A stretch of 64,000 bases of DNA from Alphaproteobacteria bacterium. Lineage in GTDB: Bacteria > Pseudomonadota > Alphaproteobacteria > JAJFFI01. Positions 1 through 64,000 of the stretch are shown piece after piece. The notes beneath the pieces are model-generated. The model saw only the letters and a program-made list of their open reading frames with translations. It searched no databases and was not told where the DNA came from. Position 1 is the first letter of the stretch; every line of letters begins with the position of its first letter. The stretch is taken from positions 1-64,000 of the forward strand of contig JASJBI010000024.1 in the NCBI GenBank assembly GCA_030066595.1, written 5' to 3'. Made by a program: the position numbers and the translations under genes.

Positions 1-2
1 CG

Positions 3-131
3 ACCGTGCCCAAGGGCACCGAGCGGCTCAGGATCACGCCCTCGCCCCTGCACGACGACGCCAAGATGGACGCGCTGGTCGCCGCGCTGACCCAGGTCTG
101 GGAGCGGCTCCACCTCCGCCAGGCGGCCTGA
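3..131 (+). CDS. hemA: 5-aminolevulinate synthase, C-terminal fragment (truncated by window start)
   Basis: Frame 3 reads [42 protein letters not shown], the typical ALAS C-terminus ([16 protein letters not shown]). Confidence 0.8.
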
Positions 132-153
132 GGCCTTTGTCGGTTCGCGCGTT

Positions 154-687
154 CTAGGGCTCCTGATGCCGCCGGCGCGGGCCGCGCGGCAGACAGGCAC
201 GCGCGCCCATGGGCGCGACCTGCCCGGCTGGGCAGGTCGAGCACAGCGCCGCCCTACCGAGGGAATAGCTGTTCGCGGGGCACCGGAGGCAGACAGTGCC
301 GCCGGGGGAGGGCTGGTATTGCCCGGCCGGACAGGCGCTGCAGGCGGTTGCGCCGCCGGACGAGACGGTGCCGGCCGGACAGGCTTGGCAGGTCGTAGCC
401 CCGGCTGAGGGCTGGAAGCGGCCTGGCGGACAGGCGGTGCAGGAAACCTGGCCTGGCAATGCCTGTGCGTGGCCGGCCGGACAGGCGACACATGCTGGCA
501 CGCCGCTGCGCGGCTGGTGTTGCCCTGGTGGACAGGCGCGACAGGACTTCGCCTCGGCATCCCAGGCGCTGCCCGCCGGGCAGACCGTGGCTGGCGCAGA
601 CAGGCCCGGCGCTTCCGCCGCGCGTGTCGACAGCGGCGCGACCGTGGCCAGGACCAGGATCGCCGCTGCCAGCGCGGGCGCCGTCAT
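154..687 (-). CDS. secreted Cys-rich repeat protein (ephrin-receptor/GCC2-GCC3-like CPxG repeats)
   Basis: 177 aa ORF with N-terminal signal peptide and about 7 tandem units of C-P-[AP]-G-x(n)-G-x(n)-C-x2-C; starts about 5 bp after the upstream regulator stop. Confidence 0.65.
   Translation of the reverse strand: MTAPALAAAILVLATVAPLSTRAAEAPGLSAPATVCPAGSAWDAEAKSCRACPPGQHQPRSGVPACVACPAGHAQALPGQVSCTACPPGRFQPSAGATTCQACPAGTVSSGGATACSACPAGQYQPSPGGTVCLRCPANSYSLGRAALCSTCPAGQVAPMGARACLPRGPRRRHQEP
200..620. repeat. coding tandem repeat (~69-75 bp units) encoding CPAG/CPPG modules
   Basis: Recurrent ggccggacaggc-type blocks at the DNA level matching the Cys-rich repeats of the encoded protein. Confidence 0.55.
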
Positions 688-692
688 TCGGT

Positions 693-1388
693 TCAGGGTC
701 CCGGCTCGTCCTGGCAGAACTGCTGCAGCGCGCCCACGTCCGCCACCGTCACCAGGCCGCCCTGGACCTCGACGCCGATGTCGCGCAGCCGCTGCAGGGC
801 GCGAGAGAAGGTCTCGGGCCGCATACCCAGCCGGGCTGCCACCAGCGACTTGTCGTAGGGCAGCTCGATGACCTGCGAGTCCGGCGCCGCCGGTCGCAAG
901 CGCAACAGGAAGCCCGCCACGCGTTGCGCCGCTGAGCGGGACTGGACCTGCTCCAGCTGGGCGACCAAGCGCCGCATGTGGCGCGACATGGAGCCGAGCA
1001 TGCGCAGCGCCAGCACGGGATCCGATCGGATTGCGTTGATGAACGGCCGGGCCGGCACCGTTACCAGGTCCGCTGCGGCGACTACCTCGGCGTTCACCGG
1101 ATAGCGGGCCGAATCGAAGATCGCGGCCTCGGCAAAGGACTCACCGCGGGTGAAGATCCCCAGAACCGTCTCGTCGCCGGCCGCGGTCTCGCGCCAGAGC
1201 TTGACCCAGCCGTTCAGCACGATGAAGAAACGCTCGGCGGGATCGCCCTGGAGAAACAGCACCGCACCCGGCGAATAGGGCCGGACGCGTGCGTTGGCCA
1301 AGAGGGGAAAGAGCGTCTCCCGCTCCAGCCCCGAGAACAACGGCACGGCTGAGACCAAGTCCCAATCCGCGGCGGCCAGCTTCGGCAT
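693..1388 (-). CDS. Crp/Fnr family transcriptional regulator, DNR-like (no N-terminal Fe-S cysteines)
   Basis: Starts MPKLAAADWDLVSAVPLFSGLERETL; cNMP-binding-like domain plus HTH with PETFSR recognition helix (E-xx-SR, FNR type); no N-terminal Cys cluster. Confidence 0.75.
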   Translation of the reverse strand: MPKLAAADWDLVSAVPLFSGLERETLFPLLANARVRPYSPGAVLFLQGDPAERFFIVLNGWVKLWRETAAGDETVLGIFTRGESFAEAAIFDSARYPVNAEVVAAADLVTVPARPFINAIRSDPVLALRMLGSMSRHMRRLVAQLEQVQSRSAAQRVAGFLLRLRPAAPDSQVIELPYDKSLVAARLGMRPETFSRALQRLRDIGVEVQGGLVTVADVGALQQFCQDEPGP

Positions 1389-1445
1389 CGCGCCCCCTCG
1401 CGCCTCTCGGCGGGCGGCCGGCACGGTCGCTGCCGGTCCCGCAAA

Positions 1446-1459
1446 TTGACCCCAATCAA
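1446..1459. promoter_or_regulatory. FNR/DNR-type box TTGAC-CCCA-ATCAA
   Basis: Matches TTGAY-N4-ATCAA; lies between the regulator (-) and a small TM protein (+). Confidence 0.7.
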
Positions 1460-1542
1460 GGTCTACCGCAAGCGTCCAGGGGCATACAATGGTCTGTTGC
1501 GCCGTGCAAAGGCGCTCAGAGGGGCCGGGGAAGGACCAGATC

Positions 1543-1722
1543 ATGGAAGCGGTCTACTTCACGATCGTTGCCGTCGCACTCTATTTTCTGTCCGATCGGC
1601 TGTTGCGCTTGGTCGAGGGATGGCTCGGCCGCGAGCTTGAGCACCGCACCTTGGTGTTCTTCGGCATTCTCCTGACGCTGGCGCTGGCGAGCTTTGCCCT
1701 GATCCGCCGGCTTTTCGGCTGA
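1543..1722 (+). CDS. small membrane protein (~59 aa)
   Basis: MEAVYFTIVAVALYFLSDRLLRLVEGWLGRELEHRTLVFFGILLTLALASFALIRRLFG; two hydrophobic segments; downstream of an FNR-type box. Confidence 0.55.
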   Translation: MEAVYFTIVAVALYFLSDRLLRLVEGWLGRELEHRTLVFFGILLTLALASFALIRRLFG

Positions 1723-1740
1723 CCGTCGCACTATCCCGAC

Positions 1741-1754
1741 TTGACGCTGATCAA
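1741..1754. promoter_or_regulatory. FNR/DNR-type box TTGAC-GCTG-ATCAA
   Basis: Motif about 110 bp upstream of the first oxidase operon gene. Confidence 0.7.
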
Positions 1755-1858
1755 GGCGCCGCCAAGAACCGCCTCCTATCTTGACGACCACTCTCGCGAG
1801 CTTCGCGAATGCCGTGGCTGGGGATGGGCCACGCGGAGGGGAAAACAAGGAGAGTGTC

Positions 1859-2032
1859 ATGGCGGAAGAGGCTCAAGGCGCGCCGGCGGGCGGTCGTCCC
1901 GTTCGTGTGCCGGTGATGCAGCGGCTGCTCGATAATCCGTTTCTGTTGCTGTTTCTCGGGGTTGTGGTCCCGACGGTCTTCTATCTGATCTGGGGGATCG
2001 TCGAGGTCGCAAACATCCCCATCGCGCAATAG
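1859..2032 (+). CDS. small single-TM protein of the ba3-type oxidase operon
   Basis: MAEEAQGAPAGGRPVRVPVMQRLLDNPFLLLFLGVVVPTVFYLIWGIVEVANIPIAQ, directly before coxII with an AG-rich RBS. Confidence 0.6.
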   Translation: MAEEAQGAPAGGRPVRVPVMQRLLDNPFLLLFLGVVVPTVFYLIWGIVEVANIPIAQ

Positions 2033-2042
2033 GGAGAGGGGC

Positions 2043-2585
2043 ATGGCCGTACAATCTCCGGAAAACAAACTGTGGTGGAACGAGCCCATCGGTCGGGCGG
2101 AGATGGCGTGGATCACCATCGCCTTCCTCTGGGGCCTGATCATGTTCGGCGCGATGATCTATTGGCACATCGAGGGCGAGCAGAACCTGTCCAACGAGGC
2201 CTATCGGATCAAGCCCGAGGTGTTCGCCGCAAAGGCCGAGGACATGGTCGCCAAATACACCGTGCGCGACGAGGGCGACACCGGCATCCCGGTGGTCCAC
2301 CCACCGCCCGGCAGCGACGTCTATCTGATCTCCCGACTGTGGGAATGGTGGCCGATCCTCGAGCTCGAGAAGGACCAGAGCTATCGGCTGCATCTGTCCT
2401 CCATGGACTGGCAGCACGGCTTCTCGCTGCAGCCAACCAACATCAACATCCAGGTCCATCCCAACTATGACCTGGTCCTGACCATGACGCCCAACGAGAC
2501 CGGCGAGTTCGGCATCGTCTGCAACGAATTCTGCGGCGTCGGCCACCACACCATGCTGGGCAAGATCTACGTGGTGGACAAATAG
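2043..2585 (+). CDS. cytochrome c oxidase subunit II, ba3-type
   Basis: CuA motif VCNEFCGVGHHTM, cupredoxin domain, one N-terminal TM. Confidence 0.85.
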   Translation: MAVQSPENKLWWNEPIGRAEMAWITIAFLWGLIMFGAMIYWHIEGEQNLSNEAYRIKPEVFAAKAEDMVAKYTVRDEGDTGIPVVHPPPGSDVYLISRLWEWWPILELEKDQSYRLHLSSMDWQHGFSLQPTNINIQVHPNYDLVLTMTPNETGEFGIVCNEFCGVGHHTMLGKIYVVDK

Positions 2586-2597
2586 GGGGAAGGTGCA

Positions 2598-4325
2598 ATG
2601 GCAGTCGAAACCGCTGAGGGTGTTGGCGCACTCGTAGAAGAGAAGTACCGCACCTGTCCCGAGACCGGCCTGCGCGTCTACGCCCAGGCGGAAACCCTGA
2701 TCAAGGCCAACGCCGTCGTCGCCATCGTCTTTCTGGCCGTCGGCGGCTTTTTCGGTCTGTTGGTGGCGCTCACACGCTGGCCGGCGGTGCATATCCTGCC
2801 GGCCGAATGGTTCTATCTCGTCCTCACCGCGCATGGCGCGGCCGTGCTCCTGTTCTGGATCATCTTCTTCGAGATCGCGATCCTCTACTTTGCGTCCGCC
2901 GTGCTGCTCAACTGTCGGCTGGCGACGCCCAGATTTGCCTGGCTCGCCTTCGCGCTGATGGTGCTCGGGGCGCTGGTTGCGACCGTCGCCGTGCTGCAGG
3001 GCGAATCCAGCGTGATGTTTACGTCCTATGTGCCGATGAAGGCGGCGCCGCATTTCTATCTCGGGCTGATCCTGTTCGCGGTCGGCGCCTTGATTGGCTG
3101 CTTCGTCTTCTTCGGGACCTTGGTGATCGCCAAGGAGGAGGCGACCTACGAGGGCTCGATCCCGCTGGTCACATTCGGTGCGCTCACGGCGGCGATCATC
3201 GCCATCTTCACCATCGCCTCGGGTGCGATCATCCTGATCCCCACCTTCCTGTGGTCGATCGGCTACATCAGCGAGATCGATTCCCTGACCTACAAGCTGG
3301 TCTGGTGGGGCATGGGCCACAGCTCGCAGCAGATCAACGTCTCGGCCCATGTGGCGGTCTGGTACCTGATCGCGGCGCTGGTGCTGGGCGCCAAGCCGCT
3401 CTCGGAGAAGGTGAGCCGAACGGCCTTCTTGCTCTACATCCTGTTCCTGCAGCTCGCCTGTGCCCATCATATGTTGGCCGAGCCGGGCATCAGCGCGGAA
3501 TGGAAGGTGTTCAACACCAGCTACGCCATGTATCTCGCGGTCCTCGGCAGCATGATCCACGGCATGAGCATCCCCGGCGCCATCGAATCGGCGCAGCGCC
3601 GTCACGGCTTCAACCGGGGCATGTTCGAATGGCTGCGAAAGGCGCCCTGGGGCAACCCGGCGTTCGCCGGCATGTTCCTCTCGCTCATCATGTTCGGCTT
3701 CCTGGGCGGCATCTCCGGCGTGGTGTTGGGCACCGAGCAGATCAACCTGCTGATGCACAACACCCTCTACGTGCCGGGACATTTCCACGCCACTGTGGTC
3801 GCCGGGACGACGCTTGCGTTTATGGCGGTGACCTATCTGGTGGTGCCGCTGATCTTCCGCAAAGAAATCATCTGGAAGGGTTTGGCCAAGTGGCAGCCCT
3901 ATCTGTTCGGCATCGGCGTCGCGGGCACCTCGCTGTTCATGATGGGCGCGGGGACGCTGGGCGTCTCGCGGCGGCACTGGGACATGGGCTTCACGGATGC
4001 CCCGGTGAGCTTCGATTATCCGGGAACGGCCTACCTCATGATGGGCCTGAACGGCGTGTTCGCGGTGTTGGCCACGATCGGCGGTCTGCTCTATGTGCTG
4101 ATCGTGGTCGGCTCGGTGTTCTTCGGTAAACCGCGCACGGCCGAAGCGATCGCGGCCAGCCCGACCATCCCGGCCGGTGCCGCGAAGGTCGCCGCCTCCT
4201 ATGGCAGCGAGGAGCATCCCAAGCTGCCCGGCACCCTTGTCCTGGTGACGATCTTCTTCGTCTCCTTCGTGCTGTACTACTTCATCAACTGGAAGTTCCT
4301 GTCCGAAGTATGGCCGTTGAGCTGA
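2598..4325 (+). CDS. cytochrome c oxidase subunit I, ba3-type (B-family haem-copper oxidase)
   Basis: 575 aa polytopic protein; ligand regions NVSAHVAVWY, CAHHMLAEPG and VPGHFHATVVAG resemble ba3 subunit I. Confidence 0.87.
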   Translation: MAVETAEGVGALVEEKYRTCPETGLRVYAQAETLIKANAVVAIVFLAVGGFFGLLVALTRWPAVHILPAEWFYLVLTAHGAAVLLFWIIFFEIAILYFASAVLLNCRLATPRFAWLAFALMVLGALVATVAVLQGESSVMFTSYVPMKAAPHFYLGLILFAVGALIGCFVFFGTLVIAKEEATYEGSIPLVTFGALTAAIIAIFTIASGAIILIPTFLWSIGYISEIDSLTYKLVWWGMGHSSQQINVSAHVAVWYLIAALVLGAKPLSEKVSRTAFLLYILFLQLACAHHMLAEPGISAEWKVFNTSYAMYLAVLGSMIHGMSIPGAIESAQRRHGFNRGMFEWLRKAPWGNPAFAGMFLSLIMFGFLGGISGVVLGTEQINLLMHNTLYVPGHFHATVVAGTTLAFMAVTYLVVPLIFRKEIIWKGLAKWQPYLFGIGVAGTSLFMMGAGTLGVSRRHWDMGFTDAPVSFDYPGTAYLMMGLNGVFAVLATIGGLLYVLIVVGSVFFGKPRTAEAIAASPTIPAGAAKVAASYGSEEHPKLPGTLVLVTIFFVSFVLYYFINWKFLSEVWPLS

Positions 4326-4390
4326 GGATGCGGGCGGGCGGCAGCGCTGCCGCCCGCCGCCGCTGGGAGGAATCGGGGGTCGGAGGAAGC

Positions 4391-5257
4391 ATGGGCGCGA
4401 CGTTCGGACAGATCTATGCGGTCTTCAAACTGCGCATCGGCGTCGCCATCACGCTCTGCGCGCTGGCCGGCCTCGCCGTTGCGCCGGGGCAGGGGCTGCC
4501 GGCGTGGAAGATCGCCGTTTTGGCGCTGGCGGTCCTGGTTTCGTCGGCCAGCGCCGGCGCCTTCAACCAATATGCCGAGCGGGCGTTGGACGCCCGCATG
4601 GCGCGGACCCGCAACCGCCCCTTCGCCACCGGCGAGTGGCGACCCGGCTGGTACTGGCCGGTCGGCATCGTGGCGCTGTTGGCGGTCGCGGTGCTGGGCG
4701 CCGGCGTGGCGCTCAACCCGGCCGCCGCGCTCTACGTCTTCCTCGGCGCTTTCGTCTACGGCGTGGTCTACACCGTCTGGCTCAAGCGACGGACGGCGTG
4801 GAACATCGTCGTTGGCGGGCTGGCTGGCAGTTTTGCGGTGCTGGCCGGTGGCGCAGCGGTGGGCCACGAACTCTCCCCGACCGTCGCCATCCTCGCAGCG
4901 GTGCTGTTCCTGTGGACGCCGCCGCATTTCTGGAGCCTGGCCACCGCGCTGCACGAAGACTACGCCGCGGCGCGGGTCCCGATGCTGCCGGTGGTGATCG
5001 GCGACGCGGCGGCGGCCAAGGTCATCCTCGGGCATACCGTGGCGCTGGTCGCGCTCTCGCTGCTGCCCGTGTTCTACGGCCTCGGCTGGGTCTATCTCGT
5101 GGGCGCCGTGGTCGGGGGAGCCTGGTTCGTCTGGAAGAGCCTCGCCCTCGTGCGGTCGCCCGGACCCGTGGCCGCGATCGCCAACTTCAAGGCGTCGCTG
5201 GCGCAGTTGGGGCTGCTGCTGTTGGGGGCCATCCTCGATGGCTGGCTGTTGGGGTGA
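4391..5257 (+). CDS. ctaB: protoheme IX farnesyltransferase (UbiA family)
   Basis: NQYAERALDARMARTRNRP and WTPPHFWSLA motifs. Confidence 0.88.
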   Translation: MGATFGQIYAVFKLRIGVAITLCALAGLAVAPGQGLPAWKIAVLALAVLVSSASAGAFNQYAERALDARMARTRNRPFATGEWRPGWYWPVGIVALLAVAVLGAGVALNPAAALYVFLGAFVYGVVYTVWLKRRTAWNIVVGGLAGSFAVLAGGAAVGHELSPTVAILAAVLFLWTPPHFWSLATALHEDYAAARVPMLPVVIGDAAAAKVILGHTVALVALSLLPVFYGLGWVYLVGAVVGGAWFVWKSLALVRSPGPVAAIANFKASLAQLGLLLLGAILDGWLLG

Positions 5258-5266
5258 GGGGCAGGC

Positions 5267-6094
5267 ATGACCGGCCTCGGACGAACGGGCGGGACGCTGC
5301 TCCTTGCCGCGCTGATCACGGCCGCCGCGCCGGCCGGGGCGACCAGCGCGCCGGAACCTTCGCCTTATGACGAACGGGCCGCGCTGGCCTACAGCCAGGC
5401 CGCGCTGGGGCGCCAGGTCGGCGACCACGCCTTTCTGAACCGCGCGCGCGACACCGTTCGCCTTTCCGACTACCGTGGCAAGCCTTTGGTGGTGAACCTG
5501 GTCTACACCGCCTGCTATCATACCTGCCCCTTGGTGGTGGAGGCGCTTGGCGAGGCCGTTGCTGTGGCGCAGGATGCCCTCGGAGAAGACAGCTTTGCGG
5601 TGGTCACCATCGGCTTCGACGCCGCCGCGGACACGCCCGAGCGCATGCGCGCCTATGCCCACGGCCGCGGCACCGACCTGCCGAACTGGGCTTTTCTCAG
5701 CGGCGACGACGAGACCATCGACCGGCTGATCAAGGAGGTGGGCTTCATTTTCTATCCGTCGCCCAAGGGCTTCGACCACTTGGCGCAGACCACGGTGCTT
5801 GACCGGGAGGGCCGGGTCTATCGCCACGTCTATGGCTCGGAGTTCCGGCCGCCGGCCCTGGTCGAGCCGCTCAAGGACCTGGTGTTCGGCCGTGCCAGCG
5901 AGCCGACGAGCCTGCAGGGCATCATCGACCGGGTCCGCCTGTTCTGTACGCTCTACGACCCGGCCAGCCAGCGCTACCGCTTCGACTATTCCATTTTCCT
6001 GGGCCTGATCATCGGTTTCGTGACGCTGGCGGGCATCGCCAGCGTGCTGATCCGCGCGGCCTGGCGCGCGCACAATCGGGGCCGACCCGCATGA
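5267..6094 (+). CDS. SCO1/SenC family copper chaperone with C-terminal TM
   Basis: NLVYTACYHTCPLVVEALGEAV (CxxxC), thioredoxin-like fold, C-terminal TM; stop overlaps the next start (ATGA). Confidence 0.85.
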   Translation: MTGLGRTGGTLLLAALITAAAPAGATSAPEPSPYDERAALAYSQAALGRQVGDHAFLNRARDTVRLSDYRGKPLVVNLVYTACYHTCPLVVEALGEAVAVAQDALGEDSFAVVTIGFDAAADTPERMRAYAHGRGTDLPNWAFLSGDDETIDRLIKEVGFIFYPSPKGFDHLAQTTVLDREGRVYRHVYGSEFRPPALVEPLKDLVFGRASEPTSLQGIIDRVRLFCTLYDPASQRYRFDYSIFLGLIIGFVTLAGIASVLIRAAWRAHNRGRPA

Positions 6095-7686
6095 GGCCGG
6101 TCCAGGCGCCTCTGCGCGCCGCGTTCGATGGCATCGAGGCCGGACTCAACATCGTCTTTCCACCCAGTTGGAACCCGCTGCGCAATCTCGGCGCACTGGC
6201 CTTCTTCATGTACTGGATCGTCGCCGTCAGCGGCATCTACGTGTACATCTTCTTCGACACCGGCCTGACTGAAGCCTACGACTCGGTCGAGTACATGACC
6301 CACGACCAGTGGTATCTGGCCGGAGTCATGCGCAGCCTGCACCGCTATGCCTCGGATGGCATGGTGTTGTTCATGCTGGTGCACATGCTGCGCGAGTTCG
6401 CGCTGGACCGCTACCGGGGCCCGCGCTGGTTCACCTGGGTGACCGGCGTGCCGATCTTGCTGTTGGTGATCATGGCGGGGATCTCCGGCTACTGGCTGGT
6501 CTGGGACCGCCTTGCCCAATACGTCGCGATCGCGACCACCGAATGGTTCGACTGGCTGCCCATCTTTGGCCAATCCATCGCCCGAAATTTCCTCACCACG
6601 GACAGCCTGGACGACCGCTTCTTCACGCTGATGATCTTCATCCACATCGCCGTGCCGCTGATTCTGCTGTTCATCCTCTGGGTGCATCTGCAGCGGGTCA
6701 GTCGGCCGGAGATCAACCCGCCCCGCGGGCTGGCGATCGGCAGCTTTCTCATGCTGTTGGGCCTATCCCTAGTCTATCCGGCGGTCAGCCAGGGCCCAGC
6801 GGACCTCTCCACCGTGGTTTCCGTGGTCGGTCTCGACTGGTTCTACCTCGGGCTCTATCCGCTGGTGGACTATTGGTCGAGCGGCACCGTCTGGGGGTTC
6901 GTCACGGTGCTGGGCCTGATCTTGATCGTGCTGCCCTGGATGCCGCCGATGCGCCGCGCCCCGGCCGCACAGGTCGACCCGGCGCACTGCAACGGCTGCA
7001 CCTGGTGCCTGCTCGACTGTCCCTACAACGCCATCGAAATGGGCCCGCGTACCGACAACGCGGCCTTCGATCAACAGGCGGTGGTCGATCCGAGCCTGTG
7101 CGTACGCTGCGGAATCTGCGCCGCGTCCTGTCCCAGCTCGACCCCTTTTCGCAAGGGTGGCGAGGTGCTGACCGGGATCGACCTGCCCGGCAGCCCCCTC
7201 AACGATCTGCGCCAACGCATGGTCGATGTAGCGGGCTCCTTGTCGGGTGACGCCCGGATTCTGGTGATCGGCTGTGGCCGCGGCGTACCGGTCGACAGTG
7301 TCGCCAGCCCCAGCGTGGCCGCGCTGACCCTGCCCTGCGTGGGCAACCTGCCGCCGTCTTTCGTCGACTTTGCGGTGAGCCGGGATCTTGCGGACGGTGT
7401 CATGCTGGCAGGCTGTCGCGACGGCGACTGCCATTTCCGTTTTGGCATTCGCTGGACGGAGGAGCGGGTGGATCGGGAGCGCGACCCGCGCTTGCGCGTG
7501 CGTGTTCCCCGTGGGCGCCTGGCCTATTGCTGGTCCGGGCCCGGCGGAAGCCGCCGCCTGCGGCGGGAGATCACAGCCTTCGCCGAGCGGCTGAAGGCGA
7601 TGCCCAAGAGGCCGCGTTGGGAGCCGGCCGCCGGGCCGCCGCCGGCGCCGACGGTCGAACTCGAACCGACGGGTAGCGATGGCTAG
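6091..7686 (+). CDS. fusion: N-terminal cytochrome b, 2x[4Fe-4S] ferredoxin, MvhD/FlpD-like hydrogenase iron-sulfur domain
   Basis: 531 aa: multi-TM cyt b with SLHRYASDGMVLFMLVHMLREF; CNGCTWCLLDCP and CVRCGICAASCP clusters; C-terminal CVGNLPPSFVDFAVSRDLADGVMLAGCRDGDCHFRFG. Confidence 0.85.
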   Translation: MRPVQAPLRAAFDGIEAGLNIVFPPSWNPLRNLGALAFFMYWIVAVSGIYVYIFFDTGLTEAYDSVEYMTHDQWYLAGVMRSLHRYASDGMVLFMLVHMLREFALDRYRGPRWFTWVTGVPILLLVIMAGISGYWLVWDRLAQYVAIATTEWFDWLPIFGQSIARNFLTTDSLDDRFFTLMIFIHIAVPLILLFILWVHLQRVSRPEINPPRGLAIGSFLMLLGLSLVYPAVSQGPADLSTVVSVVGLDWFYLGLYPLVDYWSSGTVWGFVTVLGLILIVLPWMPPMRRAPAAQVDPAHCNGCTWCLLDCPYNAIEMGPRTDNAAFDQQAVVDPSLCVRCGICAASCPSSTPFRKGGEVLTGIDLPGSPLNDLRQRMVDVAGSLSGDARILVIGCGRGVPVDSVASPSVAALTLPCVGNLPPSFVDFAVSRDLADGVMLAGCRDGDCHFRFGIRWTEERVDRERDPRLRVRVPRGRLAYCWSGPGGSRRLRREITAFAERLKAMPKRPRWEPAAGPPPAPTVELEPTGSDG

Positions 7687-8182
7687 CGCGGTGAAATATG
7701 GCGGCCAGATCCTGGTCTACGCGGTGATCGCCGCGGTGCTGGGCTACTTCTCGGCGTCGCCCGCCTTCCGTCACTTCCCGGAGGATATGGCGCTGATCAA
7801 GCTCGCCTTCGCGCACGGCGCCAAGCCCAAGGGCAAATGCCGCACACTCTCGGCCAAGGAGATCGCGGCGTTGCCGCCGAACATGCGCAGGCCGAAGATC
7901 TGCCCGCGGGAGCGGCTGCCGGTGTTTGTCGAGCTTGAGCTGAACGGCGAGTTGATCTATCGCAAGGCGCTGCCGCCGACCGGGCTGCATGGTGACGGTC
8001 CGGCCCGGGTTTACGAGGGATTTCCGGTGCCGGCCGGTCGGCATGCGCTGGTGGTGCGTCTGCGCGACAGCGACCGAAGCGAGGGCTTCGACTACGTTCG
8101 GGCGACCGACGTCACCTTGGAGCCCGCACGAAAGTTTGTGGTTGATTTTCGGTCCGAGCTCGGCGGTTTCATATTCAAGTGA
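7679..8182 (+). CDS. conserved hypothetical, N-terminally anchored
   Basis: 167 aa with N-terminal TM; translationally coupled to flanking genes. Confidence 0.6.
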   Translation: MASAVKYGGQILVYAVIAAVLGYFSASPAFRHFPEDMALIKLAFAHGAKPKGKCRTLSAKEIAALPPNMRRPKICPRERLPVFVELELNGELIYRKALPPTGLHGDGPARVYEGFPVPAGRHALVVRLRDSDRSEGFDYVRATDVTLEPARKFVVDFRSELGGFIFK

Positions 8183-8211
8183 GGAAACCGCCCCGGACCC
8201 CGGAGGACTGG

Positions 8212-8607
8212 ATGGCATTGATCGCGTGGAGGGACGAGTTCAAGATCGGCATTCCGTCGGTCGACCACGAGCATCAGGAACTGATCGAGCTGATCAACCA
8301 GCTGTTCGATAAGCTCGCGGCGAAAGAGTCCAAGACCAGCGTCAGCGAGTTCTTCGGCGAACTGCACGCCAAGATCGCGGCGCATTTCGCGCTCGAGGAA
8401 CGGCTCATGCGCGAGCAGGCCTATTTCGAGTACGAGGCCCACAAGGCCGACCACGAGCAGCTCTTGGACGACATCCGCGAGATCATGGACAACTACTGGC
8501 TCGGCGCCTACCTCGACTATTCCGACACTCTGGCCGAACACCTGAACGACTGGTTCACGGTGCACTTCAAGACCAAGGACGCGCGCCTGCACGCCTATCT
8601 GGATTGA
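8212..8607 (+). CDS. bacteriohemerythrin
   Basis: SVDHEHQELIELIN, HFALEERLMREQAYFEYEAHKADHEQLL, HFKTKDARL; an upstream GTG at 8179 is an alternative start. Confidence 0.88.
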   Translation: MALIAWRDEFKIGIPSVDHEHQELIELINQLFDKLAAKESKTSVSEFFGELHAKIAAHFALEERLMREQAYFEYEAHKADHEQLLDDIREIMDNYWLGAYLDYSDTLAEHLNDWFTVHFKTKDARLHAYLD

Positions 8608-8658
8608 CGCACGGTCCGACGCGAGATCCCTTTACGATCGGTCGCAGTACGACGAAGC

Positions 8659-10176
8659 CTATAGAGGTACCGTCGTCCGGAAAGCTTGGGTCAGCGGCGC
8701 CTCCTCGGCCTGCGGCAGCGCGCTGCCAAGCAAAGCGGCGATGGTCGGCGCCAGCGCGGTGATTCGGACGGGCTTGCTCAGCCGGCCGGCTGCTATGCCA
8801 GGACCGTGGGCGATAAGCACCCCCCGTTCGTTGTGGTCGCCGGTGCGCGAGCCCGGATAGGCTCGGTGCAGCGCGCCGATTTTGGGCGATGCGACGGCAG
8901 AGATCGGCCGTGGCCGGTTCCAAATCGCGAACAGATCCGGCAGATCGCCCATATGTGGCCCTTCGCAGATCTCGGCCACCTTTACGACTTCCCGGACGAT
9001 CGGCGCGCCACCGTCGAGATTTCGGATCGCCAAGAGATCTTTCGCGAGTTCGGCACAGCAGCTGTCGTATTCGGCGCCGGGGCGGACCAAGCCGTGCGGC
9101 TCGCGTCCGATCAGGTTGATGCGGATCGCGCCGCTGTTCTCATCATGCGGAACGGCGAAGAATCTGCGGTGGCTGCGCTCCGAGATCGGAATGCGAATCC
9201 GCGCTCGGCGCGCCGCCGCACGGAGTCCCCGGCGCAGGCCCTCGGGAACGATACGGCGATAGCCGGCGGCAAGCGGGTGTAGTTTCTGTCGGGGCGCCGC
9301 GTGCGGGCCCGACTCGAGGCAAAGAAGGATCTCCTCAAGGAGATGGTTTCCGGTGTAGTCCGGCTCGAGCCCGAGACCCGCGAGCACGATCACCGTTGTC
9401 CCCGGTCCGACCGCGGCGAGCAGACGCGCGACCGCGGCGTCGAGCGCGCAATAAATCCTCTTTACCGGATCGCCATGCGCGGCAACCCATGCCGCGTCAT
9501 ACAGCGCATGCGCGGGATCATGCAGATGCCAAGCGCGATGGCCGATGTCGTGCGCCTCGGCGAAGTTGACCATGAACAGGTCCCATCTCCCCGGTGCGAG
9601 GTGATCGCAGACCATCTGCGTCTTCATCTCGATCCGGCGCAACAGCTCGTCGTGCAGACGGACGTAGTCCGCCGGGTCGGGGCCGTAGGCGTCGCAATCG
9701 CCGCCCAGCGGATCGGCGCCGTAGCGCTGGATGACCTGGGAGATCAGATCCGGCGGCCAACTGCGCGGCGGCGCGCCCGGTGAGTGGTCCGTCCAGGCCG
9801 CAATCTGGAACCCGTCGAAGTCCCGCCGCAGCGGCGCGCGGAACATGTCGATGACGGCCACGCGCTTGCCGCCACGGCCGAGGACGGACCAAATGGGTTC
9901 GCATTTCAAGCCCGTATCGTCCGAAAAGTGGCTGACCTCGTAGCTGCCGGTCACAATCTGATACATGAAGTAGCGGCCGTGGCGTCCTGGGTTCACGCCC
10001 GTGAAGAAGCACGGCCAATAGAGGCCGTTGCCGAAGCCCGCGAAGTTGGTCGCTGTGCCCGTGAGCCCGGCGTCTTGGAGCGACGCCAGCGTCGGCAGGT
10101 CGCCTGACTTCGTCCACCGCTCCAGCAGCGTCGGCTCGAGCGAGTCGAGGCCGACGAAGAGGATCTTGGTCTTCAT
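8659..10176 (-). CDS. type I phosphodiesterase/nucleotide pyrophosphatase-like protein (alkaline phosphatase superfamily)
   Basis: Start MKTKILFVGLDSLEPTLLERW; GRHGRYF, HDIGHRAWH and DHNERGVLIAHGPGI motifs. Confidence 0.7.
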   Translation of the reverse strand: MKTKILFVGLDSLEPTLLERWTKSGDLPTLASLQDAGLTGTATNFAGFGNGLYWPCFFTGVNPGRHGRYFMYQIVTGSYEVSHFSDDTGLKCEPIWSVLGRGGKRVAVIDMFRAPLRRDFDGFQIAAWTDHSPGAPPRSWPPDLISQVIQRYGADPLGGDCDAYGPDPADYVRLHDELLRRIEMKTQMVCDHLAPGRWDLFMVNFAEAHDIGHRAWHLHDPAHALYDAAWVAAHGDPVKRIYCALDAAVARLLAAVGPGTTVIVLAGLGLEPDYTGNHLLEEILLCLESGPHAAPRQKLHPLAAGYRRIVPEGLRRGLRAAARRARIRIPISERSHRRFFAVPHDENSGAIRINLIGREPHGLVRPGAEYDSCCAELAKDLLAIRNLDGGAPIVREVVKVAEICEGPHMGDLPDLFAIWNRPRPISAVASPKIGALHRAYPGSRTGDHNERGVLIAHGPGIAAGRLSKPVRITALAPTIAALLGSALPQAEEAPLTQAFRTTVPL

Positions 10177-10308
10177 GTTCGAGGCGCGCTCGGGCGCATG
10201 CTCAGCCAACTGGGTACCGGCATTCGCCCTCTCGCGGCCCGGCAATGCAGACAATGTACGGCCCTTGCCGGGCCCCAATGACAGGTCATAGGGATGACCG
10301 TTTCCCGG

Positions 10309-10911
10309 TCAGGAGCCGGGCGCGTCCGGCGCCAGCGCCGCTTCCACGAGGCGCCGGGCGTCCGGCGGCAAATCCAGTGCCAGCGCCGCCTCGTGGCCGA
10401 CCGGTGACATCTTCTTCCAGGTCTTGCGCAGGATGTCGACGACCTTGGCGTCCTCGTGCTTAAGCGCGAAGTCGGCGAAATAGTCCTCGAGGAACACGAC
10501 ACAGACCACGTCCTCGAGCGCCTGCGCCTCAGGATCCCGCTTGAGCCGGTGTTTCTGGATCAGACGTCCCACCTGGTCGATGTCCTCGTCGCCATACCCC
10601 GCCTCGCGCATGATCTCACCGACCCGATCGGCATGATAGCGCTTGAGCGCCGTTCGCCAGCGCAGATAGCCCTCCCGGTCCATGGGGTAGTCCGCGCGCG
10701 GGCTGGTCCAGCGCTCGATGTGCTGCCCGCGGGCCGCGATCCGGAGGTGCTCGGAGGCGTCGGGATAGAGCCGGGAGAGGGTTCGCGACATGCGTTCGCC
10801 ATAGACCAGCTCGGCCGGCTGGTCGGCGCCGTCGACGGACACGCGGTTGGGGTCAGCGCCATTGGCCGCGTCGATGCCCGACAGCGCTGCGTCGAGACGT
10901 GCATTGCTCAT
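10309..10911 (-). CDS. DUF4202 family protein
   Basis: RIAARGQHIERWTSPRADYPMDREGYLRWRTALKRYHAD; EDVVCVVFLEDYF. Confidence 0.75.
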   Translation of the reverse strand: MSNARLDAALSGIDAANGADPNRVSVDGADQPAELVYGERMSRTLSRLYPDASEHLRIAARGQHIERWTSPRADYPMDREGYLRWRTALKRYHADRVGEIMREAGYGDEDIDQVGRLIQKHRLKRDPEAQALEDVVCVVFLEDYFADFALKHEDAKVVDILRKTWKKMSPVGHEAALALDLPPDARRLVEAALAPDAPGS

Positions 10912-10969
10912 GATCGTCTCTTACGTCAGGCCCGCGGCGCAAGACAACCGCTAACACGCGGTTCCTGGC

Positions 10970-11524
10970 TTATTCCTGACTGACCGGCTCGTCCAGGTCC
11001 TCGTTCCAGCCCGGTTCGGGCGCCGGGTATTTGGCCATCCACTCCTCGATCAAGCGGACATGCTCCTCTTCTTCTTCGACGAATTCCTCGGCGAGCGCCC
11101 GGACCTCCGGGTTCTCGGCTGCCTGCAGCAGGGCCTGGTAGAAATCCCGGGCCGCGGTCTCGCCCGCCAGCGAGAGCAGCAGCGCCTGATAAGGCGTCAT
11201 CAGATAGTGGGCCTGGCTGCTGTCCACCGCCTCGGGGCTTTCGAAGCTCGGCCACTGATAGTCCCAGGGCGAGAGCGTCGGCAGGTCGAGCCCCTTGGCC
11301 CGCTCGGCGATCTGGTCTGCGTGCAGCTGCTCGATCTTGGCGAGCTTTGCGAACATCACGGCCAGCTCCGGGTTGTTGTGCACCTCCATCTGGGCCGCCA
11401 GCTCGGTGTAGCGGGCGACCGCGTCGAGCTCGAGGGCATAGGCGTGCGCCAGCAGCTCCTCCAGGCTCTCGATGACCGGCGCGTCCGGGCCGCCTGCTGT
11501 CTTCGTCTGCGCTTTCTCGCTCAC
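10970..11524 (-). CDS. ferritin-like/rubrerythrin-type diiron protein
   Basis: Paired E...ExxH helices (LELDAVARYTELA; LAKIEQLHADQI; LAGETAARDFYQALL; EEEEEHVRLIEEW); GTG start overlaps korB stop. Confidence 0.75.
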   Translation of the reverse strand: MSEKAQTKTAGGPDAPVIESLEELLAHAYALELDAVARYTELAAQMEVHNNPELAVMFAKLAKIEQLHADQIAERAKGLDLPTLSPWDYQWPSFESPEAVDSSQAHYLMTPYQALLLSLAGETAARDFYQALLQAAENPEVRALAEEFVEEEEEHVRLIEEWMAKYPAPEPGWNEDLDEPVSQE

Positions 11525-12360
11525 AGCTCGAACTCCTTCTCCAGGTCCTGCGGTTCCACGACCGCCTCGACCGTCTCCCGCCAATAGGGCCGGCGATTGC
11601 CGCGATAGAGAATGCCCGTATTGAACCCGTCGTCGGTCATGATCCGGCGCGCCGCGCGGGCCGGGTCGTCGGTCGGGTCGACCGGCGCGCCGTGCACCAT
11701 GTTCTTCCAGTTCCGTTCGTCCGGGCGGAAGGTCACACAGGGGCTCAAGATTTCGACAAAGGAGAAGCCCGGATGGCGGATCGCCTCGAAGATCAGCCGC
11801 GCGGTGCCGTTCACGTCGCCGGAAAAGCCGCGCGCCACGAAATTGGCGCCCGAGGCGAGCGCGATCACCAGGGGGTGGAACGGCCGCAAGCCGGTGCCAC
11901 CCGGCGACAGCGCGCTGTCGAAGTCGGGCTCGGTGGTCGGCGACGGCTGGCCCTTGGTCATGCCATAGATGCGGTTGTCCATGACCACATAGGTGATGTC
12001 GACATTGCGTCGGCAGGCGTGCAGGAAATGGTTGCCGCCGATCGAGAAGCCGTCGCCGTCGCCGCCGGTGGCGATCACCGTGAGCTCGGGCCGGGCCACC
12101 TTGAGTCCGGTGGCGAGCGCCAGCCCGCGGCCGTGCACGCCGTGAAAGCCGTAGCAGTTGGTGTAGGCGGGGATGCGCGACGAGCAGCCGATCCCGGAGA
12201 TCACGGCGATCTCCTCCGGCTTGAGCGCCAGCTCGGCGAGTGCCTTACCGAACGACAGCAGCACGTGGTAGTCGCCGCAGCCCGGGCACCAGACCGGCTT
12301 GATGTCGGACTTGAAGTCGCTGGCCTTGGGCGCAGCGGCGGTGGCGGTTGCTGTGGTCAT
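11521..12360 (-). CDS. korB: 2-oxoacid (2-oxoglutarate):ferredoxin oxidoreductase, beta subunit
   Basis: KPVWCPGCGDYHVL, GIGCSSRIPAYTNCYGFHGVHGRGLALATGLK, TPP-binding GDGDGFSIGGNH. Confidence 0.88.
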   Translation of the reverse strand: MTTATATAAAPKASDFKSDIKPVWCPGCGDYHVLLSFGKALAELALKPEEIAVISGIGCSSRIPAYTNCYGFHGVHGRGLALATGLKVARPELTVIATGGDGDGFSIGGNHFLHACRRNVDITYVVMDNRIYGMTKGQPSPTTEPDFDSALSPGGTGLRPFHPLVIALASGANFVARGFSGDVNGTARLIFEAIRHPGFSFVEILSPCVTFRPDERNWKNMVHGAPVDPTDDPARAARRIMTDDGFNTGILYRGNRRPYWRETVEAVVEPQDLEKEFEL

Positions 12361-14102
12361 GGTCCCCTCCACTCGAGAAGCGCCGCGTGCACGTCGCCGG
12401 GCCGGATCATCAACGGTCCCGGCCGGTGGAGCGTGCGGGTCTCGGCAGGCAGGTCGTAGTGCGCGCGCAGGTAATGATGGAACTGCCCGGAGTGAGTCTG
12501 CTCGACGACGAGGGCCCGTTCGACCCCCTCCATCGCCTTGGCGAAACGCTCCGGTTGCGCCGGTGCCAGGAGCCGCGGCGCGATCAGCCGGGTCCTGAAC
12601 CCGTCCGCGGCGGCGCGCGCCAGCGCGTCGCGCACCGGGCCCGTGGTCGAGCCCCAGGTGATGATGGCGAGCGGCCCGTCGCCCTCGATCTCGGCCCAGT
12701 GGTCGCCATAGTCGAACTGGGCGATCTTGTCCCGCCGCTTGTCCATCTGCGTCGCATGGTCCTCGGCCCGCGTCGACGGCGTGCCGCGCGGATTGTGCTC
12801 CAAGCCGTCGGCGGTGTATTGGCCGCCGGCCGTGCCCGGAATCGCCATCGGCGAGACGCCCGACGCGGTCACCGCATAGCGCTGATAGGCCTCGGCCGGG
12901 TCCGCCGCAACCTCGCGCCGGGCGATGAAGGCCACGTCCGCCGGACGGTCGATGGCGGCCCGCGCCTGGCCCAGGAACTGGTCCGACAACACGATGGCCG
13001 GCGCCTGCATGGCCTCGGCCAGATGCACCGCCCACTGGGTCGTGAACAGGCAGTCGCTCACCGAATTCGGCGCCACCACGATATGGGGCGCGTCGCCGTG
13101 CAGGCCGTAGACCGCGATGTTCAGATCCGACTGCTCGGACTTGGTCGGGATGCCGGTGGACGGGCCGCCGCGCATCACGTCGACCACAACGATCGGCACC
13201 TCAGACGCAGTGGCCAGGCCGATCGACTCGGTCATCAGCGCCAGCCCCGGCCCGGAGGTCGCGGTGATGGACGGCGTGCCGCCATAGGAGGCGCCGATCA
13301 CCATGTTGATCGAGGCCAGTTCGTCCTCGGCCTGGACCAAACTGCCGCCCAGCTTGGCCAGCGCCGGGGCGAGCCATTCCAGGACCTCGGTCGCAGGCGT
13401 TATCGGATAGGCGGCGGCGAAGCGCACCCCGCCCCGCACCGCGCCGAGCGCCGCGGCCTCGTTGCCGGAGATGATCCAGCGGCCGTCGCCGGCCCCGCTG
13501 GGAGGGCTCAGAGTCACGCTGGCGCCGAGGGTTGCGGCGGCCGCCATGCCGGCCCGCACGGTCTCGCTGCTCGCGGACACCGCCTCCGGACCCTTCTTGC
13601 CGAGCGTCTTTTCCAAGGTGGCGAACAGGGCGCTCTCGGGCAGGCCGATCAAGCCGGCGGCGATGCCCAAGGCCAGCATGTTCGGCCGTCCGCCGGGGAT
13701 CCCGTCGGCGGTCTCCTTGATCGCCAGCTCGGCAATCCGCGCGCCGCTGTCGGCGATCGTAGGCGGGATCTCGCCCGCCTCGGGATCCGCGATCACCAGG
13801 CTGTCCTCGCTCAGAGGGATTTCGGCGGCGAAACGGTCGATGTTGAGCCAATCGAGCGCCACCAGCACGTCATATCGCTCGGCTCCACAGGCCACCGGAG
13901 TGGTCGACAGACAGACCAGCGCCGCCGCTTCGCCACCGCGGATCTGCGGCCCGACCGAACGGGTCAACAACCCGTACCAGCCGGCCCGCGCCGCCGCTTC
14001 CATGAGAATTCCGCCCGCGGTAATGGCGCCGCCGCCGCCGCTGCCGGTGATGGCGATCGAGACGCTGTCGCGTGCCTGTTCCTGCCGTGCCATGGGTTCC
14101 AA
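12357..14102 (-). CDS. korA: 2-oxoacid (2-oxoglutarate):ferredoxin oxidoreductase, fused gamma-alpha subunit
   Basis: N-terminal SIAITGSGGGGAITAGGIL; AAYPITPATEVLEWLA; VVVDVMRGGPSTGIPTKSEQSDL; ATGA overlap with korB. Confidence 0.87.
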   Translation of the reverse strand: MEPMARQEQARDSVSIAITGSGGGGAITAGGILMEAAARAGWYGLLTRSVGPQIRGGEAAALVCLSTTPVACGAERYDVLVALDWLNIDRFAAEIPLSEDSLVIADPEAGEIPPTIADSGARIAELAIKETADGIPGGRPNMLALGIAAGLIGLPESALFATLEKTLGKKGPEAVSASSETVRAGMAAAATLGASVTLSPPSGAGDGRWIISGNEAAALGAVRGGVRFAAAYPITPATEVLEWLAPALAKLGGSLVQAEDELASINMVIGASYGGTPSITATSGPGLALMTESIGLATASEVPIVVVDVMRGGPSTGIPTKSEQSDLNIAVYGLHGDAPHIVVAPNSVSDCLFTTQWAVHLAEAMQAPAIVLSDQFLGQARAAIDRPADVAFIARREVAADPAEAYQRYAVTASGVSPMAIPGTAGGQYTADGLEHNPRGTPSTRAEDHATQMDKRRDKIAQFDYGDHWAEIEGDGPLAIITWGSTTGPVRDALARAAADGFRTRLIAPRLLAPAQPERFAKAMEGVERALVVEQTHSGQFHHYLRAHYDLPAETRTLHRPGPLMIRPGDVHAALLEWRGP

Positions 14103-14152
14103 CCTTCTGATTTATCAGCGCTTCCGGCTGCTGGTCATTTCCACTTGACAAA

Positions 14153-14170
14153 AAATACGTATTCAAGTAC
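14153..14170 (-). promoter_or_regulatory. candidate operator (site A), GTACTTGAATACGTATTT on the minus strand
   Basis: Shares 15/18 positions with site B at 24346; includes palindrome AATACGTATT; in the korA/had divergent promoter. Confidence 0.55.
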
Positions 14171-14260
14171 TTAATTACGATAATACAGACTTTTCTATGG
14201 CTGTCAACGAAGACAGTGCCGCGAAGGGGGCAAACATAGGCGACACGGCCAGCCGCGGGA

Positions 14261-14274
14261 TTGACGCGCATCAA
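14261..14274. promoter_or_regulatory. FNR/DNR-type box TTGAC-GCGC-ATCAA
   Basis: Centre about 66 bp upstream of the had start codon. Confidence 0.68.
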
Positions 14275-14333
14275 CGACAACACGCCGTCGGACGCAGAAG
14301 CTGACTTGGGTCGATGTGGAGGAGGAGCGGAGG

Positions 14334-15407
14334 ATGGCACAAACCGCCGAACGCTGGCTGATGACCAAACCCGGGGCGCCTTTGGTGATGGAGGGGTTCG
14401 ATCCGTTCCCGCCCGGCCCCGGCGAGGTGGTGGTCGAGATCGCCGGCTGCGGCGTCTGCCACACCGACCTTGGCTACTATTATGACGGCGTGCGCACGAA
14501 CCACGAGCTGCCGCTGGCGCTCGGCCATGAGGTCAGCGGCCGAGTGGTCGCGGCCGGCGAGGGAGCGGAGGACTGGGGCGATCGCACCGTGATCGTGCCG
14601 GCGGTCATTCCCTGCGGCAGCTGCGAGCTCTGCCAGCGGGGCAAGCACACCATCTGCCCCAATCAGAAGATGCCGGGCAACGACATCCAGGGCGGCTTCG
14701 CCAGCCATATCGTGGTGCCGGCCTTCGGACTCTGTCCGGTGGACGAAGGGCGGCTCGCAGCCGCGGGCCTTACGCTACCCGACGTTTCGGTCATCGCGGA
14801 CGCGGTCACCACGCCCTATCAGGCGGTGGTGCAGGCCGGGGTTCAGCCGGGTTCGCTCGCCGTGGTCGTGGGCGTCGGCGGGGTCGGCGGGTATACGGTC
14901 CAGATCGCGCGCGCCTTCGGCGCGACGGTGGTCGCCATCGACGTGAGCCAGGACAAGCTCGACGCGATCGCCGATCACGGCGCGGGGCTGACCCTCAATG
15001 CCCGCGATTTCGACGGTCGCGAACTCAAGAACCGCACCCGGGCCTTTGCCAAGAGCCAGGGCCTGCCGCTCACCGAATGGACCATATTCGAATGCTCCGG
15101 CACCGGGGCCGGTCAGCTCACCGCCTATGGGCTCCTCAATCACGGCGCCACGCTGGCGGTCGTGGGTTTCACCATGGACAAGGTCGAAGTCCGGCTTTCC
15201 AACCTGATGGCGTTTCACGCCCGCGCGCTGGGCAATTGGGGCTGTCCGCCCGAGCTCTATCCCAAGGCGCTGGACCTGGTGCTCGACGGCCAGGTTCAGG
15301 TGGCGCCTTTCGTCGAACAGCATCCGCTCGCCGAGATCAACCGGGTGTTCGAGGACGTGCACGCGGGCAAGCTGGCCCGCCGCGCCGTCCTGGTCCCCGG
15401 CGGCTGA
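14334..15407 (+). CDS. had: 6-hydroxycyclohex-1-ene-1-carbonyl-CoA dehydrogenase
   Basis: Zn-ADH motifs ([44 protein letters not shown]); operon with oah, dch and bcr. Confidence 0.88.
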
Positions 15408-15432
15408 CCGGCCAGCAACGGAGGCAAGAGAA

Positions 15433-16569
15433 ATGTCCGCAAGCATAGCGCAAGTGATGAACGAGACGGCGCCCCGGGCGCTCAAGAACCACACGCTGGT
15501 GCCCGAGGTCGTGGCCGAGGGTGTGTTGTTCGAGAAGCGGCCCGCGCGCACGCCCGACGGCGTGACCGCCGAAGGCCTCTACAACGCCTGGATCACGCTC
15601 GACAACCCAGGCCAGTTCAATTCCTACACCACCGACATGGTCAAGGGGGTGATCCTCGCCTTCCGCGAGGCCTCGGCGTCGCGCGACGTCAATGCGGTGG
15701 TGTTCACCGGGGCCGGGCACCAGGCCTTCTGCTCCGGCGGAAACACCAAGGAATACGCCGAGTACTACGCCGGAAACCCGCAGGAATACCGCCAGTACAT
15801 GCGGCTCTTCAACGACATGGTCTCGGCCATCCTGGGCTGCGACAAGCCGGTGATCTGCCGCGTCAACGGCATGCGCATCGGCGGCGGCCAGGAGATCGGC
15901 ATGGCCTGCGACTTTTCCATCGCGCAGGATTTGGCCCGGTTCGGCCAAGCCGGCCCCAAGCACGGCTCGGCGGCGATCGGCGGGGCGACGGATTTCCTGC
16001 CGGTCATGATCGGCTGCGAACAGGCCATGGTCTCTGGCGTGCTGTGTGAGCCCTTCTCGGCGCACCAAGCCTATCGCCTGGGCATCATCATGGATCTGGT
16101 GCCGGCGCTCAAGCTGGACGGCGCGTTCGTTCCCAACCCGACCGTGATCACCGACCGCATGTTCGACGACTTCGGCCGCATTATCTATGGCGCGCCCAAG
16201 ACCGGAGACGAGCTGGCCGAAGGCAAGGCGCTGCTCAAGTCGGGCCAAGTGGACCTCAGCCTGCTCGACCAGAAGGTCGAGGAGATGTGCGGCAAGCTGT
16301 TGCTCACCTTCCCGGACTGCGTGACCAAGTCCCTCGAGCAGCTGCGCAAGCCCAAGCTGGAAGCCTGGAACCGCAACAAGGAAGACGCCCGCGCCTGGCT
16401 TGCGCTCAACATGATGACCGAGGCGCGCATGGGCTTCCGGGCCTTCAACGAGGGCACCAAGGAGACCGGCCGCGAGATCGACTTCGTGGCGCTCCGGCGG
16501 GCGCTCGCCCAAGGCACGCCCTGGACCGACGCGCTGACCGAAAGCCTGATGCCGGGCGCGGAGTCGTAA
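15433..16569 (+). CDS. oah: 6-oxocyclohex-1-ene-1-carbonyl-CoA hydrolase
   Basis: Crotonase-fold protein (378 aa) with LDNPGQFNSYTTDMVKGVI and FCSGGNTKEYAEYYAGNPQEYRQYMRLFNDMV. Confidence 0.9.
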   Translation: MSASIAQVMNETAPRALKNHTLVPEVVAEGVLFEKRPARTPDGVTAEGLYNAWITLDNPGQFNSYTTDMVKGVILAFREASASRDVNAVVFTGAGHQAFCSGGNTKEYAEYYAGNPQEYRQYMRLFNDMVSAILGCDKPVICRVNGMRIGGGQEIGMACDFSIAQDLARFGQAGPKHGSAAIGGATDFLPVMIGCEQAMVSGVLCEPFSAHQAYRLGIIMDLVPALKLDGAFVPNPTVITDRMFDDFGRIIYGAPKTGDELAEGKALLKSGQVDLSLLDQKVEEMCGKLLLTFPDCVTKSLEQLRKPKLEAWNRNKEDARAWLALNMMTEARMGFRAFNEGTKETGREIDFVALRRALAQGTPWTDALTESLMPGAES

Positions 16570-16571
16570 AC

Positions 16572-17339
16572 ATGACGGCCCCACTCAAAGCCTGGTTCGA
16601 CCACGACGGCAAGCTCTTGCGGCTGCGCCTCAACCGGCCCAAGGCGAACATCATCGACGCCGAGATGATCGCCGCCCTGGACGCGGCCTTCGAGACCCAT
16701 CTGCCGACGACCAGCCTGCACGGCGTTTTGCTCGACGCCGAAGGACCGCATTTCAGCTTCGGCGCCAGCGTCGAGGAGCACTTGCCCGCGCAGTGCGCGG
16801 CCATGCTTCGAAGCCTGCACAGGCTGGTCCTTCGCATGGTCGAGAGCGAGGTGCCGATCCTGGTCGCGGTGCAGGGCCAGTGCCTCGGCGGCGGCCTGGA
16901 GGTGGCCATGGCCGGCCACCTCATGTTTGCCGAGAGCGGCGCCCAAATGGGCCAGCCGGAGATCACCCTGGGCGTCTTCGCGCCGGCCGCCTCCTGTCTG
17001 CTGCCGGAACGGATCGGGCCGGTGCACTCGGCCGATTTGCTGCTCTCCGGGCGCAGCATCAAGGGGGCCGAGGCAGCGGCGATCGGACTTGCCAATGCGG
17101 TCGCCGACGATCCCGAAAGAGCCGCGCTCGACTATTTCGAAACCCATCTCGCGCCCAAGAGCGCGAGTTCCCTGCGTTACGCGGTGCGCGCCGTCCGTAC
17201 GGGATTCGTTGAGCGCGTCCGAGCCAATATCGACGCCGTCGAACGGCTCTATCTCGACGGCCTGATGGCCACCCGGGACGCGGTCGAAGGCCTGGAAGCC
17301 TTCATCGCCAAACGCCCGGCCGAATGGGAGAACCGTTAG
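16572..17339 (+). CDS. dch: cyclohexa-1,5-diene-1-carbonyl-CoA hydratase
   Basis: Enoyl-CoA hydratase family: LRLNRPKANIIDAEMIAALD, GPHFSFGASVEEHLP, CLGGGLEVAMAGH; canonical operon position. Confidence 0.87.
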   Translation: MTAPLKAWFDHDGKLLRLRLNRPKANIIDAEMIAALDAAFETHLPTTSLHGVLLDAEGPHFSFGASVEEHLPAQCAAMLRSLHRLVLRMVESEVPILVAVQGQCLGGGLEVAMAGHLMFAESGAQMGQPEITLGVFAPAASCLLPERIGPVHSADLLLSGRSIKGAEAAAIGLANAVADDPERAALDYFETHLAPKSASSLRYAVRAVRTGFVERVRANIDAVERLYLDGLMATRDAVEGLEAFIAKRPAEWENR

Positions 17340-17341
17340 CC

Positions 17342-18511
17342 ATGGCTGCCACAAAGGACATCGTCGCGCGCTGCGAAGCGCTGTTCGAGGATCTGAACTT
17401 CGAGTCCGCGCGCGCCTGGAAAGCGGCCGAGGACGGCCGCAAGGTGATCGGCTATCTGCCGGTCTATGTGCCGCGCGAGATCATCCACGCCGGCGGCATG
17501 CTGCCGCTGGGCGTGCTCGGCGGCGGCGACCGGCTCGAGGTGATTCACGGCGACGCCTACTATCAGAGCTACATCTGCCGGATCCCCCGTTCCACGGTCG
17601 AGCTCGGCGTGACCAAGCGGCTCGATTTCGTCGACGGCATGCTGTTCCCCAGCACCTGCGACGTGATCCGCAACCTCTCGGGCATGTGGAAGCTCATGTT
17701 CCCCGAGGTCTACACCCGCTATGTGGATGTGCCGCAGAATTTCGACGACGAGCTCGGCGGCGCCTTCTTCCGCCAGGAGATGGAAGAGCTCAAGGAAGGG
17801 CTCGAAGGGGTAGCGGGGCGCAAGATCACCGACGACGCCATCCGCGAATCGATCGCGGTCTACAACGAGAACCGGCGGCTGGTGCGCGAGCTCTACGCCT
17901 TCCGGGCCAAGCAGCCCTGGAAGACGCCCTCGGCCGAAGTCTATCTCGTCGTCCGCGCCGGCATGGTGCTGCCGATCGAGGAGCACAATCAGCTCATCCG
18001 CGACTACCTGGCTGCGGCCGACGCAGAGGACCGGCCAATGCGCGACAACTGCCGCATCGTGCTGACCGGCACCTTCTGCGAGCAGCCGCCCCTGAACCTG
18101 ATCAAGTCGCTCGAGCTCGCCGGCTGCTACGTGGTCGACGACGACCTCTTGTTGATCACGCGCTGGCTCCTGGACGACGTGCCGACCGAGGGCGACCCGC
18201 TGGGCAATCTGGCGCGCGCCTTCCTGCACAACTCCGAAAGCACCTCGGCCAAATATGTCGACGACGAGGCCGAGAAGGGACGCTACCTCGTGCGGGCGGT
18301 CAAGGAGACCGGGGCGGAAGGCGTGATTTTCGCCGCCCCCAGCTTCTGCGACCCGGCCCTGCTCGACCGGCCGATGCTGCAGAACGAGCTCAAGGCCAAC
18401 AACATCCCGTACATCGCATTCAAATACGCCGAGAACTCCGGCCAGATGCAGCCGATCCGCGAGCAGGCCGGAACCTTTGCGGATTCCATCAAGCTATGGA
18501 GCGCAGCATGA
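17342..18511 (+). CDS. bcrC: benzoyl-CoA reductase, gamma subunit (BcrC)
   Basis: HgdB/BcrC family: GYLPVYVPREIIHAGGMLPLGVLGGG, PSTCDVIRNLSGMWK. Confidence 0.9.
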   Translation: MAATKDIVARCEALFEDLNFESARAWKAAEDGRKVIGYLPVYVPREIIHAGGMLPLGVLGGGDRLEVIHGDAYYQSYICRIPRSTVELGVTKRLDFVDGMLFPSTCDVIRNLSGMWKLMFPEVYTRYVDVPQNFDDELGGAFFRQEMEELKEGLEGVAGRKITDDAIRESIAVYNENRRLVRELYAFRAKQPWKTPSAEVYLVVRAGMVLPIEEHNQLIRDYLAAADAEDRPMRDNCRIVLTGTFCEQPPLNLIKSLELAGCYVVDDDLLLITRWLLDDVPTEGDPLGNLARAFLHNSESTSAKYVDDEAEKGRYLVRAVKETGAEGVIFAAPSFCDPALLDRPMLQNELKANNIPYIAFKYAENSGQMQPIREQAGTFADSIKLWSAA

Positions 18512-19815
18512 GCACCCCGACCCCATCGACCGAGGTGGCGAAAGACACCTCGATGCTTCAGCAGAAGGCCATGATCGCCGGCCATTACGACCGGCTCGCC
18601 ACTGCGCGCGAGGACGGCCGCAAGGTTTGCTCGACCTTCGTGCCGGGCAATCTGAACGAGCTGATCATGAGTTTCGACCTCCTCAACAACCTGCCGGAGG
18701 TCAACGCCATCCAAAGCGGCCTGCGCAAGCAAAGCGGCCTCTACGTCATGGAGGCGGAAAAGCACGGCCATTCCGAGGATGTCTGCACCTACGTCAAGTC
18801 CGACATCGGCATGATCCTCAAGGGCAACGTCGGTCCCTACGGCAAGCCGCTGCCGGATCCGGACGTGCTGCTGCTTTGCTACACCGGTTGCTACACCTTC
18901 ATGAAGTGGTTCGAGCTGCTGCGCGAGCGCTACAAGTGCGAGACCATCTTCCTGCAGATCCCCTATGAGGGCGACGGCAAGATCACCCAGAACATGCGGG
19001 ACTACGTTGTCAAGCAGCTCAAGGAAGACGTCATCCCGACATTGGAGCGCGTGAGCGGCGTCAAGTTCGACATCGACCGGCTGCGCGAGTATCTGCGCAA
19101 CTCGGCCAAGGCCGAGGACGATCTGGTGCACGTGCTGCAGGCGGCCAAGACCAAGCCGTCGCCGATCGACGCCTATTTCGGCGGCATCTACTATATCGGC
19201 CCGATCTTCGGCGCCTTTCGCGGCACCGAGGATGCGATCGGCTATTACCGGGCGCTGCGCGAGGAAATCGACGCGCGGGTCGCCGCCGGCCAGGGGCCGG
19301 TCACACCCGAAGGCGACATGGGCGAGGAGAAGTACCGCCTGGTGGTCGAGGGGCCGCCCAACTACACCAGCTTCCGGGATTTCTGGAAGATGTTCTACGA
19401 CGAGGGCGCGGTCGTCGTGGCCTCGAGCTACACCAAGGTCGGCGGGGTCTACGACTTCGGCTTCCGGCACGACCCGGACCATCCGCTCGAGTCGCTGGCC
19501 GACTACTGCATGGGCTGCTACACCAACCGCAACCTGCCTCAGCGCGTCGACATGCTGGCCAACTATGTGGACGAGTACCAGGCGGACGGACTCCTGATCA
19601 ACTCGATCAAGAGCTGCAACAGCTTCTCCGCGGGCCAGCTCCTGATCATGCGCGAGGTCGAAAAGCGCACCGGCAAGCCCGGCGCCTTCATCGAGACCGA
19701 CCTGGTCGACCCGCGCTACTTCTCGCCGGCCAACGTGAAGAACCGGCTGGAGAGCTATTTCCAGATGATCGACCAGAAGCGCCAAGGCGGCGCGGTCGCG
19801 GGAGAGGCGGCATGA
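18508..19815 (+). CDS. bcrB: benzoyl-CoA reductase, beta subunit (BcrB)
   Basis: 435 aa; [51 protein letters not shown] overlap with bcrC. Confidence 0.9.
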
Positions 19816-21149
19816 AAAGCTTCATCGGCATCGATCTCGGCTCGACGACCACCAAGGCCGTCCTGATGGACGAGAATGCCGAGGTGCTGGGCCGCGGCAT
19901 CACCAACTCGCGCTCCAACTACGACACCGCGGCGCGGGTGGCCAAGCAGGAGGCGGTGATCGACACCCGCCTGACGCTCCTGCGGCGCGAGCTCAAGGGA
20001 ATCCCGGCGCTGGAGGGCCAGATCGACAGCTTCCTGCACGGTCTCGAGGACGGATTCCGGCTGGAGCAGTTCCTGGAACAGCTCGCCGACCTGGAAAACA
20101 CCTGCGAAGGCAACGTCAAGGGCGAGCGCTTCGCCGGCATCGAGAAGCAGGTCATGGAGGTGCTGGTCGAGGTGTTCCGGCGGCTCAGGGACGAGGCGCC
20201 GGCCATGTTCGCGCCAGGGGCGGAACGCAAGTCGGACTTCTTCCGGGACATCGCGGGCTCGCGCTACCTGACCACCGCCGAGGCGGTCGCCAAGGAGGCG
20301 GACCTCGACTACGACATGCTCTTGAACGTCTATGACAAGTCGATCATCGAGGTCGAGAACCGGCCGCCGTCCGAGGACATGAGCGGCAAGTTCCTGCGCT
20401 CGCTCGATCGGCTGCTGGCCGGCGCGCCGGAGTTCAAGGTCGACGCGGCGGAGGTCAAGGCGCCGGTCGAGCAGGCCTTGGGTGTCGAACTGGACGAGAC
20501 GTATGTCGTCGGGACCGGCTACGGCCGCGTGACGCTGCCCTTCTCGAAGGAGCACATCCGCTCGGAGATCCTGTGCCACGGGCTGGGCGCGCATTTGATG
20601 TACCCCGACACCCGCACGGTGCTGGACATCGGCGGCCAGGACACCAAGGCGATCCAGGTGGATCCGGCCGGGATCGTCGAGAACTTCCAGATGAACGACC
20701 GCTGCGCGGCGGGCTGCGGGCGCTATCTCGGCTACATCGCCGACGAGATGAAGCTCGGCCTGCACGAGCTCGGGCCGATGGCCATGAAGGCGACGCGCAC
20801 GGTGCGCATCAATTCCACCTGCACCGTGTTCGCGGGCGCCGAGCTGCGCGACCGGCTCTCGCTGGGCGAGAAGCGCGAGGACATTCTCGCCGGTCTGCAC
20901 CGGGCGATCATCCTTCGCGCGATGTCGATCATCTCGCGCTCGGGCGGCATCAGCGACCAGTTCACCTTTACCGGCGGGGTCGCCAAGAACGAGGCCGCCG
21001 TGCGCGAGCTCAAGAAGCTGATCGCCGAGAACTATGGCGAGGTCACCATCAACATCAACCCGGACTCGATCTACACCGGTGCGCTCGGGGCGGCGGAATT
21101 CGCCCGGCGCGCGGTCGCGGAGGGAGCCCGGATGGAGGGCACGGCATGA
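19812..21149 (+). CDS. bcrA: benzoyl-CoA reductase, ATPase subunit (BcrA)
   Basis: BadF/BcrA ASKHA ATPase: [43 protein letters not shown]. Confidence 0.9.
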
Positions 21150-21991
21150 CCATCACCGCAGGCATCGACGTTGGTACCGGCGCCGTCAAGGCGGTGCTCT
21201 ACGAGATCGTCGACGGCACGGCCAAGCGCTTGGCGGAAAGCCTCTACCGCATCCGTCAGCGGGATCCGATGCAGCTCGCGGCGGAGGCCTATGACACCTG
21301 CCTTGAAAAGGCAGGCCTGACCCGCGACGACGTCGCCTATGTGGCGACCACGGGGGAAGGCGAGACCATTCCCTTCGCCACCGGGCACTTCTATTCGATG
21401 ACCACCCATGCCCGCGGCGCGATCGAGATGGAGCCCGAGGCGCGGGCGGTGCTGGACGTCGGCGCACTGCACGGCCGCGCCATCGTCATCGACGAGCGCG
21501 GCAAGGTGCTGAATTACAAGATGACCAGCCAGTGCGCATCCGGCTCGGGCCAGTTCCTCGAGAACATCGCCCGCTACCTCGGCATCGCCCAGGACGAGAT
21601 CGGCACGCTCTCGCAGCAGGCGGACGACCCGGAGAAGGTCAGCGGCATTTGCGCGGTGCTGGCCGAGACCGACGTGATCAACATGGTCTCGCGCGGCATC
21701 ACAGCCCCGAACATCCTGAAGGGCATCCACCTGTCCATGGCGGGCCGCCTGGTCAAACTGCTCAAGGCGATCGGCGCCGGCAACGGCAGCGTCGTTATGG
21801 TCACCGGCGGGCTGGCGCTGGACGGCGGGCTCGTCGCCGCGCTTTCCGAAGACGCCAAGGAGCAGAACGTCGAGGTTATCTTCCGCAGCGATCCGGATTC
21901 GCCCTATGCTGGCGCCATGGGCGCTGCGATCTGGGGCGCGTTCCGCCATGAGAAGCTGGCCAAGCTCGGCCAGCTGGCCATGGCGAGCTGA
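21146..21991 (+). CDS. bcrD: benzoyl-CoA reductase, ATPase subunit (BcrD)
   Basis: [40 protein letters not shown] overlap with bcrA. Confidence 0.9.
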
Positions 21992-22015
21992 GCGGCCGCG
22001 AGAAGGAGGAAACCC

Positions 22016-22261
22016 ATGGCGCTGCTGATCACCGAAACCTGCACGGCCTGCGACGCCTGCGAGCCGGTGTGCCCGAACAACGCGATCACCGCCGGCGAGC
22101 CGATCTACGTGATCGACCCGATGAAGTGCACGGAATGCGTCGGCGCGGAGGACGAGCCGCAATGCGTGCTGGTCTGTCCCGAAGCCTGCATCGTGCCGAA
22201 CCCGGACTGGGAGGAAAGCAAAGAGCAGTTGCAGGCCAAGTACGACATGCTCAACAGCTGA
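22016..22261 (+). CDS. fdx: 2[4Fe-4S] ferredoxin
   Basis: CTACDACEPVCPNNAI and CTECVGAEDEPQCVLVCPEAC (YfhL-type); directly after bcrD. Confidence 0.88.
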   Translation: MALLITETCTACDACEPVCPNNAITAGEPIYVIDPMKCTECVGAEDEPQCVLVCPEACIVPNPDWEESKEQLQAKYDMLNS

Positions 22262-22292
22262 CGGCGATTTGGGGGTTGCCAACGGCTGAGAG

Positions 22293-22315
22293 TGGGCGGG
22301 CCCATGGCCCGCCCA
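22293..22315 (+). terminator. possible hairpin terminator downstream of fdx
   Basis: TGGGCGGGC-ccatg-GCCCGCCCA perfect 9-bp stem followed by TTTCTGTT. Confidence 0.5.
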
Positions 22316-22427
22316 TTTCTGTTCCGCAATCGAAAGAGAGGGCCCATGACAGACGCCATGCGTCGACGGGGCTCATGCTTCGACACGCTCAGCAGGAGGG
22401 CGTAGCGGTGGAGCGGACCCCTGCGTC

Positions 22428-22590
22428 CCCCTCCCTGACCCTCCCCCACAAGGGGGGAGGGAACCCGAGTTGGAGCCTCCTGCCTTGAGCCCTTTCCCCA
22501 CAGAGGGGGAGAGAACTCGAGTTGGACATTCGTGCTTTAACCCCCTCGCCCTTGATGGGGGAGGGGTGGGGTGGGGGTGACGCAGTCCGC
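22428..22590. repeat. three degenerate tandem intergenic units of ~51 bp (CCCTCCCC..GGGGAGG hairpin plus GAACYCGAGTTGGA)
   Basis: GAACCCGAGTTGGA at 22461 and GAACTCGAGTTGGA at 22513, each preceded by a C-rich/G-rich hairpin; third hairpin at ~22540. Confidence 0.6.
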
Positions 22591-22675
22591 TGCGGGTTCG
22601 AGAGCCCGGCTCTTACACTTCGACAAGCTGAGGGCAAGGCCCCGATTGGTGCGTTCTCTCGTTAGCGTTCGCGAT

Positions 22676-23218
22676 TCAGTCGATGCGCTTGACGAAGGCG
22701 AGCCGTTGCGAGGGCAAGAAGCCGCAATGGTTCAGAAAGCCCAGCAGCCCGGCATTCGACCAGTCCACTTCGGTATAGATCCGCTCCACATGCAGGGTCG
22801 CCAGATTGGCGAGCAGCTGGGACATCAGAGCGCTGCCGATATGCCCGTGCTCCAGATCGGGATCGACGCCGATGGTGTGGATCACCGCCTCCGGCTCCAG
22901 CCGGCCGAACTCGCCGAAGTCCACGTTGGCCATGATGTAGCCGGCCACGCGGCCCTCCTGTTCGGCCACCAGGGAGACGCGGATGCCGGTCTCTTCCAGC
23001 GCTTCCGCAACCTTGCGCTGGTAGTAGGGGGTGCGGTCGCGCCCGGTGATGCGGCGGTCGATCTCGATCATCGCCGCGAGGTCGGCCGGCTTCATGCTGC
23101 GCACCGGATAGCGGTCGCGCGAGAGGGACTCGTAGCCATCGCCCACGGGCGCCGAGAAGTCGAGCTCGTCGGAATGGGGGATGGTCTTGGTTGGGTCGGT
23201 CTGCGTGGCTGCCGTCAT
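22676..23218 (-). CDS. GNAT family N-acetyltransferase
   Basis: MIEIDRRITGRDRTPYYQRKVAEALEETG; TIGVDPDLEHGHIGSALMSQLL (acetyl-CoA binding motif). Confidence 0.8.
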   Translation of the reverse strand: MTAATQTDPTKTIPHSDELDFSAPVGDGYESLSRDRYPVRSMKPADLAAMIEIDRRITGRDRTPYYQRKVAEALEETGIRVSLVAEQEGRVAGYIMANVDFGEFGRLEPEAVIHTIGVDPDLEHGHIGSALMSQLLANLATLHVERIYTEVDWSNAGLLGFLNHCGFLPSQRLAFVKRID

Positions 23219-23266
23219 CGGGACGTCTCCTTCGTCTGAACTCTCTTGTGCTCAGCGGCGCGCGGT

Positions 23267-23764
23267 CTAGAAGTCCACCGGTGCGCGCACGTCGCGTTCC
23301 AGCACCAGGCGCGGCGCGCGCCGGAAGCCGGTGGCGTCCAGGAACTCGATCAGGCCGTGACTGCGCCAGTCGGCCTCGGTCTGCAGCTCGCGCACGCCCT
23401 TGTGCCGCATGACGTCCTCGAGCCCGTCCATGAGCGCGTGGCCGACGCCGTGGGCCTGCTCGTCAGGCTCGACGCCGATCGCGTCCAACACCGCGACCGG
23501 CGCCTTGCCGCCGAACTCGCCTTCCAAGAGATGGGCGAAGGCGAAGCCGACCAGTCTGCCGTCCCGGTCCGCGCCCATGTAGATGAACTCCTTGGGCTTG
23601 GCCAAGGCGGCGGCCAGCCGCTTCTCGTAGAAGCCCTGGCGCCAGTTGCCGGAATGCCGGCTGTCGATCTCGATCACGGCCTTGAGGTCGTCTGCCGTGA
23701 GCGCCCGCAGCGTGACTCCCTCCGGCAACTTCGCGCCGGCGCCTTCCGTCTCTTTCTCCGTCAT
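23267..23764 (-). CDS. GNAT family N-acetyltransferase
   Basis: VIEIDSRHSGNWRQGFYEKRLAAAL; AIGVEPDEQAHGVGHALMDGL; similar to the neighbouring GNAT. Confidence 0.8.
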   Translation of the reverse strand: MTEKETEGAGAKLPEGVTLRALTADDLKAVIEIDSRHSGNWRQGFYEKRLAAALAKPKEFIYMGADRDGRLVGFAFAHLLEGEFGGKAPVAVLDAIGVEPDEQAHGVGHALMDGLEDVMRHKGVRELQTEADWRSHGLIEFLDATGFRRAPRLVLERDVRAPVDF

Positions 23765-23786
23765 CGTGCTCTCCCTTTCATGCGCC

Positions 23787-24290
23787 TCACGCCCCCAAGG
23801 CATACCGGTTGGCGAGATCGGCATCGGTGTCCTCGTCGAGGATGTCCTCGAGCACCGGCAGCAGGCCCATTTCCTCCTTCTGGATATGGGCGATCATGCG
23901 CTCGATCAGCTCCAGGCCGAGCTCGCGGAAGGGCTCCCAGGTCTCCATCGTGAAGCCCTCCGCCCGCGCCGCGCCGATCATCGCCGCGAGCTGCTGGCCC
24001 ACGGGCAGGATGGTTTCGTGCTCCTCTTTCAGGAGCGTGCCGATATCCGCATCGCCCCATTCAGCCAAGCGGGGAAACAGCTCGTTCTCCTCAAAGGTGA
24101 AGTGGCGCCCGATTTCGTCTTGGACCGCCGCTGAGACATCGGCCAGCAGCCTGGCCATTTCTCCCTCGCCAACCGCCGGCGGTGCGTTGGGCCCGTTGTC
24201 CAAGAGGACGGACTCCAGCCGGTTCAAGAGCGCGACGCTGGCCATATGCTCGTCGTGGAGGACGCTGGCGATTCGTTTCTGCGGCTCCAT
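23787..24290 (-). CDS. hemerythrin HHE-domain protein
   Basis: VLHDEHMASVALLNRLE, HFTFEENELFPRL, EEHETILPVGQQL, HIQKEEMGLLPVLE. Confidence 0.78.
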   Translation of the reverse strand: MEPQKRIASVLHDEHMASVALLNRLESVLLDNGPNAPPAVGEGEMARLLADVSAAVQDEIGRHFTFEENELFPRLAEWGDADIGTLLKEEHETILPVGQQLAAMIGAARAEGFTMETWEPFRELGLELIERMIAHIQKEEMGLLPVLEDILDEDTDADLANRYALGA

Positions 24291-24345
24291 GGGTCCCTCC
24301 AGATCCGTTGACAACGGACGCCCCTGGGTCTAAACTCTTATTTCA

Positions 24346-24363
24346 GTACCATAATACGTATTT
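24346..24363 (+). promoter_or_regulatory. candidate operator (site B), GTACCATAATACGTATTT
   Basis: 15/18 match to site A (14153-14170, opposite strand), 13/18 to site C (32796); about 22 nt upstream of the SDR start. Confidence 0.55.
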
Positions 24364-24384
24364 AGCGTCCGTTCAAGGTGAAAC

Positions 24385-25101
24385 TTGTCGGTTTCCTTTC
24401 GATTCGAAGGTGAACTCGCGGTCGTGACCGGCGGGGTTCGGGGCATCGGCCGGGCCATCGCCGAGGCCCTGGCCGCGGCTGGCGCCGAGGTGCACGTGTT
24501 CGATCGCGACCCGCCCGAGGATCCCGCTGACGGCCTGAGCGCGCACCCGGTCGACGTCGCTGACGGGGCCTCGGTCGCCGGCGCGGTGGCCGCACTGCCC
24601 CGGGCTCCTGCGCTCTTGGTCAACAACGCCGGCATCACCCGCGATCGCACCCTGCAGAAGATGTCGGACGAGGAGTGGGACGCGGTCATCGCGGTCAATC
24701 TGACCGGCGCCTTCAACATGATCCGGGCCGTGAGCCCGGGCATGGCGACGGCCGGCCGCGGGCGCATCGTCAACATCACCTCGATCAACGGGCTGCGCGG
24801 CAAGTTCGGCCAGAGCAACTACAGCGCCGCCAAGGCGGGGCTCATTGGGCTGACCAAGACCGCGGCGCGGGAACTCGGCCCCAAGGGCATCACCGTCAAC
24901 GCCGTGGCGCCGGGCATGGTGCTCACCGACATGGCGCGCACCCTGCCGGAGGCGTTCCGGGAGCAGGCGCTCCGGGAGAGCGTGCTCGATCGCCTCGCCG
25001 AGCCGGGCGACATCGCCAACACGGTCCTGTTCCTCTTGTCCGATGCCGCGGCAATGATCACCGGTCAGGTCATCCAGGTGGACGGCGGCCAGTATCTCTG
25101 A
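24385..25101 (+). CDS. short-chain dehydrogenase/reductase (FabG/BadH-like)
   Basis: VVTGGVRGIGRAIAEAL, LVNNAGITRD, SINGLRGKFGQSNYSAAKAGLIG (YxxxK), TTG start. Confidence 0.83.
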   Translation: MSVSFRFEGELAVVTGGVRGIGRAIAEALAAAGAEVHVFDRDPPEDPADGLSAHPVDVADGASVAGAVAALPRAPALLVNNAGITRDRTLQKMSDEEWDAVIAVNLTGAFNMIRAVSPGMATAGRGRIVNITSINGLRGKFGQSNYSAAKAGLIGLTKTAARELGPKGITVNAVAPGMVLTDMARTLPEAFREQALRESVLDRLAEPGDIANTVLFLLSDAAAMITGQVIQVDGGQYL

Positions 25102-25112
25102 CAGGCGCTCGA

Positions 25113-26399
25113 TCACTTCTGCGTCCTCCCCAGGCTCCATCCGGTCATGCGCCGTACGACTTCGGCGGCAAAGGCAGCGAAGGCCAACGCGCCCACCAAG
25201 CCCGCCACGGCCCCGAGCCGCAGGATCACCGGTGACTCCGCGACGATGCCGGCCGCGACCAGGACGAGCGCGCCGGCGTGGCAGATCGCATGGACCTTGA
25301 GCGGCATCGCGGCCGTCAGGGCCGAGACGAGGGGCGCCTTGCCGCCGGCCTTGGCGGCATGCATCGAGGCGAGAAAGGGCAGCACACGCTGCAGGATCCC
25401 GAGCAGGAAAGTCAGCAGCCAGCCGAACAGCAGGACAAAGCCGAACAGCGTGCCGCCACGCGGCCCCAACAGGTCCAACAGATCCAGCGCGCCCAACAGG
25501 ATGCTCAGCGGGAACAGGACCCAGCCCGCGCGGATCAGCAGGAAGGACAGGCCCAGATGCTTGCGCATGCGCGCCCGCATGACCGCCGCCATGGTCCAGA
25601 GATGGGCGCCCGCCGCGGCCAGCCCGATCGCCGCACCCGCGAGCATCAGGACCACGTCGTTCGCCACCGCGCCGACCGTCGCCACGGCCAGCGCCAGGGC
25701 GGAGAGGAGCAGCGCGGCGCGGCCCCACAAAACCGGCGGTTCCGGCGAGAGGCCGAACATGGGCACCAGGATCTGGCTGAAGCCCATGACCAGCATGCCC
25801 ATGAAGCCATAGCTGGCGAGGATCAGATGGGCGCGGGCGGCGGCCGTATGGTCCTGGAGCAGGCCGCTCTGGAAGTCGAAGACCAGCAGCAGGCCAAGCA
25901 CCGCCAGCGCGGCGAGCGCGACCATCGCCAGCCAACCATGCGCAGCAATGATCGGTAGGCTCTTGGCGCCGCGCAGATTGTCGACCATGAGCCAGCCAAA
26001 CAGCGCCAGGGCCGCGCTGACCGCCAGGCCGCCCGGCACCAGGACCCAGAGATGCAAGGCGCCCATGCCATGGCCGACCGCGAACACGCCGGGGAGGAAC
26101 AGCCAGAAGGCCAGCCGCGCCGGCCAGACGGCGCCGAGGGGTTGGCGCGTCGCCACCGGGAGCATCTGCAGGGCGGCGCCGATGGCGGTGCCGGCCAGCA
26201 CGCCGAGCGTCAAGAGGTGCAGCGCGGCGAGCGGCAGGCCAAGCCCGCCGGTGAAGCCCACCGCCGCCTCGGCGTCCCAGGCCAGCACGGCCCAGGCCGC
26301 CGGATGGAACAGCACCGCCGCGCCGAAGAACCGGAACGGGACCGACGCCGGCAGCAGGCGGCTCTTGGCCCCGCCCAGGAACGTGGCCGCGATGGTCAC
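25113..26399 (-). CDS. polytopic membrane protein, NnrS/haem-copper-oxidase-like
   Basis: About 12 hydrophobic segments with conserved His positions (FHPAAW, LHLLTLG, ARAHLILASYGFMGMLVMGFSQ); next to DUF2249. Confidence 0.5.
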   Translation of the reverse strand: MTIAATFLGGAKSRLLPASVPFRFFGAAVLFHPAAWAVLAWDAEAAVGFTGGLGLPLAALHLLTLGVLAGTAIGAALQMLPVATRQPLGAVWPARLAFWLFLPGVFAVGHGMGALHLWVLVPGGLAVSAALALFGWLMVDNLRGAKSLPIIAAHGWLAMVALAALAVLGLLLVFDFQSGLLQDHTAAARAHLILASYGFMGMLVMGFSQILVPMFGLSPEPPVLWGRAALLLSALALAVATVGAVANDVVLMLAGAAIGLAAAGAHLWTMAAVMRARMRKHLGLSFLLIRAGWVLFPLSILLGALDLLDLLGPRGGTLFGFVLLFGWLLTFLLGILQRVLPFLASMHAAKAGGKAPLVSALTAAMPLKVHAICHAGALVLVAAGIVAESPVILRLGAVAGLVGALAFAAFAAEVVRRMTGWSLGRTQK

Positions 26400-26647
26400 G
26401 CCGGCTCCCGCACCAGGCGCAGACGGACCTCGCCGGGCTCGCCCGCGATGATCTCGTGGCGCCAGCCGCGTTCGGCCAGTTCCGGATAGAGGTAGATCGG
26501 CTCCCGGTCGTGATGGACGATCACCACGTCGCCGGTGTCGGCTTTCTCCAACAGCGTCAGGATCGCCACCATCGGCTCGGGTGGATTGAGCCCGCGCACA
26601 TCGATATGGCTGCCGTCCGCTGCCTGCCAGGTTCGATCCGTCTCCAT
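26396..26647 (-). CDS. DUF2249 domain protein
   Basis: 83 aa: IDVRGLNPPEPMVAILTLLEKADTGDVVIVHHDREPIYLYPELAERGWRHE. Confidence 0.75.
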   Translation of the reverse strand: METDRTWQAADGSHIDVRGLNPPEPMVAILTLLEKADTGDVVIVHHDREPIYLYPELAERGWRHEIIAGEPGEVRLRLVREPA

Positions 26648-26665
26648 AGCCGGCCTCCGCGCCGT

Positions 26666-28003
26666 TCAGCCGCGCAGGTCGCGCACCCGCACCGCCTTGC
26701 CCTGCGATCGGGGCACCCGGCCGGAGCCGGTCACGATGACCTCGCAGGTGAGCCCGATCAGCGATTTGATGTGGTGCTGGACCTCTTTGGCGATCCGCTG
26801 GTAGACCGCGTCGTCTTCGGGCACCGAAGGCGCGGCTTCGACCAGCACGGCCAGCGCATCCATGGTGCCGTCGCGGCTGACCACCAGCTGGTAGTGGGGC
26901 GCGATCTCGGGCACGTCCACCAACACCGCCTCGATCTGCGACGGGTAGATGTTGACGCCGCGAATGATCAGCATGTCGTCGTTGCGACCCGAGATGCGCA
27001 GGATGCGCAGATGGCTGCGGCCGCAGGCGCAGGGTTCGTCGGTCAGGCGGGTGATATCCCGGGTGCGGTAGCGGATCATGGGCAGCGCCTGTTTGGTCAG
27101 GGTTGTGATGACCAGCTCGCCGGTCTCGCCCATCGGCAGGGGCGTGGCCGTTTCCGGGTCGATGATCTCGAACAGGAAATGATCCTCCCAACCGTGCAGC
27201 CCCTGCTGTTCGGTGCACTCTCCGGCCACACCCGGCCCCATGATCTCAGACAGCCCGTACATGTCGCAGGCGGTAATGCCAAGGCCGTACTGCAGCGTGC
27301 GGCGCATCGCCTCGCTCCAGGGCTCGGCGCCGAAGATACCCACCGCGAGCGGGCCCGATTTGAGATCGATCCCGTGCAGCGCGGCGAACTCGGCGATGTT
27401 GAGCGCATAGGACGGCGTCGCGCACAATACCCGGGCGCCGAAGTCCTGCAGCAGTAGCACCTGCTTCTCGGTGTTGCCGCCCGAGACCGGCACCACGGCG
27501 CAACCGAGCCGCTGGGCCCCGTCATGGGCGCCCAGGCCGCCGGTGAACAAGCCGTAGCCATAGGCGTTGTGTACCAGATCGCCCGGGCGGACGCCGGCCG
27601 CCGCCATCGACCGGGCCATCAAATCGGCCCAGATGTCGAGATCCTCTGCCGTATAGCCCACCACGGTCGGCTTGCCGGTGGTCCCGGACGAGGCGTGCAG
27701 GCGCGCGATCCGGTCCCGGGTCACCGCGAATAGGCCGAAGGGATAGTGGGTGCGCAGCTCCTCCTTGGTCACAAAGGGAAAGCGCGCGAGATCGGACAGC
27801 GCGCCGCAGTCCGCCGGCTGCACGCCTGCGTCGTCGAAGGCGCGCGCGTAGTAGGGCACGTTCTCGTAGGCGTGCGCGAGGCTCCAGTGCAGCCGGTCCC
27901 GTTGCAAGGCTGCGAGCTGCAGCCGCGGCATGGTCTCGATGTCGCGGGCGTACATAAAGCGCGGCTCGTCTGGGTTTCCCAGGCTGGCGGTGCGCGCCTG
28001 CAT
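26666..28003 (-). CDS. phenylacetate-CoA ligase (PaaK/PadJ family)
   Basis: LHASSGTTGKPTVVGYT, YGLGITACDMYGLSEIMGPGV, YRTRDITRL; adjacent to the padBCD-like genes. Confidence 0.87.
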   Translation of the reverse strand: MQARTASLGNPDEPRFMYARDIETMPRLQLAALQRDRLHWSLAHAYENVPYYARAFDDAGVQPADCGALSDLARFPFVTKEELRTHYPFGLFAVTRDRIARLHASSGTTGKPTVVGYTAEDLDIWADLMARSMAAAGVRPGDLVHNAYGYGLFTGGLGAHDGAQRLGCAVVPVSGGNTEKQVLLLQDFGARVLCATPSYALNIAEFAALHGIDLKSGPLAVGIFGAEPWSEAMRRTLQYGLGITACDMYGLSEIMGPGVAGECTEQQGLHGWEDHFLFEIIDPETATPLPMGETGELVITTLTKQALPMIRYRTRDITRLTDEPCACGRSHLRILRISGRNDDMLIIRGVNIYPSQIEAVLVDVPEIAPHYQLVVSRDGTMDALAVLVEAAPSVPEDDAVYQRIAKEVQHHIKSLIGLTCEVIVTGSGRVPRSQGKAVRVRDLRG

Positions 28004-28021
28004 CGTCGAACCGCCTCCCGG

Positions 28022-28885
28022 TCAGGCCGTGCGCCCGGTCCAACCGGGCCTGGCGCCCGGTCCGGCGGCGCCGGCGCCGCGGGCCGGGGTGTGGGCCAAA
28101 GCAAAGCCCTGGGTCTGCGCCGCGCGCGTGACCAAGGTGAACTTCAGCCACCAGCCGCCGGCGAGCGCGCAGGCACCCGCGACCGGCGCCAGCAGCGCAA
28201 CCTCGAAGGCGGCGACGGCCGCCAGGAGGGGCAGCCAGACGCCCAGGATCGCGACGGCGCGGGCGGTGCGGGCCAGCACGGCCAGCGTCTCTTGCGGCGC
28301 GCCGGCGGCGATCAGTCGGCTGCGGTAGGCCGTCCATACACCCAACCGAAGCAGCATCATCACGATGAAGGCCAGCAGCGCCCAGCGCGGGGCGGCGCCG
28401 AGGAATGGTGTCGCCATGAGGAACAGGCCACCGCCTTCGGCCAAGCCGGTTGCCAGGGCGAGCGGCACGATCATGGGCTCCCGCCAGGCCGGGATGCCCT
28501 TGGCGGCCCGCAGGATGCGCCCCTGACAGTAGAGGAAGACGAGGGCGCAGAGCGCGGCCAGCGCGATCATCGGCGGACCGAGCCACAGGGCCGCAAGCCC
28601 CGCGGCGAAGACCGGCAGGGCGGCATAGGCCTCGCGGGTCATCCACGAGGTCCGCGGGTTGAAGTACACGTTCAGAAAGCGCCAAGGCCGGCCGATCTCG
28701 AGCCAGACGAAGCCGAGCCCGCCGGCGATCAGCGCCAAGGCGAGCAGCACGATCGGCCCGACGGGAAGACCGGCGATCCCGCCCAGGGCCGCGAACAGCA
28801 GCAGACCGGTTCCGGCACCCCCACCGAGGAAATTGCCGGCGGCGCGCCAGTCCCAGTTGCCTTGCTGTCGCGGTACGGCGCGCAT
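28022..28885 (-). CDS. DmsC/NrfD-like membrane subunit, PadD-like
   Basis: Polytopic; ATGA overlap with the upstream Fe-S subunit gene; LEIGRPWRFLNVYFNPRTSWMTREAY. Confidence 0.72.
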   Translation of the reverse strand: MRAVPRQQGNWDWRAAGNFLGGGAGTGLLLFAALGGIAGLPVGPIVLLALALIAGGLGFVWLEIGRPWRFLNVYFNPRTSWMTREAYAALPVFAAGLAALWLGPPMIALAALCALVFLYCQGRILRAAKGIPAWREPMIVPLALATGLAEGGGLFLMATPFLGAAPRWALLAFIVMMLLRLGVWTAYRSRLIAAGAPQETLAVLARTARAVAILGVWLPLLAAVAAFEVALLAPVAGACALAGGWWLKFTLVTRAAQTQGFALAHTPARGAGAAGPGARPGWTGRTA

Positions 28886-29532
28886 CAGGCCCGATCCCAG
28901 AGATAGTAGAAGCCCGGCCCGGTGCCGAGCTCTTCATGCATCCGGAAGTGCTGGTTCTCCGCCAGGAGCTGCGAGACGTTGCTGTCGGGGTCGTCCAGAT
29001 CGCCGAAATGCAGGGCCTTGGCGATACAGGAATTGACGCAGGCGGGCGTCGCCTCCGGATCCTCGCCCGGCGTCAGGCCCTGCTCGACGCCGGAATCGAT
29101 CCGGTCGACGCAGAAGGTGCACTTGGTGGACACGCCGATGCGGCCCGCCTCGTGCCGCTGGGCCTCGGACTCGGTCGGCGCCTCGCCATAGGCGAAGCGC
29201 GGGGTTTCCACCTTGTAGCGCGCCTGATAGGGGCAGGCGACGGCGCAATAGGCGCAGCCGATGCACAAATCGTAGTCGATGGTGACGATGCCGTCGTCCC
29301 GCTGGCGCGTGGCGGTCGACGGGCAGACCTCCATGCAGGGCGGGTCGGCGCAGTGCATGCAGCCCACCGGCACGAAGGCGCGGCGCACGTCCGGATACTC
29401 GCCGATCTCCATGTCGAGGACGCGCCGCCACTGCACCCCCGGCGGCGTCGCGTTGGCGTGCTTGCAGGCAGCCGTGCAGGTCTGGCAGCCGACGCAGCGG
29501 CGCAGATCCGCGACCATGACATAGCGGGTCAC
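28885..29532 (-). CDS. 4x[4Fe-4S] electron transfer subunit, PadC-like
   Basis: CVGCQTCTAACK, CMHCADPPCMEVCP, CIGCAYCAVACPYQARY, CTFCVDRIDSGVEQGLTPGEDPEATPACVNSC. Confidence 0.82.
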   Translation of the reverse strand: MTRYVMVADLRRCVGCQTCTAACKHANATPPGVQWRRVLDMEIGEYPDVRRAFVPVGCMHCADPPCMEVCPSTATRQRDDGIVTIDYDLCIGCAYCAVACPYQARYKVETPRFAYGEAPTESEAQRHEAGRIGVSTKCTFCVDRIDSGVEQGLTPGEDPEATPACVNSCIAKALHFGDLDDPDSNVSQLLAENQHFRMHEELGTGPGFYYLWDRA

Positions 29533-32264
29533 GCCGACCCCTCCGCCCGGGTCACCGCGACGCGCACGATGTCCGCGCCCGATCCGGTCGCGTCGGTGAG
29601 CTTGAGCGACATCGGCGTCACCGTGTTCATGCTCGGCATGTCGAGGTCCTTGGCGAACGGCGTCTTCCAGTGATCGAACTGGCCGATCATCAGCAAGGTG
29701 TCCGGCCGAATGCCCTGGCGCAGCACCGCCTCCCCGCGGGTCGCCCGCAGCGGCGAGCGGACTTCGACCATATCCCCGTCGGCAATCCCCAGCCGGTCCG
29801 CCGCCGCGGGGTTCATGATCACCCCGCCATGGCCGGCGACGTTCCCGGCCACCTCGTTCATCAGCTGCACGCCGGCGTTGCCGCCCCAGGCGTACTGCAT
29901 GCTGCGCGCGGTCAAGAGCCAGAAGGGATAGGCCTCCGCGTCGCCGCCTTCTGCCGCGGCTGCCGTCTCCCAGAGCGCGGGGAAGTCCTTCCACGGCGGC
30001 AGCGCTTGGTATTCGGCCAGCTGTTCGTCCCACCAGGCGATGCCGTGTTCGTGCAGCCGGTTGGCAAGCTCGCCGCCGATGCGCATCAGCCGCTCCTGGT
30101 ACGGCTGCTCGAAGCGCAGCCCCTGGGCGACCATCGCCGGGTAGAGATACCACTGCAGATGCGGAAATGGCGCCAGCTTGAAGCCGTGCTCCCGGTACCA
30201 GGCGAGCCCGTCGGTCTCGGCGCCGCCGGTCAATTCGGCGCTGGCAGCGCGGCAGACCGCGTCCCAGATCTCCTCCGTGCCGTGCACCTGGTCGGTGGCG
30301 AGCCGGAAGTCGTAGCCGTCGCCCTGGAGCCGCACCCCGACGCTGCCCTTATTGATGATCGTCGTGTAGGCCTCCAGCAGCCCAGTGCGGTGGGCCAACT
30401 CGGTGGCGATGTCGGTGAAGTCTCGGGACTCCCCGCGCGGCGCGACGGCGGGCTGGCGCAGGGCAAAGCCCTGATGGCGCCAGAACTGCTCGACATATTT
30501 CGTGCCGCCGATGCGCAGGAGCTGCGTGCTCTCCAGATCCGTCGCCTCGGGCAACAGAATGTCCGCCATGTGGTTGGATTCGTCATGCGTGTAGGCGAAG
30601 GCCACGACGAAGGGAAAGCGGGCCATCTTCTCGGCCACCCCGGGCGCGTCCCAATTGGAGATCGCCGGATTGGTCCGGTACAGAAACCAGACCTCCGGCA
30701 GCGTCGGCTCCGGCAGGTTTTCGGGCGGCTGATCCTGGAACAACCAGGCCAGATGGGTCGGGCCGAGCGCCTGGCTCCAGGGCGAGTTGGCGGCCAGCGG
30801 GACCAGCGTCCGATAGGCATTGCGGATATTGGGCCGCGCTTGCCAGCTGTCCCGGTCGGTCGGGTTCATGGGGTAGTCCATGAAGCCGTCCGGGCCGGGC
30901 ACGACGCTCTCGATCCGGCCGGAGGCGGGCCGATTGAGCCGCACGGTCGTCCCGAGCGTGCCGCCCGGCACTTCCAGCGCGCCGACCAGGCTGGCCAGGA
31001 CCGTGCGCGCCCAGCAGCATTCGTAGCCGCCCCAGCCGTTGTTGACCGTCTTGCCCAGGGTGATGGCGACGGGCCGGAAGGGCAGCGTCTCACCCTCGAT
31101 CTCGATGCTGGCCCCGATGCACGCCTCGGCGAGATAGTCGTTGGCAACCCGGCGGATGGTCTCCGCCGGCACGTCGCAGATCTCGGCCGCCCACTCCGGC
31201 GTGTAGGGTCGGACATGTTCGCGCAGCCGCCAGAGTGCGGTTTGCCCTTCGACCGCTTCGTGCTCCCAACGTTGGCCGTCTGGGCCGATCTCGACTGCGG
31301 CGAGGCGGAACCGATCGTGCAGAGCGGGGACGATGTCGGGCGTGTCGAACGGCACGGCATCGCGCCGGGCGCTGTCCCAGATCAAGGGCTTCTCCGTCTC
31401 CAGGTCGCGCAGGTAGTAGCCGTTCGGGCCGATCAGATAGGGCGCCGCGGTGCGGTCCCGGAGGAACGGCTGGTCGAGCGCATCCTGCGGATGTTCGTGC
31501 AGCAGCACCTGCAGCATGGCGAACAGGAAGGCGGCGTCGGTCTTGGGCCGGATCGGCACCCATTCGGCGGAGCAGGCGCCGGTGACCGAGAGATGTGGCT
31601 CGACTTGGACGCGGCGGATGCCGTTTTCCCGCGCCTCGGCATGCCGCCACACGCCGCATACCCCGCCGGCGGCCTCGATGTTGCTGCCGAAGGAGATCAG
31701 GTACTTGGTCAGCGGCGTGTCCGGGCCGACCGTGAAGGCCCGGTGCCAGAGCTCCCCGTAGAGATGCTCCGAGTGGTAGCATTTCACGCCCTGACCGCTG
31801 CCCAGGCCGAAGTCGATCGGGCCCCAGGCGGCGAGAAAGGCGGGGAAGGTGCCCATATAGGCCTGCGGCGTGCCGCCGCCGCCGAAGCTCGCGGCGACCC
31901 GCGGATAGCCCGATTCGTCCAACAGCCCACGAGCGCGGATGTCGTTGAGTTTTTCGGCAATGGCCTCGAACGCCTCGTCCCAGGTGATCGGCTCGAAGCC
32001 CGGGTCCTGGTCTCGGCCCTTTCTGGGGTTGGTCCGCCGCATCGGCGTGAGCACCCGGTTCGGGTTATAGGTCTTCTGGACCAACCCATAGGCCTTGACG
32101 CAGACCTTGCCGCCGCCGGGATGAACCTCCGCCGCGGCGAAGTTCGGGGCCACCTCCTCGGCCACGCCGTCCCGGACCGAGACCGTCAGCAAGTCCGGCC
32201 CGGCTACGCATTGGTAGCAGTAGGTCGGAACCTTGCGGTCTTGGTCGGGTGAAGGCCCGGTCAT
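29529..32264 (-). CDS. molybdopterin oxidoreductase, PadB-like (phenylacetyl-CoA:acceptor oxidoreductase large subunit)
   Basis: N-terminal CYQC..GGGKVCVKAYG; WDEAFEAIAEKL; ANDYLAEA; operon with PadC/PadD-like and phenylacetate-CoA ligase genes. Confidence 0.8.
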   Translation of the reverse strand: MTGPSPDQDRKVPTYCYQCVAGPDLLTVSVRDGVAEEVAPNFAAAEVHPGGGKVCVKAYGLVQKTYNPNRVLTPMRRTNPRKGRDQDPGFEPITWDEAFEAIAEKLNDIRARGLLDESGYPRVAASFGGGGTPQAYMGTFPAFLAAWGPIDFGLGSGQGVKCYHSEHLYGELWHRAFTVGPDTPLTKYLISFGSNIEAAGGVCGVWRHAEARENGIRRVQVEPHLSVTGACSAEWVPIRPKTDAAFLFAMLQVLLHEHPQDALDQPFLRDRTAAPYLIGPNGYYLRDLETEKPLIWDSARRDAVPFDTPDIVPALHDRFRLAAVEIGPDGQRWEHEAVEGQTALWRLREHVRPYTPEWAAEICDVPAETIRRVANDYLAEACIGASIEIEGETLPFRPVAITLGKTVNNGWGGYECCWARTVLASLVGALEVPGGTLGTTVRLNRPASGRIESVVPGPDGFMDYPMNPTDRDSWQARPNIRNAYRTLVPLAANSPWSQALGPTHLAWLFQDQPPENLPEPTLPEVWFLYRTNPAISNWDAPGVAEKMARFPFVVAFAYTHDESNHMADILLPEATDLESTQLLRIGGTKYVEQFWRHQGFALRQPAVAPRGESRDFTDIATELAHRTGLLEAYTTIINKGSVGVRLQGDGYDFRLATDQVHGTEEIWDAVCRAASAELTGGAETDGLAWYREHGFKLAPFPHLQWYLYPAMVAQGLRFEQPYQERLMRIGGELANRLHEHGIAWWDEQLAEYQALPPWKDFPALWETAAAAEGGDAEAYPFWLLTARSMQYAWGGNAGVQLMNEVAGNVAGHGGVIMNPAAADRLGIADGDMVEVRSPLRATRGEAVLRQGIRPDTLLMIGQFDHWKTPFAKDLDMPSMNTVTPMSLKLTDATGSGADIVRVAVTRAEGSA

Positions 32265-32722
32265 GCCGCCTTTGCGGCCTTTGCGGCGAGCCGTTCCTTG
32301 GTTTTCGACACGTCGATGACGAAGCGATGGTGCCGCCCCCGGGCCACCAGATCGTCGATCGGGTCGCGGGCGGTGACATCGAAGACCACGGCGCGCCCGT
32401 CCACCTCCCGCACGGTCGCCGTGATGTCGACCCACATGTCCAGCAGCGTGGGCGCCAGATGCTCGATATCGACGCGGGTGCCGAGCGAATCCTCGCCGGG
32501 CTCCAAGTGTTCCAGCAGCATTTCACGGCACGTGGTTTCAATATCGCGGACCAGGGACGGCGTGGCGTAGACCCGCCCGGTGGTGTCGGCCGCATCCGGA
32601 TCCATGGCGGCGCAGGGCGTGCCGGACTCGATGGGCTGGGTGACCAGAAAGTCGATCGTCCGCCCCTGGTCTATGGTGAACCGCCGCGCCGTCTGCAAGC
32701 CCTCCCGTAGGCTGTCTTTCAT
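32261..32722 (-). CDS. hotdog-fold thioesterase, FlK (fluoroacetyl-CoA thioesterase)-like
   Basis: VYATPSLVRDIETTCREMLLEHLEPGEDSLGTRVDIEHLAPTLLDMWVDI; ATGA overlap with padB-like gene. Confidence 0.72.
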   Translation of the reverse strand: MKDSLREGLQTARRFTIDQGRTIDFLVTQPIESGTPCAAMDPDAADTTGRVYATPSLVRDIETTCREMLLEHLEPGEDSLGTRVDIEHLAPTLLDMWVDITATVREVDGRAVVFDVTARDPIDDLVARGRHHRFVIDVSKTKERLAAKAAKAA

Positions 32723-32795
32723 GCTGTTCGCCTCCTTCCCGGTCCGCGCTGGGCCCGTCGCCGTTTCACACCCGATCGAAAAATGCTATATTCTG

Positions 32796-32813
32796 GTACC
32801 GCAATGCCAATTT
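32796..32813 (+). promoter_or_regulatory. candidate operator (site C), GTACCGCAATGCCAATTT
   Basis: 13/18 match to site B, with extended TTTAG; in the divergent thioesterase/GNAT promoter. Confidence 0.45.
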
Positions 32814-32848
32814 AGGGCCGAGCACATGCTCATTGGATCTCATGAACT

Positions 32849-33409
32849 ATGGCTTCCGCCGCTTTCAGCGTCTTTGATCGAGGTCAAGCCGCGCCCTCAG
32901 ATGCGCTGGGCAAAAGCCGTGATGGGCCGGTCGTGAGCCAGGCGACGGCGCCTGCGCGGTCGGCCGCGTTTCATGTCCGGCGCGCCGAGGACGCCGACCT
33001 CGCCAAAGTGATTGCCTTGGACATGGAGGTGACCGGGGTCGCCAAGGACGCCTACTGGGCAGATCTGCACGAGCGCTATGCCACTCGCCGCCCGGGGGAG
33101 CGCTTCTTCTTCGTGGCGGAGTCCGCGGACAAGCGGCAGATCCTTGGCTTTGTCATCGGTGAGATCCGGGCCTGGGAGTTCGGCTCCGAGCCCTGCGGCT
33201 GGGTGTTCGGCGTGTCGGTCGATCCTGAAGTGCGGGAGCACGGGGTGGGCGAGCGGCTGCTGGAGACCATCTCGGCCGCGTTCCGGGATGCGGGCGTCGG
33301 CAAGATGCGCACCTTGATCTCGCACGGTAACCACCTGCTGATGTCCTTCTTCCGCAGCCAAGGCATGATGGCGGGACCCTATCTCCAGCTGGAAAGGGAC
33401 CTGCCATGA
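32849..33409 (+). CDS. GNAT N-acetyltransferase (RimI-like; BadL candidate)
   Basis: FHVRRAEDADLAKVIALDMEVTG; GVSVDPEVREHGVGERLLETI; immediately upstream of the Rrf2 regulator. Confidence 0.78.
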   Translation: MASAAFSVFDRGQAAPSDALGKSRDGPVVSQATAPARSAAFHVRRAEDADLAKVIALDMEVTGVAKDAYWADLHERYATRRPGERFFFVAESADKRQILGFVIGEIRAWEFGSEPCGWVFGVSVDPEVREHGVGERLLETISAAFRDAGVGKMRTLISHGNHLLMSFFRSQGMMAGPYLQLERDLP

Positions 33410-33443
33410 GAGCCGTGGGGCACGGCCGCGGGAAGGCGGCCGC

Positions 33444-33899
33444 ATGAAGCTGCAGATCGCCAGCCGCCTGGCCGTCTTCGCCGTGCTCGAACTGGCCGCG
33501 CATCCGGACCGCCAGATTTCGGCCGCCGAAATCGCGGACAAGTACGGGGTCTCGACCCACCATCTGGCCAAGGTGATGCACACGCTGGGTCGAGCCGGTC
33601 TGGTGCGGTCGGTGCGCGGTGCCGGGGGCGGCTATCAGTTCAGCGGCAACGCCAAGCGGACCACCCTGATCGATATCATCCAGTTGTTCGAGCGGGTTGG
33701 CGACGTCGAAAATGCGAGCGGCGAGCCCGGGGAGGACACTTCGGCCGGTGGGGCCCTGCGCCAAATCCTCGACGAAATCGACGATATCACGCGGGCAACA
33801 CTCAGCTCCGTGACCGTATCGACCTTGCTCAAGCTGATCGATCGCCGCGGCTCCGCCGGGCCCTCGGATGTGGGCGTCGGCGCGACTCCTTATAGCTGA
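33444..33899 (+). CDS. Rrf2 family regulator lacking cysteines (BadM-like)
   Basis: MKLQIASRLAVFAVLELAAHPDRQISAAEIADKYGVSTHHLAKVMHTLGRAGLVRSVRGAGGGYQFSG; no Cys in the 151 aa. Confidence 0.82.
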   Translation: MKLQIASRLAVFAVLELAAHPDRQISAAEIADKYGVSTHHLAKVMHTLGRAGLVRSVRGAGGGYQFSGNAKRTTLIDIIQLFERVGDVENASGEPGEDTSAGGALRQILDEIDDITRATLSSVTVSTLLKLIDRRGSAGPSDVGVGATPYS

Positions 33900-33946
33900 T
33901 TATAGCTGAGTCTGATGCCCGCTTTGACGCGTTCGGTCTGCCCGTT

Positions 33947-33960
33947 TTGATCGATATCAA
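33947..33960. promoter_or_regulatory. FNR/DNR-type box TTGAT-CGAT-ATCAA (perfect dyad)
   Basis: Perfect TTGAT-N4-ATCAA about 205 bp upstream of a hemerythrin-domain gene. Confidence 0.75.
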
Positions 33961-34164
33961 AGACGCTGGCACGCGCCGGGATTAGCCTCCCTCCCGACAA
34001 CGAGAAAGGCCGTCTTGCTCGGTGCGGCTTCCCCGCGCCGCAGGGACGGCGGGGCGCATTGGGAGCGGAACGCGATCCAGCGATATGAAAGCGATCGGGC
34101 CCAACCGGAACACTTCGGTACCGCGCCCATGCGGTAGCCAGAAAGGAGGCCTGCCGGACGCACC

Positions 34165-34722
34165 GTGATGCCTGCAGCCATGACGACAGCGATTGCCTTC
34201 CAGACACCCTGCGAACCCCGCGATTTCCTGGATCCGCTGGAGTTCCTTCTGGCCGACCATCACCGTCAGAGGTCGCTGTGCGATACGCTCGACGCGTTGG
34301 CCGAGGGGCCGGTCGACGGAGACACGCCGGCGACAGTCGAGGCCGTGCTGAGCTATCTCATCGAGGTCATGCCGCTGCATATCGCCGACGAGGAAGAAGA
34401 CCTGTTCCCCTTGCTGGCCCGGCGTTCGCGGCCGACCGACGGGTTCGACGACATCGTGACCGTCCTGCGCGCCGAGCATCAGGCAGACGAGGAACTGTTC
34501 GAACCGGTGATCGACGCGATCCGACGGCTGACCGATCCCGAAAGCCCGGTGCGATCGCGCCATATCCGGCCAGTGCCGGCCTTTGCCGAGGCCCAGCGCC
34601 GTCATCTTGCTTGGGAGAACGCGGTGGTTCTGCCACTGGCCCGCAAGCGCCTTGCCGCGGCCGATCTGGTCGATCTGGGCCGCGCCATGGCGGCGCGCCG
34701 CGGCCTCGCCTATCCGGACTGA
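34165..34722 (+). CDS. hemerythrin HHE-domain protein
   Basis: PLEFLLADHHRQRSLCDTLD, HIADEEEDLFPLL, RAEHQADEELFE, HLAWENAVVLPLA. Confidence 0.8.
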   Translation: MMPAAMTTAIAFQTPCEPRDFLDPLEFLLADHHRQRSLCDTLDALAEGPVDGDTPATVEAVLSYLIEVMPLHIADEEEDLFPLLARRSRPTDGFDDIVTVLRAEHQADEELFEPVIDAIRRLTDPESPVRSRHIRPVPAFAEAQRRHLAWENAVVLPLARKRLAAADLVDLGRAMAARRGLAYPD

Positions 34723-34821
34723 GCCGACCGTCTCCGATACCTAGTTCCTCAGCTTCCTCGACGCCCTCGACGCCTTCGCCCCCGCGGTGTAATCAAGGAG
34801 TGGGCAAAACGGGGTCTGGGC

Positions 34822-35484
34822 ATGATCACCGCGGAGCGTAGGCGTCGCTGGTACCACTATTACACCGAAAAGCGCATCGTCCATCAGTGGTTCCAAGTGC
34901 ATCTCTTGGAGGGGCTCGGCGTTGAGACGGTGCTGGAGGTAGGCCCGAACCTGGGCCTGGTGACGGCCATGTTGACCAATGCGGGCTATGACGTGACCAC
35001 CCTGGACATCGTCCCTGCGGAACTGTCGAACGGAGCGTCGGACCATATCCAGGCGGATCTGCTGGAGCTGGACCCGACCCGGATTCGCGGCTTCGACTGC
35101 ATTCTGTGCTGCGAAACGCTCGAGCATCTGCACTGGGACCGGGTCGGCGATGTGCTCGACGCCTTCGCCGCTTCGGACGCCCGCTGGCTGGTGCTCTCGG
35201 TCCCCTACGAAGGCACGCAGATGGGGCTTTACCTGTACGCCAACGCGCATATGGTCCGGAAGCGGTCTTTCTTCAAACATCTGAAGTTTCTCAAGCCGTT
35301 CCAGATCTCCGATCCCGACGCCATCGACGCCCACAAGTGGGAGGTCGGCTATAAGGGCTACAGCCTCAAGACCCTCCGGGACCGAGTCCAGGAACACGGC
35401 TGGACGGTCGCGAGACAAGACTTCACCTCGGGCTGCCGGTCGGTCTTTCTGGTATGCCGCAATCGCGCGGCGGCGAACGGCTAG
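34822..35484 (+). CDS. class I SAM-dependent methyltransferase
   Basis: VLEVGPNLGLVTAMLTNAGYDVTTLDIVP; FDCILCCETLEHL. Confidence 0.75.
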   Translation: MITAERRRRWYHYYTEKRIVHQWFQVHLLEGLGVETVLEVGPNLGLVTAMLTNAGYDVTTLDIVPAELSNGASDHIQADLLELDPTRIRGFDCILCCETLEHLHWDRVGDVLDAFAASDARWLVLSVPYEGTQMGLYLYANAHMVRKRSFFKHLKFLKPFQISDPDAIDAHKWEVGYKGYSLKTLRDRVQEHGWTVARQDFTSGCRSVFLVCRNRAAANG

Positions 35485-35485
35485 A

Positions 35486-36328
35486 ATGGCGCGGCTCGGA
35501 CAGCGGCTCGAACGGGCGGTCAAGACCACCTCGGTGCGCTTTCTGCGGGCCAATCTCCGGTTCAAGCGGGCCTTCCGTCGGCGCGGCCGGACCGTCTTCA
35601 TCACCGCCATGCCGAAAAGCGCCTCGACCTTTCTGGTCGCGACGCTGGCCGAGGTCACCGGCTTTCTGCAGCATTTCCTGGGCTACGACTTCCTCAACGA
35701 GCAGGACCTCTATCTGCCGAGGCTGATCGACGCCTACGATATGGACGTGGTCGCCCATCAGCACACCCGCGCCACGCCCAAGAACCTCGAGCTCATGCAG
35801 AATTTCGCCATCCGGCCGGTGGTGCTGACCCGCCCGTTGCCCGATATTGCGGTCAGTCTGCTGGACCATATCCATCGGGAATCGCGCATCACCTCGGTCT
35901 TCCATCCCGGGCCCGATTTCGGCGCGCTCTCCCGGGACCGGCAGCTCGACGCGGTGGTCGACCTGGCCATGCCGTGGTTCGTTCAGTTCTATGCCGGCTG
36001 GCGCGAGGCGACGGAGGCGGGTGCGGTCGAAATCCTGTTTCTGGACTATGCCGAGCTGGTCGGCGCCCCGGAGGAGACGGTCGCCCGGGTTCTCGCCTTC
36101 CACGAGCTGCCCGCCCCACCCGAGGCGGAGATCGCCGAGGCCGTGGCGCGGGTCCAGGGCGGGGGACGGGCGCGGTTCAACAAGGGCGTGACGGGGCGCG
36201 GCGCGGCCGGCCTTAGCCCGGCCCAACATGATCGCCTCGCGGCACTTGTCCGCCACTATCCGGCGGTCGACTTCGGCCCGGTCCTGCCGCCGGCGCTGCC
36301 GTCGGCGGCGGTGGCGCCGGGCCGTTAA
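35486..36328 (+). CDS. sulfotransferase family protein
   Basis: TVFITAMPKSASTFLVATLAEV (PAPS-binding P-loop-like); RPLPDIAVSLLDH. Confidence 0.72.
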   Translation: MARLGQRLERAVKTTSVRFLRANLRFKRAFRRRGRTVFITAMPKSASTFLVATLAEVTGFLQHFLGYDFLNEQDLYLPRLIDAYDMDVVAHQHTRATPKNLELMQNFAIRPVVLTRPLPDIAVSLLDHIHRESRITSVFHPGPDFGALSRDRQLDAVVDLAMPWFVQFYAGWREATEAGAVEILFLDYAELVGAPEETVARVLAFHELPAPPEAEIAEAVARVQGGGRARFNKGVTGRGAAGLSPAQHDRLAALVRHYPAVDFGPVLPPALPSAAVAPGR

Positions 36329-36404
36329 CCCTCTGGTAAGACTTGGGCGATATGCCTGTCGCTGAGGGCGTCCGTCCGGACGCTGGCACTTCGATGAGGT
36401 CGAC

Positions 36405-36677
36405 ATGCCGCGTGCCGCTCGCAAGACCACGGCAAGATCCGCCCCCGCGGCGGCTGACCGGAGATCTCCCTGGGCCGCGCTGGTCCAGCGCGAGGATCGT
36501 GTCGCGCGCGCGGCCCTGCTGGGTCTGGCCGCCGACGCCATCAGGCGGACCTCGCGTCAGGACATGCCGGAGCCCATGGAAACGGCAGATCTATCGTCCC
36601 TCTTGGCGCAGAGCCGCAAGATCCAGTGGCAAGTGCTGGACGGAGCCCGGATCGGCACGCTCGACAGCCCGTCCTGA
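36405..36677 (+). CDS. small hypothetical protein
   Basis: 90 aa ORF in an otherwise open gap; coding status uncertain. Confidence 0.3.
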   Translation: MPRAARKTTARSAPAAADRRSPWAALVQREDRVARAALLGLAADAIRRTSRQDMPEPMETADLSSLLAQSRKIQWQVLDGARIGTLDSPS

Positions 36678-36840
36678 GCGATCGCCGCCGCAAACGCCCG
36701 AGCCACGTTTCCGCAAGTCTGATCCTGGACAGCACAGCTCTGACCGCTGCGTTGCCTCTTTTCTGCCGGCGGGAACGGTGATACATCCGCCGAGCGCCAC
36801 CGGGGCGCGCTTGGGCCACTGTGTTCGCTGACACTCGCTG

Positions 36841-38379
36841 ATGTTTGCAACCGCGCTCGACAGGAACTGGCGGGCGATCAGCTCCCCGCGCGGCTTCGTC
36901 CTGTTCATCGCCGGCTTCATCACGCTCGTCCTCGTGCTGCGCTATGCCCTGTTTCCGGGCGCCTCCAGCGACGACGCCGAAATGCTGGTGCTGGCGCAGA
37001 GCTTCGAGGGCCTCTACAAGCCGGGTCAGCCGCCGCTGCTGAACTGGATCCTCGCCACGGTCTTCGCCGCTGTCGGGCCGAGCCTTGGGGTTCTGGTGTT
37101 GGTCAAGGCGCTGATCGTGCTGGCCACCTATCTGTTCCTGTATGGTTCCGCCCGGATCCTGTTGGCCGACCCGCGCCGCGCGGCCCTGGCGGCCGCCTCG
37201 CCACTCTTGATTTACCTCGTGGCCTGGGACGGGCTGTTCAACTACAGCCACACCGTCTCCATGACCGCGGTGGCGTCGGCGACTTTGTGGGCGATGCTGC
37301 GTTTGCGCCGGCGGGGCGGTCTCGCCGAATACCTGCTGCTCGGCCTGCTGCTCGGCCTCGGCGTGCAGACCAAGTACAACTTCGCCATCTTTGCCGCGGG
37401 CTTGCTGGCAGCGGGCTTCGCTGATGGTGTCCTGCGCCAAAGGCTCGCCAAGCCCGGATCCCTGCTCTCGGTCCTGGCCGCGAGCCTCCTCGCCGCGCCG
37501 CATTTCCTTTGGCTCTTTGTGAACCGGGAGGCTGTCACCCAGGCCTTCGACGCGGCCTTTCGCGATACCGGCGACAGCAGTTGGCTCGGCGGCGTGCTCT
37601 CGGGCCTCGGCGCGCTGGGCGACGGCGTCATAGGCTTCCTGCTGCCGCTGCCGATCATCCTGATCGCCCTGTTTCCCCAAGTGCTGCGGCCGGTACGCGG
37701 GGTCGAATCCGAGCGGCGCTGGGCCGATCGTTTCCTGCTGATACATATGGCGGTCATGCTGGCGATGCTGATCGGATCGGTCTTGTTCGGCGGTGTCAGT
37801 CACTTTCGCAATCACTATTTCTTTGTCTTCATCGTCTTCCCGCTCTGGTTCTTCGCCCGACTCGAGCTGGTCGCAGTTAAGGAGATCGCTTGCAAGCGCT
37901 ATGCCGCGGTTCTGTCGATCTGCGCTCTCGGCATCGCGCTCGGCGTGGTCGGCAAGTTCTTCGCCGAGCCGCATGGTTGCAAGCGCTGCTATCTGCACAT
38001 TCCCTACCCGGAGGTGGCGGCGCAGATCCGAGAGGCCGGGTTCTCGCACGGCACGGTGATCATGCGCGGCCAGTTCGTGCAGATCGGCGGCAACCTGTGG
38101 ATCGAGTTTCCCGAGGCCCGAATCATCACGCAGAAGTTCCGCTATTCCTATGTGCCGCCATTGCGCCGAGGGGACGGCCAATGCCTGTTCGTCTGGACCG
38201 AGAAGGTGCCGCCGGACGATGTTCAGAACCTGAAGACCTACGCGAGAGTGGAACATGGCGTGGTCGTGCCTGCCGACGCACCGGTGCGGGAGGCTTCGGC
38301 CCCGTTTCGCATGGCGCCGGACCGGATCTACCGGCTGTTCTATATCCTGCTGCCGGAGGGCAGCGGCACCTGCCGCTAG
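36841..38379 (+). CDS. glycosyltransferase family 39-like (ArnT/PMT superfamily) membrane protein
   Basis: SSDDAEMLVLAQSFEGLYKPGQPPLLNWI catalytic-loop pattern and about 10 TM segments. Confidence 0.75.
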   Translation: MFATALDRNWRAISSPRGFVLFIAGFITLVLVLRYALFPGASSDDAEMLVLAQSFEGLYKPGQPPLLNWILATVFAAVGPSLGVLVLVKALIVLATYLFLYGSARILLADPRRAALAAASPLLIYLVAWDGLFNYSHTVSMTAVASATLWAMLRLRRRGGLAEYLLLGLLLGLGVQTKYNFAIFAAGLLAAGFADGVLRQRLAKPGSLLSVLAASLLAAPHFLWLFVNREAVTQAFDAAFRDTGDSSWLGGVLSGLGALGDGVIGFLLPLPIILIALFPQVLRPVRGVESERRWADRFLLIHMAVMLAMLIGSVLFGGVSHFRNHYFFVFIVFPLWFFARLELVAVKEIACKRYAAVLSICALGIALGVVGKFFAEPHGCKRCYLHIPYPEVAAQIREAGFSHGTVIMRGQFVQIGGNLWIEFPEARIITQKFRYSYVPPLRRGDGQCLFVWTEKVPPDDVQNLKTYARVEHGVVVPADAPVREASAPFRMAPDRIYRLFYILLPEGSGTCR

Positions 38380-38495
38380 TCACGCTCGCGCCGGTTCGGC
38401 GAGACGAATTGTCGCTCTGTCCCGCGGCCGCGAGTGTACTTAACTCAGGGGTTGGTCCTATTCTGAGGGCTGCCGAAAGTTAGCAGGAGCACGGA

Positions 38496-39872
38496 ATGGA
38501 CTTTGATACGCTGCTTCTGTCGCGCATCCAGTTCGCCTTCACGGTGGGCTTTCACATCCTGTTTCCGACCCTGACCATCGGGTTGGCGAGCTTTCTCGTC
38601 GTCCTCGAGGCGCGCTGGCTCATGAGCGGCAAGCGTCGGCGCGTCTTCATGCAGCTCTACGAATTCTGGGTCAAGATCTTCGCACTGGCGTTCGGCATGG
38701 GCGTGGTCTCGGGGGTGGTGCTGTCTTACGAATTCGGCACCAATTTCAGCCGTTTCTCCGAGATCACCGGCAACGTGCTGGGCCCGCTCTTGAGCTACGA
38801 GGTGTTGACCGCGTTTTTTCTGGAGGCGGGCTTCCTGGGCATCATGCTGTTCGGCCGCAAGCGGGTCGGCGCCCGGCTGCACTTCTTCGCGACCCTCATG
38901 GTCGCCATCGGCACGATCATCTCGTCCTTCTGGATCCTCTCCGCGAACTCCTGGATGCACACGCCGGCAGGATATGCGGTCGTCGACGGCCGTTTCGTGG
39001 TCACCGACTGGCTCGCCGTCGTCTTCAACCCGTCCTTTCCCTATCGCCTGGTGCATATGCTGTTGGCGAGCTATCTGGCGGCAGGCTTCGTGGTCGCCGC
39101 GGTCTCGGCCTGGTACCTGCTGCGCCGGCGGCACGAGAACTTCGCGCGCAACGGCTTCAGCATGGCCATGTGGCTGATCCTCGTCCTCGCGCCGCTGCAG
39201 ATCCTGGTTGGCGACCTGCACGGGCTCAACGCCCAGCGGCATCAACCGATCAAGGTTGCCGCCATGGAGGGCCTGTGGGAGACGCGCACCCGCGCGCCGC
39301 TGGTGCTGTTCGCCTGGCCGGATGTGCAGGAACAGCGCAATCGCTTCGCCGTCGAGATCCCGGGCGGAGCCAGCCTGATCCTGAAGCATGATCTGGACGG
39401 CACGGTGCTCGGTCTCGACCAGGTGCCGCCCGAGGACTGGCCGAACGTGCCGCTGGTCTTTTTCTCGTTCCGGATCATGGTCGGGATCGGCCTGTTCCTG
39501 GCGCTGATCGCGGTCTGGTCCGCCGTGGCGCGCGCGCGCGGCGGTTTCTACAAGGACCGTTGGCTGATGCGTGGCACCATGCTGGCGGCGCCGCTGACCT
39601 TCGTCGCCACGCTGGCCGGCTGGGTCGTGGCCGAGACCGGGCGGCAGCCCTGGACGGTGCAGGGCCTGCTGCGGACCAGCGAATCGGTCTCGCCGATCGC
39701 CCCGGAAGCGGTCATGACCACGCTGGTCGCCTTTGTCTTGGTCTATGGCGTGCTCTTCGTCCTGTTCCTGGTCTATCTGCTGCGGATGGTCCGCAAGGGG
39801 CCCGACGAGGTGGCGGAGGCTGCCGAGGCCCCCCGCGCCCGCATCGGCGCGATCGTCCAGCCGGCGGAGTAG
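38496..39872 (+). CDS. cydA: cytochrome bd-type quinol oxidase subunit I (short Q-loop)
   Basis: LLSRIQFAFTVGFHILFPTLTIGLASFLV; GDLHGLNAQRHQPIKVAAMEGLWET. Confidence 0.92.
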   Translation: MDFDTLLLSRIQFAFTVGFHILFPTLTIGLASFLVVLEARWLMSGKRRRVFMQLYEFWVKIFALAFGMGVVSGVVLSYEFGTNFSRFSEITGNVLGPLLSYEVLTAFFLEAGFLGIMLFGRKRVGARLHFFATLMVAIGTIISSFWILSANSWMHTPAGYAVVDGRFVVTDWLAVVFNPSFPYRLVHMLLASYLAAGFVVAAVSAWYLLRRRHENFARNGFSMAMWLILVLAPLQILVGDLHGLNAQRHQPIKVAAMEGLWETRTRAPLVLFAWPDVQEQRNRFAVEIPGGASLILKHDLDGTVLGLDQVPPEDWPNVPLVFFSFRIMVGIGLFLALIAVWSAVARARGGFYKDRWLMRGTMLAAPLTFVATLAGWVVAETGRQPWTVQGLLRTSESVSPIAPEAVMTTLVAFVLVYGVLFVLFLVYLLRMVRKGPDEVAEAAEAPRARIGAIVQPAE

Positions 39873-39883
39873 GGGAGCCAGCC

Positions 39884-40912
39884 ATGCCCATCGTCCTCGA
39901 CTTGACGCTGATCTGGGCCGGGATCATCGCCTTCGGGATCATTATGTATGTGTTGTTGGACGGCTTCGATCTGGGCATCGGCATCCTGTTCCCCTGGGTC
40001 GCCGACGACGTCGACCGGGACGTCATGATGAACAGCGTCGCGCCCGTCTGGGACGGCAACGAGACCTGGCTGGTGCTCGGCGGTGCGGCCTTGTTCGGGG
40101 CCTTTCCCCTGGCCTACAGCGTGCTGCTGCCGGCGCTCTACCTGCCGCTGATGCTGATGCTGTTCGCCTTGATCTTGCGCGGCGTGTCCTTCGAGTTCCG
40201 CTTCAAGGCCGAGGGCCGCGGCCGGGCGATGTGGAGCGCCGCATTCGCGCTGGGCTCGACGATCGCCGCCTTTGCCCAGGGCGCTACGCTGGGCGCCTTC
40301 GTCCAAGGCGTCCGGGTCGAGGCCGAGCCCGGCACGGCACCGGCCTTCGCGGGCGGTGCCTTCGACTGGTTCAGCCTGTTCAGCGCCGCCACAGGATTCG
40401 CGGTGGTCTTCGGCTACGCGCTCCTGGGCGCGAGCTGGCTGATCATCAAGACCGAAGGTCAGCTGCAGGAGTGGAGCCGGGCGATTGCCGGGCGCCTGCT
40501 CTACGTGGTGCTGTTCTTCATGCTGCTGGTGAGCGTCGCCACTCCGTATCTCGAGCCCGCGATCGCTGAGCGCTGGTTCAGCCTACCGAACTTCTACTAT
40601 CTGTCGCCGGTGCCTCTCTTGACCGCGGGGTTTGCGGCGGGCCTGTGGTGGGCCCTCAAGCGCGGGCGCGAGGTGCTGCCCTTCGTCTGCAGCGTCGGGC
40701 TGTTCCTGCTCGGCTTCGCCGGCCTCGCGGTGAGTGTCCTGCCCTATGTGGTGCCGCGCAGCCTGACCATCTGGGAGGCCGCGGCCCCGCCCGAATCCCA
40801 GATCTTCCTGCTGGTGGGCGTCCTGGTGCTGATCCCGGTGATCCTCGGCTACACCACCTATGCCTATGGCGTGTTCCGCGGCAAGGTGCGAGCCGAGGAC
40901 GGCTATCACTGA
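39884..40912 (+). CDS. cydB: cytochrome bd-type quinol oxidase subunit II
   Basis: MYVLLDGFDLGIGILFPW; PVWDGNETWLVLGG; SFEFRFKAE. Confidence 0.92.
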   Translation: MPIVLDLTLIWAGIIAFGIIMYVLLDGFDLGIGILFPWVADDVDRDVMMNSVAPVWDGNETWLVLGGAALFGAFPLAYSVLLPALYLPLMLMLFALILRGVSFEFRFKAEGRGRAMWSAAFALGSTIAAFAQGATLGAFVQGVRVEAEPGTAPAFAGGAFDWFSLFSAATGFAVVFGYALLGASWLIIKTEGQLQEWSRAIAGRLLYVVLFFMLLVSVATPYLEPAIAERWFSLPNFYYLSPVPLLTAGFAAGLWWALKRGREVLPFVCSVGLFLLGFAGLAVSVLPYVVPRSLTIWEAAAPPESQIFLLVGVLVLIPVILGYTTYAYGVFRGKVRAEDGYH

Positions 40913-40913
40913 G

Positions 40914-41024
40914 ATGCCTATGCCCGGGCGCTATCGTCGCGTCGCCTGGTTCCTGGCGCTCTATCTGGCCGCGCTCTTGACCGTGGCCGCGGTCACCTAC
41001 GGACTGCGCGCGCTGCTGTTCTAA
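40914..41024 (+). CDS. DUF2474-like small TM peptide of the bd oxidase operon
   Basis: MPMPGRYRRVAWFLALYLAALLTVAAVTYGLRALLF, directly after cydB; missed by the ORF track. Confidence 0.7.
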   Translation: MPMPGRYRRVAWFLALYLAALLTVAAVTYGLRALLF

Positions 41025-41039
41025 GCGGCCTGGGCCGCG
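40926..41039. repeat. left copy of ~115-bp direct repeat (covers the DUF2474-like gene and a GCGGCC-TG-GGCCGC palindrome)
   Basis: Matches 42092-42210; 78/90 identical in the aligned coding part plus 15 identical nt after the stop. Confidence 0.8.
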
Positions 41040-41249
41040 CGGTCATCGAAGCCAAGGCGGCCGCAGAGCCAACCTAACTCTGACTCACTCCCGCGCTGAC
41101 GAATGTTCGGCGGCAGCCGCTGCCGACCGACAAGAGAACACAGGCGAGCCGGAAGCGGTGGCGCAATCGGGCAAGCACGAGAGCATAGGTCGGTAGTACA
41201 TGCCCTGTGCATGGGATTGTGCTCACCTTGGTCGTTCAAGGTATGACAA

Positions 41250-42017
41250 ATGCCAGATAGCGGCGTGCAGCAACCATTGTCGCCTGCGCCGGACGCGCCA
41301 AGCTGGCTCACGGTCTGGCTGCCCGTACTCATTTTCATCGCCGTTTATGCGCTGCGGTTGCTCGACCGAGACAACACTTTGGTGTCGTTATGGATCGACA
41401 GCGAGTACGGCGCCGTCGAGAACGGAACCGTGTTACTGCTTCTCATTGCGGTCGCTTTCCTGTTGCCGGCCTACGTCAATCGGAAGCGCCTGCCGCATCG
41501 CGCACTGGGCTGGTGGCTGCTCGCCTGCATTATCGGCTGCCTGTTCTTTGCCGGTGAAGAAGCGAGCTGGGGGCAGCATTGGTTCGGCTGGGAAAGCCCC
41601 GAATTCTTTCGCGACCACAACCGACACGGCGAGACAAACTTGCACAACATCGGCTTGCAGACGACAAGCCGAATTCCGAAGTTCATCCTCTCTGCCGGTA
41701 TCGTTGCGCTCGGCCTGATCGTGCCATTAATCCAAAGGCGGCGGCGCATTGCGTTCGATCCGGTCACAAACAGGCTCTATTGGTTTCTGCCGACAAGCGC
41801 GGGGATGGTCTGGGTTGTCTTTCTCATCATCACCAGGCTGATCGAGCGCGCCAAGACCTGGTCCGAGATTGACAGTCTCGCCTTCGCGCTGAACCTCAAA
41901 GAAGTCAACGAGTTGTTTCTGGCCGGGTTTATCCTGGTCTACTCCGTGTCCCTGTGGCGGCGTCTGCGTCACTTCCAACCGGCCTTGCAGGGACCTCTGG
42001 CCGCGGCCACAACCTGA
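41250..42017 (+). CDS. uncharacterised polytopic membrane protein
   Basis: 255 aa; motif CLFFAGEEASWGQHWFGWESPEFFRDHNRHGETNLHN. Confidence 0.7.
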   Translation: MPDSGVQQPLSPAPDAPSWLTVWLPVLIFIAVYALRLLDRDNTLVSLWIDSEYGAVENGTVLLLLIAVAFLLPAYVNRKRLPHRALGWWLLACIIGCLFFAGEEASWGQHWFGWESPEFFRDHNRHGETNLHNIGLQTTSRIPKFILSAGIVALGLIVPLIQRRRRIAFDPVTNRLYWFLPTSAGMVWVVFLIITRLIERAKTWSEIDSLAFALNLKEVNELFLAGFILVYSVSLWRRLRHFQPALQGPLAAATT

Positions 42018-42091
42018 TCAGCGGCAGTCGCCGAGGCCTTCCGTCGGCACGATGAAGTCAAGGCGGAAGCGGCGGTCGGCACCATGATCAG

Positions 42092-42195
42092 GGGCGCTAT
42101 GGTCCCGGCGCGTCGCTTGGTTTTTGGCGCTCTATCCGGCCGCGCGCTTGGCCGAGGCCGCGGTCGCCCACGGACTGCGCGCGCTGATGCTCTAA
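42092..42195 (+). pseudogene. decayed second copy of the DUF2474-like gene
   Basis: Frame ending at TAA 42193-42195 reads WSRRVAWFLALYPAARLAEAAVAHGLRALML*; no ATG start, charged residues in the TM helix. Confidence 0.7.
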
Positions 42196-42210
42196 GCGGC
42201 CTGGGCCGCG
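42092..42210. repeat. right copy of ~115-bp direct repeat
   Basis: See 40926-41039; its 3' end overlaps the 3' end of the convergent permease gene. Confidence 0.8.
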
Positions 42211-42905
42211 GTGCGCTTTTCGATCTGTTCCCGGTCCTGAAGATGCCGGTTCAGATGGCGCTCGATCATCCGGAACACGCGGGTCAGCACGAAGGTCATG
42301 ACGAAGTACAGGATCGCCGCATAGAGGAAGAGATCGAGCGAGTAGCTGCGCGAAAACACCGTGCGTGTCACGCCCATGAGGTCGAGCACGGTGATGGTGC
42401 TGACCAGCGCGCTGCCCTTGAGCAGCAGGATGACTTCGTTGCCGTAGGCCGGCCAGGCGATGCGGAACGCCTTGGGCAGGATGATCCGGCGGTACATAAG
42501 GGCCTGGGACATGCCGGCCGCCCGGGCGGCTTCGACCTCGCCATGGGGTACGCCCATGATGCCGCCGCGCAGGATCTCGGCGACATAGGCCGAGGTGTTG
42601 AGCGTGAGGCCGATCATGCCGCACCAGTACTCGTCCCGCAGGATCGGCCAGAAGACGCTCTCGCGCACCGCCTCGAACTGGCCGAGGCCGAAATAGACCA
42701 GATAGAGCTGCACCAGCAACGGCGTTCCGCGCAGGATGTAGATGTAGACATAAGCGCCGCCCGCCAGCAGCGGATTGCGCGAGACCCGGGCCAGCGCCAT
42801 CGGCACCGCGATCGCCAGGCCGATGATCGACGAGGTGACCAGCAGCTGGATCGTGATGATCGTGCCGTCGATGAACCGGTCGCTGTACTGGATCAGGTAT
42901 TCCAT
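42192..42905 (-). CDS. polar amino-acid (Arg/Lys/Orn-type) ABC transporter permease, HisM-like
   Basis: LRGTPLLVQLYLVYFG; EILRGGIMGVPHGEVEAARAAGMS. Confidence 0.87.
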   Translation of the reverse strand: MEYLIQYSDRFIDGTIITIQLLVTSSIIGLAIAVPMALARVSRNPLLAGGAYVYIYILRGTPLLVQLYLVYFGLGQFEAVRESVFWPILRDEYWCGMIGLTLNTSAYVAEILRGGIMGVPHGEVEAARAAGMSQALMYRRIILPKAFRIAWPAYGNEVILLLKGSALVSTITVLDLMGVTRTVFSRSYSLDLFLYAAILYFVMTFVLTRVFRMIERHLNRHLQDREQIEKRTAAQAA

Positions 42906-42906
42906 C

Positions 42907-43620
42907 TCAGGCCGTCCTCACGCCGCGGCTGACGTGTTTTTCCAGGCGTTGCCGGAACACGTCGGAGACGATGGTCAGCACCAGATAGATCGCGGTGGCG
43001 TAAAGAAAGCAGGTAAAGGGCTCCTGCGACCGTTCGGCCGCGACCTTGGACCAGCGCAGGGTCTCGTCCAGCGCGATCACGGATACAAGCGAGGTATCCT
43101 TGAGCAGCACCATCCAGAGATTGCCCAGACCGGGTAGGGCGAACCGCCACATCTGCGGCATGCGGATGCGGAAGAACACCTGCTGCTTGGACATGCCGCA
43201 GGCGAACCCGGCCTCGATCTGCCCTTTGGGCACGGCCAGGAACGCGCCGCGAAAGACCTCGCCACCATAGGCGCCGAAGATCAGCCCGAGGGCGAACGCG
43301 CCAGCGATGAACTTATTGATCGGGACTTCCTCCTGATAGTCGAAGACCGAACGGGCGATCTCCTCGAGCAGGATTCCCGATCCGTAGAAGATGATCATGA
43401 CGACCAGGAACTCCGGGATACCCCGGATGATCGTCGTGTAGACGTCGGCGATGAGATTGAGGGCCCGCGAGCGCGAGAGCGCCATCGACGCGTTCAGCAG
43501 TCCCAGCAGCAGCCCCCACAGGAGAGAGGCGAGCGCCACCCCGAAGGTCAGCGGCGCACCCAGAAACAGGATCTCGTCGCCGAACCCCGCGTCGCCGAAG
43601 CTCAGGACCTCAGGCCACAT
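42907..43620 (-). CDS. polar amino-acid ABC transporter permease, HisQ-like
   Basis: YTTIIRGIPEFLVVMIIFYG; GEVFRGAFLAVPKGQIEAGFACGMSK. Confidence 0.87.
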   Translation of the reverse strand: MWPEVLSFGDAGFGDEILFLGAPLTFGVALASLLWGLLLGLLNASMALSRSRALNLIADVYTTIIRGIPEFLVVMIIFYGSGILLEEIARSVFDYQEEVPINKFIAGAFALGLIFGAYGGEVFRGAFLAVPKGQIEAGFACGMSKQQVFFRIRMPQMWRFALPGLGNLWMVLLKDTSLVSVIALDETLRWSKVAAERSQEPFTCFLYATAIYLVLTIVSDVFRQRLEKHVSRGVRTA

Positions 43621-43707
43621 GGCGCTGACTTATCTGTCCCCGGGTGCCGGTGCCCGACCCCGAGGCCCGCGTAGGGCGTCGGGGCCGCGACACCGCTCGA
43701 ACTGCGA

Positions 43708-44457
43708 TCACATGATGTTCCGGCCGAAGTACTTGCTGCTGATCTTCTCGTAGGTGCCGTCCTTGACGATGCCGTCCAGCGCCTTGTTCAGCTTCTCGCG
43801 CAGGGGGTCGCCCTTGCGCACGGCGATGCCGATCTGATCGTTGATGTCGATGCGCTCGCCGACGATTTCGTAGCCGCTGTTGGCTGGATCGTTGATCCAC
43901 TGCAGCGCCGGATAGATATCCGACAGCATGGCGTCCAGACGGCCTGTCTTGAGGTCGCCATAGGCCGCGGTCTGGGTGTCGTAAAGCTTGACCTTGACCA
44001 CATCGGCCATGTTGTCCTCGAGATACTGCGAGCTGATGGTTGCGCGCTGGGCGCCGACCACCTTGCCCTTGAGGCCCGCCTTGTCGGTCTTGAGCCCGCT
44101 GCCCTTCTTGGCCATGTAGGCCAGGAAGTTCGCGTAGTAGGGATTGGTGAAGTCGACCTGCTTCTTGCGCTCGTCCGTGATCGACATGCTGGCTACGATG
44201 GCGTCGTACTTCTTGGCCTTGAGCGCCGGGATGATGCCGTCCCAGTCCTGGGCCACGAAGGTGCACTCGGCGCCCATCTTCGCGCACAGCGCCTTGGCGA
44301 TGTCGACGTCGAACCCGACCAGCTCGCCCTTCTCGTTTTTCTCGTTGAACGGCGGATAGGCGCCTTCGGTGCCGATCCGGACTTTGTCGCCCGCCACGGC
44401 GGTCCCCGCGAACGCGAGCGCGGCCGCGGCAATGATCAGGCCAGTGAGTTTCTTCAC
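43708..44457 (-). CDS. periplasmic Lys/Arg/Orn-type binding protein
   Basis: VRIGTEGAYPPFNEKNEKGELVGFDVDIAKALC; signal peptide MKKLTGLIIAAAALAFAGTAVA (GTG start). Confidence 0.88.
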   Translation of the reverse strand: MKKLTGLIIAAAALAFAGTAVAGDKVRIGTEGAYPPFNEKNEKGELVGFDVDIAKALCAKMGAECTFVAQDWDGIIPALKAKKYDAIVASMSITDERKKQVDFTNPYYANFLAYMAKKGSGLKTDKAGLKGKVVGAQRATISSQYLEDNMADVVKVKLYDTQTAAYGDLKTGRLDAMLSDIYPALQWINDPANSGYEIVGERIDINDQIGIAVRKGDPLREKLNKALDGIVKDGTYEKISSKYFGRNIM

Positions 44458-44533
44458 GGGTAACCCTCCTCTGCTGCTAAGACATTGTTCTTTATCACGC
44501 GTTTCGCGTGTCGTTGCCTGTCTCTTAGACCGT

Positions 44534-45301
44534 TTAGTAGTTGGTGGCAAGGAACTGCCGGCAGCGTTCCGACTTGGGGTTAACGAAGACCTGGTCGGGC
44601 GGTCCGATCTCCTCCACCTTGCCCTGATGCAGGAACACCACCTGGGACGAGACCTCCCGGGCGAAGCCCGTTTCGTGGGTCACGACGATCATGGTGCGGC
44701 CCTCCTCGGCAAGATCCCGCATCACTTTCAGAACCTCGCCGACCAGCTCCGGGTCGAGCGCCGAGGTCGGCTCGTCGAACAGCATCACCTCCGGTTCCAT
44801 GGCCAGCGCCCGGGCGATCGCGGCGCGCTGTTGCTGGCCGCCCGACAGATGGCCCGGATAGAAATCCCGTTTGTCGGCGATGCCGACCTTCTCCAGGATG
44901 CTCTCGCCCAGCTCGATGGCCTCGGCCTTCGGGCGCTTGAGCACGTGGATCGGCGCCTCGGTCACGTTCTCCAGGATGGTCATGTGGGACCAGAGGTTGA
45001 ACTGCTGGAACACCATCGCGAGCTTTGACCGGATCCGCTCGACCTGTTTGCGGTCCTCGGGCACGCGGCTGCCGTTGCGTGCCTCCTTCATGCGGATCAG
45101 CTCGCCGTGCACGTAGACCTTCCCGGAGTCCGGGATCTCGAGCAGGTTGATGCAGCGCAGAAAGGTGCTTTTGCCGGACCCGCTGCTGCCGAGCACGGCA
45201 ATCACATCCTGTTCGTTCGCCGTCAGCGAGATGCCGCGCAGCACCTCGAGCGAGCCAAAACGCTTGTAGACGTCTTCCGCGACCAGTGCCGCCGTGGCCA
45301 T
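44534..45301 (-). CDS. polar amino-acid ABC transporter ATP-binding protein (HisP-like)
   Basis: [18 protein letters not shown] Walker [35 protein letters not shown]. Confidence 0.9.
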
Positions 45302-45342
45302 CGCGCACCCCCCGTTTCTTTTGTCTGTTTTGTGACAAGCCT

Positions 45343-45612
45343 AGAGCATGATGTGGTCATATTGAAACAATTCTGTTGCGGTTTGGGGGCGGCAGTCCGC
45401 CAGGCGCCGTCCGTGGCGCGATGCCGAAGCATCGGGCAAGGGCGGCAACGCCTCGGATGCCCGCCCAAACGCAACCCGAATGGGCCGGGGCCTTTTTCGC
45501 CATGACGTCGTCAAACGCCTTGACCGTATGACGGATACGCTCTGCGGCGCCTTCCTAGTCATGGCGAAAAATGCCTCCGGCAGAATGGTTCAATATGACC
45601 ACATCATGCTCT
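45343..45612. repeat. nested palindromic intergenic element (~270 bp)
   Basis: Outer arms 45343-45375 / 45581-45612 (AGAGCATGATGTGGTCATATTGAA..); inner arms 45489-45506 / 45558-45575 (GGCCTTTTTCGCCATGAC / GTCATGGCGAAAAATGCC). Confidence 0.75.
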
Positions 45613-45687
45613 GGACGCGATCCCGTCAGGGCGCAAAGGCTTTCCGGGCGGTCGGGCGTGGGTGGGCGGTGAGGCTCCAGGCGCCGG

Positions 45688-46887
45688 CTAGAACACGGAT
45701 TCGAGGCGTTCCAGCAGCCAGTCCAGCTCGGCCTTCTCGATCACCAGCGGCGGGGCCAGACGCATCACCTGCTTGTGGGTGTCCTTGGTCAAGACGCCCA
45801 GGTCGACCAGCCGTTCGCAGTATTCACGGGCGAGGCCGGCCTCCGGCTCGACCTCGATGCCGACGAACAGTCCGCGGCCGCGGATCTCGCGGATCTTGTT
45901 CGACCGGATGCCGCGCAGCCGGTCCAGCAGGTACTCGCCGAGCTCGCGCGAGCGGTCGGCGAGCTTCTCGTCGACGATGACCTGGAGCGCCCGGTCGGCC
46001 ACGGCGGCGGCCAAGGGATTGCCCCCGAAGGTGCTGCCATGATCGCCGGGCTGAATGACGTTCATGATCTCGGCCGACGCCAGCGTCGCCGAGACCGGAT
46101 ACACGCCGCCTCCCAGCGCCTTGCCGACGACCAGCATGTCGGGCTTGGCCCCGTCGTCATGCTGGTAGCAGAACATGCGGCCGGTGCGGGCCAGCCCAGT
46201 CTGGATCTCGTCGGCGATGAACAGGACATTGTGCTCGCTGCAGATGCGCCGGGCCTCGGCCAGAAAGCCCTCGGGCGGGATGTTGATCCCGGCCTCGCCC
46301 TGGATCGGCTCGACCATGAAGGCGGCCGTGTTCGGGGTGATCGCGGCCTCGAGCGCCGCCGCGTCGCCGAAGGGGATGATCTTGAAGCCCGGCGTCAGGG
46401 GGCCGAAGCCGTCCTTGTACTGGAGTTCGGAGGAGAAGCTGATAATCGTCGTCGTGCGCCCGTGGAAGTTCTCCTCGCAGACGATGATCTCGGCCTTGTC
46501 CGCCTCGACCCCCTTGATCCGATAGGCCCAGCGCCGGGCGATCTTGATCGCCGTTTCCACGGCCTCCATGCCGGTGTTCATGGGCAGCGCCATGTCCATC
46601 CCGGCCAGCCCGCAGAGCCGATCCAGAAACGGCCCCATCCGGTCGTTGTAGAAGGCCCGCGAGGTCATGGTCAGCTGGCCGGCCTGCTGCACCAGGGCGT
46701 CGATGATGGCCGGGTGGCGGTGGCCCTGGTTGAGCGAGGAGTAGCCGCTCAGGCAATCCAGGTATTTTTTCCCGTCTACGTCCCAGACCCAGACGCCTTC
46801 GCCGCGGGACAGCACCACCGGCAGCGGGCTGTAGTTGTGCGCGCTCACCTTTTCGGTGTGCGCGATGATCTCGCTTTGCGTTGTCAT
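45688..46887 (-). CDS. rocD: ornithine aminotransferase
   Basis: CLSGYSSLNQGHRHP; LPMNTGMEAVETAIKIARRW; ENFHGRTTTIISFSS; GKALGGGVYPVSA. Confidence 0.9.
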   Translation of the reverse strand: MTTQSEIIAHTEKVSAHNYSPLPVVLSRGEGVWVWDVDGKKYLDCLSGYSSLNQGHRHPAIIDALVQQAGQLTMTSRAFYNDRMGPFLDRLCGLAGMDMALPMNTGMEAVETAIKIARRWAYRIKGVEADKAEIIVCEENFHGRTTTIISFSSELQYKDGFGPLTPGFKIIPFGDAAALEAAITPNTAAFMVEPIQGEAGINIPPEGFLAEARRICSEHNVLFIADEIQTGLARTGRMFCYQHDDGAKPDMLVVGKALGGGVYPVSATLASAEIMNVIQPGDHGSTFGGNPLAAAVADRALQVIVDEKLADRSRELGEYLLDRLRGIRSNKIREIRGRGLFVGIEVEPEAGLAREYCERLVDLGVLTKDTHKQVMRLAPPLVIEKAELDWLLERLESVF

Positions 46888-47849
46888 CACAGATGGTATC
46901 TCGGATTGTCGTGGGTGCGGGCGAGGGTCTGTTCGCCGAACAAGCTTTCGACCAGCTCGACCACCAGCTCCGCCGTGCGGTTGCCGTGGTCGAGGGCGGG
47001 ATTAAGCTCCATGATGTCGAGCGACCCCATCAGGCCCGAGTCGTAGACCATCTCCATGCAGAGCTGGGCTTCGCGGTAGTTGGGGCCGCCTGGCACAGTG
47101 GTGCCGACGCCCGGCGCGATGGTGGGGTCGAGGAAATCCACGTCCAGGCTGACATGCAGATGGCCGCCGTCCCGGCCGACATGCTCCAGCGCGCGCAGCA
47201 TGATCGTGCGCATTCTGGCCTCGTCGATCTGGCGCATGTCGTAGACGACCAGCCCGCTCTCGACCACCATGCGCTTCTCGATGGCGTCGACAGACCGGAT
47301 GCCCACCTGCACGATCCGCCGCGGATCGACCATCGGCGTGGCGTCGGCGATCCCCAAGAGCCGCTCGTGGCCATAGCCGCAGATCACCGCGACGGGCATG
47401 CCGTGGATGTTGCCGGAGGGCGAGGACTCGGGCGTGTTGAAATCCGAGTGCGCGTCGAACCACAGCACGGCGAAGGGCCGGTCCTGCTCGGCCATGGCCC
47501 GCGACAGGGCGGCCAGCGAGCCGATGGCGAGGCAATGGTCGCCACCCATGAGAATGGGACAGGATCCGGCGCTGAGCGCCGCATGGACCGCGTCGCGCAC
47601 GGCGGTGCACCAGGCGATGGTCTCGTCCAGATGGCGGTAGCCCTCCACGGGCGGCGCCTCCGGGTTGGCCGGGCCCTTGAGGTCGCCGATATCCTCGACC
47701 TCGACGCCGAGCCGGCGGAGCGCCCGTTCCAGCCGGGCGACTCTGAGCGCCTCGGGCCCCATGGAAGCCCCCCGGTCGCCTGCGCCGATATCCGTGGGCG
47801 CCCCGATCAGAGTCACGTGCCGGGGCGCGGAAGAATGATCCGCCGCCAT
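46887..47849 (-). CDS. rocF: arginase
   Basis: GGDHCLAIGS, WFDAHSDFNTPESSPSGNIHGMP, SLDVDFLDPTIAPGVGT. Confidence 0.9.
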   Translation of the reverse strand: MAADHSSAPRHVTLIGAPTDIGAGDRGASMGPEALRVARLERALRRLGVEVEDIGDLKGPANPEAPPVEGYRHLDETIAWCTAVRDAVHAALSAGSCPILMGGDHCLAIGSLAALSRAMAEQDRPFAVLWFDAHSDFNTPESSPSGNIHGMPVAVICGYGHERLLGIADATPMVDPRRIVQVGIRSVDAIEKRMVVESGLVVYDMRQIDEARMRTIMLRALEHVGRDGGHLHVSLDVDFLDPTIAPGVGTTVPGGPNYREAQLCMEMVYDSGLMGSLDIMELNPALDHGNRTAELVVELVESLFGEQTLARTHDNPRYHL

Positions 47850-47897
47850 GATCGAAATATGCGCTCTAGGCGTGCACGCGTCCAGTGTGGCAGTCGG

Positions 47898-48770
47898 TCA
47901 ATCGCGCCAGATCGGCCGGGTCAGGCAGGTCGGGCCGCCGGCGCCCTTCAGGGAGATCTCGCGGCCTGCATACTCGGTGACCCGGCAGCCCTCGGCTTCG
48001 AGCAGGGCGCGGGTCCGCGGATTGCCGGTTAACAGCACGCAGTCGCGCGGCGCCAGCGCCAGGACGTTGCAGCCCATGCTCTCGAATTCCGCTTCCGGCA
48101 CCTCGATCAGGCGCATGCCACGGCTCAACAGCCGCTCTCGGAACGGCGCGGGCAGCAGGGGCGAATAGACCACGGCCAGGTCTTGGTCGACCGGGCTGAG
48201 CAGGGACATGAGGTGCAGGACCTCACCGGGCCCGCGCCAGGCGGGCAGGGGAACGGTGATCAGCTCGTCGATCTCGTCGCGCAGCAGATCACGCAGCTGG
48301 CGGATTCCCTCGGCATTGCTGCGATCGCCTTCGCCGACTGCGACCGTGCGCGCGTCCAGCCAGACCAGGTCGCCGCCCTCGAGACGGCCGGCGCCGTTGA
48401 TTGCCCCCAGAACCGGGATACCGAGGCGCTCAAGCAGAGGCCGGAAAGCGGCCGGTTCCGCACGGCGCGCGGCCTTGCCCATGTTGCACAGGATCGCGCC
48501 GCGTGCCGTCACCAGCACCGGATCATGGACATAGATGGAATCCAGTTCGGCGGCGCCGTCTTCGAGGAAGTGGACCTCGACCCCCGCCGCTTCGAACAAG
48601 GACGCAAAGCGGTCGAACTCGGCGGCGGCCGCCTGCGGATCGGGCGGTGCCAGGAAATTGAGCCTACGCCACTGTTGCCCGATCGTCGCCGCATCGCCGA
48701 AGGCGGCGCGGGGATGGCGCAACACCAACCGCCGGATCGGCGCCACCTCCGACTGGCAGCCGAAGCTCAC
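47898..48770 (-). CDS. amidinotransferase-fold dimethylargininase (DDAH)/arginine deiminase-like
   Basis: FLEDGAAELDSIYVHDPVLVT, GRLEGGDLVWLD, HLMSLLSPVD, ESMGCNVLAL; GTG start overlaps ccmI stop. Confidence 0.72.
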   Translation of the reverse strand: MSFGCQSEVAPIRRLVLRHPRAAFGDAATIGQQWRRLNFLAPPDPQAAAAEFDRFASLFEAAGVEVHFLEDGAAELDSIYVHDPVLVTARGAILCNMGKAARRAEPAAFRPLLERLGIPVLGAINGAGRLEGGDLVWLDARTVAVGEGDRSNAEGIRQLRDLLRDEIDELITVPLPAWRGPGEVLHLMSLLSPVDQDLAVVYSPLLPAPFRERLLSRGMRLIEVPEAEFESMGCNVLALAPRDCVLLTGNPRTRALLEAEGCRVTEYAGREISLKGAGGPTCLTRPIWRD

Positions 48771-50167
48771 CCGCCGTCTTCGGCCAGCGCCGCGATCCGG
48801 CGTTCGAGCACGGCCCGTTCCGGCGCGTCCTTCGGCATGATGACCAAGAGCCGCTCCCAATAGTCTCGGGCAGCCGCCTTTTCGTTCGCCTGCAAGGCGG
48901 CGAGGCCGAGATACCAGAGCGCCACGGCATTTTTTCCGTCCACCGCCAAGAGCCGCTCCATGACCGGGACGAACTCCGGCGGCAGCGGCGCATCCGGGCT
49001 GTCGCCGCCGCGGGCGGCCAGGATCGCCTCGCCGTAGTCGAGCAACAGGTCGCGGTCCTCGGGCGCCAGGGCCAGGGCCTTCTGATAGGCGTCTATGGCC
49101 TTGTCGTGTTCGCCGAGCACACTGTAGGAGCGTGCCAGCCGGCGCCAGCCCGTGAGGTCGTCCGGCTCGTCGGCCAGCCGTGCGGCGAGCCGGTCCACCA
49201 TGCCGCGGATCATGCGCTCGCGGTCCTCGGGGCTCATCGCCTCCGCAGCGGCCTGGTCCTGGGCGCTCGGCCCGGGGATCGCAGCGCCGCCGTCCGCGGG
49301 TGCAGGCCGCCGGGCGGCCACGTCGATGTCGTGCTGGGCGGCCGTCTCTCGGATGCGCTGGCGCAGGATCGGCAGCCAGGGCGCGTCCGGCGCTGAATCC
49401 GCCTCGAGCGCGAGCCAGACATCGAGCGCTTGGTTTGGCTCGCCCGCCTGGAGCGCGGCGAGCCCGACATAGTAGCGCGCGCGCGGCTCGCGGGGCTCCC
49501 GGTTCAGCGCGGTTTGAAAGGCCGCGCGGGCCGCCGGCGTTACCACGCCGCCGGCGGCAAGGGTCAGCATCTCGCCTTGCGCCGCAAGGATCGGGGCGTC
49601 GCTCCGGCCCAGGGCGACGATCTGTGCGAAGGCGTCCGCCGCGGCGGCAAACTGGTGGGCGCCGCGCAGCGCCTGGGCCAAGACGAGCCAGGCATCAGCA
49701 TCGTGCGGGGCGGCCTCGACCCGGGCCTGAAGCTCGGCGATCCGCGCCTGCAGCGCGGCCACGTCGCGGCCCCGCTCCTGCTCCCGGCTGGCGAAGGGTG
49801 CGCCCGGCAGGCCCGGCTGGCCCTGTTGCACATAGAGGGCAATGGCCAGGACGGGCAGTAGGATGGCGATGGCCCCGGCGGTGACCCGCGACTTGGCCCA
49901 ACCCGGCGCCTTCCGCTGCGCCGCGGCGCGGGCGCCGTCCGCGGCACGCAACAGCCGGCGTTCGATCTCGATCTCGGCGGCCTTGGCTTCGGACTCGGTC
50001 AAGAGACCGCGGTCCCGGTCCCGTACAATCTCGGCGAGCTGCTGGCGATAGACCTCGACATCGTGCGCCTCGGCCGCCGCCGGGCGTGACCGCCGCGCGA
50101 GCAGCGGCCGCAGCAACAGCGCCAGCGCCACCGCGGTCATGGCGCCGAGGACCAGCCACAGGGTCAT
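48767..50167 (-). CDS. ccmI: cytochrome c biogenesis protein CcmI (CycH)
   Basis: N-terminal TM; EVYRQQLAEIVRDRDRGLLTESEAKAAEIEIERRLL; C-terminal TPR repeats. Confidence 0.87.
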   Translation of the reverse strand: MTLWLVLGAMTAVALALLLRPLLARRSRPAAAEAHDVEVYRQQLAEIVRDRDRGLLTESEAKAAEIEIERRLLRAADGARAAAQRKAPGWAKSRVTAGAIAILLPVLAIALYVQQGQPGLPGAPFASREQERGRDVAALQARIAELQARVEAAPHDADAWLVLAQALRGAHQFAAAADAFAQIVALGRSDAPILAAQGEMLTLAAGGVVTPAARAAFQTALNREPREPRARYYVGLAALQAGEPNQALDVWLALEADSAPDAPWLPILRQRIRETAAQHDIDVAARRPAPADGGAAIPGPSAQDQAAAEAMSPEDRERMIRGMVDRLAARLADEPDDLTGWRRLARSYSVLGEHDKAIDAYQKALALAPEDRDLLLDYGEAILAARGGDSPDAPLPPEFVPVMERLLAVDGKNAVALWYLGLAALQANEKAAARDYWERLLVIMPKDAPERAVLERRIAALAEDGG

Positions 50168-50628
50168 GGTTTATCCTTGTCGCGCAGAACCGCGTTGATC
50201 CGGGCGCGTTCCTCCGCCGTCAGCGGCTCGGCCTCGATCCCGATCGGTCGGGCGCGACGGCCGACATAGAGCGCCACGCCGCTTGCCGCCAGGATCAGGA
50301 TGATCACCGGGCCGAACCACAAGAGCCAAGTGTGCGGCTTGACCGGCGGATTGAGCAGGACGAAGTCGCCATAGCGCGCCACGACGAATTCCACCACCTG
50401 TTGGTCGCTGTCGCCGGCGACCAGCCGTTCGCGCACCAGGACGCGCAGGTCGCGCGCGAGCTCGGCGTTGGAATCGTCGATTGACTGGTTCTGGCAGACT
50501 AGACAGCGCAGGTCCTTGCTGATCGCCCGGGCGCGGGCCTCGAGCGCCGGGTCGTCGAGAATCTCCTCGGGCTCCACCGCGACCGCCGGCAGGGCCAGGA
50601 ACAGCAGCGCAAACAGGAGCGCCCTCAT
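50164..50628 (-). CDS. ccmH: cytochrome c maturation protein CcmH (CycL)
   Basis: RCLVCQNQSIDDSNAELARDLR (LRCxxCQ); VVARYGDFVLLNPP. Confidence 0.92.
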   Translation of the reverse strand: MRALLFALLFLALPAVAVEPEEILDDPALEARARAISKDLRCLVCQNQSIDDSNAELARDLRVLVRERLVAGDSDQQVVEFVVARYGDFVLLNPPVKPHTWLLWFGPVIILILAASGVALYVGRRARPIGIEAEPLTAEERARINAVLRDKDKP

Positions 50629-51170
50629 TGCCGGGCCGCCGCGATCTTCTCGCGGAAGGCGCGGGCCAGGTCCGGCGTGGTGATCGGCCCCACCTGCTTG
50701 AAGCGGATATGCCCGCTGCGGTCGACGATGAAGGTCTCGGGCACGCCGTAAACGCCCCAGTCGATGCTGACCCGCGCGTTCGCATCGACGCCGATGCGCT
50801 TGTAGGGGTTGCCCAGCTGGGCGAGCCAATTGCGCGCGTCGTCCGGCTTGTCCCGGTAGTTGATGCCGTAAATGGTCACGCCGTCCTCGGCCCAGCGCAT
50901 GAGATAGGGATGTTCGGCCCGGCACGGGATGCACCAGGACGCGAACACGTTGACCACCACCACGTCCTCGTTCGCCGGCGCGCGCAGATCGGCGGTGCCG
51001 AACCCCTCGCCGGCGCCGTCCAGGCCCGGCAGGGTGAAGTCCGGGGCGGGCTTGTCGATCAGCGCCGACGGGACATTGCGGGGATCCATGCCGAGGCCCA
51101 TTGCGAGCCAGACGGCGAGCGCGATGAACCCCGCCAGCGGCAGCGCATAGAGGACGATGCGCGCCTGCAC
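50625..51170 (-). CDS. ccmG: thiol:disulfide interchange protein CcmG/DsbE
   Basis: VNVFASWCIPCRAEHPYL (WCIPC); GVYGVPETFIVD. Confidence 0.9.
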   Translation of the reverse strand: MQARIVLYALPLAGFIALAVWLAMGLGMDPRNVPSALIDKPAPDFTLPGLDGAGEGFGTADLRAPANEDVVVVNVFASWCIPCRAEHPYLMRWAEDGVTIYGINYRDKPDDARNWLAQLGNPYKRIGVDANARVSIDWGVYGVPETFIVDRSGHIRFKQVGPITTPDLARAFREKIAAARQ

Positions 51171-51180
51171 CGGCGCCTCG

Positions 51181-53169
51181 TCAGGCCTGCGCCGGCGCGG
51201 CGGCCCCGGCTTCGGCGCGCGTGCGCCGCGGCGCGCCGACCCGGTGGCGGCGGTCGGTCAGCGACAGGGCGCCGCCCAGGCCCATGACGATGACGCCGAT
51301 CCAGATCCACGGCACCAGCGGGTTGTGGTAGATGCGGGTGGACCAGGCGCCGTCGGCGCCCGGCTCGGAGATCACGGCATAAAGATCGGCCAGCCAGGTG
51401 GTGTGGATCGCGGCCTCGGTGGTGTCGCGCTGGGCGACCGGGTAGAACCGCTTCTCCGGGGTCAGCACGGCCACCGGGCGACCGTCCCGGGTGACCGTGA
51501 ACGTGCCGCGCTCGGCCCGGTAGTTGGGGCCGGGCACGGTCTTGACGCCTTCGAAAGTGAAAGTGTAGCCCGCCACCTCGACGCTGTCGCCCGCGCGCAT
51601 GGCCTGGATGCTCTCCGTCTTCCAGGCGCCCGAGGCGGTGACGCCGGCGGCCACCACGGCGACGCCGGCATGGGCCACGGTCATGCCCCAGGCCGCGCGC
51701 GGTAATCCTCGCGCCCGGGACAGGCTCTCGCCCAGAGGCGCCCGGAACAGCTTGATGCGCTCGGCCAGCTCCACCATGGCGCCCATGAACAGCCAGCCGG
51801 CAAGGCCCATACCCAGCGCAGCCAGGATGCCGTCGCCGCCCGCGGCGACGTAGCTCAGGACTGCGACGCCGAGGGCGGCAAGCCCGGCGATCCAGAGGCG
51901 GCTCATGGCCCGGCCGAGGTCGCCGCGCTTCCAGGCCAAGAGCGGCCCGATGGCCATGGCGACGAGCGCCGGGGCGATGATCGGCAGGAAGGTGGCGTTG
52001 AAATAGGGCGGGCCGACGGAGACCTTCTCGTCGGTCAAGGCTTCGAGGAAGAGGGGATAGAGCGTGCCCAGGAACACCGTCGCGCAGGCGGTGGCCAGCA
52101 GCAGGTTGTTGACCAGCAGGGCGCCCTCGCGGGAGATCGGCGCGAACACGGCGGTGCTGCGCAAGGTGGGGGCGCGCACGGCGTAGAGCGCCAGGGAGCC
52201 GCCGATCGCGATGATCAGCAGGACCAGGATGAACAGTCCCCGCTCCGGGTCCTGCGCGAAGGCGTGCACCGAGGTCAGGACGCCGGAGCGCACCAGGAAG
52301 GTGCCGATCAGAGAGAGGGAGAAGGCGAAGATGGCCAACAGCACGGTCCAGCTCTTGAGCGTGTCGCGCTTCTCCACGACGATCGCCGAGTGCAGCAACG
52401 CCGTGCCGGCCAGCCAGGGCAAGAAGGAGGCGTTCTCGACCGGATCCCAGTACCACCAGCCACCCCAGCCGAGCTCGTAATAGGCCCACCAGCTGCCCAG
52501 CGCGATGCCGATGGTGAGGAAACTCCAGGCGGCCAGCGTCCAGGGCCGCACCCAGCGGGCCCAGGCGGCGGTGACCCGGCCTTCGATCAAGGCGGCGACC
52601 GCGAAGGAGAAGGCGGTCGAAAAGCCGACATAGCCGAGGTAGAGGAAGGGCGGATGGAAGGCGAGGCCCGGGTCCTGCAAGAGCGGGTTCAGGCCGCGCC
52701 CGTCGGCCGGCGGCATCGCCAGCCGGTCGAACGGGTTCGACGTGAACAGGATGAACAGGAGGAAGCCGAAGCCGACCATGCCCTGAACCGCGAGCACGCG
52801 GACGCGCAGGGTTTCCGGCAGGTTGCCGCCGAACAGCGCGACCGCGGCGCCGAACAGCGCCAGGATCAGCACCCAGAGCAACATCGAGCCCTCGTGGTTC
52901 CCCCAGACGCCGGTGATCTTGTAGAGCAGCGGCTTGGCCGAATGGGAGTTCTGGGCGACGTTGGCGACCGAGAAGTCCGAGACCACATAGGCCCAGGTCA
53001 GTGCGGCGAAGGCCAGGCCGAGAAAGATCAACTGGCCCAGAGCGGCCGCCGGTCCGAGCGCCATCCAACCGGGATGGCCACGCGCCGCGCCGGCCAGCGG
53101 CAGGGTCGACTGCACCGTGGCCAGCAAGAGCGCCAGCACCAAGCCGTAGTGTCCGATTTCGGCGATCAT
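51181..53169 (-). CDS. ccmF: haem lyase CcmF
   Basis: KITGVWGNHEGSMLLWVLIL; GWGGWWYWDPVENASFLPWL (WWD domain). Confidence 0.95.
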   Translation of the reverse strand: MIAEIGHYGLVLALLLATVQSTLPLAGAARGHPGWMALGPAAALGQLIFLGLAFAALTWAYVVSDFSVANVAQNSHSAKPLLYKITGVWGNHEGSMLLWVLILALFGAAVALFGGNLPETLRVRVLAVQGMVGFGFLLFILFTSNPFDRLAMPPADGRGLNPLLQDPGLAFHPPFLYLGYVGFSTAFSFAVAALIEGRVTAAWARWVRPWTLAAWSFLTIGIALGSWWAYYELGWGGWWYWDPVENASFLPWLAGTALLHSAIVVEKRDTLKSWTVLLAIFAFSLSLIGTFLVRSGVLTSVHAFAQDPERGLFILVLLIIAIGGSLALYAVRAPTLRSTAVFAPISREGALLVNNLLLATACATVFLGTLYPLFLEALTDEKVSVGPPYFNATFLPIIAPALVAMAIGPLLAWKRGDLGRAMSRLWIAGLAALGVAVLSYVAAGGDGILAALGMGLAGWLFMGAMVELAERIKLFRAPLGESLSRARGLPRAAWGMTVAHAGVAVVAAGVTASGAWKTESIQAMRAGDSVEVAGYTFTFEGVKTVPGPNYRAERGTFTVTRDGRPVAVLTPEKRFYPVAQRDTTEAAIHTTWLADLYAVISEPGADGAWSTRIYHNPLVPWIWIGVIVMGLGGALSLTDRRHRVGAPRRTRAEAGAAAPAQA

Positions 53170-53624
53170 TGCTCGGCTCCCGTTCCGTCCGTCTCCTTCC
53201 AGTGGCCGGATTTCTTCAGCGCGTCGGCGACCTCGGGCGGCATATAGGTTTCGTCATGCTTGGCCAGCACCTCGCGCGCGGCGAACACCCCGTCTGCGCG
53301 CAGCTCGCCTTCGGCCACGATGCCCTGCCCCTCGCGGAACAGGTCGGGCAGGATGCCGGTGTAGACGATCGGCAGGGTATGGGCCATGTCGGTGATCTGG
53401 AAGGCCACCGTCACGCCGTCGGCCTGTTTTTGGATGCTCTGCTCGACCACCAGGCCGCCGACCCGGATGGTGCGCCCCGCGGGGAGGTCCTTTTCGGCGA
53501 CGTCGGTCGGGCTGTGGAAGAAGACGATGTTCTCCTCGAGCGCGGTCAGCACCAGCGCCGTCGCCGCACCCAGCCCGACCAGAGCGAACAGCACGAACAT
53601 GAGACGGCGATGCTTGCGCTTCAT
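53166..53624 (-). CDS. ccmE: haem chaperone CcmE
   Basis: IRVGGLVVEQSIQKQADGVTVAFQITD; AREVLAKHDETYMPPEV. Confidence 0.93.
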   Translation of the reverse strand: MKRKHRRLMFVLFALVGLGAATALVLTALEENIVFFHSPTDVAEKDLPAGRTIRVGGLVVEQSIQKQADGVTVAFQITDMAHTLPIVYTGILPDLFREGQGIVAEGELRADGVFAAREVLAKHDETYMPPEVADALKKSGHWKETDGTGAEQ

Positions 53625-53812
53625 GCGGTACGCTCCCCACCGGTCTCGGCGTGATCGGCGCCTTCCCGCGCGGCCAGCGCCCGCTCCCGCGCGCGCAGGG
53701 TTCTGAGCGTGGAGATCACGAATCCGACCAGCACCACCGCGGCCACGCCAAAGGCCGGCCAGACATAGGCCGCATAGCCGCCCATGGCGAGGAATTCCGA
53801 GATTGAGCCCAT
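53621..53812 (-). CDS. ccmD: haem exporter protein CcmD
   Basis: MGGYAAYVWPAFGVAAVVLVGFVI; position between ccmC and ccmE. Confidence 0.85.
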   Translation of the reverse strand: MGSISEFLAMGGYAAYVWPAFGVAAVVLVGFVISTLRTLRARERALAAREGADHAETGGERTA

Positions 53813-53908
53813 GCCGTACGAGGCCCCTTCCTATTGACCGGTAACGTAGATTTGGGCCCCCGCCAAGCCAAGCTCAATTCACAGTGCCGTGGCTTTCCGC
53901 CGCAGGCC

Positions 53909-54637
53909 TCAGCGCGCGGCCCGGGCGAGCTGCAGGGCCCGCAGCTTGCGCGCGGCGATCTCGCCGCGGACCCGCAGGAACAAGAGCGCAATGAAATAGA
54001 AGGTGAAGGCCACCGCCATGAGCAAGAGCGGCCACAGCATGGTCGGGTGGATCGCCGGGCCGCCGAGCTTCAGGACGCTGGCCGGCTGGTGCAGGGTGTT
54101 CCACCAGTCGACCGAGAACTTGATGATCGGCACGTTGACGAACCCCACCAGCGCCAGGATCGCGGCCGCCCGCGCACCACGGCCCGGATCGTCGAAGGCA
54201 TGGGTCAGCGCGATGTGGCCCAGGTACAAGAAAAACAGGATCAGCACGGAGGTCAGGCGGGCGTCCCAGACCCACCAGGTGCCCCACATGGGCTTGCCCC
54301 AGAGCGAGCCGGTGGCCAGCGCGATCAGGGTGAACCCGGCACCCAGGGGTGCCGCGGCCTTGGCCACCAGATCGGCCAGCAGGTGCCGCCAGATCAGCGA
54401 GACCGCGCTCGCCACCGCCATCAGCGTATAGACGAACAAGGCCATCCAGGCGGCCGGCACGTGCACGTACATGATCCGCACGCTTTCGCCCTGCTGATAG
54501 TCCGGCGGGGCCACGAACAGGCCGAGATAGAGCCCCACGGCCATGGTCACCACCGCGATGCCCACGCACCAGGGCAAGAGCGCCCGGGACAGGCGCAGGA
54601 ACAGGGTCGGATTCGCGAACTTGTGCAGATTGGCCAT
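53909..54637 (-). CDS. ccmC: haem ABC transporter permease CcmC
   Basis: IMYVHVPAAWMALF; LWGKPMWGTWWVWDARLTS (WWD domain). Confidence 0.93.
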   Translation of the reverse strand: MANLHKFANPTLFLRLSRALLPWCVGIAVVTMAVGLYLGLFVAPPDYQQGESVRIMYVHVPAAWMALFVYTLMAVASAVSLIWRHLLADLVAKAAAPLGAGFTLIALATGSLWGKPMWGTWWVWDARLTSVLILFFLYLGHIALTHAFDDPGRGARAAAILALVGFVNVPIIKFSVDWWNTLHQPASVLKLGGPAIHPTMLWPLLLMAVAFTFYFIALLFLRVRGEIAARKLRALQLARAAR

Positions 54638-54754
54638 GGCGTTCAGTCGGCGCTCTCGCTCATCCGGCCGCGCAACGGGCCGGCTTTCGCCAATATGGCG
54701 CGCCGTCCCCCGCGGGCGCAAGCACGCGCAATCCTCTGTTACGTCCCGCGCCCG

Positions 54755-55420
54755 TCATGCCACCGCCTCGCGCAGGGCGGCCGCCGACGCCCAGGGGGCG
54801 AGCACCAGGGCGAACAGGAACAGGGCGCCCAGAAACAGGAGATGGGGCCGCACCGCAAGCTCGCCCAGCGCGGCGTCCACCGCGCCGACCCCGAAGATCA
54901 GCACCGGGATATAGAGCGGCAGCAGCAAGAGCGACAGCAAGACACCGCCGCGCCGCGCGCCCAGCGTCAGGGCCGCACCCACCGCGCCCAAGAGCGTCAG
55001 GGTCGGCATGCCCAGCGCCATGGCCACGATCAGCACCGGAAAGGCGGCCGCGTCCATGTTCAAGAGGACGGCCAGCAGCGGCGCGGCGGCGATCAGCGGC
55101 AGGCCGGTGGTGAGCCAGTGGGCCGCGCATTTGGTCAGCACGACCAGCATCAGCGGTAGCGGACCGGCGACCAGGAGATCGAGGCTGCCGTCTTCGTAGT
55201 CGGCGAGGAACAGACGGTCCAAGGACAGCATCGAGGCCAAGAGCGCGGTCACCCAGATGATGCCCGGGCTGATCCGCGTCAGGATGTTGGGCTCGGGCCC
55301 GATCCCGAACGGGAACAGCACGACCGTGATAACGAAGAACGAGAGCACCATGGCCACGTCGCCCCACTGGCGCAGGGCCAGGCGCAACTCGCGCCGGAGC
55401 AGGACCAACACACCGGTCAC
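54755..55420 (-). CDS. ccmB: haem exporter protein CcmB
   Basis: FGIGPEPNILTRISPGIIWVTALLASMLSLDRLF; GTG start overlaps ccmA stop. Confidence 0.92.
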   Translation of the reverse strand: MTGVLVLLRRELRLALRQWGDVAMVLSFFVITVVLFPFGIGPEPNILTRISPGIIWVTALLASMLSLDRLFLADYEDGSLDLLVAGPLPLMLVVLTKCAAHWLTTGLPLIAAAPLLAVLLNMDAAAFPVLIVAMALGMPTLTLLGAVGAALTLGARRGGVLLSLLLLPLYIPVLIFGVGAVDAALGELAVRPHLLFLGALFLFALVLAPWASAAALREAVA

Positions 55421-56079
55421 GAGAGCATCGCCTCCTGGGCCGCGTGGGCACGCGCCGCGTAGCGGTCGAGATCGAGCGGGCGGGCGTCCCCGATGGCCAG
55501 GTCGGTGTGGGTCGCCACCATCACTAGGCCGCCGCGGGCCCGGTGGTCGCGAAGGGCCGTTTCCAGGGCCGCCACGGACGCGGAATCCAGGCCGACGCTG
55601 GGCTCGTCGAGCAGCCATAGATCGGCCGATCCCACGAACAGACGCGCCAGCGTCAACCGCCGGCGCTGGCCCGCGGACAGGAACTGGCCGGGCGTCGTCG
55701 CCAGCGGCTCGAGCGCCATCGCGGACAGCGCCGCCGGGACCAGGTCGGCCCCGCCCGCAAGGCCGGCCCAGAAAGCCAGGTTCTCCTCGACCGTCAGCAC
55801 GGCCTTGATCGCGTCGCGGTGGCCGACATAGACCAGCCGTCCCCGGTGGGCTTCCGGGATCTCCCGGATATCGCCGTCCGGCCAACGCAGACGGCCCTCC
55901 GCGGGCTGCAACAGCCCCGCCGCCAGACGCAAAAGGCTCGACTTGCCGCTGCCGTTAGGCCCGCGCAGGACCAGCGCGTCGCCCGGTCCGAGCGCGAAGG
56001 AGAGCCCCGCAAAGACCATGCGTTCGCCGCGGACGCAGACCAGCCCGTCGCCCTCGAAGCGTGCCTCGCCGTTCTTCAT
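55417..56079 (-). CDS. ccmA: haem exporter ATP-binding protein CcmA
   Basis: LRGPNGSGKSSLLRLAAGL; FLSAGQRRRLTLARLFVGSADLWLLDEP. Confidence 0.92.
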   Translation of the reverse strand: MKNGEARFEGDGLVCVRGERMVFAGLSFALGPGDALVLRGPNGSGKSSLLRLAAGLLQPAEGRLRWPDGDIREIPEAHRGRLVYVGHRDAIKAVLTVEENLAFWAGLAGGADLVPAALSAMALEPLATTPGQFLSAGQRRRLTLARLFVGSADLWLLDEPSVGLDSASVAALETALRDHRARGGLVMVATHTDLAIGDARPLDLDRYAARAHAAQEAMLS

Positions 56080-56113
56080 GCGGCCGGACCATAACGGCCC
56101 GTTGCGTCGGACA

Positions 56114-56154
56114 CAAAAAAATCGGCCAAGCAGACGGGGGATCTGCTTGGCCGA
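56114..56154 (-). terminator. Rho-independent terminator (minus-strand transcripts from the ligase/Liv operon)
   Basis: TCGGCCAAGCAGA-cggggga-TCTGCTTGGCCGA, perfect 13-bp stem; 7 A on the + strand = 7 U on the minus transcript. Confidence 0.85.
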
Positions 56155-56392
56155 ATATGTCCGGCCGAAGTGGGCCGGAAATGAGGCTCGGGGGAAAGCC
56201 TCGGAGTAAGAGGGGAGGTTTGATGATGGTAAATATGGTCTGCTTTTGTGTCAGGGGAAGGCCCGAAAAAAGGCAATATTATGACTTTTGCAGCCATCCC
56301 GGGCTGTTTCCTGGCCCGGGCGAGGGTTCGTAATTAATTGAAAAATAGAGAAATATGACTCCGGGCGCGGAACCGCCCCGGCGCGGGCCGGT

Positions 56393-57628
56393 TCAGTCGA
56401 ACTTGCGGATATCGTCGATCACCTTGCCGTCGTTGGGCAGGCTTCCCAGCGCCACGAACTCCATCTTGCCGCGGACCTTGCAGGCGGCTTGGAAGCTGTC
56501 CGCGATCGCCGCCGCCAGGTCTTCGCCGCCGCTGACGACCTCGCATTGCAGGGTGGCGAAATCCTTGCCCTGCTCGGCATCCACGATCAGGCGCATCTTC
56601 TTGACCTCCGGGTGGCGCTTCATGACCAGAGCCACCTGCTCGGGATGGACGAACATGCCGCGCACCTTGGTGGTCTGGTCGGCCCGCCCCATCCAGCCCT
56701 TGATGCGCCGATTGGTCCGGCCGCAGGGGCTCATGCCCGGCAGAAAAGCGGACAGATCGCCGGTTCCGAACCGGATCAGCGGATAGTCCGGGTTGAGCGT
56801 GGTGACCACCACCTCGCCGACCTCTCCCTCCGGCACCAGATCGCCGGTGCCCGGCCGGACGATCTCAACCAGCTGGTCCTCGCTGACGACCATGCCTTCC
56901 ATCGCCTCGGTCTCGTAGGCGATGTTGCCCACATCCGCCGTCACATAGGCCTGCAGCATGCTGATACCGCGCTGCCGGTAGTCCGCGCGCAAGGACGGGA
57001 ACAGCGGCCCGCCGGAGACGAGCGATTTGGTAATCGACGAGGCGTCCACCCCCATTTCGCTCGCCTTGTCCAGCAGCGTCCTCAGGAAGTCGGGCGTGCC
57101 GGTGTAGGCGGCGGGGCGCAGCTGACCGATGGCCTGCACCTGTTGCTCGCTGTTGCCGATCCCGGCCGGAAAAACGGGACAGCCCAGCGCGCGCGCCGCG
57201 CTGTCGAGGATCCAGCCGCCGGGCGTCAGGTGATAGGAGAACGCGTTGTGGACCAGGTCGCCTGTGCGAAATCCGGCGGCGAACAAAGCGCGTGCCGTGC
57301 CCCAATAGTCCTTGCGCCCCGAAGCCGGTTCGTAGATCGGACCGGGCGAGGCAAACACATAGGCCGTCTCCGCCGTTCCGATGGCCGCCAGCCCGCCGAA
57401 CGGCGGGTTCTGCTTCTGGAGCTTGATCAGATCCGATTTCCGCGTAACCGGCAGTCCCACCAAGTCCTCCCGGCTCTTGATGTCCCCGGGCCCCACGTCG
57501 GCGAGCAGCTTGGCGAAATAGGCCGTTTTGGCCTTGGCGTGCGCGATCTGGTCGGCCGCGGCGGAGACCAGCGCGGCCTCGCGCTGTTCCGGGTCGCGGG
57601 TCTCCAGATCGTCGTAGTACTCGGTCAC
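56393..57628 (-). CDS. PaaK-family acyl-CoA ligase
   Basis: VFASPGPIYEPASGRKDYWGTARALFAAGFRTGDLVHNAFSYHLTPGG; RIKGWMGRADQTTKVRGMFVHPEQV. Confidence 0.78.
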   Translation of the reverse strand: MTEYYDDLETRDPEQREAALVSAAADQIAHAKAKTAYFAKLLADVGPGDIKSREDLVGLPVTRKSDLIKLQKQNPPFGGLAAIGTAETAYVFASPGPIYEPASGRKDYWGTARALFAAGFRTGDLVHNAFSYHLTPGGWILDSAARALGCPVFPAGIGNSEQQVQAIGQLRPAAYTGTPDFLRTLLDKASEMGVDASSITKSLVSGGPLFPSLRADYRQRGISMLQAYVTADVGNIAYETEAMEGMVVSEDQLVEIVRPGTGDLVPEGEVGEVVVTTLNPDYPLIRFGTGDLSAFLPGMSPCGRTNRRIKGWMGRADQTTKVRGMFVHPEQVALVMKRHPEVKKMRLIVDAEQGKDFATLQCEVVSGGEDLAAAIADSFQAACKVRGKMEFVALGSLPNDGKVIDDIRKFD

Positions 57629-57707
57629 GGCCTTTCCTCCCTGGGTCACTTTTCTTGCTTGGTCTTACGCCGCGTCCACCGCCCGAGTGGGGGTGCCATG
57701 GCCGCGC

Positions 57708-58523
57708 TCAGGCGAGCCAGCGCTTGCGCCGCTTGTAGTGCTTGACGTCGCGATAGCTCTTGCGGCCCGCACTCGACAGGCCGAGATAGAACTCCTTGAC
57801 GTCCTCATTTTCGCTCAGGGTCTTGGCGTCGCCGTCCATGACCACCCGGCCGTTCTCCAGGATGTAGCCGTAGCGGGCGTATCGAAGCGCCATGTTGGTG
57901 TTCTGCTCGGCCAGCAGGATGCTGACTTTTTCCTTATCGTTTAGCGCCTTGACGATTTCGAAGATCTCCTCGACCAGCTGTGGCGCCAGGCCCATGGAAG
58001 GCTCGTCCAAGAGCATCATGCGCGGCTTGGACATCAGCGCCCGGCCGATTGCGGTCATCTGCTGCTCGCCGCCGGACACATAGCCCGCCTGCGAGTTGCG
58101 CCGTTCCTTGAGGCGCGGGAAATAGGTGTAGACCAACTCGAGGCTGCTCGCGATCCCGCTGCGGCCGTCGGTGCGCGTATAGGCGCCGGTCAGCAGGTTC
58201 TCCTCGACGGTCAAATGTTCAAAACAATGTCGGCCTTCCATCACCTGGATGACGCCGCGCCGGACCAGGTCGTTCGGGCTCAGCTTGTCGACCCGCTCGC
58301 CGGCGTACTCGATCGAGCCTTTGGTCACGTCCCCCCGCTCGGCCCCCAGCAGGTTGGAAACGGCCTTGAGCGTGGTCGTCTTGCCGGCGCCGTTGGCCCC
58401 GAGGAGGGCGACGATACCCCCCTCGGGAACCTCGAGCGAGACGCCCTTCAACACGAGGATCACGTGATCGTATATGACCTCGATATTGTTGACGTTCAGC
58501 AGCGCTTGGGCGTTTTCGCTCAC
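57708..58523 (-). CDS. livF: branched-chain amino-acid-type ABC transporter ATP-binding protein (LivF-like)
   Basis: LLGANGAGKTTTLKAVSNLL; YVSGGEQQMTAIGRALMSKPRMMLLDEPSMGLAP. Confidence 0.88.
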   Translation of the reverse strand: MSENAQALLNVNNIEVIYDHVILVLKGVSLEVPEGGIVALLGANGAGKTTTLKAVSNLLGAERGDVTKGSIEYAGERVDKLSPNDLVRRGVIQVMEGRHCFEHLTVEENLLTGAYTRTDGRSGIASSLELVYTYFPRLKERRNSQAGYVSGGEQQMTAIGRALMSKPRMMLLDEPSMGLAPQLVEEIFEIVKALNDKEKVSILLAEQNTNMALRYARYGYILENGRVVMDGDAKTLSENEDVKEFYLGLSSAGRKSYRDVKHYKRRKRWLA

Positions 58524-58548
58524 GGCTCTTCTCTTGCAGTTCTGCCGG

Positions 58549-59859
58549 TCAGTTGCAGCTACGCGGCGTGATGTTGTTTTCCTTGGCGTAAGAGGCTGCA
58601 GCCTCCTCCAGCATCGGCCGGACCACGTCCGTCATCGGCGAGATCCAGTCGCTGACGAACTCCCACTGGTGGCCGTCCCACTGCTGGATCATCACGGGCC
58701 CCGCGGTCTCGTGATCGCGGCACGACACCTTCACAGGCTTGGTGAAGCCGTCGAGACCGATCTCTTTGAGCCGGGCCGCGGTCAGATCGAGGTTCTCGAG
58801 GCCCCAACGCACCTGCTCACCGGTCGGCACCTTGACGCCGAACTTCTTCTGCGCGGTGCGGATCGCCTCGATGCTGTAGACCGCATTCATCATGCCGCGG
58901 TTGTACAGCACCTCGCCCCACTTGTTGTCCTGGGCCTTTCCGACATCGCCGCCGTAGACCAGCTTGAGGATGTCCTCATGCGCCTTGTAGCCGGGGCCCG
59001 CACCGTGGAAGGTGCCCGCCTTGTAGCCCTTGGCGCCCGCGCCGGCCGGAACCACGTCCGTCTCGGTGCCGGACCACCAGACCCCGATGAAGTGATCCAT
59101 CGGGTAGCCGATCGCCGCAGCCTCCTTGATGGCCACCTGGTTCATGACGCCCCAGCCCCACATGAAGATCCAGTCGGGGCGGAGACGGCGGATCTGCAGC
59201 CAGGTCGCCTTCTGCTCCTGACCCGGATGGTCGACCGCCAGCAGGGTGAGCTTGAAGCCGTGCTTCTTCTCGAGCGCCTGCAGCGTGGGGATCGGCTCCT
59301 TGCCATAGGCGCTGTTGTGATAGACCAGCGCGATCTTCTTGCCCTTGAGCTTGCCCATGCCGCCTTCCTGGGCGCCCACGTATTTGACGAAGGCAGAGGC
59401 CTGACTCCAATAGGTGGTCGGGAAGTTGAACACCCACGGGAACACGCGCCCATCGGCGGCCGCGGTGCGGCCATAGCCCATCGACAGGATCGGCACCTTG
59501 TCGACCGGCGCCTTCGGGATGAGCTTGTAGGTCAGGCCGGTCGAATACGGGTTCACGATCACCGGCTTCTTGGCCTTGAGCCTCTCGTAGCACTCGACGC
59601 CAACCTTGGTGTTGTAGGCGAATTCGCACTCTTCCCACACGATCTTGGCGCCGCCGACGCCGCCGTCACGCTTGTTGAGCAAATCGAAATAATCGCGGAA
59701 GCCATTGGCGATGGGAATGCCGTTCGGGGCATAGGCCCCCGAACGGTAGACCAGCAGCGGAATGAAAATCTCGTCCGCCGCCTGCGCTTTCGTGGCCAGT
59801 ATCGGCGCGGTCAGGACCGCGGCCGAAACCAGGCCAAGCGTTAGCTTTCTCACACTCAT
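58549..59859 (-). CDS. Liv-type ABC transporter substrate-binding protein
   Basis: Signal peptide; IPIANGFRDYFDLLNKRDGGVGGAKIVWEECEFAYNTKVGVECYERLK. Confidence 0.85.
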   Translation of the reverse strand: MSVRKLTLGLVSAAVLTAPILATKAQAADEIFIPLLVYRSGAYAPNGIPIANGFRDYFDLLNKRDGGVGGAKIVWEECEFAYNTKVGVECYERLKAKKPVIVNPYSTGLTYKLIPKAPVDKVPILSMGYGRTAAADGRVFPWVFNFPTTYWSQASAFVKYVGAQEGGMGKLKGKKIALVYHNSAYGKEPIPTLQALEKKHGFKLTLLAVDHPGQEQKATWLQIRRLRPDWIFMWGWGVMNQVAIKEAAAIGYPMDHFIGVWWSGTETDVVPAGAGAKGYKAGTFHGAGPGYKAHEDILKLVYGGDVGKAQDNKWGEVLYNRGMMNAVYSIEAIRTAQKKFGVKVPTGEQVRWGLENLDLTAARLKEIGLDGFTKPVKVSCRDHETAGPVMIQQWDGHQWEFVSDWISPMTDVVRPMLEEAAASYAKENNITPRSCN

Positions 59860-59998
59860 ATGCTGTCCTCCCTGTTGGGGTTCGCTGTCACGCCTTGGAA
59901 AGCGCGATTCTTACATGGCGCGCCGAGCGTAACATGGTGGGGAATAGGCACGCAAATGCCCGTGCCGTGGCGCTTCTTGCGCCTGCGGCCGGCCCGGA

Positions 59999-61072
59999 TC
60001 AGTGCGGGAACGGCCATAATCGGAGCTTCTCCTTGGTGATCTGCCAGAGCCTTGCAAGCCCATGCGGCTCGACGATCAGGAAGAATATGATGAGCCCGCC
60101 GAACAGCATGAATTCGACATGCTTGGCGAAATTGGCGGTAAATCCGAGTCCGCCGACGAACAGGTTGGTCAACACGATCGGCAGCAACAGGATGAAGCCG
60201 GCGCCCAGGAACGAGCCGAGCAGGCTGCCCAGCCCGCCGATGATGATCATGAACAGCACGTCGAAGGAGACGAACAGCTGGAAGGCTTCGGTCTCGACGC
60301 TGCCGAGCCACATGGAGAACATCATGGCGCCGGCGACGCCGATATAGAAGGAGCTGATGGCGAAGGCCAGCAGCTTGGTCTGCAGCGGGCGGATGCCGAT
60401 GATCTCGGCGGCGATGTCCATGTCACGAATGGCCATCCAAGACCGGCCGATGCGCCCGCGGACCAGGTTTTTCGCCGCCAGCGTGAGCAAGGTCACGAAG
60501 ATCAGGATTACCACATAGCGGACCTGCGGCGTGGCTTCCGCGCCGGTGATCAGGAAGCCGAATGCCTCGCGCGGCGGCGCCTCGATATTGCCGGAGGGGT
60601 GATAATTGTAGAACCAGGGCACCTTGTTGAAGAGCCAGACCAGGAAGAATTGTGCCGCCAGCGTGGCGACCGCCAGGTAGAAACCCTTGATGCGTAGACT
60701 CGGCAGGCCGAACAGGATCCCGACCCCGGCGGTGATTAACCCCGCCAGGATGAAGATCAGCAGGATGTTGAGGTCCGGAAAGGCGGTCATCAACTTGTAG
60801 GTGGAGTAAGCACCCACGGCGAGAAATCCACCGGTGCCAAGCGAGATCTGCCCGCAATAGCCGGTCAGGATATTGAGGCCGATGGCCGCCAGCGCGAAGA
60901 TCAGGAGCGGCAGCAGGATGGCCTCGAACCAGTAGTCCCCCTGGATGAAGGGCACCCCGAGGTAGGCGATCAGCAGGACCGCGATGACGGCGACCCGGTC
61001 CTGGGTGATCGGAAAGATCGCCTGATCGGCGGCGTAGGAGGCCTTGAACTGACCGGCTTCGCGATACAGCAT
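59999..61072 (-). CDS. livM: Liv-type ABC transporter permease (LivM-like)
   Basis: AAIGLNILTGYCGQISLGTGGFLAVGAY; GPSLRIKG-type loop (GLPSLRIKGFYLAVATLAAQ). Confidence 0.9.
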   Translation of the reverse strand: MLYREAGQFKASYAADQAIFPITQDRVAVIAVLLIAYLGVPFIQGDYWFEAILLPLLIFALAAIGLNILTGYCGQISLGTGGFLAVGAYSTYKLMTAFPDLNILLIFILAGLITAGVGILFGLPSLRIKGFYLAVATLAAQFFLVWLFNKVPWFYNYHPSGNIEAPPREAFGFLITGAEATPQVRYVVILIFVTLLTLAAKNLVRGRIGRSWMAIRDMDIAAEIIGIRPLQTKLLAFAISSFYIGVAGAMMFSMWLGSVETEAFQLFVSFDVLFMIIIGGLGSLLGSFLGAGFILLLPIVLTNLFVGGLGFTANFAKHVEFMLFGGLIIFFLIVEPHGLARLWQITKEKLRLWPFPH

Positions 61073-61075
61073 GAG

Positions 61076-62041
61076 CTAGACCCTCTCGATGATCTTCTCG
61101 CCGAACAATCCCTGCGGCCGGAACAACAGGAACACCATGGCGAGCATGTAGGCGAACCAGTTCTCGATGGCCCCGCCGATCAAGGGGCCCCAGTAGATCT
61201 CCGCGATCTTCTCGCCGACCCCGATGATCAGTCCGCCGACGATCGCGCCGGGGACTGACGTAAACCCGCCGAGGATCAGCACGGGCAAGGCCTTGAGTGC
61301 AATCAGCGAGAGGCTGAACTGCACCCCGCTCTTCGCGCCCCACATGATGCCGGCGACCATGGCGACGATGCCCGCCACGGACCAGACGATCACCCAGATG
61401 GACTTCAGCGGAATGCCGACCGACAGCGCCGCCTGGTGGTCGTCCGCGACCGCGCGCAGTGCCCGGCCGACGCGCGTCTTCTGGAAGAACACGGCCAGCA
61501 CGGCGACCAGAACCGCGGCGGTGGCGGCCGCGACCAGGTCAAACTGGTTCAGCAGGATCCCGCCCCATTCGAAGGAAGCGTCGGGGATCCCGATATCCAG
61601 CGCCTTCACGTCGCTGCCCCAGAGCACGTCGCCGAAGCCTTCGAGAAACAGCGCCAGTCCGATGGTCGACATGAACAGAATGATCTGCTCCTGGTTGACC
61701 AGCGGCCTCAGCACGATGCGCTCGATGGCGAAGGCCAGGGCCACCATCACGGCCGCCGTGCCGATGATGGCGAGGGCAATCAGATACCAGGGCAACTGCT
61801 GGGTCGAGGTCTGTCCCATGAACTCCATCAGCCCAACCAGGGTCAGGCCGGCGAACAGGGCCAACACGCCCTGAGCGAAATTGAACACCCCGGAGGCCTT
61901 GAAGATCAGCACGAAGCCCAGAGCCACGAGCGAATACATGACGCCCGCGATCAGGCCGCCGATGATGACTTCGGCAAAGAAGATCGGCGCCGTGGCCATG
62001 TCCACGAACGGCGCGATGAACACCGCGTACAAGACATCCAT
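61076..62041 (-). CDS. livH: Liv-type ABC transporter permease (LivH-like)
   Basis: GGLIAGVMYSLVALGFVLIFKASGVFNFAQG; GAIVGGLIIGVGEKIAEIYWG. Confidence 0.9.
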   Translation of the reverse strand: MDVLYAVFIAPFVDMATAPIFFAEVIIGGLIAGVMYSLVALGFVLIFKASGVFNFAQGVLALFAGLTLVGLMEFMGQTSTQQLPWYLIALAIIGTAAVMVALAFAIERIVLRPLVNQEQIILFMSTIGLALFLEGFGDVLWGSDVKALDIGIPDASFEWGGILLNQFDLVAAATAAVLVAVLAVFFQKTRVGRALRAVADDHQAALSVGIPLKSIWVIVWSVAGIVAMVAGIMWGAKSGVQFSLSLIALKALPVLILGGFTSVPGAIVGGLIIGVGEKIAEIYWGPLIGGAIENWFAYMLAMVFLLFRPQGLFGEKIIERV

Positions 62042-62083
62042 GGACTAATTCCCCCTCATTCGCGTCATGCCTCGCGGCCGGGA

Positions 62084-62884
62084 TCAGTCATGGCTGACCC
62101 CCAGATAGGCGTCGATGACGTCCTGGTTCTTGCCGACTTCGTCCGGGGTGCCGTCGGCGATCTTCTCGCCATGGTCCAAAACGACCACCCGGTCGGAGAT
62201 ATCCATGACCACACCCATGTCGTGCTCGATCAGCGCGATGGTGGTGCCGAACTCCTCGTTCACGTCGATGATGAAGCGGGACATGTCCTCTTTTTCTTCC
62301 ACGTTCATGCCCGCCATCGGTTCGTCGAGCAGCAACAGCTCCGGCTCCGCCGCCAGTGCGCGACCCAGCTCGACCCGCTTCTGCAGGCCATAGGGCAGGC
62401 GGCCGACCGGCGTCTTGCGGATCGTCTGGATTTCCAGGAAGTCGATGACGCCCTCGACGAATTCCCGATGCGCCAGCTCCTGCTTCTTCGCCGGCCCCAA
62501 ATGAAGCGCTTCCAGAAAGAAGTTCCCCTTCATCTTCAAGAGCCGCCCCGTCATCAGGTTGTCGAGCGTGCTCATGCCCTTGAACAGGGCGACGTTCTGG
62601 AAGGTCCGCGCGATGCCCTGCGCCGCCGCTTCGTGGGGGCGCATCTGTTTGCGGGTTCGGCCCTTGTAGGTGATGGTGCCTTCCTGCGGATGATAGAAGC
62701 CGTTGATGCAGTTCAGCATCGACGTCTTGCCGGCGCCGTTCGGTCCTATGATGGCGCGGATCTCGCCTTTCTGGACATCGAAGCTGACGCCGCGGATCGC
62801 CTTCACGCCGCCGAATGAGAGGCTGATATTCGCCACGTCCAGGAGAACGTCGGCGCCGTTGCCACCTGCTTCCGCCATGGTCAT
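62084..62884 (-). CDS. livG: Liv-type ABC transporter ATP-binding protein (LivG-like)
   Basis: IIGPNGAGKTSMLNCINGFYHPQEG; LPYGLQKRVELGRALAAEPELLLLDEPMAGMN. Confidence 0.9.
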   Translation of the reverse strand: MTMAEAGGNGADVLLDVANISLSFGGVKAIRGVSFDVQKGEIRAIIGPNGAGKTSMLNCINGFYHPQEGTITYKGRTRKQMRPHEAAAQGIARTFQNVALFKGMSTLDNLMTGRLLKMKGNFFLEALHLGPAKKQELAHREFVEGVIDFLEIQTIRKTPVGRLPYGLQKRVELGRALAAEPELLLLDEPMAGMNVEEKEDMSRFIIDVNEEFGTTIALIEHDMGVVMDISDRVVVLDHGEKIADGTPDEVGKNQDVIDAYLGVSHD

Positions 62885-62912
62885 GCGCCTGTGGCCTTGC
62901 AGTGTCGGTGGT

Positions 62913-63995
62913 TCATTCGGCCGCCTGCGGTATGGCCGGTCGCTCGCTGATTTCGGCGTCCGAGATTTCGAGATCCGCCTTGATCATGCCGGTCCGCCCG
63001 TCCTCGAAGGTGACCTGTGCCTCGACATTGACCTGATCGGCGCCGGAATAGAGCGCGGTGATAATCTGGTCGTATTTCTCTCTGATGAAATTCCGTCGGA
63101 CTTTCCGGGTTCGGGTGAGCTCGCCGTCGTCCGCATCGAGCTCCTTGTGCAGCAACACGAAGCGGTGAATCTGCGAGCCTGCCAGATGAGAGTCCGTGGC
63201 CAGGTCCCGGTTGACCTGCGCCACGTTGTCCCGGATCAGGTCGTAGACCTCGGTCTTGGATGCCAGGTCCTGGTAGCTCGCGTAGGCCAGTCCCCGCCGC
63301 TCGGCCCAGTTACCAACCGCTTCCAGGTCGATGCTGATCATCGCGGTGACCGTGTCCCGCTGGTCGCCGAAGGCGACCGCCTCCTTGATGAACGGGAAGA
63401 ACTTCAGCTTGTTCTCGATATATTTGGGCGCGAACATCGCGCCGTTGTTCAGTTTGCCGACGTCCTTGGCCCGGTCGATGATCCGCAGGTGGTTGTCGTC
63501 GCCGATGAAGCCAGCGTCGCCCGTGTGCACCCAGCCATCGGCGGTCTTGGTTTCCCGGGTGGCTTCCGGGTTCTTGTAGTACTCCATGAACACGCCCGGG
63601 CTGCGGAACAGCACCTCGCTGTTCTCGGCGATCTTGATTTCCACGTCCGGCACGGCGACGCCGACGGTATCCGGCTTGATCTCGCCGTCCGGCTGAATGG
63701 TAACGAACACCGAGGCTTCGGTCATGCCGTAGAGCTGTTTGAGGTTCATGCCCAGCGCGCGGAAGAAATCGAAGATGTCCGGGCCGATCGCTTCACCGGC
63801 GGTGTAGGCAAGGCGGACGCGGGAGAATCCCAGCGTGTTCTTGAGCGGCCCATAGACCAAGAGGCTGCCCACGGAGTAGAGAAACCGATCCCAGGCCGAG
63901 ACCGGCTCCTTGTCGATGATCCGTGTGCCCACGCGCCGCGCCAGATCCATGAAATATTGGAACATCTTGCGCTTGAGCCAGCCGGCATCCTCCAT
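62913..63995 (-). CDS. AMP-dependent acyl-CoA synthetase (long-chain type), truncated by window end
   Basis: QLYGMTEASVFVTIQPDGEIKPDTVG; GWVHTGDAGFIGDDNHLRIIDRAKDV. Confidence 0.87.
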   Translation of the reverse strand: MEDAGWLKRKMFQYFMDLARRVGTRIIDKEPVSAWDRFLYSVGSLLVYGPLKNTLGFSRVRLAYTAGEAIGPDIFDFFRALGMNLKQLYGMTEASVFVTIQPDGEIKPDTVGVAVPDVEIKIAENSEVLFRSPGVFMEYYKNPEATRETKTADGWVHTGDAGFIGDDNHLRIIDRAKDVGKLNNGAMFAPKYIENKLKFFPFIKEAVAFGDQRDTVTAMISIDLEAVGNWAERRGLAYASYQDLASKTEVYDLIRDNVAQVNRDLATDSHLAGSQIHRFVLLHKELDADDGELTRTRKVRRNFIREKYDQIITALYSGADQVNVEAQVTFEDGRTGMIKADLEISDAEISERPAIPQAAE

Positions 63996-64000
63996 GCGGA

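Follow-up and report, generated by a model that had tools for sequence, protein, structure and literature searches.

A cytochrome b–ferredoxin–FlpD fusion protein encoded with an eNOR-type nitric-oxide reductase, a candidate membrane electron-transfer partner

The operon and its haem-copper enzyme

The analysed window is a stretch of 64,000 nucleotides of an alphaproteobacterial contig (JASJBI010000024.1), and positions refer to it unless another locus is named. On the forward strand it carries an operon encoding a small single-TM subunit of a haem-copper enzyme (1781..2032, true start probably the ATG at 1859, with a P..Y..WG..E motif conserved in 37 sequences), subunit II with a CuA domain and intact ligands CNEFCGVGHHTM (2043..2585), subunit I (2598..4325), the haem O synthase CtaB/CyoE (4310..5257; TIGR01473 over its cut-off), a SCO/SenC copper chaperone (5267..6094; PF02630, E 6e-13), the fusion protein studied here (6091..7686), the protein p167 (7679..8182), and a bacteriohemerythrin (8179..8607; NF033749 over its cut-off) that is present in 30/63 loci. 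Across Proteobacteria the same arrangement is found repeatedly, from the small subunit through II, I, CtaB, SCO, the fusion, and p167 to hemerythrin. The neighbourhood survey proposed in the first-pass annotation found the fusion repeatedly linked to haem-copper subunits. Outside the operon the commonest neighbour is a NirS/cytochrome d1 family gene (26/63 loci). The same 63 loci revealed no recurrent flavoprotein donor gene near the fusion, and no Rieske or cytochrome c1/f partner was detected in the operon or among their recurrent neighbours.

A CRP/FNR-type regulator (693..1544, reverse strand; PF00027, PF13545) is divergently transcribed. FNR/DNR-like boxes, each with one mismatch to TTGAT-N4-ATCAA, were detected directly upstream of the operon (TTGACgctgATCAA, 1741..1754) and probably upstream of the true start of the regulator (TTGACcccaATCAA, 1446..1459). 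Because such boxes are over-represented across the whole window (22 versus 8.4 expected), those at the operon serve as supporting evidence only. Additional FNR-like boxes, one of them perfect, are located at 33947-33960 and 14261-14274. The operon is also adjoined by genes for a 2-oxoacid:ferredoxin oxidoreductase and for two enzymes of the benzoyl-CoA pathway, 6-hydroxycyclohex-1-ene-1-carbonyl-CoA dehydrogenase and the 6-oxo hydratase/hydrolase (11521-14102, reverse strand, and 14316-16569, forward strand).

Subunit I is homologous to the T. thermophilus ba3 oxidase (E about 1e-42) and contains H241, H290, H291, H395, and H397, while Gln245 replaces the cross-linked Tyr, aligning with T. thermophilus Y237. 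The helix-VI motif is GHSSQQ or GHASQQ in 37/37 relatives, whereas oxygen reductases have Tyr at this position, as in the contrasting GHPVVY motif of a Haloarcula oxidase. The QQ motif is shared by the relatives on Thermus and Thermomicrobium plasmids (45-47% identical), and one of the Thermus plasmid copies is close to nirS. Gln at the cross-linked-Tyr site has been described as the eNOR marker (PMC8756737); in Magnetospirilli the ba3-a1 type has no catalytic Tyr (PMC6431628), and it was re-named eNOR once NO reductase activity had been reported (PMC8879329). The operon has the helix-VI Gln, a CuA/cupredoxin subunit II adjoining subunit I, and SCO in common with this subtype, and differs from it by the additional fusion, p167, and p59. 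Judged by these residues, the enzyme is a predicted eNOR-type nitric-oxide reductase and not an oxygen reductase, since it does not have the catalytic Tyr of the B-family (ba3) oxygen reductases. The locus had earlier been called a ba3-oxidase operon: the synteny was correct, but the functional label is wrong, because Gln replaces the cross-linked Tyr in all 37 sequences, which is the published eNOR hallmark.

The fusion protein and its partners p167 and p59

The ORF at 6091..7686 (forward strand) encodes 531 aa with no internal stops, and its three predicted modules all exceeded the curated Pfam cut-offs: Cytochrome_B at residues 24-201 (E 3e-21), Fer4_7 at 299-349 (E 2e-9), and FlpD at 406-504 (E 2e-12), the last with a profile score of 47.5 bits against a cut-off of 22.3. 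In the PDB sequence search the N-terminus matched cytochrome b6 (E 1e-19), and the C-terminus alone matched the MvhD chains 9sw2_D and 5odc_D (E 5e-8 to 6e-7). Relatives were detected at 49 further loci, most with full-length similarity, and one copy lies on a complete plasmid of Defluviimonas (the carrier strain being Defluviimonas sp. SAOS-178_SWC), where its annotation says no more than "cytochrome b N-terminal domain-containing protein". These about 50 independent loci and the complete plasmid rule out that separate genes were joined by a frameshift or an assembly error.

The alignment of 44 homologues confirmed the paired His and the cluster motifs noticed originally. His 84/98/185/199, giving two bis-His haem sites, are invariant, as are the eight ferredoxin Cys (300/303/306/310/337/340/343/347) of the two [4Fe-4S] motifs, while the FlpD Cys 395/416/442/447 are kept in 43-44 of the 44 sequences. 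Canonical MvhD has a CxxC close to its N-terminus, and of this pair the fusion seems, from the alignment, to retain one Cys only, C395. The C-terminal domain is like the [2Fe-2S] subunit MvhD/FlpD/VhuD in its Pfam score and the GCxxGDC signature, but it has only four conserved Cys, a membrane cytochrome attached, and a host in which no HdrA was found. The link to HdrA that the MvhD/FlpD signature had implied is not borne out, as no HdrA match at E 1e-30 was found in the host genome. HdrA was also not found in several other genomes, so it is ruled out as a general partner of the fusion; HdrA-like matches in Magnetococcales resemble Qmo/Hdr-type proteins encoded elsewhere in the genome.

The AlphaFold2 model (41 sequences; pLDDT 84, pTM 0.82) predicts six long membrane helices followed by the soluble domains, with lower confidence for the cd and ef loops. 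Foldseek matched bc1 cytochrome b over about 285 residues, and the membrane part therefore exceeds b6, with helix E, the ef loop, and also helix F included. The bis-His di-haem four-helix core of cytochrome bc1/b6f is present, and helices A-F, the four haem His, their 14-residue spacing, and an ef loop, with LDWFY instead of PEWY, are shared with bc1 cytochrome b and with b6 plus subunit IV of b6f. The fusion differs from these proteins by an operon without Rieske or cytochrome c1/f and by the attached Fer4 and FlpD domains. D249-W250, within LDWFY at the PEWY position, is invariant, and this loop is the putative counterpart of the PEWY quinol loop. NCBIfam profiles are consistent with the helix E-F content: ExtP, the best of all, matched residues 33-206 and ExtQ residues 219-293. 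These matches are shared with the b-type cytochrome of selenite/tellurite reduction operons (NF040969/NF040970), but the scores are far under the equivalog cut-offs (108 of 290 and 31 of 150 bits), and the fusion is one chain with Fe-S and FlpD domains. Loop charge counts in 44 sequences, read by the positive-inside rule, place the Fe-S part in the cytoplasm. Domains, ligands, fold match, and loop charges together uphold the likely role as a membrane module for electron transfer.

Two small proteins accompany the fusion. The first, p167 (7679..8182, forward strand), was modelled by AlphaFold2 (pLDDT 93.6) as a TM anchor and a predicted periplasmic beta-sandwich, and H46, C54, and C75 are invariant in the alignment. 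A Rieske-like or known-fold protein is ruled out for p167, which has no Pfam match, no Rieske motif in the alignment, and no PDB fold match at E <= 1e-3. It was detected in 32/299 genomes, beside the fusion in 32/32, and is absent from the others. The second, p59 (1543..1722, forward strand), has 59 aa, is probably a two-TM protein without a Pfam match, and is shorter than the usual ORF length limit. Its conservation near the fusion, including loci where the fusion is unlinked from eNOR, was detected by tblastn in 66 loci, overlapping copies included.

Distribution and exchange of the cytoplasmic module

Among 299 genomes of the phylum, which are related so that the counts are phylogenetically not independent, the fusion was detected in 33, eNOR subunit I in 29, and both in 28. 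In the good assemblies, eNOR was present in 16/16 fusion carriers and the fusion in 16/17 eNOR carriers. Distances among the fusions correlate with those of eNOR subunit I (r = 0.87). Magnetococcales have the fusion and p167 adjoining nirS and unlinked from eNOR, which is still present in the genomes together with the fusion, and SCO remains with eNOR while the fusion does not. The nirS-family genes beside the fusion and p167 in this order are at 7279-8976 (reverse strand) of locus L084 and at 3923-5584 and 7314-9059 of locus L100.

The fusion is not required for eNOR generally, because the plasmid-borne eNOR of Thermus and Thermomicrobium is without a nearby fusion in the stretch examined. 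The host genome has three NirS/cytochrome d1 family genes, cbb3, and a cNOR NorB (motif HIWVEG). Due to this cNOR, eNOR is ruled out as the sole NOR of the host, and the fusion module is not tied to the only NO-reducing route of the cell.

In Betaproteobacteria we detected a paralogue in which the same cytochrome b is fused to a [2Fe-2S]-FAD-NAD(P) reductase, replacing Fer4-FlpD. It was found in two Nitrosomonadales loci and in Ideonella, with fragments in a Burkholderiaceae bin. Copies of this paralogue lie at L025 5916-7847, L028 6004-7929, and L042 3624-5534, the last on the reverse strand. Phylogenetically, both types of Nitrosomonadales copy cluster with the reductase version from Ideonella, and the tree supports this grouping strongly. 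As far as sequences tell, this argues that the cytoplasmic end of the cytochrome b fusion is an exchangeable electron intake. Since a NAD(P) reductase can take the place of the cytoplasmic module, a direction in which the b haems receive electrons from the cytoplasm is favoured.

Proposed function and alternatives

We consider it fairly probable that the fusion, p167, and p59 constitute a membrane electron-transfer complex serving NO (perhaps nitrite) respiration alongside eNOR. This reading is supported by the domains and ligands, the bc1 fold match, the loop charges, the invariant D249-W250, the eNOR-type subunit I, operon conservation, co-occurrence, the nirS links, the restriction of p167 to sites beside the fusion, the module swap, and the correlated distances (r = 0.87); against it stand the lack of a nearby donor gene, the negative searches for HdrA in the host and several other genomes, the Thermus/Thermomicrobium eNOR without the fusion, and the cNOR of the host. 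We infer complex formation, cluster occupancy, flow direction, donor, and acceptor as follows. The FlpD domain would be the docking site for a reduced carrier from the cytoplasm, either a flavoprotein or ferredoxin. Electrons would enter the [2Fe-2S] cluster of this domain, continue through both [4Fe-4S] clusters to the b haem on the inner side (His98/His199), and cross the membrane to the outer one (His84/His185), with a possible exit near the conserved LDWFY loop. From there they might reach the CuA centre of eNOR by way of quinone, bc1, and cytochrome c, or might be passed directly to a periplasmic acceptor with the assistance of p167.

A bolder version is rather unlikely: a dedicated complex of the three proteins would take electrons from a low-potential soluble carrier and deliver them straight across the membrane to an acceptor of NO or nitrite respiration in the periplasm, bypassing quinone and bc1, with FlpD or the NAD(P)H reductase as exchangeable intake. 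If true, this would add a new, modular class to the respiratory entry complexes. The SCO and CtaB neighbours are assembly factors and two invariant Cys of p167 are on the periplasmic side, which would agree with a reductive maturation factor exporting electrons to keep SCO, the p167 thiols, or CuA reduced during enzyme assembly. We regard such a role as unlikely, because the Magnetococcales SCO stays with eNOR while the fusion is apart, and thiol reduction usually needs no bis-haem b and three clusters.

Reverse flow is a quite unlikely alternative on the present evidence: the DWFY site on the periplasmic side would oxidise quinol, and the b haems would hand the electrons to Fe-S/FlpD to yield a cytoplasmic reductant of low potential, eNOR/CuA being the high-potential branch of a bifurcation or of reverse transport. 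FlpD is a component of bifurcating complexes, the Q-site-like loop is kept in the fusion, and the operon in the host is adjoined by the 2-oxoacid:ferredoxin oxidoreductase and anaerobic aromatic degradation genes, all in agreement with such a direction. The operon has no Rieske protein, however, p167 has no Rieske motif, transfer from the periplasmic side to ferredoxin potential is strongly uphill, and the diaphorase variant agrees better with NAD(P)H oxidation. The original proposal that the fusion feeds an oxygen-reducing ba3 oxidase is largely refuted and has become very improbable. The homology of subunit I to T. thermophilus ba3 and the presence of CuA and SCO speak for it, but they are outweighed by the change of the catalytic Tyr to Gln in every relative, as in eNOR, the reassignment of ba3-a1 to eNOR (PMC8879329, PMC6431628), and the nirS-family genes in the neighbourhood.

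The eNORs, which produce N2O and are candidates for electrogenic enzymes, frequently carry an oxidase annotation, and their electron supply is poorly known. The analysis names a specific candidate partner complex of eNOR, whose conservation across Proteobacteria goes together with denitrification genes, and contributes two candidate subunits that had no annotation; whether NO respiration possesses an electron entry of its own from the cytoplasm can in this way be tested directly by genetics. FlpD, a domain familiar from methanogens and further anaerobes, is now placed in denitrifiers without detectable HdrA. The literature on FlpD/MvhD together with NOR or denitrification yielded only an entry in Table A3 of PMC8756737, RME88945.1, listed with cytochrome b6, DMSOR-beta-type Fe-S, FlpD, and cytochrome c (C1) domains and no further description. 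Compared by this table entry, RME88945.1 alone has the cytochrome c (C1) domain, which would fit an electron exit on the periplasmic side. Each domain is known, and the combination appears to have been tabulated once, with no full description of the architecture found in an eNOR literature that was covered incompletely and may hold an earlier mention of the neighbour gene. The fusion probably represents a so far undescribed path by which electrons from inside the cell reach NO respiration.

Two additional arrangements were observed in the surveyed loci. The fusion is present as two tandem copies in small genomes of one family (L106, 7581-9164 and 9390-10997; also genomes G136, G227, and G278). 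A divergent COX1-like protein of 459-472 aa is encoded at L025 8360-9778 and L106 11490-12869, with similar ORFs in about 17 more loci, often near the fusion and p167 and once adjoining CtaA; it keeps the helix-II and H-x-H haem His and is without the HH CuB ligands.
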